Shown one piece after another: positions 1 to 64,000 of a stretch of DNA of 64,000 nt (positions within the stretch are counted from its first letter, which is position 1; each line of letters opens with the position of its first letter). The notes below the pieces were generated by a model, which worked only from the letters and a program-made list of their open reading frames with translations, did no database searches and was not told where the DNA came from. The DNA is from Coptis chinensis. Taxonomy: Eukaryota; Streptophyta; Magnoliopsida; Ranunculales; Ranunculaceae. Both the position numbers and the translations under genes were made by a program. The DNA is taken from contig CM027383.1 of the NCBI GenBank assembly GCA_015680905.1, positions 82,865,001-82,929,000 on the forward strand, read 5' to 3'.

Positions 1-29
1 TTTAATTAGTTTTTTTTTGTTCAAATTAG

Positions 30-510
30 ATTGTTGGATGTTAAACAAGCACAGAATAAAGAAGGGAAAATTGTTTTGTATGTATCTTGTTTTTGAATAC
101 ATGGACACTGATTTGAAGAAGTTTATGCGGAGTTTTGGTAATAAGGGGGAGATTATTCCGCCTCAGACAATTAAGAATCTCATGTACCAACTTTGCAAAG
201 GAGTTTCTTTTTGCCATGGTCATGGAGTGTTGCATAGGGATCTGAAGCCTCACAATCTTCTCATGGACCCAAAGACAATGATGCTTAAGATAGCCGATCG
301 GTCTTGCTTTCGGCGTTCACTTTGCCAATGAAGAAGTATACCCTTACTACATATAGTCCTGTGACTATAATGTTAAAATTTGTTAGTTAGATAGTAATGT
401 TGAATTTGAGCGATGGTTTCAGATCCTTACTATGTGGTATCGAGCTTTGAAGTGCTTCTTGGAGCCTCTGTGATACTCGATTGATGAACATCCGACATCC
501 CATCTGTATT
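30..510 (+). pseudogene. CDKB2-like cyclin-dependent kinase, broken exon pieces
   Basis: CDKB2 is the plant-specific mitotic cyclin-dependent kinase. The first exon piece starts after an intron-type acceptor (AG at 28-29). It reads [13 protein letters not shown], then in another frame [30 protein letters not shown], the catalytic loop [10 protein letters not shown] and [23 protein letters not shown] favours CDKB2 over CDKB1, which usually has HSHG and PQNLL. A second piece after an AG at 421-422 gives ILTMWYRA and, in a shifted frame, EVLLGA, the activation-segment end. I see a frameshift near 78-82, another where IADLGLA should follow (about 293-300), and a third in the second exon near 452. 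The N lobe, the cyclin-binding helix and the C-terminal lobe are absent. A weak resemblance to the next exon (AEL, about 612) is not secure. Retained introns show it is a DNA-level copy, not a retrocopy. Family identity is secure; function is ruled out by the breaks. Confidence 0.85.
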
Positions 511-1934
511 TTTGGTAATAAATCACTCTTACTTGTAAAAATTGTTTTAATGTGGCTCGTTTGTATGTATGAAATTATTAATGGGTGATACTTTATGTTC
601 TCAATAAATAGCTGAACTCATCATCTTTGGTAAAGCAATTTTCCTTAGAGATTTTGAATGTGACTCATCCACATTTTCAGTTCCTTTTGAGTGCCTTTTT
701 CGTTTTTTTTTCGAGATTTGTTCTTGGTAATGTGTCTAATTCTTACGCATGTTGATTCAGGCTACTTGGTACTGATTTTTCTGTTGCACTATCTAGAGGT
801 ATGTTTTCCAATATATCAGTTAATACTCACATGCAAATGTATGCCTGAAATGACTACTTATGTTCTTTCTTTCTTTTTTTGCTATTTTTTGTATTTTTGT
901 TTACGTAGAATTTGCAAGATTGAGCCAGTTTTGGGATGAGGCTGAAAAAAAACAAAGACATACTTGAAGTTGTGCGGAGTAAATATACAAGTTTTTCTCA
1001 TATCCATAAATTCAATTGGATGCGCTTTCATGTTAAATGCCCATTTCTTATATCGACTTTGGAATATAGGATGACAATTTACCACTCTCTTGATATGGGT
1101 TTTTGTTACCATATCGGTTGATATGGCTCTTTTTCCGATATGTCAGAAGGTGAAGGGGAAAGAGAATTAATTTTGAGACCACGTGTCTTGGATTATTTCA
1201 AGTATAAGCAATGCTATTTACATAACCTTGGAGCTATGATTGGTTTCTTATTAGATGCTAGAGTTTAAAGGTGTGAAGAATTAGGTGATCTTTATCTTGA
1301 GTTGTAATGATCAATAGAAAGATTGAAAATGAAATCTAAAGTTTAACACCTCTATGAAGAAAGTTACCGTTTAGGATTTGTATATAAAGAAGAAGAAAGG
1401 TGAGATCAATAAAGCAGATATGTTTCTTTAAGAACTTTAAATACTGAATTGAGTTTCTTATTAATGATAAACTCCTTAGGAAAAGCAAATTTAAGTTTGA
1501 AGCAATCCTAGTGCTAGATCCCTATGCTAATGGTATGATATGTTCATTTGTTACTTTGTGTGGCATTTTACTCTCCTCTATAGTTAAATAGGTTCTTAGT
1601 ATCGGGAATGAAGTAAAAGACAGAATATCGAAACATCGTCTTGATATACCGAATATTAGGAGCTCTATCAAATACATAGAATTTTTCTTATATTGGAATA
1701 AGTGCGGTGGCTTTGTTGAGGGATTGGGCTAAAGGACCTTTATATATGTTGTCGATGATTTCTAATCTGCTCACTTTTTAATCCATTTACACATTTCATT
1801 TCAACGTCCAAGGCCCATTTCCTTAATTTTTCCCTAAGTGATCGTTTCCACATCATTTCATCTTTGTTGTTGTTTTTTTATATATTTACTTGATGACATT
1901 GATTCTCTTAAAAGGATATGCTTTTATATTGTAG
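511..1934. other. No recognisable gene
   Basis: AT-rich sequence with T-runs typical of plant introns or intergenic DNA. Short open frames here have no recognisable motif. It separates the CDKB2-like piece from the ERG28-like exon. Confidence 0.5.
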
Positions 1935-2139
1935 TGACTGACGTTCATGGAAGAACATTTGGAGTGGACACTTCTGACTTGCACCCTTTGCTTTCTTTGC
2001 GCATTCAACCTTGAGAACAAGCTGTTGTATGCCGTGACCTTCCTATCATTCATCTATGCCTTGGGCCACTTCTTGAGTGAATTTCTAATCTACCATACAA
2101 TGGCCATTGCTAATCTAACAACAATTGGCTTCTTTGCAG
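1935..2139 (+). pseudogene. ERG28-like membrane protein, single broken exon
   Basis: ERG28 is a small ER membrane protein that tethers sterol C-4 demethylation enzymes. The exon follows an acceptor AG at 1933-1934 and ends at a donor (GCAG then GTATGA at 2140). It reads TDVHGRTFGV, then in a shifted frame WTLLTCTLCFLCAFNLENK, FLSFIYALGHFLSE, LIYHTMAIANLTTIGFFAG. This order matches the middle exon of plant ERG28, with two hydrophobic membrane segments. Two bases appear missing near 1957-1960 between GV and WTLL, so the exon cannot be read through. The first exon (N-terminal membrane segment) and last exon are not seen nearby. It lies in the same orientation as the CDKB2-like piece and 3 kb from a CACTA end, which suggests a captured fragment. 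Confidence 0.85.
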
Positions 2140-2159
2140 GTATGAAAATTCCTACTATA

Positions 2160-3420
2160 CCCTGAGGTCATTTTCTTATAACTTGGCTATTCTAATTATG
2201 AAACCTACGTCTCATTAGCCTTTCACCAAGTTGCTGTCTATGGCATTCCATTTGGTCCGACTCTCACCACCCCTGCTTCTTAATCTCATGGCGGGTCATT
2301 TATGATTCAAGATCAATTAGTGCTAGGTCAATGGGGGTTCAACACGGGTCCATTTCGATCTCCAACAATTTGCCATGGGTCTCCATCTCAAATCTCGAGA
2401 TGTATCTCGCACCTTTGGTGCGGATATCCCCCGCCAGTGAATCGTTCTCGAGTTGTGGGGATGTGGTGAAACCCGGGCGAGGGACTAAATGTTACCTTTA
2501 GATCCATAACCCGTTATCGATCGCGAGATGTATGAAAGCAGCAGGATCTCCGCTTCATTTTTACTTCATAAACTAGCTCTATCATTGCTTTCCTCCGCTA
2601 CTATACTACTATTGGGTTCTCGACCGGATCGGGTAAACAACTCGCACAATCGCTAGATCAACCACCCCCAAAATCGATTCCCTCGCCTATCTTTGGTGGC
2701 TCTGCCACTCCGGATGGATCCATCGCTATTGATGCCGCTAGGTCTCTATCTCGATCCGAAGGTATGATGATCGCGGTTATGCATCCGCCCTCGCTACCGA
2801 TGGATGGATCAACATATGCGGCCTATAATGCCACATTGTGGTGGATATGCCACATCGATGGCTAGCTCTTCACCGGGTGCTTGGATATGCAAAAGGTATG
2901 GATCAATATATGATACACCCGGCTTAGATCGGTCTCGATATCCAATCGGATAGGCAACTAGGTATAGGTCTTGGGTATTACGATTGTTAGTTGAAATGAA
3001 TCAATCGGTTATGCGGTCCTATACCTCTAGGCGTAGATCTTTAATAACATGGGTGCCCCGGATCACATTAATCAACGGAATCAACGGGCTTCTTATAGTA
3101 ATGCTTTCGTAGGATCTAATGCTGGTGGTCCCCGATAATGAGATTTGATCGACTAGCTCAATTTGCTTATTCAACAAAATCTACTACTTAGTGAAATGGA
3201 ATGCCGTCAAGTTTAGGATCTCTTTCAGGATGGGGAGTAGTGGAGGAACGTTCCGCGATTCCAGATTTTGAAAACTCTAGCTATTCTTACGGTTCACTAT
3301 CTCCCGCTTCACTATTTTCTTGCTAAGATGGAGTTAGAATAGCCACATCTTGATACCAACATAGATCTAATTTCTACTGCCCTAGCCCAACCTAACATGC
3401 CAAACAAACCTTGGTGGAGC
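2160..3420. other. Unassigned GC-richer block
   Basis: This block is visibly richer in G and C than its surroundings, with many GGAT, CGAT and GGATATGC words, and begins just after the ERG28-like exon's donor. No frame gives a domain I can name. It could be the remains of a retroelement inserted in the ERG28 intron, but I see no terminal repeats to support that. Confidence 0.3.
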
Positions 3421-4811
3421 ACTAAATCATTCGTTCTCTTTATTTCCTCCCTTTACTCATAAAGGAAAGAAAAAGGTTTTGAGCAAGCAACAGGTGGGGC
3501 ACTTCCACACAATTAATTCCTTTTGAGCTTCCACTTATTGGGAAGTAATATATTGTGCATATTTAACTAAGGCACATAAGGTTTGTTTCATTCATAACTT
3601 GCACTAGTACATACATAGCTAGTCATGGAATGAATACTTTATATATATTTTGAGCAATGGAGCACATGACCCTCATTGTTTTTTATAACCCGTTATACTA
3701 ACTCTACAAGAACCATTTGACCGCGTGTCAATGTCTTCACAATTTATCATTATTTGTTGACTTTTTAGGTTTGGTTTTCCCATTGGTGGACTACTTTCGT
3801 ATCGAGTTTGCATTGTGCTTAAGGAATATAAAGCAGGTTAAACAAATCTTTCGTACAACTCTTTCTTACCTTTTTTTTTTATCTACAATTTCTCTGCCCC
3901 CATTTATCTCTGTGTTTGAAAATAATGTCTTGATGACTAGATGCTTCTAGTTGGGTTTGCTCTATATATTATCATTGGACACAAGTGTTAGTTTGAAAAT
4001 TTGAATTTCACTTGGTACAAAGTAGGTCGACCTACTCTATACATTATTATGTTTCGACCCCTTCTTTTTAGAGTTATTTTGGGTTCATGGCTTGCTAGTA
4101 CATGTTGATGCATGACAATATTTTTGGACACAGTCCTAGGTTTATAGAAGTGGTGCTTTTGTTTATATATAAAGTGTTTCAAAGCCTTTTAGAATATCAT
4201 TTTGTTGTCGTTCAATGTGTTGTTCAGTGTGTTGTGTAGGGTATCAATTTGATGGAGGGAAAAGCTAGACCAAAATAATTGCTCCCCAATCAAATGACCA
4301 TGCTCACCTCAAGCTCCTCGTCAAGGTAAAAGCTTAAAATTCCACCCTCCATTTTCTCATTTATTCAACTTCTTACTTCTTTTAGGTGGATTTTCAAATA
4401 TTTAATTAATTGCATGAGTTTAATTAGTAATATTGTATTTCTAAGTTCATTATTTGTTTTGTGAATTTTTAGGAATTAGATGGACTTTGTGGAGACTAGG
4501 ATTTATAGTGAGTGAAGCCATCACCAATACTTGGGTATTGCAATGATTCGAGATTGTTTGGAAAGTCGTATTGAATATGTTACTCTTATTTGTAAATATG
4601 AATTTGTAACTCTTAGAAAATATTTTGAAGTTATATTGCATATATGGTTTAACAAATATTTTATTTTATTTTTTTTCAGTCTTTTGCTTGTGTTTGCTAT
4701 TATTTACTTGTCAAATGGTATGAAAATTCAATGCGGACTTTATCATGGAATTGAGATGTTTGTTTTAATATAGAAATGAGATGTTTGTTTCAATATTGAA
4801 CAAATAGTTTC

Positions 4812-4813
<2 letters not shown>
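3421..4813. other. No recognisable gene
   Basis: AT-rich DNA with short open frames that lack motifs. It may be the interior of the CACTA element whose end lies at 5156. Confidence 0.4.

Positions 4814-4857
<44 letters not shown>
4814..4857. repeat. (TA)n microsatellite
   Basis: An uninterrupted run of TA dinucleotides of about 20 units sits immediately inside the subterminal repeat zone of the CACTA end. Confidence 0.95.
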
Positions 4858-5156
4858 TAACGGTTTGGCATAAACCGTAGTGTTTAGTATAACTATATAC
4901 CACAGTATTATAACACATACACTAATATAAACCACGGTTTCAATAGCTTATATGCCATGGTTATGTTGACAACTGTGGTATATAATGGGCATTACAAACC
5001 ACGGTTCTTTGAAAACCGTGATATCCAATTAAACATATATACCACGTTTTGCTATTATTATATACCACACCACCTATTGTCACGGTTGTATAACAGTGGT
5101 AAATATTTTTATACCACACTTAAAAACAGTGGTATAAGTGTCATTCTGTAGTAGTG
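4858..5156. mobile_element. CACTA (En/Spm) transposon terminus with subterminal repeats
   Basis: The block ends ATTCTGTAGTAGTG at 5143-5156, the reverse complement of CACTACTACAGAAT, a CACTA-type terminus. For about 300 bp inside it carries many copies, in both orientations, of a short word related to ACCGTGGTATA or TATACCACGG, as expected of transposase-binding subterminal repeats. The partner end is not visible to the left, so the element either starts outside the window or is truncated. The terminus differs at only a couple of positions from that of the complete CACTA element at 33600 (CACTACACCAGAAT). No transposase is seen. Confidence 0.75.
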
Positions 5157-5159
5157 CGA

Positions 5160-5345
5160 TCTCTAATTTATGGATATGTATAGTGGGATTTTTTTATATT
5201 GGGGCGTCTGTAAATATCATGGATATATCTACAAATATCAACAAACTCTGTGTGGGTATTTTTACTGCAAATATCGTGGATATATCACCATATATCACGA
5301 TACATCCACCAATATATATCCACAGATATCATCAATATTTTAATT
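5160..5345. repeat. AT-rich segment with repeated ATATC/GATAT words
   Basis: Repeated words such as GGATATATC, AAATATC and ATATCACGAT in both orientations form imperfect palindromes. A similar segment lies at about 5935-6150. It may be a degenerate MITE; no target duplication was found. Confidence 0.35.
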
Positions 5346-5531
5346 AAATGTGAAGATATTTTTAATATGAGCAACTCTAGTGTTCAAAAATGCTAACTAA
5401 TTTATTTACACATATTTAGGATTGTTATATATCTCATGAAATCATGTTTTGAATTCTGAATACAAGTTCAAATATAAGCTCAAGATTCATGGTGCTCTTA
5501 GAACCGGGAGAAAAAAGATTTAATGTCTTTG

Positions 5532-5608
5532 TCTTTGCAAGAATTTGAGTTTGGAACATTGATGTTTGTCTTTGCAAGAATTTGAGTTTGGAACATTGGT
5601 GTTTCTCT
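5532..5608. repeat. Tandem duplication, about 38-bp unit
   Basis: Two nearly identical adjacent copies of a unit running from GTCTTTGCAAG to GGAACATTG lie side by side. The first copy is preceded by a further GTCTTT. Confidence 0.8.
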
Positions 5609-5934
5609 TTGTAATGTAATTAGACCCAGCGCAGACCTCAACCCGGCAAAGAGATAGGGTTACCAGGTTGAATTGTACAAATTAATATATATATAATAAT
5701 AGATTGGTCCATGAATATTAATGTTGCTCATCTCTAGTAGTTAGTGGGTCTACCATTTTCGGAAGAAACTTAGGTTTAATCCCTCCCACAAAATTTAATG
5801 GTTATTAAAAATTCCATTTTGTTAAGTTTAACTTCCATACACTTTATGAATAATTTGAGAGTCAAAATTTACATAACAAGTTAGTTGCACTAATGGTAGG
5901 CATGGGAGCAAAAAAAGTTTATATTTAGAAAAGG

Positions 5935-6150
5935 TGTAGAATAGGTTCAATTGATATTTTGTTGATATATCAATGATATATTGCGAGAAACTCAACTATT
6001 TGGTGATATATTGACATATCTTTCATATGGTTGATATATCAACGGTAAATATTGGCGATATTTACTGTTGAATATGTTGATGACACTATATCGTGATATG
6101 TATATATCTTTGCTTGATTTTTCAATATTTATCGCAAAATATCGCGATAG
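5935..6150. repeat. Palindrome-rich GATATATC segment
   Basis: Many GATATATCA and TGATATATC words in both orientations, ending ATCGCGATAG, give strong self-complementarity. It is related in wording to 5160-5345. Probably a MITE remnant; borders not defined. Confidence 0.35.
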
Positions 6151-6760
6151 TTTGTACTATGCCTGATCTATAAGAATTTAGTGACTGCAAGTATATATTG
6201 TGAGGCAATACAGTTAACCTGTTTGTGTGTTTGCTGCGGACGTGATTTAAGTTACAAGTATCGATGTACGTGCAGTCACACTCGTAGTTCAAGCAATTGA
6301 TCATATGTTGGATTTTAGAGCCACCCGAGAACAACTAATCATGTAAGATTGCAAGTCCTCATGGATGAAGCTCACAAGCAGATCGTGTAAATACTTCTAC
6401 ATTAGGTAAAAAACAACTATATTTGCTAGCGTTAACTTAAACAATACAGAGCCTCAGCTCCAAATAATCAAATCATATGTTTAGTTTATTAAGTTGTCAT
6501 AAACCAACCATGAAGGGCCACAACCAGACGTGAACAGTAACGACTTAAGAAAAACAAACAAATAAGTCTCGAAATTATTTGTATTCCCTGCAATATATTT
6601 ATAAATGTCTTCAAAATGTATCACGAACTTTTATAAAAGAGATGAAAATACCAAAAAATTGGTGCCAAATTAATATATGGCATGGATTTCAGTTCTCAAT
6701 TAGTCACTTTCATGATGATAGAAATACATCTCTATTCCCTAGATGTTGAACTCCTTCAAT

Positions 6761-7065
6761 TAAGGGTGGAATTTGACCCGAGTAGTTCGAGCTCAGCTCG
6801 TTAAACTTGGCTCGAGCTTGGTCATTTAGTTAAATGAGCCAAATTTGAACTTGAGTCTATATTATAACTCGTGTAACAAACAAATTTTATGAAACTCAAC
6901 TTAATAAGCTCAAATAACATATTTGTAGTGTAAAATAACCGAGCTATTTAGGCTCGTTCATATAATATATTAGCCAAGTTTGAGTTTATTTAAAATCTTG
7001 CTAAATAAACGAGCCGAGTTTGAGCATAGTAAAGCTTGGCTTGATTAGCTCGAATTCCACCCTTA
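6761..7065. mobile_element. hAT-type MITE with perfect 8-bp target duplication
   Basis: A 305-bp element with inverted termini TAAGGGTGGAATT at the left and AATTCCACCCTTA at the right. It is flanked on both sides by CCTTCAAT (6753-6760 and 7066-7073). An 8-bp duplication is the hallmark of the hAT superfamily. The interior repeats GAGCTCAGCTCG and CTCGAGC-type words and has no coding capacity. It is non-autonomous and complete-looking. Confidence 0.9.
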
Positions 7066-7141
7066 CCTTCAATGGCCGACATATAGTAGATAGTAGTATA
7101 TATATTCTTTCTACGATTTTTATTGATCAAATTAAGTAAAA

Positions 7142-7425
7142 TCTATATAACAAAGAAGATAATTGTGGAGGCCGTGGGGCCTTCGTCCTACGGCTCTAAT
7201 AGTCTAATCCTGCTTTTTGGGCTTATGACGTAGATGAATGTGGGGTTATCTGGTGGTATACTGTTTTAGTAATCTCAAACAAGTCCATAGGATCTATCTC
7301 CTCTTTTGTTTTCTTCTTGAAACAAACCACTTCTTTTGTTTTCTTCTCCAAACACCGCCTTTATCACTCCTCGCCTTAGCGTCGAAAATGCGCGTATCTG
7401 TGTCATATGGCATGGGCAAATACTA
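7142..7425 (+). mobile_element. Small non-autonomous Helitron
   Basis: The 5' end TCTATATAACAAAGAAG follows an A (7141). The same start is seen in two other Helitrons in this window (minus strand at 24515 and plus strand at 47485). The 3' end carries the local Helitron signature: GTATCTGTGTC, a hairpin around CATATG, then GGGCAAATACTA, with T following. Insertion between A and T without target duplication fits the rolling-circle mechanism. There is no Rep or helicase; at 284 bp it depends on autonomous relatives such as those at 25-33.6 kb and 47.5-58.2 kb. Confidence 0.8.
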
Positions 7426-7430
7426 TTCTA

Positions 7431-7700
7431 TCTAATAAAACAGAAATGAGTAAGGAAACAAATTCCATATCATAAGGTGAGACTTGGTCGGAACACCCCT
7501 AATCATAGCCACTAAAAAATTGTGAGGGATTAGTTAAAAAGGTTTTTTGGGGTGAGTTACAAAGTCTTTCTCACCTCATCCACCCCACACAAAAAATTCA
7601 ACAATTAATTGAACTTTTATAGGCTGGAAACATGAGCATGAACTCATTTTTAAAAAAAAATAGTAATATAGGGGGGTGGGGGGTGGTATTCTAAATTAAT
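7431..7700 (+). mobile_element. 5' part of a second small Helitron
   Basis: It begins TCTAATAAAACAG after an A, only five bases from the 3' end of the Helitron at 7142-7425. Its first ~250 bp match the minus-strand Helitron at 24516-24993 in order and spacing: a CATAAGGTGAGAC block, TAGCCACTAAAAAATT, a GGGGTGAGTT block and a CACCCCACAC block. No 3' end is visible, so it is a 5' fragment or its end has decayed. The right border is approximate. Confidence 0.65.
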
Positions 7701-8500
7701 ATAAAATAACGTAAAGTAAAAAAAATAAAATTTTGTGAAAATAAATAAATAAAAAGATAGGGGATTGAGAATGCAGAGGGGAATTTTTTGGGGCGCCTAA
7801 TTTTCTTTTTGGGTCTTGATTTTTTTTTTTTAAAAATTTGTTTGTGGAAATATAATTAAGTTTTTTGTTATTTATTTATTATTATTTTGAGATTTAGTTA
7901 TTTAATTAGATAAATTTATTATTTGTTTATATATTTTTATTTTTATTTTTTATTTTTTGGAAAAAAATATATAATTTGGATGCCACTTGAGATATGAGAT
8001 ATGAGATATGAGATATAGAGACTATAGAGAGTTATTAAGGAGTCTCTAAATAGATTTTTTTTGTTACATCCAAATGTGATGGCTCCAGACGTCGAGTTCA
8101 AATTTCTTCAAATTATTAAGAAGGAATCCAATCATTTTTTGGAAACGTTTTTAAGAGTTTTAACGGTGATTAGATTCCACTTCGTTACTAAAAATAAAAA
8201 TCCACTTCGTCCAAAAAAAAATCTGTTATCAAGTCCCCCACCACTAGTAGTCCACTTCTCTCTCATTTTTCAGCCGCTAAACCGTTATTCACTTCATTAA
8301 ACCAGCTAAACCAGCTAAGCTAGATTTCGTAACCTACTAACATACACCAATTTGAACTTATCTAATTAACGACAAAAATTGTAGGACATAATGTCCGTTG
8401 ATCTAGATAGTCTATCTGCATTAAATTTGGATTGTTTGACGTAGCACTAGCCAGTTTGACTAGCCACGCGTTAAAAATTCAATGGTTATGTAGACCTTCC
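7701..8500. other. AT-rich stretch without a gene, with a GAGATAT repeat
   Basis: Poly-T and poly-A rich DNA. About four tandem copies of GAGATAT lie near 7989-8018. No coding region recognised. Confidence 0.6.
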
Positions 8501-9783
8501 GCCACGTTCCAGTTACGGCGGCGGATAAAAAGTTGATAACGGCAAGTGATTTATTAGCACGATGGATGCGTGAAATGGGTAATGTGGTGGGTCATGCACA
8601 TGCATAATTAACACTAGCATGATGCACGTGCATACACACGTGTTTATGATACTTGGTTCTTTAGGCCAAGCTAATTGTATAAGTATTAGCATATTTAAAA
8701 GGTGCAAGTATGTATATGTTCATGATTTTGGTAACTGTCAGTCTATGTTTAAATTGATCTTGGTGAAAATTGTAAATCAAGATATGTTAGGGGAGTTGAA
8801 AAACCATATATACCAATGCAAAAGAACCAAGTATCAGATAAATATACAGATGCAAAATATCACATACACAGTAGTCAGTAAAGAATGCATAAGAAAATAA
8901 AAATTGCCCCATAGCATGTAACATAGTTGATAGCAAAAATTGTCCCATAGAACGCATAAGAAAATAAAAATTGCCCCATAGCATGTCTTGAGATTGCCAA
9001 GTTTCTGCTGAGGTTACTCCAAAAAACTTATAAGTCTATTACAACTCCAAACAAAAATTTGAAAAAGGAAGTCCAATGCTTGGGACTTTATCTTTTTGTT
9101 GCTAATCCAGCTTATCTGATTCATTTCTCAGCTTTCTCATCAGTACCAAATTATTTTATATAATAATTATCTTGTCTAGCTACAACTTTCCAACAGAACT
9201 ACAAGTATCTTTGCTTCTAACCTCTTAGGTACTCAGCTTCAAAGGTACCTTCTCACTCACCATTTTATCTGAAGTATCCATAATCCTTAATGTAGTTGCA
9301 ACAGTTCTATTGCATGCTTTCCTATGAAAAGCACCACTGCACCAACATGATTTTTAGACCAATCATGATGATAATATGACCTTATATATTTATTGCAACA
9401 CTAAGTTGAAAGTATCTCAAGACTTGAACAAAAGCTAAAAAAATATGCATTGGGGAGAGAGAACTAATATTGAAAAAAGGCCGCTACTCCTCACCCTCAT
9501 GAATATAATCTTTTACTGAAACAGAATCCATAAATTTTTACTATTGAAATTAAACAAAATTGAAAGTAATTTTTTATTTTGTAAATTTTTCCTTTGACTT
9601 TTTTAAATTGGTGCTAAGTATGTACTAATACCATCAAAACATTATTAATGTCTCTATGAGTATCATGGTTCTCATATATAGCAGTAAGCTAAAGCTTTCA
9701 TAACTAAGAAAGGAGGAACTCAGGCTGATTTTAAGAAACTATTCCCACCGCTATAAGGAGTTTGAAAGGCTTACAAATGACCA
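8501..9783. other. Intergenic, with a partial tandem duplication at 8883-8985
   Basis: The segment with GCATAAGAAAATAAAAATTG and GCCCCATAGCATGT occurs twice, at about 8886-8921 and 8951-8986, with a related CAAAAATTGTCCCATAG between them. No gene recognised in the rest. Confidence 0.5.
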
Positions 9784-10091
9784 TTGTATATAGTCGTTGT
9801 AGAAGGATCAAGTTGTGTCATACCTTGTGACAATGAATTCAACATACAGACATTTGGGAAATTAGATATGAGCACAAATAATCAAGATGTTTTGTTTAAC
9901 CAATGCATGGTTACAATCCTGATCGAGAAACTGAAAGTTGATAACAAAAAAATGATACAATGGCACAATACCCCCATTTCTACCTCTTTGCGCAATATAA
10001 ATGGTTCTTCTCTATATCATGTAATAACTGTTTTTATCTATCCCATTTATTCCTCAAATTTTTATGTGATAAAACCCTACCATCTCCTTCT

Positions 10092-10400
10092 CTAGACTTT
10101 ACCATCGATCGCGACTTCACCCCCCATTTCTTCTATACCAGTTGAAATGCTTAATTTATTCAAACCACCCTCTACATCTGTTTTATCTTTTATCAATAGT
10201 ATTTGAAATGCTCCACTATCCAACTCAGTATTATATGACTCACGCGGATAAGTAACCCTCTTTCTAGACCTCCTCTTATAATCATTCCTTCCATTCCCCC
10301 TCAGTTCCATTCTCTAAATTCTCATTCTGTCCAAGCCCATAAGGTTTAACATTATGACCAACGCTTTCGGAAAAAACCTCGCCAAAGGTAAACCATTTTC
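10092..10400 (-). pseudogene. Unrecognised coding-like fragment
   Basis: On the minus strand a frame rich in charged residues reads RRSRKRVTYPRESYNTELD, then ISTGIEEMGGEVAIDGKV. Just upstream another frame reads GEVFSESVGHNVKPYGLGQ and then NLENGTEG. The two look like parts of one protein interrupted by a frameshift near 10280-10290. I do not recognise the family. It lies immediately outside the long-inverted-repeat element at 10432. Confidence 0.4.
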
Positions 10401-10431
10401 GGTCTGAAACAATTAAGGACTATCTCTATCA

Positions 10432-11673
10432 GACCATCTTACTATATTAGAAAAATATGGGGTATGAGGAATAGTGATTTGGTGTCACGTTTGTGTTCGT
10501 CACAGGGGCAAAACCATAAACCATAAACCATAACCACCATGCTTATGAAACCTATCAACTAAAACCTTCAACTGTTCATCAGCACTAACTGAAAACAGAT
10601 TAGGTGCTCGTTCGACAACTTCCCGTGATGTGCACTTACATGAAACCTCATCACACGCTCTCTTTCAGTGGCAATTTGCTCATCACTCATATTTTGTTTA
10701 TATTCTCTATATTGCAAATGCCAACATTCTTTTTGAATCTCTAGTTGTTCCTCAGTCATCATCTGGCGACGCTCTCTATACCGATTTCGCTTTCGCTCCA
10801 ACCGATTATTATTACTATTAGATAATTGATTTGCAGCTGAATTATCATCCATTTTAAATCAAATGCCAGTTGCTACCAAAATTAAATGAGGCAGGAGAGA
10901 TAAACAATTAGTATACTAACATTCTCACAGGAAGATTAACGTGTTTTAACATATATAAGTTTCGTAATTATTCAAAGTCAATTACTTTTAAACTGCATTA
11001 AAATTTGTCATGCATGCTAATTACTTACAAAGAATTACTATCTTCATGCTGTTCAAAATGAAAGAAAGAAGGTATCGACTTCTTCTATCTCATCCATTTG
11101 TTTCATTTGAAACTAAAATTAAAGCAAGAAGGTATCGACTTCTTCTACCTCACCAAAGGATTTTTTATTGGCAAAATTGATTATATAGAGCTTGTTAGAG
11201 TTATTGATAAAGCTTTACCTTTAGATGATGATGATGCTGATGATGATGATGATGATATCAGTTCGTGAGCATCCCCAACTATCTTCCTATTTTCTGATCT
11301 GGTTGAAGCATTAGAGAAATCAAAAGTGTTTATTAATCTGTAATCCCATTTAGTTGCCCCTTATAACCTTTTGATCTTCAAAGTGATTAAGAATGGCTGT
11401 AAATATTGATTTTGAAATGATTTTGGACATGATTCTTGGATGAAATTAGGAATGAAGGAGATTCGGTGGAGCCGTGGAGCAAGAAAATGAGATATCTAAA
11501 AGTTGCAAATAGGCGAAATGGGGAGAGAGAGAGAGAGAGCGATTAGAGAGAGGAAAAATCAAGAATTAGATAGAAGCTGATAAAATTACAATTTTGCCCC
11601 TGTGACGAATACAAACGTGACACCAAATCACTATTCCTCATATCCCATATTTTTCTAATATAGTAAGATGGTC
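10432..11673. mobile_element. DNA transposon with 82-bp terminal inverted repeats
   Basis: The left terminus (10432-10513) begins GACCATCTTACTATATTAG and ends CACAGGGGCAAAA. The right terminus (11592-11673) is its reverse complement with only two mismatches that I can see. A 4-bp ATCA occurs on both sides (10428-10431 and 11674-11677). Long inverted repeats suggest a Mutator-like element, but that superfamily makes a ~9-bp target duplication, which I do not see, so the superfamily is open. The interior holds a minus-strand open frame, a GAT microsatellite (about 11226-11258) and a GA run (about 11522-11540). No transposase recognised. The high similarity of the two ends suggests recent activity. 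Confidence 0.75.
10568..10852 (-). CDS. Small ORF with arginine-rich MTEEQ-type repeats, inside the long-TIR element
   Basis: This 94-residue frame starts MDDNSAANQLSNSNNNRLER. It contains two degenerate copies of a basic repeat: RERRQMMTEEQLEIQKE at residues ~26-42 and YKQNMSDEQIATERERVMR at residues ~51-69. Such R-x-x-M-(T/S)-x-E-Q repeats resemble the STPR-type basic helical repeats, and similar repeats occur in the N-terminal part of some Helitron and other transposon proteins. The last ~25 residues do not continue the repeat and may run into an intron. It could be the first exon of a captured gene or of a transposon protein. No homolog is asserted. Confidence 0.4.
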   Translation of the reverse strand: MDDNSAANQLSNSNNNRLERKRNRYRERRQMMTEEQLEIQKECWHLQYREYKQNMSDEQIATERERVMRFHVSAHHGKLSNEHLICFQLVLMNS

Positions 11674-11677
11674 ATCA

Positions 11678-12120
11678 TACACACGACCAAATGATGTCAA
11701 ACACCGAAAAACAAGAAGTTTCCACCTCAAATATGAGATTGATGTATGTGGGTATGTATGGATAGATGAGATGGTGTGGGGAGGAGAAGATCAGGTAATG
11801 GGGTCACTGGGTTAGTGAATAATAATGAGTAATGATTAAGATAGAAAGAATGTTGGGGGTAATTAATGGCCAGCACCCCATCCAACCCGTAGAGTGGAGA
11901 AAAAATGATTAAAAATGAAAAAAATTAGGAGTGTAGTGAAGAGACTGCGCAACCATAGCCGCCATTTATATCTACTACTACTCTTTACTCTTTAGAGACT
12001 ATAAAGTGAAAGAGAGAATAAGGTGGGGCATAATGAATGCCATTAATTAAGTATTGAGAAACCATTTCTCCTTCCAATGATAATCTACTCTCAGTTAGTC
12101 ACTTTTTAGCCTCCTTTATA
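11678..12120. other. No recognisable gene
   Basis: AT-rich intergenic DNA between the long-TIR element and the Gypsy element. It forms the left flank of the Gypsy insertion, joining in the uninterrupted state to the sequence at 23114. Confidence 0.5.
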
Positions 12121-12125
12121 TCTTC

Positions 12126-12666
12126 TATAAAGGTGGGTTTTGGTTTTCCTTTACATACAATGGAGGATAGGAAGATCGGTTTGGGTTTTGGAGAGACCGA
12201 GTTCGCTAATGAGCGAGCTGCCTACGTATCCTCTCTTGATTTTTAGGGGAGAGAAGAATCAAGTCTCACGTAGTTCAAGTAGGTGGTATTTATAAGCCTA
12301 AGGGAGTGTTGATCCTTGAGACACGTGTACTCTCTTGTATATATGTAGGGTGGAGATTATAAATGTGTGTTAGGTTGGTTTTAGTAGGAATTGTGTGCTG
12401 ATTGGGAGTTGGTGCGGTAGTCCATATTTCCCGGTGATGGGATGTAAAGGTAAGATTTTGGTGATGATTACATCTGGTGGTGTTTTTTATCCGAGGTTGC
12501 CTCGTCTCCGATCATTTATTCGTCTTGAGATATTCTTGAACGAGCTTAAGCGTACCACCTACATGAAGGGAGCTGCTCACAGATCGGTCTTGGAGGTCGA
12601 TGTCCTGAGTTCGCTTATGCTTCGCGCATGTGCAATATTCCTTAATGAGGATATTACTCCCCTACA
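12126..12666 (-). repeat. 3' LTR of the Gypsy element (left copy)
   Basis: Homologous along its length to 22575-23113. On the minus strand it starts TGTAGGGGAGTAATATCC, directly after the polypurine tract. A TATA-like word lies within (minus strand, about 12290). Confidence 0.93.
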
Positions 12667-12680
12667 CAGCCCCCTCTCAG
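12667..12680 (-). other. Polypurine tract of the Gypsy element
   Basis: Minus strand reads CTGAGAGGGGGCTG directly before the LTR, the position where plus-strand DNA synthesis is primed. Confidence 0.7.
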
Positions 12681-13193
12681 TAGATTGTTTATGTCCATGG
12701 AAGCGATCTGCTGAGGAAAAACGAAAGTACATGTGGAGCATGAGCGAGCTATGGTGAACGATCTGACTGAGATGCCGTAAAGTTTGAATCGTGTGGCATG
12801 ATAATTTGGCGGGAAAGGGAAGTTGGCACGTGATTGGCGCGTGACAGAATCGTAGCAGTTGGTAAAGAAACGTATCGCCGCGTTATTCGGAACTTTGAAA
12901 AGATAGGTCCTTGGAACACGTGTGCGGGCTAGGGCATAGGCTGTAATAATAACTTCTTGGTAACTGAACGGGCGGTTGCACAAAATCAAATTTGGGGCAC
13001 TCGAAAAAGTATTTCCTGTTTCCTTCTCCAGCAAAAACGCAAGCTAGGGTTTCTCAGGTGAGTGCTTCTGCTGCTGTTGCCTTTTCATTTTCAATTTGCT
13101 TTCCTCTTGTTCAAGTGCGATTTGTTGAGTGGGTAGGTCAGTGTTAGGCTGTAGGGTTTAAGCTTGGGTAGTTGATAAGAAGGAGACGTTGTA

Positions 13194-15556
13194 ATGTCTG
13201 ATTCTGATGATACTCGATCTGAAGAGGTTCGGGAGGTCTCATTAAGTTGTGGTGAGTATGAGGATGATAAGGAAGAATCGGTGAATCTTGGCATTCAGGT
13301 TGGGTGGGATGAGGAAGTTAGGGTAGACGAGGGTAATACACGATCTGGGTCGGAAGGTGCTGTGGCCAACACGTCAGGTCAAGGGGAGGGTTCGTCGTCA
13401 AGTGGGTTGCTCCCTAGGACGGTGGATCATCATGCTGCGAGGTCGTTCCCCGAACTGAGGGCGGCTTATGGGATCAACGTTCCCGATCTGGAGATATACG
13501 AACCACGGTTGAGTGAAAATGTACATAGTGAGGAGTACAACCCGCCGAATGGTGGGGTAATCATCTGTGAGGGCCAGCTGAGAGCGTATATGCAAATACC
13601 GTTCTCGAAACTGGTTTGTGACTTCTTGGCTCATTGTTGGAAGTCTCCCTGTCGTTTTTGTTGGTAACACGATTTGTTTAGGGTGTTCGACCTGTTGAAT
13701 GCGAGTGGGGAATACCGCATAGGGGTATCCGACATAATTGAGCATTATGTTGTGAGGCGATCTGGTAGTCTGAACTTTAGTTTGCAAACTATGACGACGT
13801 GTTCTGCTGTGATTGACGGTGTAAGCAACGAGGCCTGGACAAAGAGGCCGTTGCTGCTAGTTGGCAACTACTATACTAGCGGATGTAGGTTGCAAACTAG
13901 GAATTGTAACATATCTGGTGGGTAGGAATGTCTTTCTTTTTTCGCTTTATTTGGTGATTTACTATTGTTCTAACGGGACCATGTCTTTGCTTTGTTTGTA
14001 GATTTTTCTGTGAAAATGGGAACTGATTGTGGGGAGATAGAGAGGTTCACACGGCTGACTCGAGCACAAAAACAAGCGAAGCTGCCCGAATTTGCTCATT
14101 TCTTTGTGGAAAAGGGTGGGCCTGCAATCCGGGAAAAAAGAAAGGCTCAAAAGGACTGAGCTCGAGGTCAGACTAGGAGAGGGGTGATGGAGATGCGTGC
14201 AAGTGACTTGGTAACGCGGGAAGATAGGAACCAGGGCTCGTGGCGGCCTGAGACGACCCTCTGGAGGTGGTGCTTCAGGGGCTGATGGGTCGAGCTCCCG
14301 ACCTAAAGGGGGGTCGATTGATGCTCTTTGTAGAGCTGGAGACGGTTGTCTTCAATCCTCGTGTAAGGAGCAGGTTGGAGAAGAGAAGAAATGACGCCTC
14401 TAAGCAAGATGCTGCCCGAGTTGCCAAAGTTGTGCGACATGCTCTTGGTGAAAGCTCCGGTAGCGGGGCGGTGGTGGTGGTCGGTGGTGCTACTGATTTA
14501 CTCATTTGGAGTCGGGTGCGACCGGAGCAGGTCTTAGATTTGGCCAGCTTTGGGGCGGGTTCTAGTCCGTCTCCTGCGGTGTGAGAACCTAGTCCACTGG
14601 TGAAAGCGAAGGGTCCCCGCAAAGCTAGTGGAAAGTCAGTTATGGTTGCGGATGACTTAGAGTCACAGTTTGTGTATTTAGACGACAACGGGGTTCAACG
14701 AACTGTGAGGCGAACTGATTGTAGCTTCAAGTCGAGTAAGGTATCGGCTTGTTTGCTAGAACAGATAGCTCTGGACGGCAACCGTAAGGAGCTAGATGAC
14801 AAAGGGCTGGCTGATAACCTAAAGCGGATGGAAATCGCGCAATGTCCGAATACGATGGATTTGTCCCCTTTGATGTATCCGCGGCTTATGTCGCCATCCG
14901 TGTGACTGGTTATTAACATATGTGTGCAATTGCAGCTTGTGAGTGGGTTTCAGAAGTTGAAAGAGATTGCTTAGTTTGCGGATGCAGATAGAGAAACTGT
15001 GGTGAAGCTGTCAGACGAGCTGAAAAACATTCAAGACGCCGCTAAGATGGAACGTGAGGAGCTTGAGGACCTGAAGAAAGCACATGAAGCTCTGAGTCTG
15101 GCAAAGATGTTGAAGGATACCAAGGCAGAAGATCTGAGGCTAAAACTCTGTGGAGTCAAGAGAACGCGTCATCGCAATCGTGGAATTGGTAGGTTGAACG
15201 AGTATGCCTTACACTGCAAGAAGGTTGCTCAAGACACTACGAAGGCCTATGACGACCTGGATGCTGACTTTGTTGAGTTGGAAGCGGACTATAAAGCTTT
15301 GAAAGAGGAGCATGTACATGGGATGTCTCGTACCGCACTGGAACAGGTGCAGGGAGATGTCGGTAGTGTTTTCGCTTCTTCAGTGGTTGTGCCAGAGGCC
15401 GTGGTACCTTATTTGAAATGGCTGCTTTGCGTCGATGTGCTTATGAGTTTGGATTTGGATGGAGTGTCCGTTGTGGTTGAAGGGAGGGATGCTGAAATTG
15501 ACGAGTCACTTGTGGCTGGAGAGCTAGTTGTTGCGCCTGGAGATGGCGAGTTGTAA
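13194..15556 (+). mobile_element. Extra antisense reading-frame region of the Gypsy element (Transposase_28-like)
   Basis: On the strand opposite to gag and pol lies a coding-like region with introns. It starts with an acidic, serine-rich leader (MSDSDDTRSEE). A globular part follows (FPELRAAYGINVPDLEIYEP, then GQLRAYMQIPFSKLVCDFL) of the type annotated in plants as 'putative gypsy type transposon' (Transposase_28). The region ends in a long coiled coil (from about 15000 to 15330). Antisense extra ORFs between integrase and the 3' LTR are known in Tat-branch elements; their role is unknown. The same N-to-C arrangement recurs in the relic at 39771-42015. Fossil; broken. Confidence 0.6.
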
Positions 15557-16393
15557 CTTCATTTTGCTAATATGTATGCTTGTAAGCTGTGATACAATAG
15601 AGCTGGTTTCCTGGGGTAACTTGGGTAGTTTGCTTTTCTTGCTTTTATGTGCTACCACTTTGAACGATCTGGTATCCCGTACTGGTTTGGGGTAACCATG
15701 TGATGATGAGTATTTGTTAGCCGGGTTGGATTTCCTGAGTAGGCTCAAAGAACTTCGGCTAAGGAACTAAGCGTGGTTGGGGCTGCCCAAAGCAAGTCGT
15801 TTTGCTTTATATGTTATGCTTGTTGCTTGTTTCCTTGTTGTGTGTGTCGTTTGGTTGATTGAATGTATGAACGGTGATACTGCTATAACTATGCATGTCG
15901 GATGTACTGTGGTGATAACTGACTTTCAAGTAAGTTGTAGGCTTAAATGAATGTCTTGTCGTTAAATTGTCTTTAGTTTTAGGTGTCGCTCGTAATGAGG
16001 TTACTAGATCGCTGTGACCTGCACATAGAGTAGGACATATGGTGTTCTGTTCATTGTCAAGAATGGTAGTATTTCCTCACGTGTGTGACACGTGTAGGAA
16101 AATGAGCGGTTCAAGGAGCGTAATGATGGCGGGCAGATGGCCTGACGTTTGGCGTCTAAAGGTAATTATGATGTGCTTAGGGAAAAGACGTTACATAATA
16201 AGTAAACTGCTCGTAGAATACCAAAGGTATTTGCTTGTCTTCTTGTCTTAGCTCCTCTTTGCCTTAACGCTGTACACTATCTTCGTCGCTGCTTCTACAG
16301 GTACGTTTGTTTCCATTTTTGGATGTATCTTTTTGAGAAGGAGTTGATGGATAGTTCTTTGACTCATGCGGTATTATCTCTCGTTCAGAGGGT

Positions 16394-17134
16394 TTGATTA
16401 TGGCAAGGTGCCATGAACTATGTGAGAGGAGAAGTGGAGTCCGAGAGAGACTTAGCCTCACGGTAATGGAGGAGATGGAGTTCGACCCTCATGTGCACGG
16501 TGATCGTGGTAAGAGGAAGGTTGTTTCTGTAGGGGCCAAAGGCAACAAGCGACCTAGGAGATCTGGTCGTCCGGCTGGTGGCATTGTATTTAGGTCGCCA
16601 TAGCGGGGTAGGTGGCACACCGATCGTCATCGCGAGAGCGACTCGAGCAAAGGTCACCAAGTCGGCTGGTGAGAATTCGCCCCCGCGATTCGGGATGTGG
16701 GGAGCGAATTCTACTACCTGGGGAAGACGGGGAAGAAGCGCACGGTGAAACGCTCTGACTGCAGCTTCCACTCGGCACCCATAGCGACCAGCCTTCTGAA
16801 GGGGATCGTATTGGATGGTGACAAGGCAGAGGTGAAAGATGAAGATATGGAGACGCTGTTGGGGACGATGGACATGGCCGCTTGTTTGGTAAGCTCGTTA
16901 TGCGCTAAGTTGTTGTGTCTATTTCCAGGGCAATTTTGATCTTTAACTTTGTACTCGCAGTTTCTTGCAGGGTATGATAAACTAAAAGATGCTATGCAAA
17001 ATGTTGAGACTGATGTTAACCCGCACGTCGAGCTGGGATGTATGCGAGCTGCGTGGGGAGTTGACAAGAGGAAGCTAGAGGTGATGACAAATAAGTATCG
17101 AATCGTTCTGACGAAGAAACTGCGTTGGTTCTGA
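16394..17134 (+). mobile_element. Second partial copy of the antisense ORF's C-terminal half
   Basis: The stretch with YYLGKTGKKRTVKRSDCSF and IVLDGDKAEVKDEDMETLL mirrors VYLDDNGVQRTVRRTDCSF and IALDGNRKELDD at about 14660-14810, including a similar intron position. The element therefore holds two diverged copies of the C-terminal half in tandem. Fossil. Confidence 0.55.
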
Positions 17135-17839
17135 CTACTATGACTGATCTAGAGGGGAGTTAGCTAAGGTGACTGCATAGATATGCCAAACAATGTCAAG
17201 GGGTAACGCGCAAAGCGCAGAAGGCATATACCATGGCTGTGCCGAATATGCCGCACTGGATGAGAAGTATCACCCTCAAGAAAGTTTAATCGAGGGGCGA
17301 GGGTGAGGTATCGTGTGATCTTTGAGATGTCGAGATCTTTCGCACATCGCTTCTACTAGTGCGGCCCCGAAAGATAAGCATGTCTTGACTGATGTTTGAT
17401 GGTGCAATCTATCCTTGTCTATTTCAGCTATGGAAAAAAAAATCGTGAGTGTTCTTTACTTCTCCTCTCTTATATGAGAGTTAACAATAAAGCTGTATCT
17501 TCAGGCTTGCCTGAGCAGTTCGTCACTTTGGTACAGAGAACTGGTTTCCACGGAAGTGGCAGTTCAATGTCTTGTTAAATTTGTAATAAACACCGATATG
17601 GATTTCCTGGGTAGACCCAGCAGATCGGTGGATCTAGTTGTTCTGGCGTTGGCCGAGTATTGCTACTGATTGGGTTTGGAATGCATGTTTCTGCTTAATT
17701 GCTTGTAGTTAGCATCCTGCTTATTATTCATGTGGCTTGAAATAACTGAGGAGCTTGAGACTTTGATTAAAGAAACGGTTTGCCTATGATTATTGCTTTC
17801 TTTCGTGGTCATTATGTTATAAGAGAAGAAACGCTGGGA

Positions 17840-18660
17840 GCATTCTAGATGATCTAAGTCTAGAATTAATACTCGAGAGAGTGTTTTGCTCAGGCAGAGT
17901 GTGTTGGCTTATAGAAGCGTAATGCTCACGGAGAGCGTTCTCGTATAGTCGATCCTAGAAGTATAGGTTCTCGACGAGCGAGGTTGAGGAGAGAGGTTGT
18001 GGAGCCACGTGAAGCTCCGAGAGAGTCGTGCGCTCACTCGAGGAGCATTCTCGTTTGGTCGATCCTAGAAATATAGGACCTCGACTTAACAAGACTTGGA
18101 GAGGCTGTGGAGCCTATAAGCTCCAGAGTCGCGCTCCGGAGGAGCGTTTCGTTTGGTCGATCCTAAAATATAGGACCTTGACTTAACAAGACTTGGAGAG
18201 GCTATGGAGCCCTGTAAGCTCCGGAGAGTCGTCGCTCCGCGGAGAGCATTCTCGTTTGGTCGATCCTAGAAATATAGGTCCCTCAACTTAACAAGACTTG
18301 GAGAGGTTGTGGGCCTGTAAAGAGAGTCGTCGCTCACTCAGGAGAGGCGTTCTCGTTTGGTCGATCCTAGAAATATAGGTCCTCGACTTAACAAGACTTG
18401 GAGAGGCTATGGGAACTCGTGAAGCTCCAGAGAGTCGCTCCGGAGAGCATTCTCGTTTGGTTGATCCTAGAAATATAGGTCCTCGACTTAACAAGACTTG
18501 GAGAGGCTATGGAGCCTGTAAGCTCCAGAGAGCTGTCTGCTCACGGAGAGCGTTCTCGTTTGGTCGATCCTAGAAATATAGGTCCTCGACTTAATAAGAC
18601 TTGGAGAGGCTGTGGAGCCTGTAAGCTCCAGAGAGTCATGTCCGCTCCGCGGAGGCGTGT
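17840..18660. repeat. Tandem array, about 100-bp unit, seven or more copies
   Basis: The words CTCGTTTGGTCGATCCTAG, ATATAGG and CTCGACTTAACAAGACTTGG recur with the GATCCTAG core near 17945, 18061, 18159, 18262, 18363, 18463 and 18566, a period of about 98-116 bp. The array lies between integrase and the antisense frame of the Gypsy element. Such minisatellites in the untranslated part are typical of Tat/Ogre-type elements and can seed genomic satellites. Confidence 0.9.
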
Positions 18661-18932
18661 TAGCTTATGACAGTGTATTGCTCGCTGAGAGCGTTGGACC
18701 ATGTAAGTGTACTGGTCGTTCTTCCAGTGCGAATTGTATGACTTTTTGATGCAAGTAAATGGAGAAGATTGTAATAGGCAACATAAGAAATTTAACCTTG
18801 AGTTTATAATAAATGAAAAACGGAATATACAACATCAGTGGTTTTACTGATAAAATTTTTTCAGCAGATAAGTATTCCAAGGGCGAGGCAACAATTTCCC
18901 CTCTTGGGTTTTTATCTAGTATGCTCCATTGC

Positions 18933-19892
18933 CTACAACGCGTTCCACGATGTATGGGCCTTCCCACGTAGGTGGTAATTTGGAGTCGTCTTGGTCTTTT
19001 TTAGCACTAGATCGCCATGTTGAAAAGATCTAGGATGCACTCGTTTATTGTAGGAGTTCTTCAGAGTTTGTTGAAAAGATGTGACTTTGATGGCGGCTAA
19101 GTCATGCCATTCTTCTAACAAGTCGACCTCTCGTGCTAGAACGGAGTCATTGTGTCCCATCTCTATGAGCTCTGACCGAGTCGTAGTGACTGTCAGTTCG
19201 GTGGGAATTACGGTTTCTGTGCCATAACACAAGGAGAATGGAGATTCGCCTGTATTGGACCGAGCTGTGGTGCGATGAGCCCACAAAATGTTCTCCAACT
19301 GATTTGGCCATTGGCTCTTGTTCTTTTCAATCTTCTTCTTCAAATTTTCTAAGATTGCCTTGTTGCTGGCTTCTGCTTGACCATTACTTTGGGCGTATTG
19401 TGGAGTAGAAAATGCATGAACGATCTTCCACTTGGCTAGAAATTCTTTAACTGTTCTGCCTTTGAATTGGGAGCCATTGTCCATCACTAGTGTATGTGGC
19501 AAACCAAATCTGGTGATGATGTGAGTCCAGATGAAGTTTCTGACATGTGATTCTTTGACATGCGCTAAAGGAATGATTTCGACCCACTTAGTGAAATAGT
19601 CGGTTGCAGCTAAGACGAAACGGAAACCAGTGCTTTTCTGTGGGATGAATGGTCCCATGATGTCCATGCCCCACATGTGAAATGGCCATGGGCTCGCTAT
19701 ATTGATCAGCTCGCGAGCGGGTTGGATAATGTTGTGGCCAAATGTTTGGCATTTTATACACTTGAGGACGTATGCTTTGGCGTCGATCTGCATACGGGGC
19801 CAAAAGTATCCTTGAGAAATTGCTTTGTGGGATAAAGAGAGACCTCCGACATGATTTCCACATTCTCTTTTGTGGATTTTCGCAAAAATCAA
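18933..19892 (-). mobile_element. Integrase region of the Gypsy element
   Basis: A long minus-strand frame. The zinc-binding H-H-C-C part lies near residues 10-50 (ECGNHVGG, then KCIKCQTFG). The catalytic core carries WGMDIMGPF, the second acidic position in VMDNGSQFKG, and the glutamate region in YAQSNGQAEASNKAI. A C-terminal part follows with NSYNKRVHPRSFQ and GDLVLKK, the GPY/F-side segment of Gypsy integrases. Integrase inserts the retroelement cDNA. It is the best-preserved part of this fossil element. Confidence 0.9.
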
Positions 19893-20029
19893 TTGACCCT
19901 ATTATGGAGTAATGCACCGCAAGTGTGGTCCACCAGCAAATTTCCTGAATAACTTGTTATGAAGTAAGCAATAACGACGTGCCTAATATGGGATTTGCCT
20001 GGCCTTGGTACGCTCTACAGGGAGCGCGC

Positions 20030-21240
20030 CATGCTGGATGTAGTCTATGATGGGCTACATCCATGTTTGACTTAACGGATTGCCAGAGAGAGGGAATAGA
20101 TCGCTTATTGCTAGGGCGTGCTCGACTTGGTACGCAGGTCGGTCGACTACTTCAATGAGTAGTTGTCTTGGGACTTGATTTGGTGTTTGAGTGGCTAAGT
20201 AAGCTAAAGCATCTGCGGGCGGTTCTCGTCACAAAAAAATGATGTATGGTAGCTTTCTTAAAAGAAGGCAGTAAATGATGAACGACTTGAAGATATTTGA
20301 AGGTTACCTTCATGGGCGATTGTACTCTTTTGTAACCCGGGCTAAGCGACCGATTCGCGAGTCACTAAAGACTTGGAGTTCTTTACACACCGGCTGTAGC
20401 GCCATACACTAAGTCCTATGATCAATGCTTCAGACTCCGCCTCGTTGTTGGAAGTTGCGAAGTCGTCGAACCCGACTTATCTACCATAGTTCCATTGGGT
20501 GACACTAAAGGCGACCCGATACCACTCCCCGCCGGGGGTTGCTGAAAGCCATATACAAAGAGAGACCAGACTGATTTGATATGTTCCTTTGTGTCTGCGA
20601 GCTCCGTTTCTGGTTCCCAATTTGGGTCATCGACAGGGAAATCTGCTAGGAAATCTGCTACGACTTGACCTTTCTGAGAAGTTCAAGGTACGAACTCCAT
20701 GTGGTATTCGCCGAGCTCTTCGGCCCATACTGCCATACGAGTTGTCTTGTTTTCTTTGTGGAAGATTTTCTTCAAGGGGAGGTCGGTAAGTAATTTGATC
20801 GGATGTGCTTGAAAGTACGGTCTGAATTTTCTTGCCTAATACAACAAAGCAAGTACGGCTCTTTCAATGAAAGAATAATTCTTTTCAGCTGGCGTGAGCG
20901 TCTTACTTGTAAAGTAGATCGGTTTTTCTAAGTTGTTCTCCTCTTTGAAGAGAACTGAGCTGGTGGCGAAGTCTGATATTGCCAGATAGAGCCCTAGTGT
21001 TTCTCCGTCTGTTGGTTTGGCTAAGACTGGAGGCGTGGTGAGGTACTCTTTGAGAGTGGTGAATGCTTGGTGACATTGATCGTTCCATGAGAACTGCTCG
21101 CCTTTTTTGAGGAGTTGTAGGAACGGTCGGCACTTGTCTGACGCCCTGGATATGAATCGGTTGAGTGCAGCGACCATGCCTAACAGCTTCTGTATCTGTT
21201 TCTTTATTGTCAGTAAAACCTATCCATAAGGGAAATATTG
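20030..21240 (-). mobile_element. Reverse transcriptase C-terminal and RNase H region of the Gypsy element
   Basis: Minus-strand frames give FISRASDKCRPFLQLLKKGE, FTTLKEYLTTPPVLAKP, LGLYLAISDFATSSVLFKEE and KPIYFTSKTLTPAEKNYS, the RT-thumb to RNase H transition of Gypsy elements. The remainder towards the integrase is decayed RNase H sequence. Matching words occur in the relative at 62403-63044. Fossil. Confidence 0.8.
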
Positions 21241-22450
21241 TCACAGCTTGAACCTCTTGGTGGTTATGGCGAAGTGGAGATCGACTGCGTACTCGGCGAG
21301 CCATAAGTTTATGGCGCAAGTCTCCGTCAGGAATGTTGGTGTACTGTTTTATATGACTAGCTTCCACGAGGTCCTGGAGATAGTGCTTAAGCCCCCAGCA
21401 CGCATTGGTTTCGTGGCATTTTGCTTTGTGGAATGCGCAGTAGGGCTTGTCAGGTCGATCTATTGATTGCCTCACATTTGGTTGGAAATATGAGGCTCGC
21501 TAGATCTTGTCCAGTATGTAACTGGGGGAGCGTGCCAAAACAACGAACTCTCTGCTATTGTCCGGTCGGTTACCTGCCTTTGGTGCAAGTGACCTGGATC
21601 GCTTTTTGGCACGGGGGTGTGATCAGAGATCGCTACCACCTCCTAGTCCTCGGCTAAGCCATGGAGCTTCAAACTTTCTTGCAATTTAATATACTTGTCT
21701 ACCCAAGCGTACTGTTCGGACAGCGTTTCTGGGAGTTCTTTCATCAATGATGATCGGGAGAGGTCGATACGACTCGACAGGCGTTAGAAAATGCCAGTGT
21801 GGCAAAAGACTCTTTCAGGCCGCTTTCCATACATAACAGTTCGGCCTTGAACCATCCTAAGAATTGGTGAATGGTTTCATCTTCCCTGAATGATAGCTGG
21901 AACAGTGAGTCAAGATCCGCTTTCTTTCATCTGTTGTGCACGTATTGACTGGCAAACAGATCAGTAAGCTGTTCAAAGGTTTTGATAGAATCAGACTCAA
22001 GTGAGAAGAACCAATCAAGTGCGCCATCCTTGAGACTGGCGGGAAATAATCGACAGTGAAGGTGATCAAACTCGGGTGAACTGTAGAGCGCCAGACTTTG
22101 AATGTAGTGAGCCACGTGCTGACCGGGGCACATGCTGCCATCGTACATTAGGAAACGTGGCTGGACAAAAATCTTGAGGAGAGGGTTTATTGAGTACCTC
22201 GGCATTGAACGGAGACGCGCGGTATGTCTTGAGCATTTTTTGAACAATCTGGGTCATCCTTTCCTACTGCACTCTAGCCGATCCTTTGCGATAATTCGTT
22301 AATCGGTTGATTAACTTCGTTGATGCCGTTCTCAGCGACGTTACCGACTAGTTATTGTTGGTAAGCATCTACTTGTGCTCGTAAAGCAGCATTTTCTTGC
22401 CTGAGCAAGGAAATGCTCTCGTTTGTTAATCCCAGTTGGTTTGCGAGGTT
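21240..22450 (-). mobile_element. Gag region of the Gypsy element
   Basis: Minus-strand frames give PSPQDF, SLALYSSPEFDHLHCRLFP, KDGALDWFFSLESDSIKTFE and LTDLFASQYVHN (the Retrotrans_gag fold), then DRPDKPYCAFHKAKCHETNA and HKLMARRVRSRSP (the basic nucleocapsid-like tail). The same order is seen at 59379-60600. Fossil. Confidence 0.85.
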
Positions 22451-22558
22451 TTGAACTTGAGCTTCGAGGCTTTCCATGCTTTGTGGGCTTGAGAATTGTT
22501 GGTTTTTGAGTGTTTGAGTTTTTGAGTTGTGTGAAAGTGGTTTCTCAAGTAATCGAGA

Positions 22559-22574
22559 CCACAGACGGTGCCAA
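22559..22574 (-). other. Primer-binding site of the Gypsy element
   Basis: Minus strand TTGGCACCGTCTGTGG directly follows the LTR end. The equivalent TTGGCGCCGTCTGTGG follows the LTRs at 59194 and at 46153 (minus strand). Confidence 0.8.
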
Positions 22575-23113
22575 TGTAAAGGTGGGTTTTGGTTTTCCTT
22601 TACATACAATGGAGGAGAGGAAGATGGGTTTGGGTTTTGGAGAGACCGAGTTCGCTAATGAGCGAGCTGCCTACGTATCCTCTCTTGATTTTTAGGGGAG
22701 AGAAGAATTAGGTCTCACGTAGTTCAAGTAGGTGGTATTTATAGGCCTAAGGGAGTGTTGATCCTTGAGACACGTGTACTCTCTTGTACATATGTAGGGT
22801 GGAGATTATGAATGTGTGTTAGGTTGGTTTTAGTAGGAATTGTGTGCTGATTGGGGGTTAGTGCGGTAGTCCATATTTCTTGGTGATGGGATGTAAAGGT
22901 AAGATTTTGGTGATGATTACATTTGGTGGTGTTTTTATCTGAGGCGTTCTGTCTCCAGTCATTTATTTGTCTTGAGATATTCTTGAACGAGCTTAAGCGT
23001 ACCACCTACATGAAGGGAGCTGCTCACAGATTGGTCTTGGAGGTCGATGTCCTGAGTTCGCTTATGCTTCGCGCGTGTGCAATATTCCTTAATGAGGATA
23101 TTACTCCCCTACA
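22575..23113 (-). repeat. 5' LTR of the Gypsy element (right copy)
   Basis: Plus strand begins TGTAAAGGTGGG and ends CCCCTACA, followed by the target duplication TCTTC. It matches the left LTR throughout. Confidence 0.93.
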
Positions 23114-23184
23114 TCTTCTATAAATTGAATTCGAACAGTGAAGAGTTTATCACTCTTACTATCTAGTCCATCTCATCTCCTATG

Positions 23185-23669
23185 CTATTTCTAACCGAAC
23201 CACCGGAGTCATTGGCGGTTTTCAGTATATGGAACTGTAAGGATGTTTTTACATTGGAAGTTTGTGGTGCGTCACGATTTCGTAGAGGACTCGCCAAAAC
23301 GACCCGAATCGTGGATCGGGCGTTTCCATGGCTCGGTATTCCTTGATTACACTGGAAGTATTTCGACCATTTGGATTACATTTTTTGTACGGTTTAGGAG
23401 TGTGTGGGACTCAATCGGTGAAATTAATGAAGGCATTATGTGGGTTTGCACATAATTTTGCTATGGACCATGGTTGTGGTGTAGTGGCAACTAAAGTGGC
23501 TAGTGGTGAACCACTTAGATTAGGAATTCCTCATTGGAAGAAATTGTCTTGTGACGAAGATTTGTGGTGTATAAAACGTTTCGGTGAAGATTATAGTGGC
23601 GGGTCACTCGATGATTGGACGAAATCGGTACCTGGAATTTCAATTTTTGTTGATCCTAGAGAGTTTTAA
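23185..23669 (+). pseudogene. HOOKLESS1-like N-acetyltransferase, terminal exon copy
   Basis: HLS1 is a plant GNAT-family acetyltransferase acting in apical hook and sugar/auxin responses. The piece reads PPESLAVFSIWNCKD, FTLEVCGASRFRRGLAKTTR, AFPWLGIP, then in another frame FRPFGLHFLYGLGVCGTQ, KLMKALCGFAHNFAMDHGCG, GIPHWKKLSCDEDLWCIKRF, DWTKS and VDPREF, followed by a stop (TAA). These match the HLS1 C-terminal third, ending at the usual C-terminus. A stop and frameshift fall after LGIP (about 23341-23357). The N-terminal GNAT domain and upstream exons are absent. The Gypsy element is inserted about 70 bp upstream. A second copy lies at 58290-58643 in opposite orientation. Confidence 0.88.
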
Positions 23670-23832
23670 AAGAAAAAGGAAATATAGTTTTTTGTTGTTG
23701 TTGGGATTACTTACAATATAATGCTCTTGTTGAGTTTTTTATTGTTAGTAAATCAGTTTTGAGGGTGTAAGGGACAAAAAAAATTGATGAAGGTTTTATA
23801 AGTTTATAAATCAGCCATTTTTCGTGAGAGTA
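23670..23832 (+). other. 3' flank of the HLS1-like exon, shared with 58174-58320
   Basis: After the stop codon come TTTTTTGTTGTTGTTGGGA, GAGGGTGTAAGG and a segment ending CAGCCATTTTTCGTGAGAGTA. The same sequence, reversed, joins the HLS1-like piece at 58 kb to the Helitron end at 58173. The match stops at the Helitron boundary. Confidence 0.8.
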
Positions 23833-24515
23833 GTAGTATTTGCCCGTGCCGTACGACACAGATACACGCGCCTTTGGCGCTCCGACGAAATATCGCCCCC
23901 GTGCGGCGCACAGATCTGGCGTGCTTTTGGCGCCCGGCGTGCATCCGCCTCCAGACGTACTCTGATATCTGCTGGGCGCCCGGTGCCCGACGACATTTGC
24001 ATCCCCAGATGGTACGAGATATCGCGCGCCTTTGTCGCCCTCGACGCGCATTCGCCCCCCCTCGTAATTTCACGTGCCGTACGACACAAATACGCGTGCC
24101 TTTGGTGCCCCGACGCACATATGCCCCCGTGATGGCACAGATCGATACGCCTTCACGGGCCCCGGCGATGCATTCCCCCGTTACTACGATCTGGCGTGCC
24201 TTCGACGCCCGGCGATCCAAGATCCGCCCCCATACGGCGCAGATACGCGCACCTTTGGCGCCCCCGGCGCGCATCCGCCCCCCGTATTAAAAAAACTCCA
24301 ATTGAAGCCCATTAGAAGCCCGATAAAAAAGCCCAACTGAAGTCCACTAAAAGTCCAGCCGCATTTGTTGACTTCAAGAATGATGCAGCACTTTTGTTCC
24401 ACACTATTAAACAACTAACATCTCATAAACCCTAGGATTCGCCACCTCATAAGCTAGATCCAAAGGTTAAGGAGTGGTGTTGGATGTCCAGCACCACCCT
24501 TCTTTGTTATATAGA
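23833..24515 (-). mobile_element. Helitron A: 683-bp non-autonomous Helitron with a GC-rich tandem array
   Basis: On the minus strand it starts TCTATATAACAAAGAAG (24515 down) and ends GTGTCGTACGGCAC, GGGCAAATACTAC at 23833. The first ~220 bp are ordinary AT-balanced sequence. The rest is the tandem array described separately. It has no Rep or helicase. Its 3' end touches the HLS1 3' flank, and its 5' base T is directly preceded by the 3' CTAG of Helitron B. Confidence 0.75.
23845..24283. repeat. Eight GC-rich tandem units resembling Helitron 3' ends
   Basis: Units of about 52-66 bp start near 23845, 23900, 23952, 24006, 24061, 24127, 24179 and 24232. Each carries a variant of CGTACGGCACAGATA, then GCGCCTTTGGCGCC, then CGACGCGCAT and CGCCCC. 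This module, with its CGTACG palindrome and GGCGCC, is the one seen once at the 3' ends of the other Helitrons here (7425, 24998, 58173). The block is far richer in G and C than its surroundings. Confidence 0.85.
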
Positions 24516-24993
24516 CTAGGGTATGCTCATGCCTACTGAGACCTCGGCGTGCTGAGACCTCGGCGTGCTTGTGGCGAAGGCATACACGCGCGCTTCAGCG
24601 CAAAACTTTCGTCATGCCTTTTGCGCGGCGCATTTACACCTTCGGGCGAAACAAAATATAAAGGCGCCAAAAATGGAAGGTCAACCCCCTTTGGGACATA
24701 AAATGGATGGGACCCTTTGGGCCCCCTGCCTACCTCCACTATTACAATTTTTTTTTTACTTGAGTCCATGCTTATGTTTCCAAGCCCATAAAAAATTCAA
24801 CCCATCAAAATTTTGTCCAATGTTGACTTTTTTGTGTGGGGTGGGTGAGGTGAGAAAAACTATTTAACTCACCCCATAAAAATTTTTAATTCACCCTCTA
24901 TAATTTTTTAGTGGCTATGGTTAGGGGGTGTGTCGACCACGTCTCACCTTATGACGTGTAATCTCTCCTCCCACTCTTTTCTATTTTGTTAGA
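24516..24993 (-). mobile_element. Helitron B: 478-bp non-autonomous Helitron inserted at the exact 5' end of Helitron A
   Basis: On the minus strand it starts TCTAACAAAATAG after an A and ends GCATGAGCATACCCTAG. Its CTAG is followed by the first T of Helitron A, so it lies between an A and the T of A's terminal TC, the A|T target Helitrons use. Its 5' 250 bp match the fragment at 7431. No coding capacity. Confidence 0.75.
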
Positions 24994-25001
24994 TAAACTA
25001 G

Positions 25002-27026
25002 GGTATGCCCGTGCCGTACGACACTGATAGAGTCGCCTGCGACGCTAACTTTGTGGAAGCAGCTTGAACTTGAACACACCCCCCCTCCCCTGTTTTGATT
25101 CTATTATACTGGCTATTGTTCCATTTATGGTCAAGAATGATTATTAGGTTGAGAAACTCGACATCACACTAACTTGAACCACCTGAGGGGTAATTTGGAT
25201 AGAACCTCCCCATTATTTTATGGCTTTCCAATGTTTTGGATCATGTTAAAAGGCTGCAAAGACAATTCTCATTCAATAAATCCGGTAGTGATTTGCACAG
25301 ATGCTCTAAACTCATTCATCTAAATGGACTTAAACATAGAAGAACACCAATTAAACCAAATGAAATAAGAACAATATGAGAAACAGATACATAATCGGAC
25401 TCCCATAAGTGGTTTGAATGAGGACATCAAAACAGTACCAAAAAGAGCACCCACAAAAGTACGCCAAGTACAAAAAAAGTTCTTGAAAAGTAGGATAACA
25501 TTGTTGACAATCATAACTCTTCCAGAAACCCCATCCTCATTTGCTAATGTCAAGGTCATTATCATAAATCCCAAGCCTTAAGGAAACTTCATTGAAGAAG
25601 TATGTAATTATCTGTTTTAAATTCGTTAAATAGAGTGAGTAGGAAATACTATATATACTGAAGGGAAGAAGAAATTGACAATTTAGAAGTGAAACAATGA
25701 ACGATTGTATTCACCTCTAGACTCTTTTTTAGTTTTGGAACAGGCAAATATGTAACGCCCCAAAACTCAAACAATTACAAACCTATGACACGTGGTTTTT
25801 ATAGTAAAATTTTGGCAAAGATCTCCCTCGTATTTTTTGACATTTCATAAATATAAACCTGTCATAACCTGAAAATCACAATCATATATTTCTCATTGGT
25901 TAATCCGGTTATTTAACCGTCTCGGCCGGATGCGAGCAGTCAAATAATTGGGTTACAAAAATGAGAGCACTTCAACATTATGACTTAGTACGCCAAAGTA
26001 TTTAAATGTCTTGACTAATGCCAGATCATCAAAGCACCTCGTACAAAGTCATTACCGAAAACACAAGTAAAATACATACATTCGAGTCCCATAACTATCA
26101 AAAGGTCTACACCCTTAACAAATGATATTTACAATGTGTACATATACCATATTTCCTAAAGTTTCCATTGGGGTAGTTCCATAAACGCGACTTTCTGTAA
26201 CAACACTAATAAATCAAAGAACAAACAATAGCCACCGAAATGCTACCTGCACTAAAATACCTATAAAAGTAGCAGAGCCAAATCAAAGCTCAAATCAATC
26301 AAAATTAATACTTTTCGACAAACCCAAAACCAAAAAATAAAACCCTTAATAAATAAGCAAATAAATACCTGTAACAACACAAGAAGAAGCTCAGACTAAA
26401 CCTTTACATAGAAGAAAACAAATAATTCATCTTTGGCTAAATGATTTTAAAACGAACTGAATTTTTACATGGAAAATCAAAGAGATTGAGTTATAAGAAA
26501 AGAGATGTTACCTGTTTCACTTGACTTGAGAATCAGCAGAGATCACTAAGTTATAGTGATTGGCCAAGGTCCCATCACCACGTTCATGGATGAAAAAATT
26601 AAACAACACAATAAGTAGAGAAAGACCAGGGAAGGAAAAATGAAAAAATGAAAAGGAACATACCTGAGAATCAGCAGAGATCACTAAGTTTGAAGATATG
26701 AGAATTGAAATTTCCTCGTTCAGCTAAATACCATATAAACAGACGTCACCATTTAGTAGGAATTGAAATAGATTTGTATAGAACTATATATTCAGGTGCT
26801 GTAAGATCAAAAAGTAGAAATTAGGGGAAAAAAAAACTAACCAAGGTTCGCAAAAAGTTCTTCAATGCAATACTAACAAAATGTAATTACACACCAATTC
26901 GCAAAACCTACATAATTTGAACAAAGCAAATTAACCAAGTAAGAGCAAATACAAAAGTATCAATTTGATGACTATAAATTCAATGAGTAACTACTCAACA
27001 CGTGACTATAAATGAGAACTTACAAA
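25002..27026. other. 3' non-coding part of Helitron C
   Basis: No gene seen. A phrase GAGAATCAGCAGAGATCACTA occurs twice (about 26528 and 26667). A possible solo LTR at 25751-26358 is listed separately. The other large Helitron has a comparable 2.2-kb non-coding tail. Confidence 0.5.
25751..26358 (+). mobile_element. Possible solo Gypsy-type LTR inside Helitron C
   Basis: It begins TGTAACGCCCCAAAACTC, a common start of plant Gypsy LTRs, after AAATA (25746-25750). AAATA recurs at 26359-26363. The right end would read AAGC instead of the usual CA, so the call is tentative. Fossil. Confidence 0.3.
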
Positions 27027-27795
27027 TTATAGTAAGACTTCTGGGTAAACAAAGTTTGGGGTGTGACTTTCCGAATTTGGAGGGAGGAGAATACTGATTA
27101 TGTCTGAAGAAGTGAACCTTGATAGTGCGACATATAATTGACCGTGGCTGAAAACTTCAATGCGAAGGTCAATCCCCACATACTTCACCGATTGTCCTTG
27201 TGACTTATTTATAGTCATTGCATAAGCAACACACACATGAAACTGTCTTCTTGTCATATGAAAAGGAAAATCAGAAGACGACGGTGACAAAGATATTCTT
27301 GGAATAAATGCATGATTACCCGCTTTTTCACCAGTCAAAATTCTTGCGAAAAGAACGTGAGGTCGACAGTGGACCACCATCAATCGGGTTCCATTGCATA
27401 ATCCATCTTTGGGAGCAATATTTCGCAACAACATTATAGGACAACCAAATTTTAGGTTGAGACGAAACGGTGGTAGACCAGTTGGATCAAGTGAGTTTAG
27501 GTACTCATTTGGGTATTGATTAATATTGGCTGGATTCGTTGCATCCTCGTCTGCCATCTTGTATGCAGCTAGAAAGAGAGTACTTTCCCCTGGGAACATA
27601 TTTAAAGTTGTTGCATTAATATCATTGACATCATCATTGCGTGCAGATAGAATTGTGCGCTCAGTTAAATATTCCGGTGTAATTGTGGTAGGTTGATTTA
27701 GCTGAAGATATGTAGTAGAAATGAGATCCTGAAGATTTGCACATCGATGAATTGCTGATGGTAGTTCAACTGTCTCGCTTGGGTCACTTCCTATC
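27027..27795 (-). pseudogene. Helitron C helicase, C-terminal part
   Basis: The minus-strand frame reads [60 protein letters not shown], then [16 protein letters not shown] and [12 protein letters not shown]. These are helicase motifs V and VI of the PIF1-like superfamily 1 helicase fused to Helitron Rep. Residues ahead of MFPGE (to about 27795) continue the match to 55080-55270 in the other copy. The equivalent in the plus-strand Helitron is at 55269-55864. The helicase unwinds donor DNA during rolling-circle transposition. Confidence 0.85.
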
Positions 27796-27962
27796 TAATT
27801 AACCAGAAAATAGTAATGAATATTAGTATGAATAAAAATAGTACAAAGAATGATGTAAATGAATATCAATATTAAGCAAAATAGTACAAAGAAAAATACA
27901 TAGTTTGGTACCTCCATTAAGAAATTTGCGAACGCAATATTTGCAGAGTTTCCATTTTCCAA

Positions 27963-28560
27963 TTACATGTTTTGAGCAAGAGTTAGAACATGAATGTGAC
28001 TCCAGAGGAAGAAAGACCGCAAGGAAGCACGCACAATCTGTTCTCGAACCCCTTTGGGTATAACTGGAAGGCATTGACGGAAGTCACCACCAAGTACAAC
28101 TGTTTTTCCACCAAAAGGTTTATTATTGTCATGAGTATCCCGAAGTGTGTGATCAACTGCCTCCACACAAAACTTATTTTGCATTGGGACTTCATCCCAA
28201 ATAATAAGTTTAGCTTCCCTAAATAATTCAGCATGTATTGAATTCTTACTAAACCCACAAACAGAGGTATCAAGAATATCTAGTGGGATGCGAAAGGTCG
28301 AGTGAAGCAAATCGAACCGCCGACCCAATAGTAATGAAGCTATTCCAGATGAAGCGACCATAATAACAATATGCCCCTCAGCACGACACGTAGCAGCGAT
28401 TGTGTTGTAAACAAAAGTTTTGCCTGTTCCTGCTGCTCCATTCAAAAAGAAGAGTTTCCCTAGATTTTGGGAAACGGAATCTATCACGGTTTGATATGAA
28501 AAGCGTTGCTCTGCATTTAGGAGAACCCTGTTGCCATGTGCTTTTGCATTTTGAGGATCA
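27963..28560 (-). pseudogene. Helitron C helicase, N-terminal motor part
   Basis: The minus-strand frame holds Walker [17 protein letters not shown], motif Ia [11 protein letters not shown], Walker [11 protein letters not shown] and motif [20 protein letters not shown]. This is the PIF1-family motor of the Helitron Rep/Hel protein. Walker A is intact here, unlike the plus-strand copy, which has GAAETGKT. An intron separates it from the C-terminal part, as in the other copy. A frame change after LLLGRRF (about 28310-28330) distorts the segment that reads GGRTAHSTF in the other copy. Confidence 0.88.
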
Positions 28561-30545
28561 AACTAATATTGTCGCTGGTCCCATATGAGGCGGTTTGCAA
28601 CAACTAAGTTCCATCTTGTAGTTAACAGAGGCAGCGACATTAGAGGGAAATTAGCCAGTGATTTACTTGACTCTATCAAAATCTCATTTAAGAGAAATAA
28701 ACCATAATCTTGCACTTCAGCAGGGGTAGGTTCTGGAATGTTGAACATTGTGCGAAGCTTATGTGGAAGGTCATCACATATATTTTCTCAAAAATCATTC
28801 CACAATGTTTGGGGTTGCAAAGGATTGCACTCTGCGAGAATAACACAAAATAGTCGGCGAAGATGATATCCAGTCTGCATGACTGAAGCTTCCTATAGAC
28901 ATTGCACCCATTCGCTGTCATCTTCCAAAAGTCCACGTGCAACACATGCATCTTTAAAAGTTAGAAGTGGAGGACCATTACTAATCCTTTTCAGATCATC
29001 AAATAATTGAGGTCCTTTTACAACGGTTAGAAGTAAGCGCAGGTAAAATCGCTCACCGGAATTAGGACTGGCGAAATACATTCTACCAATAGTAAATTTT
29101 CCCTCTCATATCTTTCTTGTCTAAGTCTGAGATTGTTTGTTCCAGACATAGTATTCAGGGAACTCTTGATAAGTGAGGCTTCTTGCTCTTAAATTTGATG
29201 CACACCAATCAAAGAAGGCAGTCAAAGTTGACTTTTGGCGCTCCGCCCTTGATAGTATATCATGTATTGGTTCATCAGCTTTATAAACTACGTGGTGCAT
29301 TCCAGGGAGATGAAGTGCCAAGCGCACAACTGTGGGAATCTCCTCATGTAGATGGAAACTTAATAATCTCCAAACTGCTTCCGGTGGGCCAATGTATCTC
29401 GCGTCCAAGTATTGTTGGATCTCATCCAACTAATTCAACACTATTGTTGTCATGTCATGCCCTTTAAATATATACTTGTGAATGTATTTAACACAACGGA
29501 TCCCTGCACAAACTTCGACATTAATATGGCAGTTGAACATCTTAGAAAGATAAGGATTATAAAGAACAACATCCCTGTTATCAACTGTATGCCCCCTCAC
29601 AATATATGATCTACCATTGTCACGACGACGGTAGATAGGATATCCATCTTTATCCATGGTGGTAGCATCTGCAAAAGTCTGGGGATAGTGATGCTTGCAT
29701 CTACCATTTACCATGCACGGAGAGTTAGGATTATTTAGTCCACATGGACCATGAACCATACATGTGAGGACGGTCTGAAATAACTTAGGTTCGGTTTATG
29801 GATCAGGAAACTCTGCACATACAATGCGATCAAATTGAGCAGGTATACGGATCTTGTCGGAATGTCGAAGATATATAAGTGCATTCATATGGGGCAACCC
29901 GCATTTCTAGAACTCAATGGTGTAGAAATGTGCAACGGCAGTACCAAGCACACCTTTCTTTTTAATTTCCTTCATCAAGGCCCTTCGCTTTAGTTAAAAG
30001 ACACGGGCCACGACCTCTAGTCGATGAGTTGCAGTTTGGTGCTCAGACAATGCCTCAACAACTTCATCCCAGTGCGGATTTGCAGTCATTGTGAGAAATA
30101 TATCAGGATGTTTATTGTAATGTGTGATGGCCATTGAATCCTGAAAATTTTTGAACATGTGCCTAGGGCAGCCGACACAAGATGCTGGTAAGACCACTCG
30201 TCTTCCAATCTGGTTTGGGTTGAAAGCTTTAGCTGCAACATCAGTGATGCCTTGATAAAGTTCAACCTGAAGCTTGTCTTGCTGTAACCTATAATATCTC
30301 ACTTTGTTCTGTTTAGTCACTGCCCATCCATCCACCAAAAACTCTTGAAACAGTTTGTACCCGCGTAAGATTGCAGAATATTCTCCAGGGCGTTCAAATA
30401 TCCGATAAGAGTAGAAATCCATCTGTGTCAATCGGTCATTAGTATTTGAATGCCTCATATCAGGTGACCACCCAAGCTCTCCGTAAGAAACCATTAGCAC
30501 ATAATGCAAAGGCAAGTAAGCTGGATGACATTCACTGATCTGCAT
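28561..30545 (-). pseudogene. Helitron C Rep region (Helitron-like N and HUH nuclease), broken
   Basis: Pieces in order on the minus strand: FMQISECHPAYLPLHYVLM-like start (from 30545), VRYYRLQQDKLQVELYQGIT, RRVVLPASCVGCPRHMFKNF, DIFLTMTANPHWDEV, then MVHGPCGLNNPNSPCMVNG, VKYIHKYIFKGHD (Rep tyrosine motif) and GPPEAVWRLLSFHLHEEIPT. The HUH motif lies near 29870-29900 and is decayed there. Rep nicks and rejoins DNA at the Helitron ends. Several stops and frameshifts break the frame, among them near 29110, 29430, 29780 and 29990. The order is the same as at 52340-54530 in the plus-strand copy. Confidence 0.85.
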
Positions 30546-31490
30546 GAATTATTGCCATCTTTTAAGATATATCACAATATCCCTCATATTATCCCGCTCG
30601 CTGCCATCCTCAGGTAAAATGACAGCAATCTCATTTGTGGTTGGCAAGTTGAAATGACGTCTATCTCTAGTAGCATTGTAATTCAAATAAGCAAGTACAT
30701 TGAAGTTCTCACCATGTTGAAGAGAGGCAGATTTAAGAACATCGTATGCGTGGCAAAAAGTAGCAGAGAAACAATTATACTAGAGCATAGTTGCATGAAT
30801 TATCTTCAGAACATTTGTGTTCAAATGGGGATTACGAAGTTGACGTATATCCAATGCAGCACTGGGATCATATATGTAAAGCTGAGAGTAAGTTGGCTCC
30901 CGCCCAGTGTCAAGAATTAGAGATCTAGTTCTATGACCCAACTGACCATTTATAGTAAAAGGCCTTGGACCTCGTCAAGTAAAGACACGCTCATTTCCTC
31001 TAAGGCTCGTAAATCCGAAAGCTTGGTTGTATTGTCTCATGTACTTCCGAAATAACTTTGACTTGCGATCATTTCCATCATATAAAGCTTTAAGGGCTGG
31101 AGGTAATGGCCGTAGTGGGGCAATTTGACTTTCCCTTGCAAACAACAAGTCCCGAATCGAGGACGTGATAATGATGAATATTTTAGTCGTTCATCCATCC
31201 AATGGAGTGCACTACAAAATGGACACTGAACATCCATTCTCCCCAAGGAGTGTCTTCCTTGTTCAATCAGATGGTTAGAAACAATATTGTCAACTTCGTC
31301 TTCATCATCACTTATGTCAGCATTATTAGCAGAAATTGGATGGTCAAAACCATTATTGTGAACCTCCTCACAATATTGTGCAGGATCCCCAAATGGTTGT
31401 TGTCTACAAGAGAAATAATTGTATATATTTAGACAAAGGTGCCATTTTTTTGGTATTCCAATTTCAATAAGTGTGAAGAAGTATACCACA
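30546..31490 (-). pseudogene. Helitron C N-terminal region with CPFC motif, broken
   Basis: The minus-strand frame reads EQGRHSLGRMDVQCPFCSAL, HWMDERL, RPRFGTCCLQGKVKLP: a CxxC...CC pattern typical of the start of plant Helitron proteins and probably zinc-binding. Upstream residues are acidic (DISDDEDEVDN). It matches 51516-51840 in the other copy. Downstream, to 30545, the sequence decays into frames matching the QFAYIY-type segment of the other copy at about 51900-52330. Confidence 0.75.
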
Positions 31491-31819
31491 AATTTTGGTT
31501 AGTTGATGATGATGCAGAAGCTGCATTTGTCGAATGTGATATTGGATGGACAAAGGATGAGGTAGAAGACCTGCAGTTACACGTACTGCGAAGAAACTTG
31601 TGATGTTAGGTAGGATCTTATGGTAACCAAACCACAAAGAACCAAGAGAAAGATGTAATAAACCACGTACTAACCTTGCATTTTGGTGAGATGGTGTTGG
31701 TACAAAGTTCTCATTGGTTGAATGTGGAATTGCATGAGGTAAGGATGAGGAAGGAGAAGAGATACATGTACTGCAATGAAACTTGCACAGGTGAGTTATA
31801 TATAGATTTTGATTAAGGA

Positions 31820-32174
31820 AAACCGCTAAGTGAAGTACTCACGTGTTGTTTTGATCCGATGAATCGGCATTGGTACTTGATGTGACACGTTTTTCAGGGA
31901 GCGTAAATAGCCTTACGGGATTAAGGAATGATAAAGATTTCCGAAGAGACTCTGAAGAAGAAAGACGTCGGTATGGTGTTGCATGAGGTGTAACTGGACT
32001 ATTATGTGTTTGATGCTTGTTAGCTTGAAGTGGAGTTTGTGGAAGTGAATGAGAGCCATTCAATGTTGAACCTTGTCCACCTTGGATGGTGAAGTTTGTG
32101 CTACCAATTAGTTTAGTGCTCCTTTCTCTTTTCCTTCGAGCACGCTGTCCTAGTATTCTATTTGTTATCTGCAC
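31820..32174 (-). pseudogene. Helitron C upstream exon, basic TNRILGQRARRKRERS motif
   Basis: The minus-strand frame reads TNRILGQRARRKRERSTKL, then SPVTPHATPYRRLSSSES and LNPVRLFTLPEK. The counterpart in the other Helitron reads TNRIIAQRARREKKN and LNPIRLFTLPEE (50755-51065). The cluster QRARRxRE looks like a nuclear targeting or DNA-binding patch. A second, partly duplicated copy is at 32541-32726. Confidence 0.6.
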
Positions 32175-33035
32175 CTAATTATAAGTATAATCAACCGAAT
32201 AGATTGGGAGAAAGAGGAATGTATGGATAATAGCAAAGATGGCAGTTAGTATTAAAATTAGAAAACACGAAATGTAAAGATATGAAGAAAGTAGTGAAAG
32301 GTAATAAGTGATCGAAGACTCAAAAGCAAATTATAAATGAATAGATGGATGACCACATGCAACACAGTTGGTGGGTAAATATTATACATATAAGCAGGCA
32401 TTAAATGGAAGTTATTAAATAGTAGTGAATTTACTACAATTATAGTGTACAAAAATACCTTTTGGACAATGCATGAGCAATCATAGTATTATTTTAATTA
32501 AAGCTCATCTTACATGAGAACCGGATGGCGGAAGAAGTGTTTAAAGTGGAGTCTGTGGAAGTGAAGGAGAGCCATTCAATGTTGAACCCATTAGTTGGTG
32601 GTTAATGACATGACGTGTGACTACTTGTGCACCTTGGATGGTGAAGTTTGTGTTGCCAATTAGTTTAGTGCTCCTTTCTCTTTCCCTTCGAGCACGCTGT
32701 CCTAGTATTCTATTTGTTATCTGCACCTAATTATAAGTATAATCAACCGAATAGCAAATATGGTAGTTAGTATTAGTGGAATGTAAATATATGAATAAAG
32801 TAGTCAAGGATAATAAGTGATCGAAGACCCAAAAACAAAAGCAAATTATAAATGAATAGATGGATGACCACATGCAACACAGTTAGTGGGTAAATAGTAT
32901 ATATATAAGCAGGCATTAAATTGCAGTGAATTTACTACAATTATAGTATACAAAAACACCTTTTGGACAATCATGAGCAATTATAGCATTACATTTTAAT
33001 TAAAACTCATCTTACATGAGAATCGGATGGCGGGA
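32030..33035. repeat. Tandem duplication of a ~500-bp exon-intron unit in Helitron C
   Basis: Two adjacent units (about 32030-32537 and 32538-33035) share GGAGTTTGTGGAAGTGAA-type starts, the TNRILGQRARR exon, CTGCACCTAATTATAAG, a GATGACCACATGCAACACAG block and an ATCGGATGGCGGxAGA end. The right unit lacks part of the intron. The duplicated exon means the same basic motif would be encoded twice. Confidence 0.8.
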
Positions 33036-33181
33036 GATGAGATAGAGGAACACTATCTGATGGGCGCTGCACATTTATAAAGCAAAAGAAGAAATAAGAC
33101 AATGCAATATACATAAGCAACAGTGTAGAAAAATAAATAAGGCAATGCAACTTAGTATAAGACAATGCAAGCAAGAAATAC

Positions 33182-33313
33182 TTGGAAGCCAAGAGGCGGT
33201 TGAAGATTGAGCCTATCTTGGGGGGCAACAAAGACATGTTTGTTTTGGTTTGAAGGTTCCTTAAAGGAGTCCATAGGACATTTTCCTTTGTCAAGAATTG
33301 GTTGCGTAGGAAG
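33182..33313 (-). pseudogene. Helitron C 132-bp repeat exon
   Basis: On the minus strand, between an acceptor AG at 33315-33314 and a donor GT at 33181-33180, a 132-bp exon encodes 44 residues: LPTQPILDKGKCPMDSFKEP, then SNQNKHVFVA, PQDRLNLQPPLGFQ. Length, phase and motif equal those of the exons at 49712-49843 and 49953-50084 in the other Helitron. Family and function unknown. Confidence 0.7.
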
Positions 33314-33437
33314 CTCTAAATATTTGAAAGAGAGTTCAAAAATGTGATGTGAAACCAATAAGAGTGTTAATATAATTTGGGTAACTCAAAGTATGTTAAT
33401 AGAAGGTATCAATAACGTATATTGTTGATTGTAATAC

Positions 33438-33574
33438 CTGGGAGCAAGCAGGTCATTGAGGAGTAGGTGGCTGAAGGTAAAGTCCATCTTGAACTGGAAC
33501 ATAATTATTGTTTTTCTTGCAAAGGTCCTTATAAGTTAAGGGTCCATTGGACGTTTACCCTTATCTATGGGATC
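33438..33574 (-). pseudogene. Helitron C second repeat exon, diverged
   Basis: The minus-strand exon starts after CTACAG at 33575 with DPIDKGKRPMDP. In another frame it gives QDGLYLQPPTPQ before the donor at 33437. It is 137 bp, so small indels have broken the 44-codon pattern. It confirms that the repeat exons also occur in tandem in this copy. Confidence 0.6.
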
Positions 33575-34330
33575 CTGTAGAAACAAATAGAAATAGCTAC
33601 ACTACACCAGAATGGTCAATTTGTAACAGAGCAAAATTTTCATCTCTAACGGATATATTCGTTACCAATATTCTAACGGATATAAACGTTAGTGATCAAG
33701 TTATCCGTTACTTTATCTCAATTTATTCTTTAAATTATTTTATAAGCATTTTCTAATATAACCTAACGTTAATATCCGTTAGAAAACAGCGAGAATACCA
33801 ACGAAAGCTAGTCCAGTGGTCACCTTGTTACTTTACGTAGCTTAATGTCCCATGTTCGACACTGGGCAGCTACAATTTTGTTATTTTTTGTAATAAAAAA
33901 AAAACCAAACACGCAAGAGAATTAGAGAAATTTTAAGTGGCTGCTCCGATCAAAAAGCTAGGCTCATCTTTGACCAAAAGTGTTTTCTTTTCCAAATCAA
34001 AACCGGCTAATCTTTACTATTTTCATCGCCATTCTAAATCGCCCTTTCTATACACACCCCGTGTTTTGCTTTACTTCAACCTAAAAAACTCAAATTTTCC
34101 CTTTCTGATGAAGCCACCCAATTAACCCTAAATTTCGGTGAATAACTATCCTACGCTCATGGGAATAAATTTCTGTGATATCATTTTTTTTTTTGGAGTG
34201 GTGGGGCATTCGGAGGTAGAAGAAGACGGGTTTTTGTGGCTGCAATCAAAGGTAACTTGAATCTCTCATAGTTTGTCACTTTTGATTGATTCATCCCATT
34301 TATTTGTTTCTTCATTTTTTGTGTTTACAG

Positions 34331-34507
34331 TTTGGTTTTTCTTCTTCTTCAAAAGAATGTGTCCTGAAGCCATCGCTACTTACCATACAGATTTTGAAAT
34401 TGCTTCAAAATGTGTCTAAAGCTGGTGAGATCTATGAAGAGATTGGAAAATTGGAATCAGCGACATCATGCTTCATGAAGTTGGGGAATTATGAAAAAAG
34501 CATGTAA
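34331..34507 (+). pseudogene. TPR-like exon piece captured in the CACTA element
   Basis: After a CAG acceptor (34328-34330) the frame reads FGFSSSSKECVLKPS, then VSKAGEIYEEIGKLESATS and CFMKLGNYEKSM. The segment AGEIYEEIGKLESA..CF..LGNYEKS resembles helical TPR-type repeats such as those of plant 'TPR and ankyrin repeat-containing' helicase-like proteins. The parent gene is not certain. Confidence 0.4.
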
Positions 34508-36149
34508 ATCACCGGACCGACAAAGAATCTCCATTTTAATTCTTATCTTCAGGGTCCTGTTTTAGAAATTCTTTGTGGTTTTAAAGATAACCAGTTAGGA
34601 TATATATGTTGCAATTAACAACCAGACATCCTGGCTAGTTGGAGCAAATGAGGAGGTTCTTCATTGTACAGACGACAAATTAAAGTTTACATGAGTGGTG
34701 GGGCCAAAACGCCTTGGGCAAATTTTTCGAGAGAAGAAATCCCTTATACCATTTGTAAACCGCTACAATTATTGAAGTAGCTTCAAGATGAATATTTGGA
34801 GAAAAGACTCCTTTTGTTGAAAGCGATTGCTTGCTCTTGATTTCTGGGGTACTAAAGTTTCATGCCAAGTATGACAGCAGTACTTCTAGGAGCTTTGGTT
34901 TATTTGAGGGCTTCTTAAACTTGGTTTTTTACCTTTTGTGTTATATGGAGTCTGATATTTAGCAAGAATGGTGTGCTAGTCTTCTGGACAAAAATACCGC
35001 AATTCAAGCAGTAGGTTTAGTTCATTATGAAAATATCACGTCCTTTTAAAGGGGGTTGACATGGCTTGGAATATTTAGAGTAAATGGCATGTCTTGTAGT
35101 TAGAAAATAATTCTTTAGTTTACAATTTTGATTCGTTATATGTTGTTTACCTTGTTGTAAATAATCAAGGCCTTTCTGTATGTAGGATTGTGGTGCAGAT
35201 GGCAATGACCAAATTGGAGATGAAGAGATATTTGGAGCAATTATTAGTCACTCCCCTTTGGTTTATTCCCTGTTCATTTTGTTTTTGTCAATGAAAAGCT
35301 TAGCCACATTGAACCTTTTGGTGTTGTTGTTATGGAACATGCATGACATTCTCAGATTGATGAGAGCAACTCTTTGGAGTCCAGTTATTGTTTGGAGTTG
35401 AATTGGATTTTGTTCAAGGTAGTATGATTGATGGTTTATTTGTTTTGTTTTTGGGGTTTAGGATATCAAGGTTGTTGACCTTCCTCTAACGATCCTATTT
35501 GATTGGGGCTAGCACCGAATTACTCTGTGTGTTTACTATGAGATATGAATTCTTCCCGAGAAAGCTTGTAGCATGGCTAAAACAGTTTGCTTTTATCGCT
35601 TTTGGATTCGAGGGATATTGATTGGTTCTAATATGATGGGTTTTTAGCATTTTTATGGATTTGGTATGTCATATGTGGTAACATAATTTGTAGGTAATAT
35701 AATTAAATTAAGTAATTGGATTGTAATGAAAACATGCTTAGTCAACTAACTAACACAACGTTTAATTCTTTACTTTTTTTTTGCTAGGTAATGAATGAAA
35801 TTAATTCCTTGTTTGACGTCTAGATTTATACATGTCCTTCCACAAAGGATTTCTTGTGTAAGTTAATTATTGTGGTTAAAACTAAGGTATTGAGATCAAA
35901 TTCGCCTTTCACCAGGGGAAGGGGAAGGGGAAGTGTCAGAAATAATCGTGCCTTATAAAAATACTTACCAAAAAGTAGAAGGAAAAGAAAAGCAGAATTA
36001 CCAGCCATTTTAATGACTTGGTATTGAATCAGTAGGGAAATGATTTTCATTATGTATGTCTTCTTGATGAACTTGCTCAAGAATTATGTTTGGAGATAGT
36101 TGGCTCTGCGTTGTTGGAAGTTGGGAAGCTAGTAGTATTGCTTAGGTGA

Positions 36150-36300
36150 ACTGAATGATTTGCAAGATTGAAGCCAATCTTAGTGAAGATAAGGATCTTC
36201 TACGCGATGCTAAAAATGCAGATCAAACAAGATCTGAAATTGTTCGGGCAACCCATTAGAGAAAAGTTGCTTCAGTTTGAACAAGAGCTCAAAGATAGGT
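36150..36300 (+). pseudogene. Coiled-coil exon piece captured in the CACTA element
   Basis: One frame reads NLSEDKDLLRDAKNADQTRS and EIVRAT. A shifted frame continues with REKLLQFEQELKDR before a GTAAAA-type donor (about 36299). The spacing suggests a coiled-coil protein with a frameshift near 36250. Parent gene not recognised. Confidence 0.4.
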
Positions 36301-36697
36301 AAAATTTGTAGGACTTGAGGTTTGCTCAATTGTTATTGGACTTTGAAATGCAACAATTTTAAGATTTTTGGTTTCAATGTAACCAGGCATGTGTTTCTTT
36401 GTTTGGACGCCAATTTTCTTAGGTGAACTATTTACTTCGGATATTTGATATCTTCTTGGTCGCAACATTGGTTAGATTCAGGGCTTACTTGTTTGTTTCT
36501 TTAAATCCATTACATTATCTTGATTTAAAAGGTCTTATTTATTGTTTATAGGAGACGGATAAAAACACTTGCCTTGCTCACTTTGTAAAATAGCGAGGGC
36601 TTCTAGGAGTTTAATTTGTTTGCGTTGTTTTAGTGAGCATTTATGTACAAATATATTTCTTGTACTTATTTCTTTTTTGGGTGTTATTGTTTTGAAG

Positions 36698-36760
36698 GAA
36701 TGTTGATGGTAGAGATATCATGGTTCAATTTGCTAAGCACGGTCCAAATGCGAAACCAAT
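36698..36760 (+). pseudogene. SC35-type splicing factor RRM exon piece captured in the CACTA element
   Basis: The frame reads NVDGRDIMVQFAKHGPNA, KPM and ends at a GTAAGT donor (36761). This matches the end of the RNA-recognition motif of plant SC35 (VDGREI.VQFAKYGPNAE). SC35 is an SR protein that helps define splice sites. Only this short exon, about 21 codons, is present. Confidence 0.7.
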
Positions 36761-37186
36761 GTAAGTTACTGATTTGTGCTTGATTATTTTAAGAATTGAA
36801 TTTAAATTCATGATAACCAATCCAAAGCTAAATTATTAAGTTGAGTCATCCCGTGAATAGTGTACTTGTGTATATGGTTCGCACACCAAGGCATACCTAG
36901 GCTCACGCCATGCCCCTAAGGCTTAACCCTGGTGCCAAGTGTCGTTGTGACGGCATAGATATTTATAATCTTTACTTTTATGTCATACATAGCACTCTAA
37001 ATTTTATCTATAATCTTGACTGAATGATTCCATATATATGCTTATGTGGTAACTCAAAGTTAAACATTATACTTGTAAAGTACACTAATACTACTTATAT
37101 CTATTCTTAGGTTTATAGCCCAAGCTAGCTATTAGTTATTAATAATGACAACACACCTTATGGTTTTGTTTCCTTCATTTGATCAG

Positions 37187-37314
37187 GAGGCGTTAGATAT
37201 TGTTCGACTTTGTAAAGATGATCAAGAGAGTACATTTGCTATGTTTGCTTCTGTGCTATGGCTAGGAAATATTTCTGTTCAAGTAATTGACAATGAGAAC
37301 AATGTGTTTGTTAG
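37187..37314 (+). pseudogene. Myosin VIII motor-domain exon captured in the CACTA element
   Basis: Between an acceptor CAG (37184-37186) and a donor GT (37315) the 128-bp exon reads EALDIVRLCKDDQESTFAMF, then ASVLWLGNISVQVIDNENN. This matches the plant class VIII myosin motor head (EALDIVHISKEDQ..FAMLAAVLWLGNISF.VIDNENH). It has no stop in frame. Isolated from the rest of the myosin gene, it is a captured exon. Confidence 0.85.
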
Positions 37315-37897
37315 GTTTGTCAATATATGTCTATATGTATATGGTAGAAATGAATTAAGGAAGGAAGTAGGAAAACTCATTGTGAGACTTTGTTTTTGTT
37401 TCAATGTAAATTGTGATTTGGATTGGAGGCTTTGTTTCTTTCTATGTAAATTGAGATTTGGATTGGTTTTTCTTGTTATTCATTTGTTGCTTGAGTTGTT
37501 GTATAGATATTTATGCGAGATGGAATAGTCAGATATGGAAGAATTAGATTTAGGGTGGAAAAATTTGACCCCAGGAATTTTTATTTTTCTTAGACTAAAG
37601 GTTAGTAACGGATATATCCGTTACAAACAATAGTTAAGTAAATAGTACATCCATTACTAACGGATATATCCGTTAGAAATGACAAATTTAATTGGGCCAC
37701 CAATAGTTGGCTATCTGTTACAAAGAATTTTAGTAACGGATATAACCGTTACTAAAATTATTATTAGTAATGGTTATATCCGTTACTAAATTTTGCCTAA
37801 GTGAGAGTGACGCCCCAGAGCTAACGGATATAACCGTTAGTAAAAATATAAGTAACGGATATAACCGTTAGTAAATGCATATTCTGGTGTAGTGCTA

Positions 37898-38760
37898 GAT
37901 ACTCAATAAAATCTGTAGAAACAAACATAAAAAGGATGGGTAGGGATAACATACCATTGAGAGGAAAATCTGCAACAAAAAATGGTGCCTAAAAAAAAGA
38001 CAAAGTAGCAGTGATTATGTACTTGATCAGCTTAATCAAAACCTAAAGGCAACTTAAAAACACACTAAATCAGTAAATTGATTAGTACATGTTCTATCCG
38101 GAACAATCATAGATAAACGAAAAGAATTTTCTTGTTCATAACCATCATCTCTTATATTGCAATCGAATAGTGTTAACACCTATGTCTCCACCATGAGACA
38201 CCCCCTAAGGAGTAGAGTGGAATTACTGTGGCCCCTATCCAAACCCACGGTCACATTCCTCCACAGGGTAAGCTTCTTAACTTATATAGAACAGGCGCAC
38301 CTAGACTCCACCGGTTGTAAGCTCAATTAATGTAGGCTAGTTGGCACTTGGGCTTAAGCCTGGGCAAATTTTTCAGGAAAAAGTCCATCAACATCCCATG
38401 TAAGTTACTTGCTTCATCATAACCTGACCCATCAGGAATTACTGTTTCTCTCATGCTTTTAAATTTCAACTGTCACATCCGCTTCTGGTGGAAATTTTTC
38501 CCTCCATAAGAAAGAAAGAGTTTTACTTAGATTAATTGAGTGACAGAGAAAGGAACTTCAGGAACATACAAGATTAAGACGTCAGCAGGGGAAGCGATTG
38601 AGAAACCATGGAACATCAGAATGTTGAAGAAATTCCATGAAAGAAGCAGTGTTTAAATTTCCAATGGGATAAGAAAAACCTTTATGTATATAGAGTGATA
38701 AGAAAATGTATTGTGTTTCTAATTCTAAGTCAATGAAATAAAGACGCATTTCTTCCAATC
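37898..38760. other. No recognisable gene; probable continuation of Helitron C
   Basis: The left side continues the sequence interrupted by the CACTA element: CTGTAGAAACAAA occurs at both junctions, near 33576 and 37914. A minus-strand exon-like piece starts after TTGCAG near 37975. Nothing else is identifiable. Confidence 0.4.
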
Positions 38761-38779
38761 ATAACATGAATCTTGGTGG

Positions 38780-39470
38780 ATCAAAGGCATTGGGGAGGAG
38801 ACCTTCGCGGACTAAACATCCAAATCAAACTGGGGGCAAATTGAGTCTTTTATCATCCGCCTCACTGCCGATCAAAAAAGATGGGGAGGGAGGAGCCCTT
38901 CATGGACTAGTGTCCGAATCAAACCGGGGGGCAAATTGAGCTGCCCCATCCTGGCTTCACAGCTAATCAAAGACAGCGAGGGGAGGAGCCCTTCAAGGAC
39001 TAGCCGTCGAATCAAACTGGGGGAAAATTGAGCTGCCCCCATCTGGCTTCATAGCTGATCAAAGACAGCGAGGGGAGGAGCCCTTCGCGGACTAAACGTT
39101 CGAATCAAACTGGGGGCAAATTGAGCTGCCCCCATCTGGCTTCACAGCTGATCAAAGACAGCGGGGGGGGAGCCCTTCGCGGACTAAACGTCCGAATCAA
39201 ATTGGGGGAGCCCTTCGCGGACTAAAATCAAATTGGGGGCAAATTGAGCTGCCCCCATCTAGCTTCACAGCTGATCAAAGACAGCGGGGAGGGAGGATCC
39301 CTCCGCGGACTAAACGTCCGAATCAACTTGGGGGCAACCCTGACTAGCTTCACAACTAACCAAAGAGAACGAGGGGATTAATCCCTTCGCGGGTGGTAGA
39401 TTCAAAGCAACTTGGGGGCAACCCTAGCTGGCTTCACAGCTAACTAAAGTTTGTAGGGGAAATGGGTGCA
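38780..39470. repeat. Tandem array, about 93-bp unit, seven or so copies
   Basis: Units share GGGGGCAAATTGAGCTGCCC, TTCACAGCTGATCAAAGACA and GGAGCCCTTCGCGGACTAAA. The TTCACAGCT word recurs near 38955, 39048, 39141, 39262, 39350 and 39433. The array lies at the C-terminal side of the antisense-type ORF region at 39771-42015, the same relative place as the array at 17840-18660. Confidence 0.88.
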
Positions 39471-39770
39471 AACAACTTGGGTGAAAATCAAGATAGCCCC
39501 TTCGAAGATTATGACAAGGATATCCAAATTAAAGTTTATGATAGATTAAATGGCTTCAATGCATAACGAATCAAAAGAATGGCAAAATCTAAAATTATGA
39601 CAGGCGGTAAATTAAAGTGCAAATGGAATATAACAGAAGCTTGATTGGCACCTACTACGCAAATGTAGTGGTTCGATGAAGTATTTGTCCAAACACATAC
39701 AAAAGATAGTTGTTCAACAAAAAATTACAAGTCAGAAAGAAAAGCTGCAAAGAAAGAAAGCCAGCATATG

Positions 39771-42015
39771 TTACTGCTGAGGTTCAGTATTCACTTTTTC
39801 CTGAGGGAGATTTGCCTCCTCACCAACAGCGGTGCTGTTGTCTTTCTCCAATTCCACTGGAGTGGTGTCAACACTAGTAATGGAAGTAGTCACATCAGGG
39901 GTAGTAGTCTCAGCAGTCTCAGGATGCGCGGTCGATGGTACCAAAGATGGTGTATCTGCAACTAGGAGGCGGTGGTGGAAGAAGACGGCCAGTTGCGGTA
40001 AGCTGATCAAGTTGTTGTTGCAATTCACGAGCAATCTTCTTCGCAGCTAGACTCCAGAATCACTCCGCGGCTTCTTTCAAAGCCTTGTCTAAAGCAGCTT
40101 GAGTGGCAAGTTTCTCCGTCTCTTTGAGGCTTTCCAGTTTTGAATTGACCCCTGCTACGTAGTCGCGGTGCTTGTCCTCGGCCACCTGGATCTCCTTGTG
40201 GGCCTTGAGTGCCACGATCCGCGGATCGTCCCTTTCCTTCTCCAGCTTAGCATACTTTGCTTTCCAGCCATCAGGGCCATGAATCTCTTGCTTCGCAACC
40301 TCCAGATTCTCCACAGTACTGGTTAAGCCGCGCAGCACATAGCCAATATCCAAACTCAGTTGCAGAGACATATTGGATATCAAAGGTAGTAAAACGGATA
40401 ATGAGAAAGTAACATTAATAACACGCACCTTTTCCCCACCAGTGTAAATGGAGGCCCTATGGGAAGCGACAGTGCCAGAATCTCCATAGGCTTGATCCCG
40501 AGGGAGATGAGAGTTGAAAAACAAAGATGCTACAACAGCTGGATTTTCCAAAGCTGAGTCACAAGTGGTAACATCGCGATCCTGGCCTTGAATTTGGGAT
40601 GCCAAACTTCGACCGGGCCTGATGTTAAGGGATCAGTTGGAAGTGGATCCTGTCTGTGGCGGCGCGAGGGGGCAGCAGACCACGAAGGATCAGTGCGGGT
40701 ACTAGTGGGGGGATGAGAAGTAGAAGTAGTTTTGGCCTTTTTCATTGGAGGACACTTATTTGAAACTTCAACAGGCGCATCGCCATCAGAGTCGTTGTCC
40801 CAAAGCTTGTATTTGTTCATATCCATAGCGGTAGCAGAAGGGGGAGAGGAAGTATGGGCAAAATCGTTTTCCCACTCAGCCACACGAGAGTACGAAGGAG
40901 GAAGGGGGTCAGCAGTAGTAGTTTTAGCTTTAGCAGTAGCGGCACGTTGGGCAACATCTCTTGAATGAGAAATTTTGGTGGTATACTTGAAGGACTTCTG
41001 AGCTGGACGTTTTCTTTTTTGAGGTGGGGAAGGTTTTGGTTTTCTTTCTTTGGGGGGCGGCAGGCGATAGAGGGGCCTTGGTATTTGCCAATGTCTTTTA
41101 GAGAAAGGTCAAGTAAGAAAGGATTGGCTTTTTCCGAATCAATGCTGAGGACTTCACACTGTGCACTCCCCAGTTCGTGAAGGGATTGGAAAATTTATGA
41201 AGAAACGCCGTTGTATATCTGTGATCGCGAATCGGGTCTCCAACCTATATCACCAAGAATAAAGACAAATTACAAACAAGTAGGACAGAAATACTGCGAC
41301 TCAAAATGGCTTACTTACCACTTTTAAGGAAATGGAGATGCCTCAGAGAAACTTCCGAAGGGAGGTCCGCGGATAAAAAACTCCCAGACACATACAACGG
41401 ATAGTGGTGCCACACCTTGTCAGAAGTGGTGATGTGAAGAATAAAAGACTTCTTTTGTGGACGAGTGCAGAAGGATTGGTATCCCACACTCCCAAGTTTA
41501 GTGCTTTTCTTTATATAGAAGTGAGCAAGGATATCGCGGAGTTGGATTTTGGGGGAGTGGGTCTCATTGTAATAGTTGGCGGCATACATAACACGCCAGA
41601 AGTTACCTATGCCTTGGCACGGCGGAATGTTGAAATGGTTACAGACCTCGACGTCAAGAAGAGTTGAGGGAAAACACAAACCAGTCGCTATTTGTCCTAC
41701 AGTAGTTATAAGATAACCGGGGCGCGGTGTTACCAAGTGAGGAAAGTGGGTGACGCCAGACACGTGTTCTAGAATAACGTCACTAGGTATGCCATAAACG
41801 GGTTTAACGACATCCAAGTTGGGTCTGTGATAGTAGGATGGTGGGGGAGGCAGAGAAGGTTTCCTCCCAGAAGTAAATGGAAGAGCGACTGGATCAGTGG
41901 AGTCAGAAGCTGGGGATTCAGATCGTTCCGTGGAGGGATTGCTAGATCTGGGGGTAGAGGATTCAGATCTATCGGATTTGGTGGCGGAGGTAGCCTCCGA
42001 TTCCGATCCAGACAT
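39771..42015 (-). mobile_element. Gypsy relic: Transposase_28-like extra ORF region
   Basis: The minus strand shows an acidic serine/proline-rich leader (MSGSESEATSATKSDRSES). A globular part follows (YGIPSDVILEHVSGVTHFPH, GLCFPSTLLDVEVCNHFNIP, GNFWRVMYAANYY) of the 'putative gypsy type transposon' kind. Next come a basic linker and a coiled coil (KAKYAKLEKERDD, AHKEIQVAEDKHRDYVAGV), then a threonine/proline-rich tail. The order matches the antisense ORF at 13194-15556, so this is the equivalent part of a different Gypsy element whose gag-pol would have been on the plus strand. Fossil; broken. Confidence 0.7.
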
Positions 42016-43036
42016 GATGGAACCAGTGCTAAGAGGGGAGTTTCACACAAAGAGAGGTATTACAATTCTAGAAAAGAAGAAAGCGAGGAAGGAGCACCCC
42101 AAAAGCGATTAAAACAAATAATGAGAGGAAAGGAAAACAAATAAGAAGGGGTAAGACAAACCTGCGATAAGAGGGAGCCTAGACAATGGAAGTTGTAGAA
42201 CACGAACAGTGCTGGAGAGATCTACCGGAGGGAAGAACTGTGGGAAGAAGTTGGAAAAGGTTGAGAGAAGAGAGAGGTTTGAGCGGGATTTGAAGGGGCA
42301 GGGGCAAAAAGGGATTAGCCAACAAAAGAACCAAGAAAAATGTGACACGTGGAATCTCGATTTTCGAAAAGGCAGAGTATGATGTGCGTGCGCTGTATTT
42401 TCACGTGGCAATAAAGAGGAAGCACGTGGAACCACGTGCTTGGGAAAGAAAAGATATGGGGACAGAGTGGTAGTGTCAAAGAAGAGAGGTATACCGCGAA
42501 AAGGTGTATGAGATGAGAAATGTTAGTTCTCGGCCCCATAGTTGTTCGCGGACCATCAATAAGTCCGAGAGAGGGCATCTATATGGGTCGTATTCATGAC
42601 CTAGGAGGTTAGTGGTGACAATTGGACCGGATGCGGTATAGTATGGGGGAACAGGTTGCATGGGATCATATCCGCGGTATCCTAACTGCTTTGGAACTGC
42701 TGCGAGACGTGGAGAGTGAGAGAGCGGAATCATAACTGCAAGATAACTGCTGCAATACGTGGAGAGAGGGGAAACAATGGATGGAAGGAGATCGACGAAC
42801 CAGAAGAGGAGGGAAGTTAGAAAGAAAAATGAAGATAAAAAAGAGAAGAGGGAGAAAAAAAGTGAAAGAGAGAGACCGATAATACAAGTGAGTTTATAGG
42901 TTGTAATAGTTGAGTATACAATACCTTATTTCAAAAGTGTTGGGGTTAAGGAATGTTTGATATTATCCTTAGTTAGCTTTTTTTTTTTCTTTTCAAAATT
43001 CCGGCAGCTGGATCACATAGAATCTTGGTTTTCAAT
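42016..43036. other. No recognisable gene
   Basis: Probably the remainder of the Gypsy relic, where its LTR would be expected to the right of the ORF region. I could not define LTR ends. Purine-rich near 42060-42140 and 42760-42880. Confidence 0.35.
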
Positions 43037-43041
43037 ATAAG

Positions 43042-44305
43042 TGATTGGGTTATATACTAAAAGTAATACTTTTGTATTAACTCTAATTCTTTATATTTTG
43101 AATGAGAATCATATGGCCAAATGTTATGCATATTATATATGTTATTAGTTATATGCATGTGTCTAATACTTTATGTTGTAGATGATATGGTGTGAACACA
43201 CAGAAGATCATATCATCAGTACCTTATAAAATATAAGTAATCGTTCACAACCTAGATGGATTTGGACAAACCATTAGTACGGTTGTAGTATAATTTGATA
43301 TTAGTCTATCTTGACTATATGATTACACTAGTACACTTTGTGTGTATTAAACAGGACCAAGTGAGGTTGTTTCTCCTTATACTAACTATATAAGAGAACA
43401 AACGCCTCGGTTATTATGTATGTTTGTCCTCCTAATCCGGATATAATAACGGGCACTTATATGCATTGTATATTGCTTTAAATTATCAATGAGTGAGATT
43501 CATTTGTGAATCAACAAACTCGATGGATTGGGTAATGACATTGTATGTAAGGTGTGCTGTTGATTATAGAAGGAATCCGTGTCCCACAAGAAATCGGGTT
43601 GATGATGTCCCCTTGAGGAGCTCAAAAAGATTGTCATGTAAACCCTGCAGGTGGATTTATTTCGACATGACAATGAGGTTGAGTGGTACTACTCAAGGAC
43701 ATAAGAAGTTGATTAATGTAGTTGTCAGTAACTTGACTTAATCAACGGACATTCGATATCTTAAACATGGGGAGATCAACGAGCATATAATATAGAGCCC
43801 ATAAACGCTGACACGTAATTTGGGATTAGGGCGGTAGTGCAACAATAGCCTTTAGTGGAATAAGCCATTTATTGACCGACTTGGGCCGTGTGTTCGGGGC
43901 GAACATAGGAAGCCCAAGCCCATCAGGAGGCCCAACCCTAATTTCTCCTCATGGTCCCTGTTGTAGCTTATAAATAGAATAATCTCTCTCTGGACGAAAT
44001 TCACTATTCATTTGAACAGAAAAAGAGGCAAGGAAAGATAGATCCAAAATTGTATCTAGCTTTGTGAGAAAGAAGGGGATTGGTAGATCGTTGTCCACAC
44101 AACGTCCAATCTATTCTAAAGGAATACAACAGAAGATTCAAGGGGTTGATTGTTGATTCAGATTCATAAAGCTTGGATTCTTAGAGTTATCTAAACCGAT
44201 TCTCAAAGGTATGTTCTCTATCCAAATCGTGAGAACCCATTGATTCCGCTGCGCGTGGTTCTCGCGGTTTGTAGAAATATTGGTTATGAAATAACGGTTC
44301 CTACA
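43042..44305 (+). mobile_element. Solo LTR, probably Copia-type
   Basis: It starts TGATTGGGTTATATAC and ends ATAACGGTTCCTACA. Flanks are ATAAG (43037-43041) and AGAAG (44306-44310), a target duplication with one difference. Internal words such as AAACCCTGCAGGTGG, GGGCGGTAGTGCAACAATAG and a TATA-like CTTATAAATAG (about 43970) fit a plant LTR promoter region. No internal coding region accompanies it. Fossil. Confidence 0.6.
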
Positions 44306-44864
44306 AGAAGGTGGTGAAAATTGATACTGCCCCCATGGTTCCTTCTCTCCTCCCTTTCTCTTCCTTTTTTTTTTTTTTTTTCCATCCTTATCCTCTTTCT
44401 CTCCCATAGCTAAAGGCTAAAGCCTCTTAGCAGCCCATGCCCAACTTGCTCGATATATCTAGGCCCAAAACATTAAGGCATGCCCAATATAATATAACGG
44501 CCCAACAGAATAACAAGTCCAATACAACAAACAGGCCCAATATAAAAATAACCATCAATGAAAAGCCCATAATCATCAAGTCCACCAATACTAAATGTTA
44601 AAACCCCGCCAATGATAAACTTAACCCCGCCAATGACCTAGTAATTGACCGGTTCCATTTTAATGGTCACAACAATAAATTTGCATTATCTTTGGAAATT
44701 ACCGCGTCAAATACCCATACCAAATATTGAAATTACTAGAATACTTAAATAAAACATATACCAACACTCGTCATCAAGATCAGTCTACACTTAAGTTTCT
44801 ACTTAATCAATAACCTAACACGTAAAATGACCAGATTACCCTTCGCTAAAAATCTGGGCCATTA
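44306..44864 (-). mobile_element. Possible end of another Gypsy-type LTR
   Basis: Minus strand from 44864 reads TGTAATGGCCCAGATTTTTA, a typical LTR start. The body contains repeated GGCCCA-type words. The other border is hidden by or lies beyond the solo LTR at 43042-44305. Tentative; fossil. Confidence 0.3.
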
Positions 44865-44869
44865 CACTA

Positions 44870-46153
44870 TTCTTTGGCGAAGCCCCTAGTGTATGATTTG
44901 CGTTGAGCATCCTTGATTTTGAGTTGATCTCATTTGCATTCTTTAAAGCTAGCCCTTAGTTTGAGTTGTAGACGGTCTGACAAGGAGCAAGCTCAGTTGT
45001 GAAAAGGGAAGCCCGATACGTCTTCAACATCTTCAACATCTTCAGTACGATATGTGTAGCGTCGCGACTTGACGGTGCTCTAGTCGATTAGCTTAGACAG
45101 CTCATTGATCTGTTGATTCACTTCGTTGATACCATCCTCAGCGGTGATACCATTCGAACTCTGGGCTGCGATCTGGTTTTTCAGCATCATCAGGTTCTCC
45201 TACCAGAGGAAAGTAATACTCTAGTTCATTGTCCCAAGCTGGCTGACCAGGTTCTTGACTTGCTCTTATAGGCTTTCCACGCTTCGTGGGCTTTAGGGAA
45301 ACTAATTTGAAGAATGTGGTTTTTGTTAGAAAAATAGATTTGCACAAATTTATTGAGATATGAATGAGTAATTTTGTCTCCCAAGTTACCCCACTTGAGA
45401 TGAAATGAGTTTCTCTTGAAATAGTACGTAAAGTGAGAAAAACCTTTTCGAAATGGTGCACTGGTTCGAAATAGTGCATTATGCCGAAAATGTGCGACCT
45501 TTCGAACATGCACTGGTTCGAAACAGTGCATCATGCCGAAAAGGTGTGACCTTTCGAAATAGGCACTAGTTCGAAACAGTGCTTTATGTCGAAATGGTGT
45601 GTTTTCGAAACTTGTGACTTTTCAAAGAGTTGCTTACTTTTTCCCAAGAGTCACTGTGTTGTTTCGAAGAGGCACCACTCACCTATAAATAGTAGATGAA
45701 TTTGGAAAGAAAGACATAGCAAATCACACAGAGTTTTGATCTTTCTCTTCTCCCCTTATTTTTAATCAACTACTATGTTGTGTTCGCTGATTTTATAAAA
45801 TTGAAGTGCTAGCTTTCTATAGAAGGAAATCCATTCTATCTTGGGAGACAGTTTCCCATCAACCTTCAAGCACCGTGAGGGGAAAAATCTGTCTTAAGGA
45901 CATAGTGATCATCACTAGGCTCGGATTTAATCATTGGTAAATTAAGTTCATCCGTTGAACTAAAAGGTTTGCTTGTTTGTTTATATTAAATGTTTGTTCA
46001 TATCAATTTGATTTCTTGTTTACTTAACAATAAGTTTCCTACAATTTTTCTCATTTGTGGAATAAGTTTCCTACAAACTTATTTTTGGAACAAGTTTTTA
46101 GAATAAGTTTCCTACAGTTTTTCTCAAGAGATCGGACCACAGACGGCGCCAAT
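44870..46153 (-). mobile_element. Gypsy relic: leader and gag start, minus strand
   Basis: The minus strand has the primer-binding site TTGGCGCCGTCTGTGG (46153-46138). A leader and the beginning of a gag-like frame follow, related to 22250-22520 (for instance plus-strand TGTTGATTCACTTCGTTGAT near 45110). LTR sequence begins at 46154 (TGTAAAGG on the plus strand) but is short or decayed. A solo LTR (45324-46116) is inserted in the leader. It is related to, but distinct from, the family at 12126 and 58644. Fossil. Confidence 0.6.
45324..46116 (+). mobile_element. Solo LTR with 5-bp target duplication, nested in the Gypsy relic
   Basis: It starts TGTTAGAAAAATAG and ends AATAAGTTTCCTACA, flanked on both sides by GTTTT (45319-45323 and 46117-46121). 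Near the middle is a TATA-like CCTATAAATAGTAG (about 45691). The right end repeats AAGTTTCCTACA three times. The left third holds repeated TTCGAAA modules (about 45450-45610). Family not determined. Fossil. Confidence 0.8.
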
Positions 46154-46723
46154 GTAAAGGTTAAAAAATAATGAATGAAGTACCCTTATACAATGTATAC
46201 TATCAGATTGCCAAATTTGATCCTAGTCCATCAACTCCATACTCGTCAAATTTGCTCCCCAAATTTGCCAAATCGCCTAGTAGAAACCTGACCATCGGAT
46301 TTTTGTTTTTGATTTTCCTGTGGACCTGATAATGCTGGACCATTCTTCTTTTGATTTTGATCATGTGGTTACTGCGCCACTTGAAGCTGGGCTTTATAAT
46401 TATTTTTGGGCCACCTCTCCATTTAAACGTCACAAATCATTGCAAACGGTCCACAAGTAGAAATGAATTTGAGACCAAACATCGAGAAATTGGGCATGTA
46501 ATATGTGATATAGTGTGATACATCACCCATGTATCATCGAAAAATAACACTGATACATCTCGATTGAGGATTCTCTATAAACCTTCACAAAAATCCAAAA
46601 ACAGTTGTCAAGTAAACATCAGCTGAAAACTACTCTCCTTCAAATGGTGATGTTTCATATTAATTTAAGGATTTCCACATGGCGATCAGTTATGGAAACC
46701 CTATGAAAAGCCAAATAAACCAT
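46154..46723. other. No recognisable gene
   Basis: It begins with a few dozen bases of LTR-like sequence, then unassigned AT-rich DNA up to the Tourist-like MITE. Confidence 0.4.
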
Positions 46724-46726
46724 TAA

Positions 46727-47217
46727 GAGCATTTTTAGGAGAGCTACCAAAAAAATATCAAAATTTTGAACCAAACCAAACACCAAACCAAAAAAACACC
46801 AAACAACTTTAGGAGTAACATCAAAATTTCACCAAACAACTATGCGGTTTTGGCAAAACGCCCCATATAGCCCGCGGTTTTGCCAAAACCGCGCCACTAA
46901 AGCCCAATTGACAGGCCCAAGTCTACACGGTTTTCAGAAAACCGCGCCATGTATCGCACATAAACTTTTTTTTTTCTTTCCCAATCTCTGGTGTGGTTTT
47001 GTGAAAACTGCGCCATAGAAGCCCAATTAGAAGCCCAAGCCCACGGCGGTGTTGGAAAAACCGCGTGAGTGATTTGATACAGCATCAAACCTGGAACCAA
47101 ATATTGGCTGATTTGGTGTTTGGTTTAGTGTTTTTTTTGTGTTTTCATCAACATGTAGCTCTCCTGAAGTTGAAAAAACACCAAATTGTTAGGTTGATAT
47201 CACTCGTAAAAATGCTC
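46727..47217. mobile_element. Tourist-like (PIF/Harbinger) MITE with TAA target duplication
   Basis: Left end GAGCATTTTTAGGAG; right end reverse-complements to GAGCATTTTTACGAG. TAA flanks both sides (46724-46726 and 47218-47220), the PIF/Harbinger signature. The interior has repeated GCGGTTTTGCCAAAACCGC-type palindromes and CAAACACCAAAC words. No coding capacity. Confidence 0.85.
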
Positions 47218-48896
47218 TAAAGAGCATCATATCAAATCACCTAAAAAAAGCAACTAAAAACAAACACCAACACGACCCCTCTCAGCAAATAAAGTAATGC
47301 TTATTTAATCATTATCCAAAGCTACCATTATATCACAAAAATGTAAGCATAACTAAAAGTGTTAAAAAGTTTTCTTTGCTCTCTTCCAATATCTTTTTTA
47401 TTGATAATTGCTCTCTTTCCAGTCTCACAAAAGTCACAACTATTACTTAACAAATTCCAATTGCAAAAGATAAAATGGAAGCAATCTATATAACAAATTA
47501 GGGAAGGGTTGGGCACGATCCGACGGTCCAAACACTTTCTCAGAGTTTCACCCTGTTTATGACCTGGCGGAATCTACGGATATTTGGTCATATGTCTCTT
47601 TAGTTAACGCAGACCGGCACACAGTATCGCGATTTCCTCCAAATAAACCAACGCCTCCCCCTTTTTATTTTCTCCTCACTCTCATCCCTACCGCCCTCAT
47701 TTCTATCACTCCAAATTTCTATTCCTCCAAATTTCACTCTCATCCCGACCAACACTCCATATTTCAATTCCTCATCCATCTACCTCTTCATTTAACCCAT
47801 TTAAATTGGTTTTGGAAAAGTAACTATTCCTTATCCAAGGTCAGACACTACTATATTCAGACACTACTACACTACTATTTTTTTTTGGTTGTATAGAAGA
47901 AGAATGGTTGAGGCGGGTGGAAAGTTTGAGGGAGAAATAATTACTAATATATATATTTCACTTTTACCGATATATATATTTCACTTTTACCGAATTTTAA
48001 TGATAAATTGTGATATGAGTTAATTACCCTAATTGCTTTAGTATTATGCGATTTCATTTCTTTGGTTTGGTGTGAATGGTAAAATTGGTATTTTAGGATT
48101 TGAAATGAAATGTAGGTGCTTTGTTTGGTCCATGTATTGAATCGTTTCTTCTCTTGAGTAAACCTTCCACATGCTATGTCATTGAATTCGCGAGGATAGT
48201 GTTATTAATTTCACCAAATCATTTGTTCACAATTGTCAACAGAATTAGCAGTGCCCTCTAAATACTTTATTTTGAGGCGCTATCCCAGAGTCACTTAAGG
48301 AATGGAACTACACAGCATTGATCCATTTTTGTTGGGGTTTTGGATGAATTATTTATATTGCCTTGATCAATCTCGTTGGGGTGGCATCGGCGTCATGCAA
48401 CGTCGAGAAAATGGCGCACATATTTTGGACGACTGGCTTGATCGATTGAGCGTTGCCTTCCCCTAATCGACACTAAGAAAATTGGCTGCCACTCTGCCGC
48501 GGTTGACCTTCACACTTCACGGTGACCTTACTTTTTAAAGTTAACTTTCTTCGAGCTCGAACTTTCTTTTCCCACTTCTTTTTCTCAGAGCTCAAGGCTA
48601 AAGCAAAAATCCAAATATGTACTTACAAGGATCTACATTGTTGGATTCTATTATGTGTGACTATATGAACTGCTTTATGGGCTTTTCTCCAACTTCTGTG
48701 ACACTCCTAAAAAGAGTGCTGTGATGATGACCTTTTGCGCGTCGGGGACGCCGAAGGCACACGTATCTGTGTCCCAAAGTAGAAGTTAGTTGTTTTGAAA
48801 AGTATAGCTGGTTCTCTGGTTTTTCAAGGTTAGGATTATCAGTCGTCTAAGAGTGGAAACAGTCATGCTCCTATAACTTCCCTTTTCATAGTCAGC

Positions 48897-49045
48897 AACA
48901 ACCCCTTTCTCCTTTCTCTCTACCAAAGGACCCTTTTCTCTTTTATCCTTTCTCCTTTTACGTCTACCGAAGGACCCTTTTCCTCTTTTATCCTTTCTCC
49001 TTCCTCTCTACCGATGGACCCTTTTTCTCTTTTATATAATGCCTT
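48897..49045. repeat. Minisatellite, about 52-bp unit, three copies
   Basis: Three tandem units share CTACCxAxGGACCCTTTT, CTCTTTTATCCTTTCTCCTT. They lie in the 5' non-coding part of the plus-strand Helitron. Confidence 0.85.
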
Positions 49046-49472
49046 ATTCCTTATATTACAGTTGTGCGTTCTTATTAATATAAACAAGTTCTATATTGAA
49101 GCAGCGTGTATTTGTAGTTTCTATAGTCAATAACAAAAATAATAACCGCATAAAATCACAATAGCATTACATTTATTATTCAATGTATTTGTAGTTTTAA
49201 TCGTATATAACCAAATTAATAACAAAAAATCACAACGACATACATTTATTATTCAATTGTTTTTTATACTCATGCATTATATGAAAAAATATCCTCATTC
49301 TAGCTTTCACATAATGTAATTATAGCTATGTTATGTAGACATGTATCCTTGCTGGACATGAATTCTTTATGTGGCATCTTACTGCAGTATCAAAAATCAA
49401 TGTTTCTTATAGCTAATTACCATTCCTTCTCTTTTCTCCGTTTTAAATTTTGAGTGTACAATTTCTATGAAG

Positions 49473-49599
49473 GATGAACTTGATGGTGGACAAGGGAAAA
49501 TGGCCAATGGACCCATTTCAGGATCCTTCAAACAAAAAAATTAAATATTCAATTCCTACAACAGATAGGTTGAACCTTCAACCACCTCTTGGCTTCCAG
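49473..49599 (+). pseudogene. Helitron repeat exon 1
   Basis: After an acceptor AG (49471-49472) the frame reads MNLMVDKGKWPMDPFQDPSN, KKIKYSIPTTDRLNLQPP, LGFQ and ends at a donor GT (49600). It is the first of three related exons. It is 127 bp, slightly shorter than its neighbours at the 5' side, and could carry the start codon (ATG at 49474). Confidence 0.6.
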
Positions 49600-49711
49600 G
49601 TATTCTTGCTGTTTCTATTACATTGGTTCGTTAATCCACATGGTACTTATTTCTTACTAGTCTCATGATTTATATGTTTGCTTCTCTATTTATTTTGGGT
49701 TATGTATATAG

Positions 49712-49843
49712 CATCCAAACCAACCAACCATAGACAAGGGAAAACGCCCAATGGACCCTTCTCTTGATCCTTCGAATCGGCCGATAAGCACCTCTATCCC
49801 TCTCCAAGATAGACTCAACCTTCAACCACCTCGTGGCTTTGAG
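49712..49843 (+). pseudogene. Helitron repeat exon 2 (132 bp)
   Basis: Acceptor AG at 49710-49711, donor GT at 49844. Exactly 44 codons: HPNQPTIDKGKRPMDPSLDP, SNRPISTSIP, LQDRLNLQPPRGFE. Phase 0 at both ends, so skipping or duplicating it keeps the frame. Confidence 0.7.
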
Positions 49844-49952
49844 GTAATTGAATTGCGGTCTTATGTGATTTATTATACTAACTGTTGACATTGCACATCA
49901 AATTTGCTTTATATTTTCTCCTTCTCTAACTTTTTCTTTGTTCTTTATATAG

Positions 49953-50084
49953 CGGCCAAACCGACCAAACCTACAAAACAGAAAACGCCCACTGGACCAT
50001 TCTCTTGATCCTCTTAACAAGAAAAAACGTGTCTCTGTCCCTCCACAAGATAGACTTAACCTTCACCAACCTCATAGTTCTCAG
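49953..50084 (+). pseudogene. Helitron repeat exon 3 (132 bp)
   Basis: Acceptor AG at 49951-49952, donor GT at 50085. 44 codons: RPNRPNLQNRKRPLDHSLDP, LNKKKRVSVP, PQDRLNLHQPHSSQ. The same phase and motif as exon 2, more diverged at both ends. Its 3' half is repeated at 50318-50366 by the 282-bp tandem duplication. Confidence 0.7.
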
Positions 50085-50600
50085 GTACTAATACTCCTAC
50101 AATGTTTCCCTCTCATTATCTACCCAATTATCCTCTTTTTCTATTTTCTTATCATTTACCTATTTGCTATGTCACTTGTATACCTTATCTTCGGGTGTTT
50201 CTTTACATATGGGACTTCGCCGATACCAATATTGCCATATATATTATCTTTATTTCATATACCTTATATGCTTTATAGTCGTTTCTTTGCATATAGTAGT
50301 TATATAGATTTTACCTGTCCCTCCACAAGATAGACTTACCCTTCACCAACCTCATAGTTCTCAGGTACTAATACTCCTACAATGTTTCCCTCTCATTATC
50401 TACCCAATTATCCTCTTTTTCTATTTTCTTATCATTTACCTATTTGCTATGTCACTTGTATACCTTATCTTCGGGTGTTTCTTTACATATGGGACTTCGC
50501 CGATACCAATATTGCCATATATATTATCTTTATTTCATATACCTTATATGCTTTATAGTCGTTTCTTTGCATATAGTAGTTATTTAGATTTTACCTTTGG
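50036..50600. repeat. Tandem duplication, 282-bp unit
   Basis: The unit from CTGTCCCTCCACAAGATAG (second copy starting near 50318) to AGTTATxTAGATTTTACC is repeated with very few differences. It covers the 3' half of repeat exon 3 and the following intron. Confidence 0.9.
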
Positions 50601-50749
50601 AAATTTGGTTTATGTTTATCTCTGTTCCAATTTCAAACTGTATTTCGTTTCCTCTATGTTCTTATCCAATTACACTAACTTATCTCAAATCAGACGATTG
50701 ACTACAATTTGCCCAATTAGGTACAACCATCCCCTTCTCCTATCAGAGA

Positions 50750-51560
50750 CGTTCGCCTAACAAATAGAATTATTGCACAGCGTGCTCGAAGGGAAAAGAA
50801 AAATTGAATAAACATAATGGGTATCAAGCAATGGCCCATCGATTGTCTGGTTTTGTGGTGGATGTCCACCCTCCAATTCCAGGAACTCCACCTCAAACTG
50901 TCAGGCTTCTACCTCAGCATAGTCCAATCACACCTCATTCCACATCAACTAAACGACTCAATTTTACGGAATCTCTTAGAACATCTCTCTATGTTCTTAA
51001 TCCTATTAGGTTATTTACACTGCCTGAAGAATGTACTCATGTTGATTCAGCACCTGTAAGCAATAGGTGAGTCTCGTATGTCATTTTATTGGTTTTCCTT
51101 GCATTCCAATTCACACCTCACCTTTATTAGCTTTCTACAACACATGTATTCTTAGCTTTGGTGTTGCGTTACCAAATAATGCAATTCCAAATTTCAGAAA
51201 TGAGTCCTTCGCATCAACGTCGTCTTACCAAAATGCAAGGTATAACACCACAGAGCTCTTTACAACTTTCACTTCATATTTTCTACTTTCCAATATTTTC
51301 TTACCCATATAAGCTCCCTTGCAATGCGTGTAACCTCATTTCGTCTACATCAAGCTTCCCTGATGCAATACCACATTTACCAAGTCTACGTTCTGAGTCA
51401 ATATCAGCTAACCAAAATTCAAGGTAATTTCTCCGCTAAAATGTTTGCAATAATAACAAATTGTTTACACCTCAGTCTAAATCCTTTTAATACTTCATTC
51501 TTGCGTAGACCACAGTCATTCCAGTATACTGCACAACCGTTCTCTGAACGTGTTGATGCC
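50750..51560 (+). pseudogene. Helitron upstream exons (TNRIIAQRARREKKN and following)
   Basis: Short exons: TNRIIAQRARREKKN (from about 50757, followed by a stop near 50803), then PGTPPQTVRLLPQHSPITPH, LNFTESLRTSLYVLNPIRLF (to a donor-like GTGAGT at 51067). A small exon follows around 51190-51240, then one at 51350-51424 with PHLPSLRSESISANQNS. Each exon ends at a GT donor. The counterparts lie in Helitron C at 31820-32174. Function unknown. Confidence 0.5.
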
Positions 51561-52857
51561 ATGAGTGAAGATGACGATGAAGATGCACTCGACTACAATG
51601 GGGATGTGCACACGACTCATAATCCTAACCGCCCAGTTGAACAAGGAAGACACTACTTGGGGAAAATGGACGTTTAATGTCCATTTTGTATGGCACTTCA
51701 TTGGATGGATGAACGATTATCAAAGTCATCATTGTCACGTCCTCTTTTTGGGAGATGTTGTTTACAAGGAAAGATAAAGCGTCCTCCTTTGCAACCACTG
51801 CCACCTGCGCCCTTAAAGTCTTATACGATGGGAATGATCGGAAGACAAAGTCATTTCGAAGATATATGCGACAATATAATCAAGCTTTTGAATTTACAAG
51901 TCTTGGAGTACAAGAACACTTATTTACTGGACGGGGTCCAAGGCCTTTCACTATTCACGGTGAACTGCGACATCGCACCGGAGCTTTAATTCCTGATGCG
52001 GGATATCAAGCTATTTATTCTCAACTTTACATCTATGATCCCAGTGCTGCACTAGCTGTCCGTCAACTTCGTAATCCTAAGCTCAACACGGATGTCTTGA
52101 AAATCATTCAAGCTACTATGCTCCAATATAACCGCTTTTCTGATACATATCGCCACGCATATGATGTTCTTAGATCGGCTTCTTCTGAGCATGGTCAGGA
52201 CTTCAATGTACCTGCTTATTTACATTACACTGCTTCAAGAGACAGTCGTCGGTACAACTTACCAACAACAGATGAGGTTGCTGTCATTTTACCCGGTGAT
52301 GGCAGTGAGCGAGCAAGTATGAAAGACATTGTCATTTATCTGAAAGGAGGGCAAGAATTCATGCAAATTAGTGAGTGTCATCCAGCTTACTTACCATTGC
52401 ATTATGTCCTATTGTTTCCCCATGGGGAGCTTGGATGGACACCTAAATTGCGGCGTTGGGACTCTTCAACCGCTACCACCACTAATGATAAACGACGGAC
52501 GGATGAATTTTTATTCTTACCCTCTTGTTTGATAAGCCCACGAGAGTACTTTCGGCTATTTTGCGAGGGAGAAAGTTGTTTGAGGAGTTTGTGGTGGACG
52601 GATGGGCATCAACCGAGAAAAACAAAATGCGCTACTATAGGCAACAACAAGACAAGCTCTGTGCAGAACTATATCAAGGTATCACTGATATGTCAGCTGA
52701 TGCTGTCGATCCAAATCAGATTGGAAGGCGAGTCGTACTACCATCATCCTGTATCGGCAGCCCTAGGCATATGTTTGAAATGTTTCAAGACTCCATGGCA
52801 ATTACACGTTACAACCACCATCCAGACATATTCCTCACAATGACTGCAAACCTGTAG
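51510..52857 (+). pseudogene. Helitron protein N-terminal region (Helitron-like N)
   Basis: The exon starts after a TTGCGTAG acceptor (51510). It has an acidic part (SEDDDEDALDYNGD), then VEQGRHYLGKMDV, a stop, CPFCMALHWMDERL and FGRCCLQGKIKRPP: the zinc-type CxxC...CC signature. Then QAFEFTSLGVQEHLFTGRGP, FTIHGELRHRTGALIP, DLQPDY-like downstream part, GGQEFMQISECHPAYLPLHY, VLLFPHGELGW, and after a frame change near 52520 KMRYYRQQQDKLCAELYQGI, GRRVVLPSSCIGSPRHMFE and DIFLTMTANL. Breaks: stop at about 51676, a shift near 51750-51760, one near 52510-52530 and a stop at 52855-52857. Confidence 0.8.
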
Positions 52858-52949
52858 TGGACGGAAATTCTTGAAGCATTGTTTACATACCAAACTGCTT
52901 ATGATCGCCGGAGGTGGTTGCCCGTGCTTTTGAATTGAAATGAAGAGCT

Positions 52950-54530
52950 TTGATGGAAGTAATCAAGAAGCATGGTGTCCTTGGTGTGGCAGTTGCTCAT
53001 GTTTACACCATTGAGTTCCAGAAACGTGGTCTGCCACATATGCATGCACTTATATATCTTCGGCATTCAGACAAGATCCGAGTATCTGCACAAGTGGATC
53101 GCATTGTATCTGCGGAATTTCCTGATCCTGACACTAGGCCTGAATTATTTCGTACTGTACTAAGATGTATGGTTCATGGCCCATGTGGCCTTAAAAATTC
53201 AAACTCTCCTTGCATGGTTAATCATCAATGTAAATATCACTATCCCCGAGCTTTCACAGATTGTACAACTATGGATACAAATGGATATGCTCTCTACCGT
53301 CGTCGTGACAATGGGAAGTCTTATTTTGTTAGAGAACATACAGTTGATAATAAAAATGTTGTTCCTTACAATCCTTACCTTTCTAAGATGTTTGATTGTC
53401 ATATTAATGTTGAAGTTTGTGCAGGACTTACTTGTGTGAAATACATTCACAAGTACATATTTAAAGGTAATGACAGAACAACAATTGTGTTGAATGAATT
53501 GGATGAGATCAAGCAATATTTGGATGCGAGATATATTGGTCCACCTGAAGCTGCTGTGAGATTGTTAGGAATTTCTTTGCACGAGGAGATTCCAACAGTT
53601 GTGAGATTAGCCCTTCATCTCCCTGGAATGCATCGTGTTGTGTATAATGCTAATGAGTCCATGCATGATATACGGGCGAGGGAAGAGAGGCAACGGTCAA
53701 CTCTTACTGCATTTTTTGATTGTTGCACTTCAGATGCACGTGCAAGGGGGCTCACATATCAACAAGTGCCAAAACACTACGTTTGGATCAAGCAACACCA
53801 AAATTGGAAATTCCGGGAACAAGGGTTTGCTATTGGTAGAATGTATTTCGCGAGTCCTAATTTTGGTGAAAGGTTTTACTTACGCTTGCTTCTAACCGTC
53901 GTGAAAGGGCCACGGTCCTTTGATGATCTGAAAATGACTGGTGCTGATTTACATCCAACTTTCAAAGAAGCATGTATTGCGCGCGGACTTCTTGAGGATG
54001 ATAGTGAATGGGTGCAGTGTCTGCAAGAGGCCTCAACCATGCAGACTGGCTATCATCTTCGTCGACTATTCTGTGTTATTCTCACAAAATGCAATCCTCT
54101 ATATCCCCAAACATTGTGGCATGATTTTTGGGAGAGTATCTGCGACGACCTCTCACATAAACTTCGCACCATCTTCAACATTCCAGAACCTACCGAAGAT
54201 GAGGTCCAAGATTATGGTTTATTTCTTCTAAATGAGATTCTCATAGAATCAGGTAAACTCCTCATTAATTTTCCTCCTATGCCACTATCAACCACCAATT
54301 GGAATTCAGTTGTTGGTAACCGACTTATATGGGACCAACGACAATTTCAATATGATCCACAAACTAAAAAAACACATGGCAACAGAGTTCATTTAAATGT
54401 TGAGCAACACTCGACATATAAAGCAGTCCTGAATTCTGTTTACCGAAATCAAGGGACACTCTTCTTTTTGAATGGGGCAGCAGAGACAGGCAAGACTTTT
54501 GTCTATAACACCATTGCTGCTACGTGTTAG
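52950..54530 (+). pseudogene. Helitron Rep (HUH nuclease) and start of the helicase
   Basis: A 526-codon open frame. The HUH-type motif lies near residue 32 in FQKRGLPHMHALIYL. A cysteine-rich part follows (MVHGPCGLKNSNSPCMVNHQ), then the Rep tyrosine motif VKYIHKYIFKGND near residues 165-180 and ARYIGPPEAAVRLLGISLHE. Further on come FASPNFGERFYLRLLLTVVK, and at the end the helicase Walker A segment [18 protein letters not shown] just before a TAG. Walker A has Glu where Gly is usual. Rep cuts and rejoins strands at Helitron termini; the helicase part unwinds. The stop makes the fused protein incomplete. Confidence 0.9.
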
Positions 54531-55079
54531 ATTGAGGGACATATTGTTATTATGGTTGCTTCATCTGGAATAGCTTCATTGCTATTGGCTGGCGGTCGGA
54601 CTGCTCACTCAACCTTTTGCATCCCACTGGACATTCTTGATACCTCGGTTTGTGGGTTCAATAAGAATTCACCGCATGCCCACTTATTCAGGGAAACTAA
54701 ACTTATTATTTGGGATGAGGTCCCAATGCAAGATAAGTTCTGTGTTGAGGAAGTTGATCGGATGCTTCAGGATACTTGCAACAATAATAAGCCTTTCGGT
54801 GGAATTACAGTTGTTCTTGGTGGTGACTTTCGCCAATGCCTTCCAGTTATACCCAAAGGGGTGCGAGAACAAATTGTGCGTGCTTCTTTGCGGTGTTCTT
54901 TCCTCTGGAATCATATTCGGGTTCTAACTTTGGTACAAAACATGAGATTAGAACATGGGAACTTTGCGAATATGGGTTTCGCGAATTTCTTGATCGAGGT
55001 AACCACTTATGTATTCTGCTTTCTCCTCCTTTGTTTCAAACTTATATCCATTAATCTTTTTCTGTCTTCTTTCGTTTAG
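54531..55079 (+). pseudogene. Helitron PIF1-type helicase, motor part
   Basis: Continues after the TAG with [20 protein letters not shown], Walker [21 protein letters not shown], motif [23 protein letters not shown], and [20 protein letters not shown]. An intron with a GTAACC-type donor follows near 55000. Matches 27963-28487 in the minus-strand copy. Confidence 0.88.
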
Positions 55080-55864
55080 ATTGGAAGTGATCCAAGTGAG
55101 ACGGTGGAACTGCCATCGACAATTCGTCAATGTGCAGATCTTCGAGAACTAATTTCTGCTACATACCCTCACTTGAGTCATACTGCCACAGTCACACGGG
55201 ATATTTAAGCGAAGCGCATAATTCTTTTCGCACATAATGATGATGTCAATGAAATTAATGCAACAACTTTGAATATGTTCCCAGGAGAAACGACTCTCTT
55301 TCTAGCTGCCGACAAGATGGAGGATGCAGAAGCAAATAATCCAAGTAATATTAATCAATACCCAAATGAGTACCTAAACACACTTGATCCAACTGGTCTG
55401 CCACCATTTCGTCTTAACCTTAAAGTTGGTAGTCCTATAATGTTGTTGCGAAATATTGCTCCCAGAGATGGACTATGCAATGGAACCCGATTGGTTGTGG
55501 TACAATGCAAACCACACGTTCTTTTTTCCAGCATTTTATTCCAAGGATATCTTTGTCACCATCGTCTTCCAATTTTCCTTTCCATATGACGAGAAGACAA
55601 TTTCCAGTTCGATTGGCCTATTCAATGACTATTAATAAGTCTCAAGGACAATCAGTGAAGTATGTTGGTATTGACCTCTGCACGGAAGTTTTCAGTCATG
55701 GTCAATTGTATGTGGCGCTCTCAAGATGCACTTCGGTTCGGCGGACAGGATTAGCATTCTTCCGCCTCCAAATGCAGAAAGTCAAACCGCGAATGTCGTA
55801 TACCCAGAAGTTTTGCTATAAACATCTTCAACGACAAATGTGTAATATCCCTTTTCCCACTTAG
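55080..55864 (+). pseudogene. Helitron PIF1-type helicase, C-terminal part
   Basis: Reads [20 protein letters not shown] (from 55080), then, after a stop near 55206, [61 protein letters not shown] frame change near 55530 precedes [17 protein letters not shown] and [12 protein letters not shown] (motifs V/VI). The frame ends beyond VYPEVLL-like residues. The equivalent of 27027-27795. Confidence 0.88.
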
Positions 55865-58120
55865 TTTATTTTCTTTCGCTTTGTTTTCGTAAGTGGACAC
55901 TTTTGTTCCTGTACTTACTGTCTTTCGTAACATATGAACAGGCACCTGACTACATCTTTGGATGTGTTTACCCAGAAAGCGATAGATCTTTCTTCACTCT
56001 CTCGCAGGTACGACTTCTTTTCTTTACTCTCGCAGGTACGACTTCTTTTCTTTATTGAAAATAAAAAAAGACTATTGATTATATCATATAATATGTGAAA
56101 ATTTTAGGTTTGATTATTGATTTAATGACATCATATATTTAAACTGTTGCTAATTTTGCACTCTTTTTTATTAGATTTTGTAGGTAGGTACTGTTTTTTT
56201 TAATAGAGAAAAGAAGAAGAAGGATGATTTCCAGTGAACGTGTTGCAAATTTGGCTCTTGCAGGTATCTATAATTTATCTTCTTTAGTAAATCATGGTTT
56301 CATTATGTAATGATGATTTCTTGTTGATTGATGGTGTAAAATTTGTGGGGAATTTTAATAGATTGTTTGTTGAGGGTTTTATGGGATGTGAGTAATTCAT
56401 TTTATTGTAACCTGTTATGTTTTTGGGGTTGTACCCGAAGTGTGTGTAAAGTTTGAGATAATAATTGTAGTTTACAAGAATGCGTAACATACCGATTGTT
56501 GAATTGTTTTGTGAAGTTAATAATTACGAAAGGAGAGAAATTATGAATCTCATACAATAAATTTTTACAGGTTTGGCGTTAGCACCTTTGGTTGTAAAGG
56601 TCAATCCGAATCTGAATGTGATTTTGACGGCATGCGACCGGTGTATGTTGGTTGTTATCGATCAGTCAAACCAACACCTCCTACCGTAAACCACAGTTGT
56701 TAGCACAAGCATGTTTCTGGTTGTGATTTGACAAAGTATCGATATTTTTTTTCATCGATCCGAGTTTTACGCATTTTGATCATGCAGAGGCGATGTCAAA
56801 TGAGTATGCTATCGCTTCCCTTTGATTGGGAGTGCAATCTTTGTTGTCACTGTTTTTGCTCTTCAAGTTTTTGTCAAAAGATTTGGTTAATGCTGTACTC
56901 ACGTGTTACTTCTTTGTACTTGGGATCTTAGCACTTTCGTAAGTTTTTTTCCCTTTTTCTTATTTTTATTAAGGTTATTGATATACTAATCCGAAATTGT
57001 CTTTGTCTAACTTTTTTATTTTGTTATGAACAGTGCAACATTATTACCTGCAATTAGGCGTTTTCTTCCAAAAAATTGGAACGATAACATAATAGAGGCA
57101 ATGCCATGTTACGTTGCAAAGAGAAAAAGAAAAATTGGAGGTATGATCTTTCTCAGTCATTTAATTCTCTTCCTTTGCATATTTTAGGTAAATGATTCTC
57201 TGAATCGAATAACCAATTGAGAGTATTGAACAAATTTTATAAGCACATTTGATATGAATCAAGAAAGGCCACGACTGATACTAGGAAGCGGGTGAACGGT
57301 CGGTTTGTCGAGGAAAGTGAAAGTCAAGGTGCTGATGAGTAGATGAATTGGATTGGATTGGGAATGAACATTTACGAATGTCTATGTATGCTTAATAACT
57401 ATGTGAAATCCCAAGAGGTAAGTTGATGTAATGTTGCTCACATGTTGGCCATCTCAGTTTGGGAATAATGATGGCTGACCCTTCTATATGGTGCCATTAT
57501 TCCCTAATGTTGTATTAGTCTCTGAATATGCCTAAAATATGAAATGGTAAGCATCTGTACATAGTCTTTATTTCATCTGTTTCGAGAGATTTATATGTCA
57601 AGCAGTTAAGCCAATCTAGGCCATTGTAAATTCATTAGATCTTCGTCTTTTTTATGACTACTCTGTCTCCATTTTTGCCTTGGCAAATCAGTAAATCTTT
57701 GTTTTCGGGTGATTCTGTACTCCGTCAAAATTGCCAAGAGCCTCAGCAACTAAAGTTAAATACTTACATAGTTACATGGATGAAAACCTGCCAGCCGTGT
57801 TCAACCCGACTTCATAAATCAAAGGAAGTGGCGAAAATATAGGTTATTATGGAATTGACAAACTATGTAAAGATGATGTGATTCCTTTTCTTCTGCGTTT
57901 TTTTTTTTTTTATGTTCTCCAGGTTTACGAAAGGATTCAATATTCAAGAAAAACAGGTTGCCTATACCCAAGTACAAAAAACACCAACATACATTTATTT
58001 TTGTCAACGTCAAATTCTATATGATTTTTTTTCATGATCTGACCGCAACTAAATATAATTTCCATTGTTTTTGAACGTTGCCTTTAGCTTGGTGTTGATA
58101 TGTTTTTTTAATTAAAGACA
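55865..58120. other. 3' non-coding tail of the plus-strand Helitron
   Basis: No secure gene. A duplicated CTCTCGCAGGTACGACTTCTT occurs at about 56001 and 56029. Exon-like pieces with AG/GT borders occur near 55942-56007, 56207-56262 and 57030-57140, perhaps a further small gene or 3' exons of the Helitron. The longest frames carry no motif I know. Confidence 0.45.
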
Positions 58121-58173
58121 CCTTCGCGCCGAAGGCGCCCGTATCTGTGCCGTACAGCACGGGCAAACCCTAG
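58121..58173 (+). other. Helitron 3' terminal module with hairpin
   Basis: CGCGCCGAAGGCGCCCGTAT, then CTGTGCCGTACAGCACGGGC, AAACCCTAG. The GTGC...GCAC hairpin lies about 11 bases before the CTAG terminus, as expected of a Helitron terminator. Confidence 0.8.
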
Positions 58174-58643
58174 TACTCTTACGAAAAATGGCTGATTTAT
58201 AAACTTATAAAACCTTCACCATTTTTGTTGTTCCTTACACCCTCAAAATTAATTTACTAGCAGTAAAAACTCAACAAGCGCATTATATTGTAATCCCAAC
58301 AACAACAAAAAAACAAGACAATTTCTTCCAGTGAGGAATTCCTAACCTCAGTGGTTCACCACTAGCCACTTCAGTTGCCACTACACCACAACCATGGTCC
58401 ATAGCCAAATTATGTGCAAACCCACAACCATGGTCCATAGCCAAATTATGTGCAAACCCACATAACGCCTTCATTAATTTCACTGATTGAGTCCCACACC
58501 CTCTTAAACCGTACAAAAAATGTAATCCAAACGGTCGAAATACTTGAGGTACTGAAGGAATATCGAGCCATGGAAACGCCCAATCCACGATTCGTGTCGT
58601 TTTCGCGAGTCCTCTACGAACTCGTGACGCACCACGAACTTCC
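58174..58643 (-). pseudogene. HOOKLESS1-like terminal exon copy, minus strand
   Basis: The minus strand from 58643 reads EVRGASRVRRGLAKTTRIVD, AFPWLDIPSVPQVFRPFGL, GTQSVKLMKALCGFAHNLA, then VVATEVASGEPLRLGIPHWK, KLSC, matching the HLS1 C-terminal third. A 36-bp in-frame tandem duplication (about 58386-58457) repeats FAHNLAMDHGCG. After KLSC the last ~45 codons (DEDLWCIKRF to the C-terminus) are missing and the sequence jumps to the 3' flank. The exon is cut at its upstream side by the Gypsy LTR at 58644. The 3' flank joins the Helitron terminus at 58173. Confidence 0.88.
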
Positions 58644-59193
58644 TGTAGGGGAGCAATATCCCCATTAAGGAACATTGCATACGAAACGTAAACGATCTCA
58701 ATACAACGACCTCCAGGACCGATCTATGAAGCAGCTCTCTAAGAAACATTGCATACGCGACTTCAATGCATCGACCTCCAAGAACGACCTCCAGAATTGC
58801 ATACGAACGAAGATATCTCGGTACGAGCACTTGGCTAAAGGCAGAACGCCTCGGGTAATGATCACCACCAAGGGTAATCATTACCAAAATCTTGATTGTA
58901 TTTCCCACCACCAGGAAATAGGGGTAACCTCGCCAACACCCAATCAACACACGACTTATAATATAACCAGCTCAACACTCATTCGCGATCTCCACCTTAC
59001 ACGTGTACCATAGACACACGTGCCTTCTAGATTGACATTTCCCTAAGCCTATAAATACCACCTGATTGAACTACGTCGGGCCGGATTCCTCTCTCCCAAA
59101 AAGAAAGAAAAGGAAAACCAACAAGAGGATACGTAGGCAGTTCGCTCAGAAGCGAACTCGGTCCCAACAGAAAATCCAAAACTCCCCTTTACA
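58644..59193 (+). repeat. 5' LTR of the right-hand Gypsy element
   Basis: Begins TGTAGGGGAGCAATATCCCC, ends CCCCTTTACA. A TATA-like CCTATAAATACC lies near 59046. Parts of the U3 region (words ACATTGCATACG, CGACCTCCA) are duplicated. Confidence 0.88.
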
Positions 59194-59209
59194 TTGGCGC
59201 CGTCTGTGG
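59194..59209 (+). other. Primer-binding site
   Basis: TTGGCGCCGTCTGTGG directly after the LTR, as at 22574 (minus strand). Confidence 0.8.
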
Positions 59210-59378
59210 TTTCGATTACTTGAGAACCACCTTAAATCAGTTCATACATCACCAATTCTCAAGCCCACGAAGCATGGTCAGCCTCGAAGCTCAAGTCCAA
59301 AGACCTTGCCCCACGGTTGGGAATAAGCGAGCGAGCATTTCCTTGCTCAGGGAGGAAAATGCTACTTTATGAGCTCAA

Positions 59379-61040
59379 GTGGATAGTTACCAGCAACAAC
59401 AAGTCGGTAATGGAGCAGAGAACGATGTCAACGACGTTAATCAACAGATTAATGAATTATCACAAAGGATTGGTCAGAACGCCGTAAGAAGGATTCGACA
59501 CAGATTGTGCACAAGATGCTTAAGACACATATCGGCGTCTCCGTTCAGCACAGAGGTCCTCAATAAACCCTCTCCACAAGACTTTATCCAACCACGCTTT
59601 CCCATGTATGATGGCAGCACGTGCCCTGGTCAGCATGTGGCTCGCTACATTCAGAGTTTGGCACTTTACAGCTCACCCGAGTTTGATCATCTCCACTGCA
59701 GATTATTTCCCGACAGTCTCAAGGATGGCGCTCTTGATTGGTTCTTTTCACTGGAATCCGATTCTATCAAAACCTTCGAACAGCTTACTGATTTGTTCGC
59801 CAGCCAGTACGTCCACAACAGGCGGAAGAAGGCAGATCTTGATTCTTTGTTTCAATTATCATTCAAGGAAGACGAAACTATTCGTGAGTTCCTAGGACGG
59901 TTCAAGGCCGAACTGTTATGCATGGAAAGCGGCTTGAAAGAATCTTTCGCCACACTGGCCTTTTCCAATGCTTGCCGAGTGCGTAACACCGACCTCTCCA
60001 GGTCGTTGATGAAGGAACGCCCAGAGACACTGTCCGAACTCTACGCTCGCGTGGACAAGTACATCAAGTTGCAGGAATCTTTGAAACTCCACGGCTTAGA
60101 CGAGAACCAGGAGGTGGCAGCAGTTTCAGATCGTACTCCACGGGCCAAGAAGCGCCATAGGTCGCTTGTACCAAAAGCCAGTACCCGGTCAGACAACAGC
60201 AGAGAGTTCGCTATCCTGACCCGCTCCCCCAGTTACATTCTGGGTAAGATTAAGCGAGCCCCATTCTTCCGACCCGATGTGAGGCAACCAGTAGATCGAC
60301 CTGACAAGCCATTTTGCGCATTTCACAACGCAAAATGCCATGAAACTGATGCATGCTGGGGGCTTAAACATTATCTCCAGGATCTAGTAGAAGCTGGCCA
60401 TATAAAACAATACACTAGCATTCCTGACGGCGACTTGCGTCACAAACTGATGGCTCGCCGAGTCCGAAGTCGATCTCCACCTCCCCATCGCTACCAAGAG
60501 GTTCAAGCTCGTCCTCGCAGTAGAGGCCGCCCACGAGATCGTTCGCGCCACGAGCGAAGGCAGCACTCATCCGATCGTGACAATGATCGAACTATTCACG
60601 TGATTACTTTCCCGGACGACTCCGTCACCTCATCCAGAGAGAAAAGACGTCGTGTCGGCGCTCTTCAGGAAGTCTATCATTTCACTTCACAGGCAGCTCA
60701 CGCCCCGCGTGGTTCAGGTCGCAGCGTAGGCGATATCACTTTCACGGAGGCCGACTTAAGCAAAGTCTGCCTTCCTCATAATGATGCATTGGTAGTCCAT
60801 GTCAAAATTAGCGACTGGACAGTCAAGCGCGTCCTGATCGACCCCGGCAGTTCCTGTGACATCTTGTTCTACCACACCATGCAAGAGATGAATCTTCCCA
60901 AGTCCGTCCTCGTAGACCCGATCGCCCCCCTTTATGGGTTCAATGGTTCCCGGGCCGATCCCATTGGTGATATTATACTTCCGATTTGTCGGTGGGATCT
61001 AGAGAGGACAAGATCACCGCAATACGGTTCTGCGTTCTAG
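59379..61040 (+). mobile_element. Gag and protease region of the right-hand Gypsy element
   Basis: Contains the Retrotrans_gag domain (SLALYSSPEFDHLHCRLFP, KDGALDWFFSLESDSIKTFE, about residues 85-180). An arginine-rich segment with CAFHNAKCHETDACWGLKHY and RSRGRPRDRSRHERRQHSSD follows. The retropepsin-type aspartic protease comes last (VKRVLIDPGSSCDILFY, then LYGFNGS). Gag packages the RNA, the protease processes the polyprotein. Fossil element. Confidence 0.88.
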
Positions 61041-61454
61041 CGACAAAATTAAGCCATACAATGCCATACTTTCGGACGACGTTGGATCCATCGGATCGCG
61101 GCGATGCGTCAACTTTGCATCAAGTTTTCCGTTGATGGAACTTAGAAGCAATCAACTTGAAGCGTACCATTGTAACCAGATCATGTCAACAAGTGAAACT
61201 GCCCGTGAACCGACCCCCGCCACACATGAACCCACCAATTACACAATGGCACATGACTTGGTTGCGAAGTCCGACCCGACCGCCAAAGAAGAATGAATGG
61301 GGGCTCTAGCAAGCAGATTTTCTCTCCAATGTAGATACCCTTTTCGCTCCCGAGTCCCGCTTCGCCAAACAAAGATCTCCAGATTGATCCACCGACAGTA
61401 ACTTCGTCAGTTAAAGTATCAGAGGTCGTCTCACCTCGTGTTAGGCCTCCACAG

Positions 61455-62400
61455 ATGACAGCAGCAGCCACACCATCAATATGCATGCAGCCAGGTCCCA
61501 CTTCCCAGGTCGTGGGTACCCCTGTCAGCGTTGCCGCACAAGTCGCTCTACCCTCAGCGACCAGTCATGTCGTCCCACAAAGTGTTCGGACCTCCCCCGA
61601 TAGCGAATCGCCAAGCGGCTGCCGCCATCGATCGCGCATCACCTCGGTGACACAAAGAGAAAAAGTGAACCTAGGCACCGAAGACGACCCCAAGTTTGTA
61701 TATGTAGGGGCTAACCTCGACCCCACAATCAGGACCCACCTTGTAAATTTCTTATCTATGAATAAAGATGTTTTTGCTTGGTCGTATATCGATGTGCCCG
61801 GAATAGATCCCGCAGTCGCATGCCACAAATTAAATGTTAATCCCAATGCTAGACCAGTCCGACAACGACCCCGCCGCCTATCCCTGCGTTTTCAAAAAGC
61901 CATCAATGACGAGGTCGACAAACTAAAGCAAGTCGGTTTTATCAGAAAAGTAGACTATCCGGAATGGATCGCTAACATTGTGGCAGTACCCAAAAAGAAC
62001 GGAACAGTTCGCCTATGCGTCGATTTTACGAACGTAAATCAGGCCACTCCAAAAGACAGTTTTCCCTTACCTCGCATCGACCGACTTGTCAACCAGACCT
62101 GTGGTCATGAGCTTCTCTCCTTCATGGACGCGTACAGTGGGTACAACCAAATCCTACTCGTAGAGGAGGATCAAGAGAAGATCTCTTTCATTACAGAGCA
62201 AAGGGATCTATTGCTCTAACGTTCTCCCATTCGGCTGAAAAGCGCCCGGAAACAGCGTATCAACCTTTGGTCACTACATGTTCCAAGACATGTTAGGCGA
62301 CACCATGGAGGTCTACATCGACGATATGGTCGTCAAAAGCAAAAAGCCGGTGATCACCTCGCCCCTTGAACAAAGCGTTCTCTAGATTACGCCCGAGCGG
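61455..62400 (+). mobile_element. Reverse transcriptase region of the right-hand Gypsy element
   Basis: Motifs in order: NPNARPVRQRPRRLSLRFQ, EVDKLKQVGFIRKVDYPEW, NIVAVPKKNGTVRLCVDFTN, FPLPRIDRLVNQTCGHELLS, FMDAYSGYNQI and the catalytic YIDDMVVKSK (about 62315). YIDDM(V/L)VKS is characteristic of the Tat/Athila side of Gypsy. Fossil. Confidence 0.88.
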
Positions 62401-62402
62401 GC

Positions 62403-63500
62403 ATGAAGCTAAATCCAGAGAAATGCCTTTTTGGAGCGTCCTCCGGCAAGTTTTTAGGATATCAAGTGTCTCAGCGAGGGATCGAAGCGAATCCAGACCA
62501 GATCCGAGCGTTCTTAGACATGCCCGATCCATGCACGAAGAAACAAATACAGAAATTGTCAGGCATGGTCGCTACACTCAACCGATTCATATCAAGGGCA
62601 TCCGATAAGTGTAGACCGTTCCTGCAACTCCTTAAAAAAGGCGAGCAGTTCTCATGGAGCGATCAGTGCCATCACGCATTTGCCACACTCAAAGAGTACC
62701 TCACCACGCCCCCCGTCTTAGCCAAGCCCGTAGATGGAGAGACTCTGGGGCTCTATCTGGCAGTGTCCGATTTCGCCATCAGCTCAGTTCTCTTCAAAGA
62801 GGAAAACAATTCAGAAAAACCGATCTACTTCACAAGCAAAGGCGCTCCGGCAGAAAAGAATTACTCCTTCTGGAAAAAGCCGTACTTGCTTTGTTGTATT
62901 CGCACGGAAGTTCAGGCCTTACTTTCGGTAGCATCAAATCAAAGTTCTTACCGACCTCCCATTGAAGAAAATCCTCCACAAAGAAAACAAGACTACTCGA
63001 ATGGCGGTTTGGGCGAAGAACTAAGGCGAACACCACGGAGTTAAGTACCCACGGATTTCTCGAAAGGGCGAGTCGTCGCCCGATTTTCTAGCGGATTTCC
63101 GTTGATGATCCCAATTGGGAGCAAAGAAACCGACCTCCAGATTCGAAAGAGCACATCAAGTCCACTTGGTCTCTCTTTGTAGATGGTTAGCAAAACGGCG
63201 GCGGCGGCATGGGGTTGTATTAGTTTCACCCGATGGAGCGGTGATGGAAGTCGGTTCGCATCGACCGCGAACTTCAATAACGAGGTGGTCACGGAGGCGT
63301 CGATCGGGACTTCATTATGGCGCTGCATTTCGGTGTCAAAGAGCTCCAAGTCTTTAGTGACTCGCGGTGGTTGTTCACCGAGGTTGCAAAAGAGTACACT
63401 ACCCATGAAGGTAATCTTTCAAAATATCTTGGTCGTTCATAAATTATTGCCTTCTTTTAGCGGTACACATACATCATTTCTTGCGTGACGAAAACCGTCA
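62403..63500 (+). mobile_element. RT thumb and RNase H region of the right-hand Gypsy element
   Basis: KLNPEKCLFGASSGKFLGYQ, PDPCTKKQIQKLSGMVATLN, FISRASDKCRPFLQLLKKGE and SDFAISSVLFKEENN, then decayed RNase H with LFVDG-type and SDSR-type words towards 63400. Fossil. Confidence 0.75.
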
Positions 63501-63829
63501 TGCGGACGGTTTAGCTTACCTAGCAACCCGGACCGAAGCCGCACCCCAAGACAACTACTCATAGAAGTAGTCGATCGACCTCGCGTACCAAGTCGAAAGC
63601 ACACCACGACAATAAGTGACCTATTCCCCTCTCGCCCGGTCGGTTTAGTCAAACATGGATGCGCCTATCATCGACTATATCCAACCGCGGTAGCTCCCGG
63701 AGGGCGTACCAAGGCTAAGCGAGATCCCTATCAAGCACGCGGCGTTATTGTTTGTTCCATAACAAATTGTTCGGGAAATCCACGGTGGCCTACACTTGCG
63801 TTGCATCACTCGAGGCGAGTGGTGGTCGG

Positions 63830-64000
63830 TTAGTTTTCGCAGAGATCCATGAAGGAGAATGTGGAAATCATGCGGTGGTCGCTCTTTAGCCCATAAGGCC
63901 ATTTCATAAGGATATTTTTGCCCGGTGTATGCGGATCGATGCTAAAACATCGCCCTCAAATGTGTCAAGTGTCAAACATTTGGCCACAATATCATCCAAC
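63830..64000 (+). mobile_element. Start of integrase, right-hand Gypsy element
   Basis: IHEGECGNHAVV-like words and CVKCQTFGHNIIQ-like words match the HHCC zinc-binding region at 19700-19890. It continues past the window edge. Fossil. Confidence 0.6.

Follow-up and report, generated by a model that had tools for sequence, protein, structure and literature searches.

Upstream of the transposase domains of a Helitron in Coptis chinensis lies a series of short open segments that resemble each other and are bounded by AG and GT. This raises the question of whether a transposon gene has extended its N-terminus by duplicating an exon, and of whether the resulting peptide is retained as protein. We analysed a window of 64 kb (C7:82865001-82929000; "the window" means this whole stretch of DNA) and searched the genome of 935.6 Mb to which it belongs. 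Sequence comparison leaves us highly confident that the segments would be exons that arose by exon duplication. The explanation as a whole, i.e. that they would form an exon-duplicated N-terminal tail of the RepHel transposase, conserved as protein, is the one we favour and consider probable.

Modules in the window and the elements that carry them

The first-pass annotation of the window claimed that 49712..49843 and 49953..50084 are 132-bp phase-0 exons with AG/GT borders, encoding variants of one 44-residue motif. Length, borders, frame and motif were all borne out. Both segments (modules A2 and A3, forward strand) are symmetric and have an open frame of 44 codons, with AG before and GT after, and A3 is nearest to A2. 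A third copy had been placed at 49473-49599. The motif is there, and an exon could begin at 49473, which is preceded by AG, but translation is more likely to start at the ATG at 49483. Module A1 (49483..49599, +), which would be the coding part of the first coding exon, is therefore 117 nt or 39 codons long and is followed by GT at 49600. The reported duplication of the 3' half of the last exon at 50318 also needed redrawing: the half copy exists, but the unit is a 280-bp tandem duplication that includes intron sequence (50035-50314 and 50315-50594, 99% identical). Its second unit (50315..50594, +) comprises the 3' half of A3, up to 50364, and intron. After the modules comes a basic segment, VQPSPSPIRDVRLTNRIIAQRARREKKN (50721..50804, +), in phase 0 if spliced after ATTAG; in the window copy it is followed by a stop.

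A second Helitron in the window, of another family (B), had been noted for a 132-bp exon at 33182-33313. It is indeed present and encodes the motif on the minus strand (module B2); the plus strand contains a stop. The same element has another module, B1 (~33465..33577, -), which is frame-broken in the window copy. The notion of one 44-residue module per exon holds for the symmetric exons upstream of Rep/Hel. It does not hold for the first exon of 39 codons or for B1, whose tail differs, and families B and C add a short exon of 17 codons after the modules.

The Helitron with the three-module array (family A) spans 47485..58173 (+). It begins with TCTATATAACAAATTAGGG after an A and ends in CTAG before a T. 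The ends examined in this family have the features typical of Helitrons: 5' TC, 3' CTRR and insertion between A and T. The 5' boundary between A and TC at 47485 is shared by the window and nine inspected copies (of 20 fetched; the nine are those with matches beginning at 47482-47484, with a one-base difference in L015). The 3' end at 58173 comes from the window alone, where a GC-rich palindromic stretch, seen by eye, precedes the CTAG and may correspond to the hairpin that Helitrons have shortly before this end. Five other copies (L017, L019, L027, L028 and L030) diverge from the window element after 58127 and have another sequence in common from there on, which means that subgroups of the family end differently.

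Remains of RepHel lie downstream of the modules on the same strand (52950..55079, +). They form two open stretches with Pfam matches to the end of Helitron_like_N (PF14214, E 3.5e-9) and to the PIF1 helicase (PF05970, E 3.3e-53). The combination of a Helitron_like_N/HUH Rep and a PIF1-like helicase was found on a different basis in each of the three families with module arrays: by these matches in family A, by homology of the window's element to A across the Rep and helicase parts in family B, and via matches in a single locus, L043, in family C.

The window has other repeats. A pyrimidine-rich tandem repeat of three 44-bp copies (48904-49035) lies in the Helitron upstream of A1, and tandem arrays occur at 17929-18654 (unit of ~103 bp, 7 copies) and 38792-39209 (unit of ~92 bp, 4.5 copies). 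Just past the Helitron, at 59379-62219, there is a retrotransposon gag match and a reverse transcriptase match below the Pfam cut-off.

Families, copy number and module history

Module arrays occur in families A, B and C. Of a fourth family, D, two short stretches were read, and these have only the first ten residues. A search with the DNA of A2, in which 40 of 70 candidates were scored and 44 matches listed, gave 25 matches at 90-100% identity among those listed, window included. We fetched 20 of the other 24 places, 9.9 kb each, which makes 21 copies with the window. A1, A2 and A3 are matched in all 21, some being partial or having stops or shifts. The 280-bp unit with the half module is present twice in the window and in L014, three times in L013, and once in the remaining 18 of the 21.

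The search with the minus-strand module listed the best 40 of 178 candidates. We read seven family B elements: that of the window, the top matches L010-L012, and L033-L035, which were weaker matches of the A2 search. Both B1 and B2 match in all seven, several with breaks. Five module matches were found in L034, of which three contain a stop or gap, and self-comparison of this locus revealed a unit repeated 881 bp on. The identity of 70% indicates that this duplication is old. For family C, the best 40 of 207 candidates were listed with the C2 type and 12 were read (L037-L048). All have C2, stop-free in ten, and a recognisable C1, which is broken in L041, L042 and L047. Two more loci, L050 and L051, were chosen because they have two pattern matches close together. 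Here, C2 and the short exon are in tandem, 373 and 378 bp apart (96.7% and 93.6% identical), and each locus has a broken frame in one copy of C2. Given these C2 copies and the three broken matches of L034, we saw no working array of more than three modules among the loci read. The proposal that copy number varies by exon duplication fits these results, since tandem duplication of exon-bearing units was directly observed.

In L012, L033, L034, L036 and L050, module 2 is followed by a short phase-0 exon (RPSDSVPLSHLPPSGSH in B; RPTDDIPPSLQPSSG[T/A]Q in C) that resembles a truncated module. A basic segment and an LNPxRLFT segment come after the modules in one sequence per family (A, B and C). The two type D loci, L053 and L054, begin with MDKGKRPMDP and lack the rest of the motif; they are the two places read (601 bases each) out of five that match the start pattern with at most one mismatch. 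A LYPVRLFTL segment in L054 resembles the LNPIRLFTL or LNPVRLFT of the other families. Finally, L052, picked from the list of KGKRPM-pattern matches, is fragmentary and has no module other than an A1-like one.

Motif matches are beyond chance in this genome. The degenerate DNA pattern for KGKRPM-[D/H/N/Y]-P has 151 matches. A second pattern, for D-R-L-[N/T]-L-[Q/H]-x-P, was less strict about codons and has 238. The reversed control has none in either case. Among 100 listed matches of the 238, 45 are isolated by this strict pattern, and the other 55 form 23 clusters with two to four members each.

Helitrons capture host exons, and the module could descend from a piece of a host gene that an ancestral Helitron took up and that then multiplied as exons. 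Two of the 12 family C loci carry a PPPDE (Peptidase_C97) fragment downstream of the modules (L037:555-866, -; L044:2269-2579, +), with an E-value of 2.2e-26 in the copy of L036/L037. These loci look like an apparent case of host-gene capture. In an N-x-NNF segment, L037 has Tyr where L044 has Cys. We also considered type C itself as a host gene, given that its first copy, L036/L049, enters the PPPDE fragment. This was rejected because L043 enters RepHel matches instead. Four other loci (L041, L042, L046 and L048) align with L043 over ~3.1 kb. Concerning the modules, four of them gave no Pfam match (E up to 10), and a profile of the module gave no PDB match (E up to 1). The loci read belong to families A-D, whole or in fragments, and it is the version with a start codon that comes first in families A and C, its first residues also starting family D. 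An origin by capture seems improbable to us, and a host gene is not indicated as the source by the loci read, which appear to be Helitron families or their fragments; a source gene could be missed by genome searches that cover the best 40 to 100 places, with RepHel sought in some loci.

The relationships between modules suggest duplication within the Helitrons. In a midpoint-rooted tree, B2 and C2 separate from the rest with a support of 0.90, A2 groups with A3 (0.92) and A1 with C1 (0.85), and B1 is placed weakly beside the latter pair (0.47). Most likely, then, two modules existed before families A, B and C parted, weakly so on the branch of B1. Between A2 and A3, dS is the lowest of all pairs (0.46), and the stretch immediately before the acceptor is common to both; A3 looks like a copy of A2 made within family A. 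Further module duplications are found in all three families, one copy often having decayed.

Tandem duplication of symmetric exons, in which phase-0 exons copied with their intron flanks keep the frame, is a general mechanism of gene evolution, which here would have acted on a transposase and recurred in sister transposon families. We propose that the repeats would be the first coding exons of the RepHel transposase, with predicted splicing and start codon. An ancestral N-terminal exon (M-x-D-K-G-K-R-P-M-D-P...QDRLNLQPPxGFQ) would have been duplicated with flanking intron sequence. The third module of family A would derive from the second, and some B and C copies would have been duplicated further. 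The phase-0 borders at both ends of whole modules imply that each duplication could leave the frame intact. Selection would then have retained the protein sequence.

Probable start codons, splice borders and constraint

In the family A alignment, 20 of 21 copies have the ATG of A1 at 49483, and the other has GTG. An alternative start at 49474 was discarded because 18 of the 21 copies read ATTG there. An ATG is found at the matching place of C1 in ten of the 12 family C copies. From either start, in A1 or C1, the protein would begin with M-x-D-[KR]-G-K-R-P, and the donor lies after 117 coding nt. In these two families, translation probably starts inside the first module, which would make the array the N-terminus of the transposase. 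In family B, an ATG directly before GT was seen by eye upstream of B1 in L012, L033, L034 and L035 (AATG followed by GTATGT, or by GTACGT in L035). On this reading by eye, translation would start just before B1.

The splice borders are well preserved. The donor GT of A1 is present in 20 of 21 copies, the acceptor and donor of A2 in all 21, those of A3 in 19 and 21, and both borders of C2 in all 12 copies. Within family A this proves little, because conservation there is about equal in introns and exons, and 73% of the dinucleotides in introns are conserved to 95%. Conservation within family A was for the same reason dropped as a sign of selection: equal conservation of exons and introns is what decaying copies have. 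The strength of the splice-border evidence lies instead in the agreement between families. The array combines symmetric exons, conserved splice borders and shared flanking intron sequence, as a tandem exon duplication array should, its splicing being predicted. We searched the genome for three exon-exon junction patterns that would reveal intronless copies and found no match. Helitrons are not known to move through RNA; hence, these empty searches say little.

We then compared seven intact representative modules in pairs. These were chosen intact, other copies having stops or shifts, so their lack of stops counts for little. In all 21 pairs dN/dS is below 1 (0.11-0.76; dS 0.46-2.34, median 1.07). 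The highest value belongs to A2 against A3, where constraint is not significant (dN/dS 0.76; Fisher p 0.51); the other 20 range from 0.11 to 0.59. Fisher's test was significant in five of six pairs (p ≤ 0.0014), and three of these five, which share no sequence, gave p-values of 9e-4, 2e-4 and 7e-4. Mean pN/pS is 0.47 in the real frame. Four of the remaining five frames average 1.33-1.94, and the fifth, an antisense frame, is again below 1 in all 21 pairs (mean 0.56). We put this down to coinciding wobble positions; all seven modules have stops in that antisense frame. The low dN/dS between families points to translation, and by this measure of substitution the modules are shown to be constrained at the protein level between families.

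These data bear on two other readings of the repeats. They could be non-coding 5' regulatory or untranslated sequence that is open by chance, as the tandem repeat of 44 bp at 48904-49035, a sign that this end of the element also gathers other repeats, might suggest. The excess of synonymous changes in the coding frame and the retained start codon and splice borders make this very improbable. The modules could also be neutral passengers, their duplication as symmetric exons being tolerated in a disordered N-terminus with no function of their own. Copy number does differ among copies, extra copies are often broken, the duplicated units hold plain intron sequence and half an exon, and A2 and A3 differ without significant constraint. 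We nevertheless regard neutrality as unlikely, because the remaining 20 pairs have low dN/dS and because three families concur in frame, in splice borders and in how modules are related by position.

Known Helitrons and a possible role of the array

We found no description of a repeated exon module in Helitrons in the titles or abstract openings of the literature listed. In the bat Helitron Helraiser, the N-terminal region of the transposase has a putative nuclear localization signal and a role in DNA binding, and forms without the N-terminal 489 residues do not bind ssDNA; excerpts of that article mention no exon-encoded repeat (PMC4778049). The wheat Helitron Xuan-Feng, or FENG8, resembles family A in being a multi-exon plant RepHel with a large N-terminal domain: it has seven exons, a domain of residues 1-638 and a disordered region of 264 residues. 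A repeated exon module is absent from the excerpted text on FENG8, of which other parts may hold one (PMC13286980). The rice Helitron Mothra has repeat blocks with varying numbers of units, ascribed by its authors to slippage or unequal crossing-over. In the excerpts of that report, these blocks belong to a non-autonomous element without RepHel and are not coding exons, unlike the RepHel exons considered here (PMC4683698).

Two parts of the module are conserved in 12 aligned sequences. Invariant columns are K11, P13, N22, D33, R34, L35, L37 and P40, with R12 nearly invariant, i.e. K11-R12-P13 in the first part and D33-R34-L35-x-L37-x-x-P40 in the second. A profile of the module retrieved 13 pattern stretches in viral contigs and 30 in contigs of bacterial and archaeal genomes, none of which was confirmed. 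AlphaFold gave a mean pLDDT of 67.5 and a pTM of 0.15 over 12 sequences, which weakly suggests a flexible, disordered peptide.

A bipartite nuclear localization signal has two basic residues, a spacer of ten, and three basic residues out of five. The pattern KR-x10-(3 of 5 basic) is present in A1, A3 and C2, where shuffled sequences have it at rates of 1.6%, 4.9% and 2.5%. It fails in A2, B1, B2 and C1, four of the seven representatives, and hence is not a property of every module. In five of 21 family A copies, including that of the window, the R of the A1 motif is replaced by W. Since the conserved columns do not include the second basic cluster, nuclear import alone does not explain the constraint.

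In the role that we propose, the array would act as a flexible N-terminal tail in front of the Rep/Hel core, multivalent through its short linear motifs. Nuclear import and/or DNA contact would be aided by the basic half of the module (K-R-x10-basic), and the conserved DRLxLxPP half would dock a putative partner. Nuclear import or DNA contact is, tentatively, the likeliest single role, because the import pattern occurs in some modules, a basic segment follows them, and the N-termini of Helraiser and FENG8 offer analogies. The invariance of DRLxLxPP would imply an additional docking role.

A reading that overlaps with this one gives the leading part to the DRLNLQPP half. It would be a docking peptide for a host factor, with recruitment that is multivalent and grows stronger as copies are added, and the basic half would be mainly a spacer. 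This reading accounts for the invariance of D33, R34, L35, L37 and P40 and for the half-exon duplication of family A, which copies only this half. Against it, K11 and P13 are just as invariant and R12 nearly so, and the two family D stretches keep the KGKRPMDP half only; we consider it possible, if somewhat unlikely. The array could also be an evolvable, multivalent docking array, in which the exon with the start codon became a cassette and a whole exon, half an exon or an exon pair was duplicated repeatedly. We hold this to be rather doubtful. It is a similarly speculative suggestion that the number of exons in such an array might tune the dose of a host-interaction motif, by analogy with adaptor proteins that tune valency.

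If the favoured explanation is true, the conserved N-terminal tail built from repeats would be a testable target for the nuclear entry of plant RepHel proteins or for their contact with host factors. It would also be an example of exon duplication driving change inside a transposon gene.
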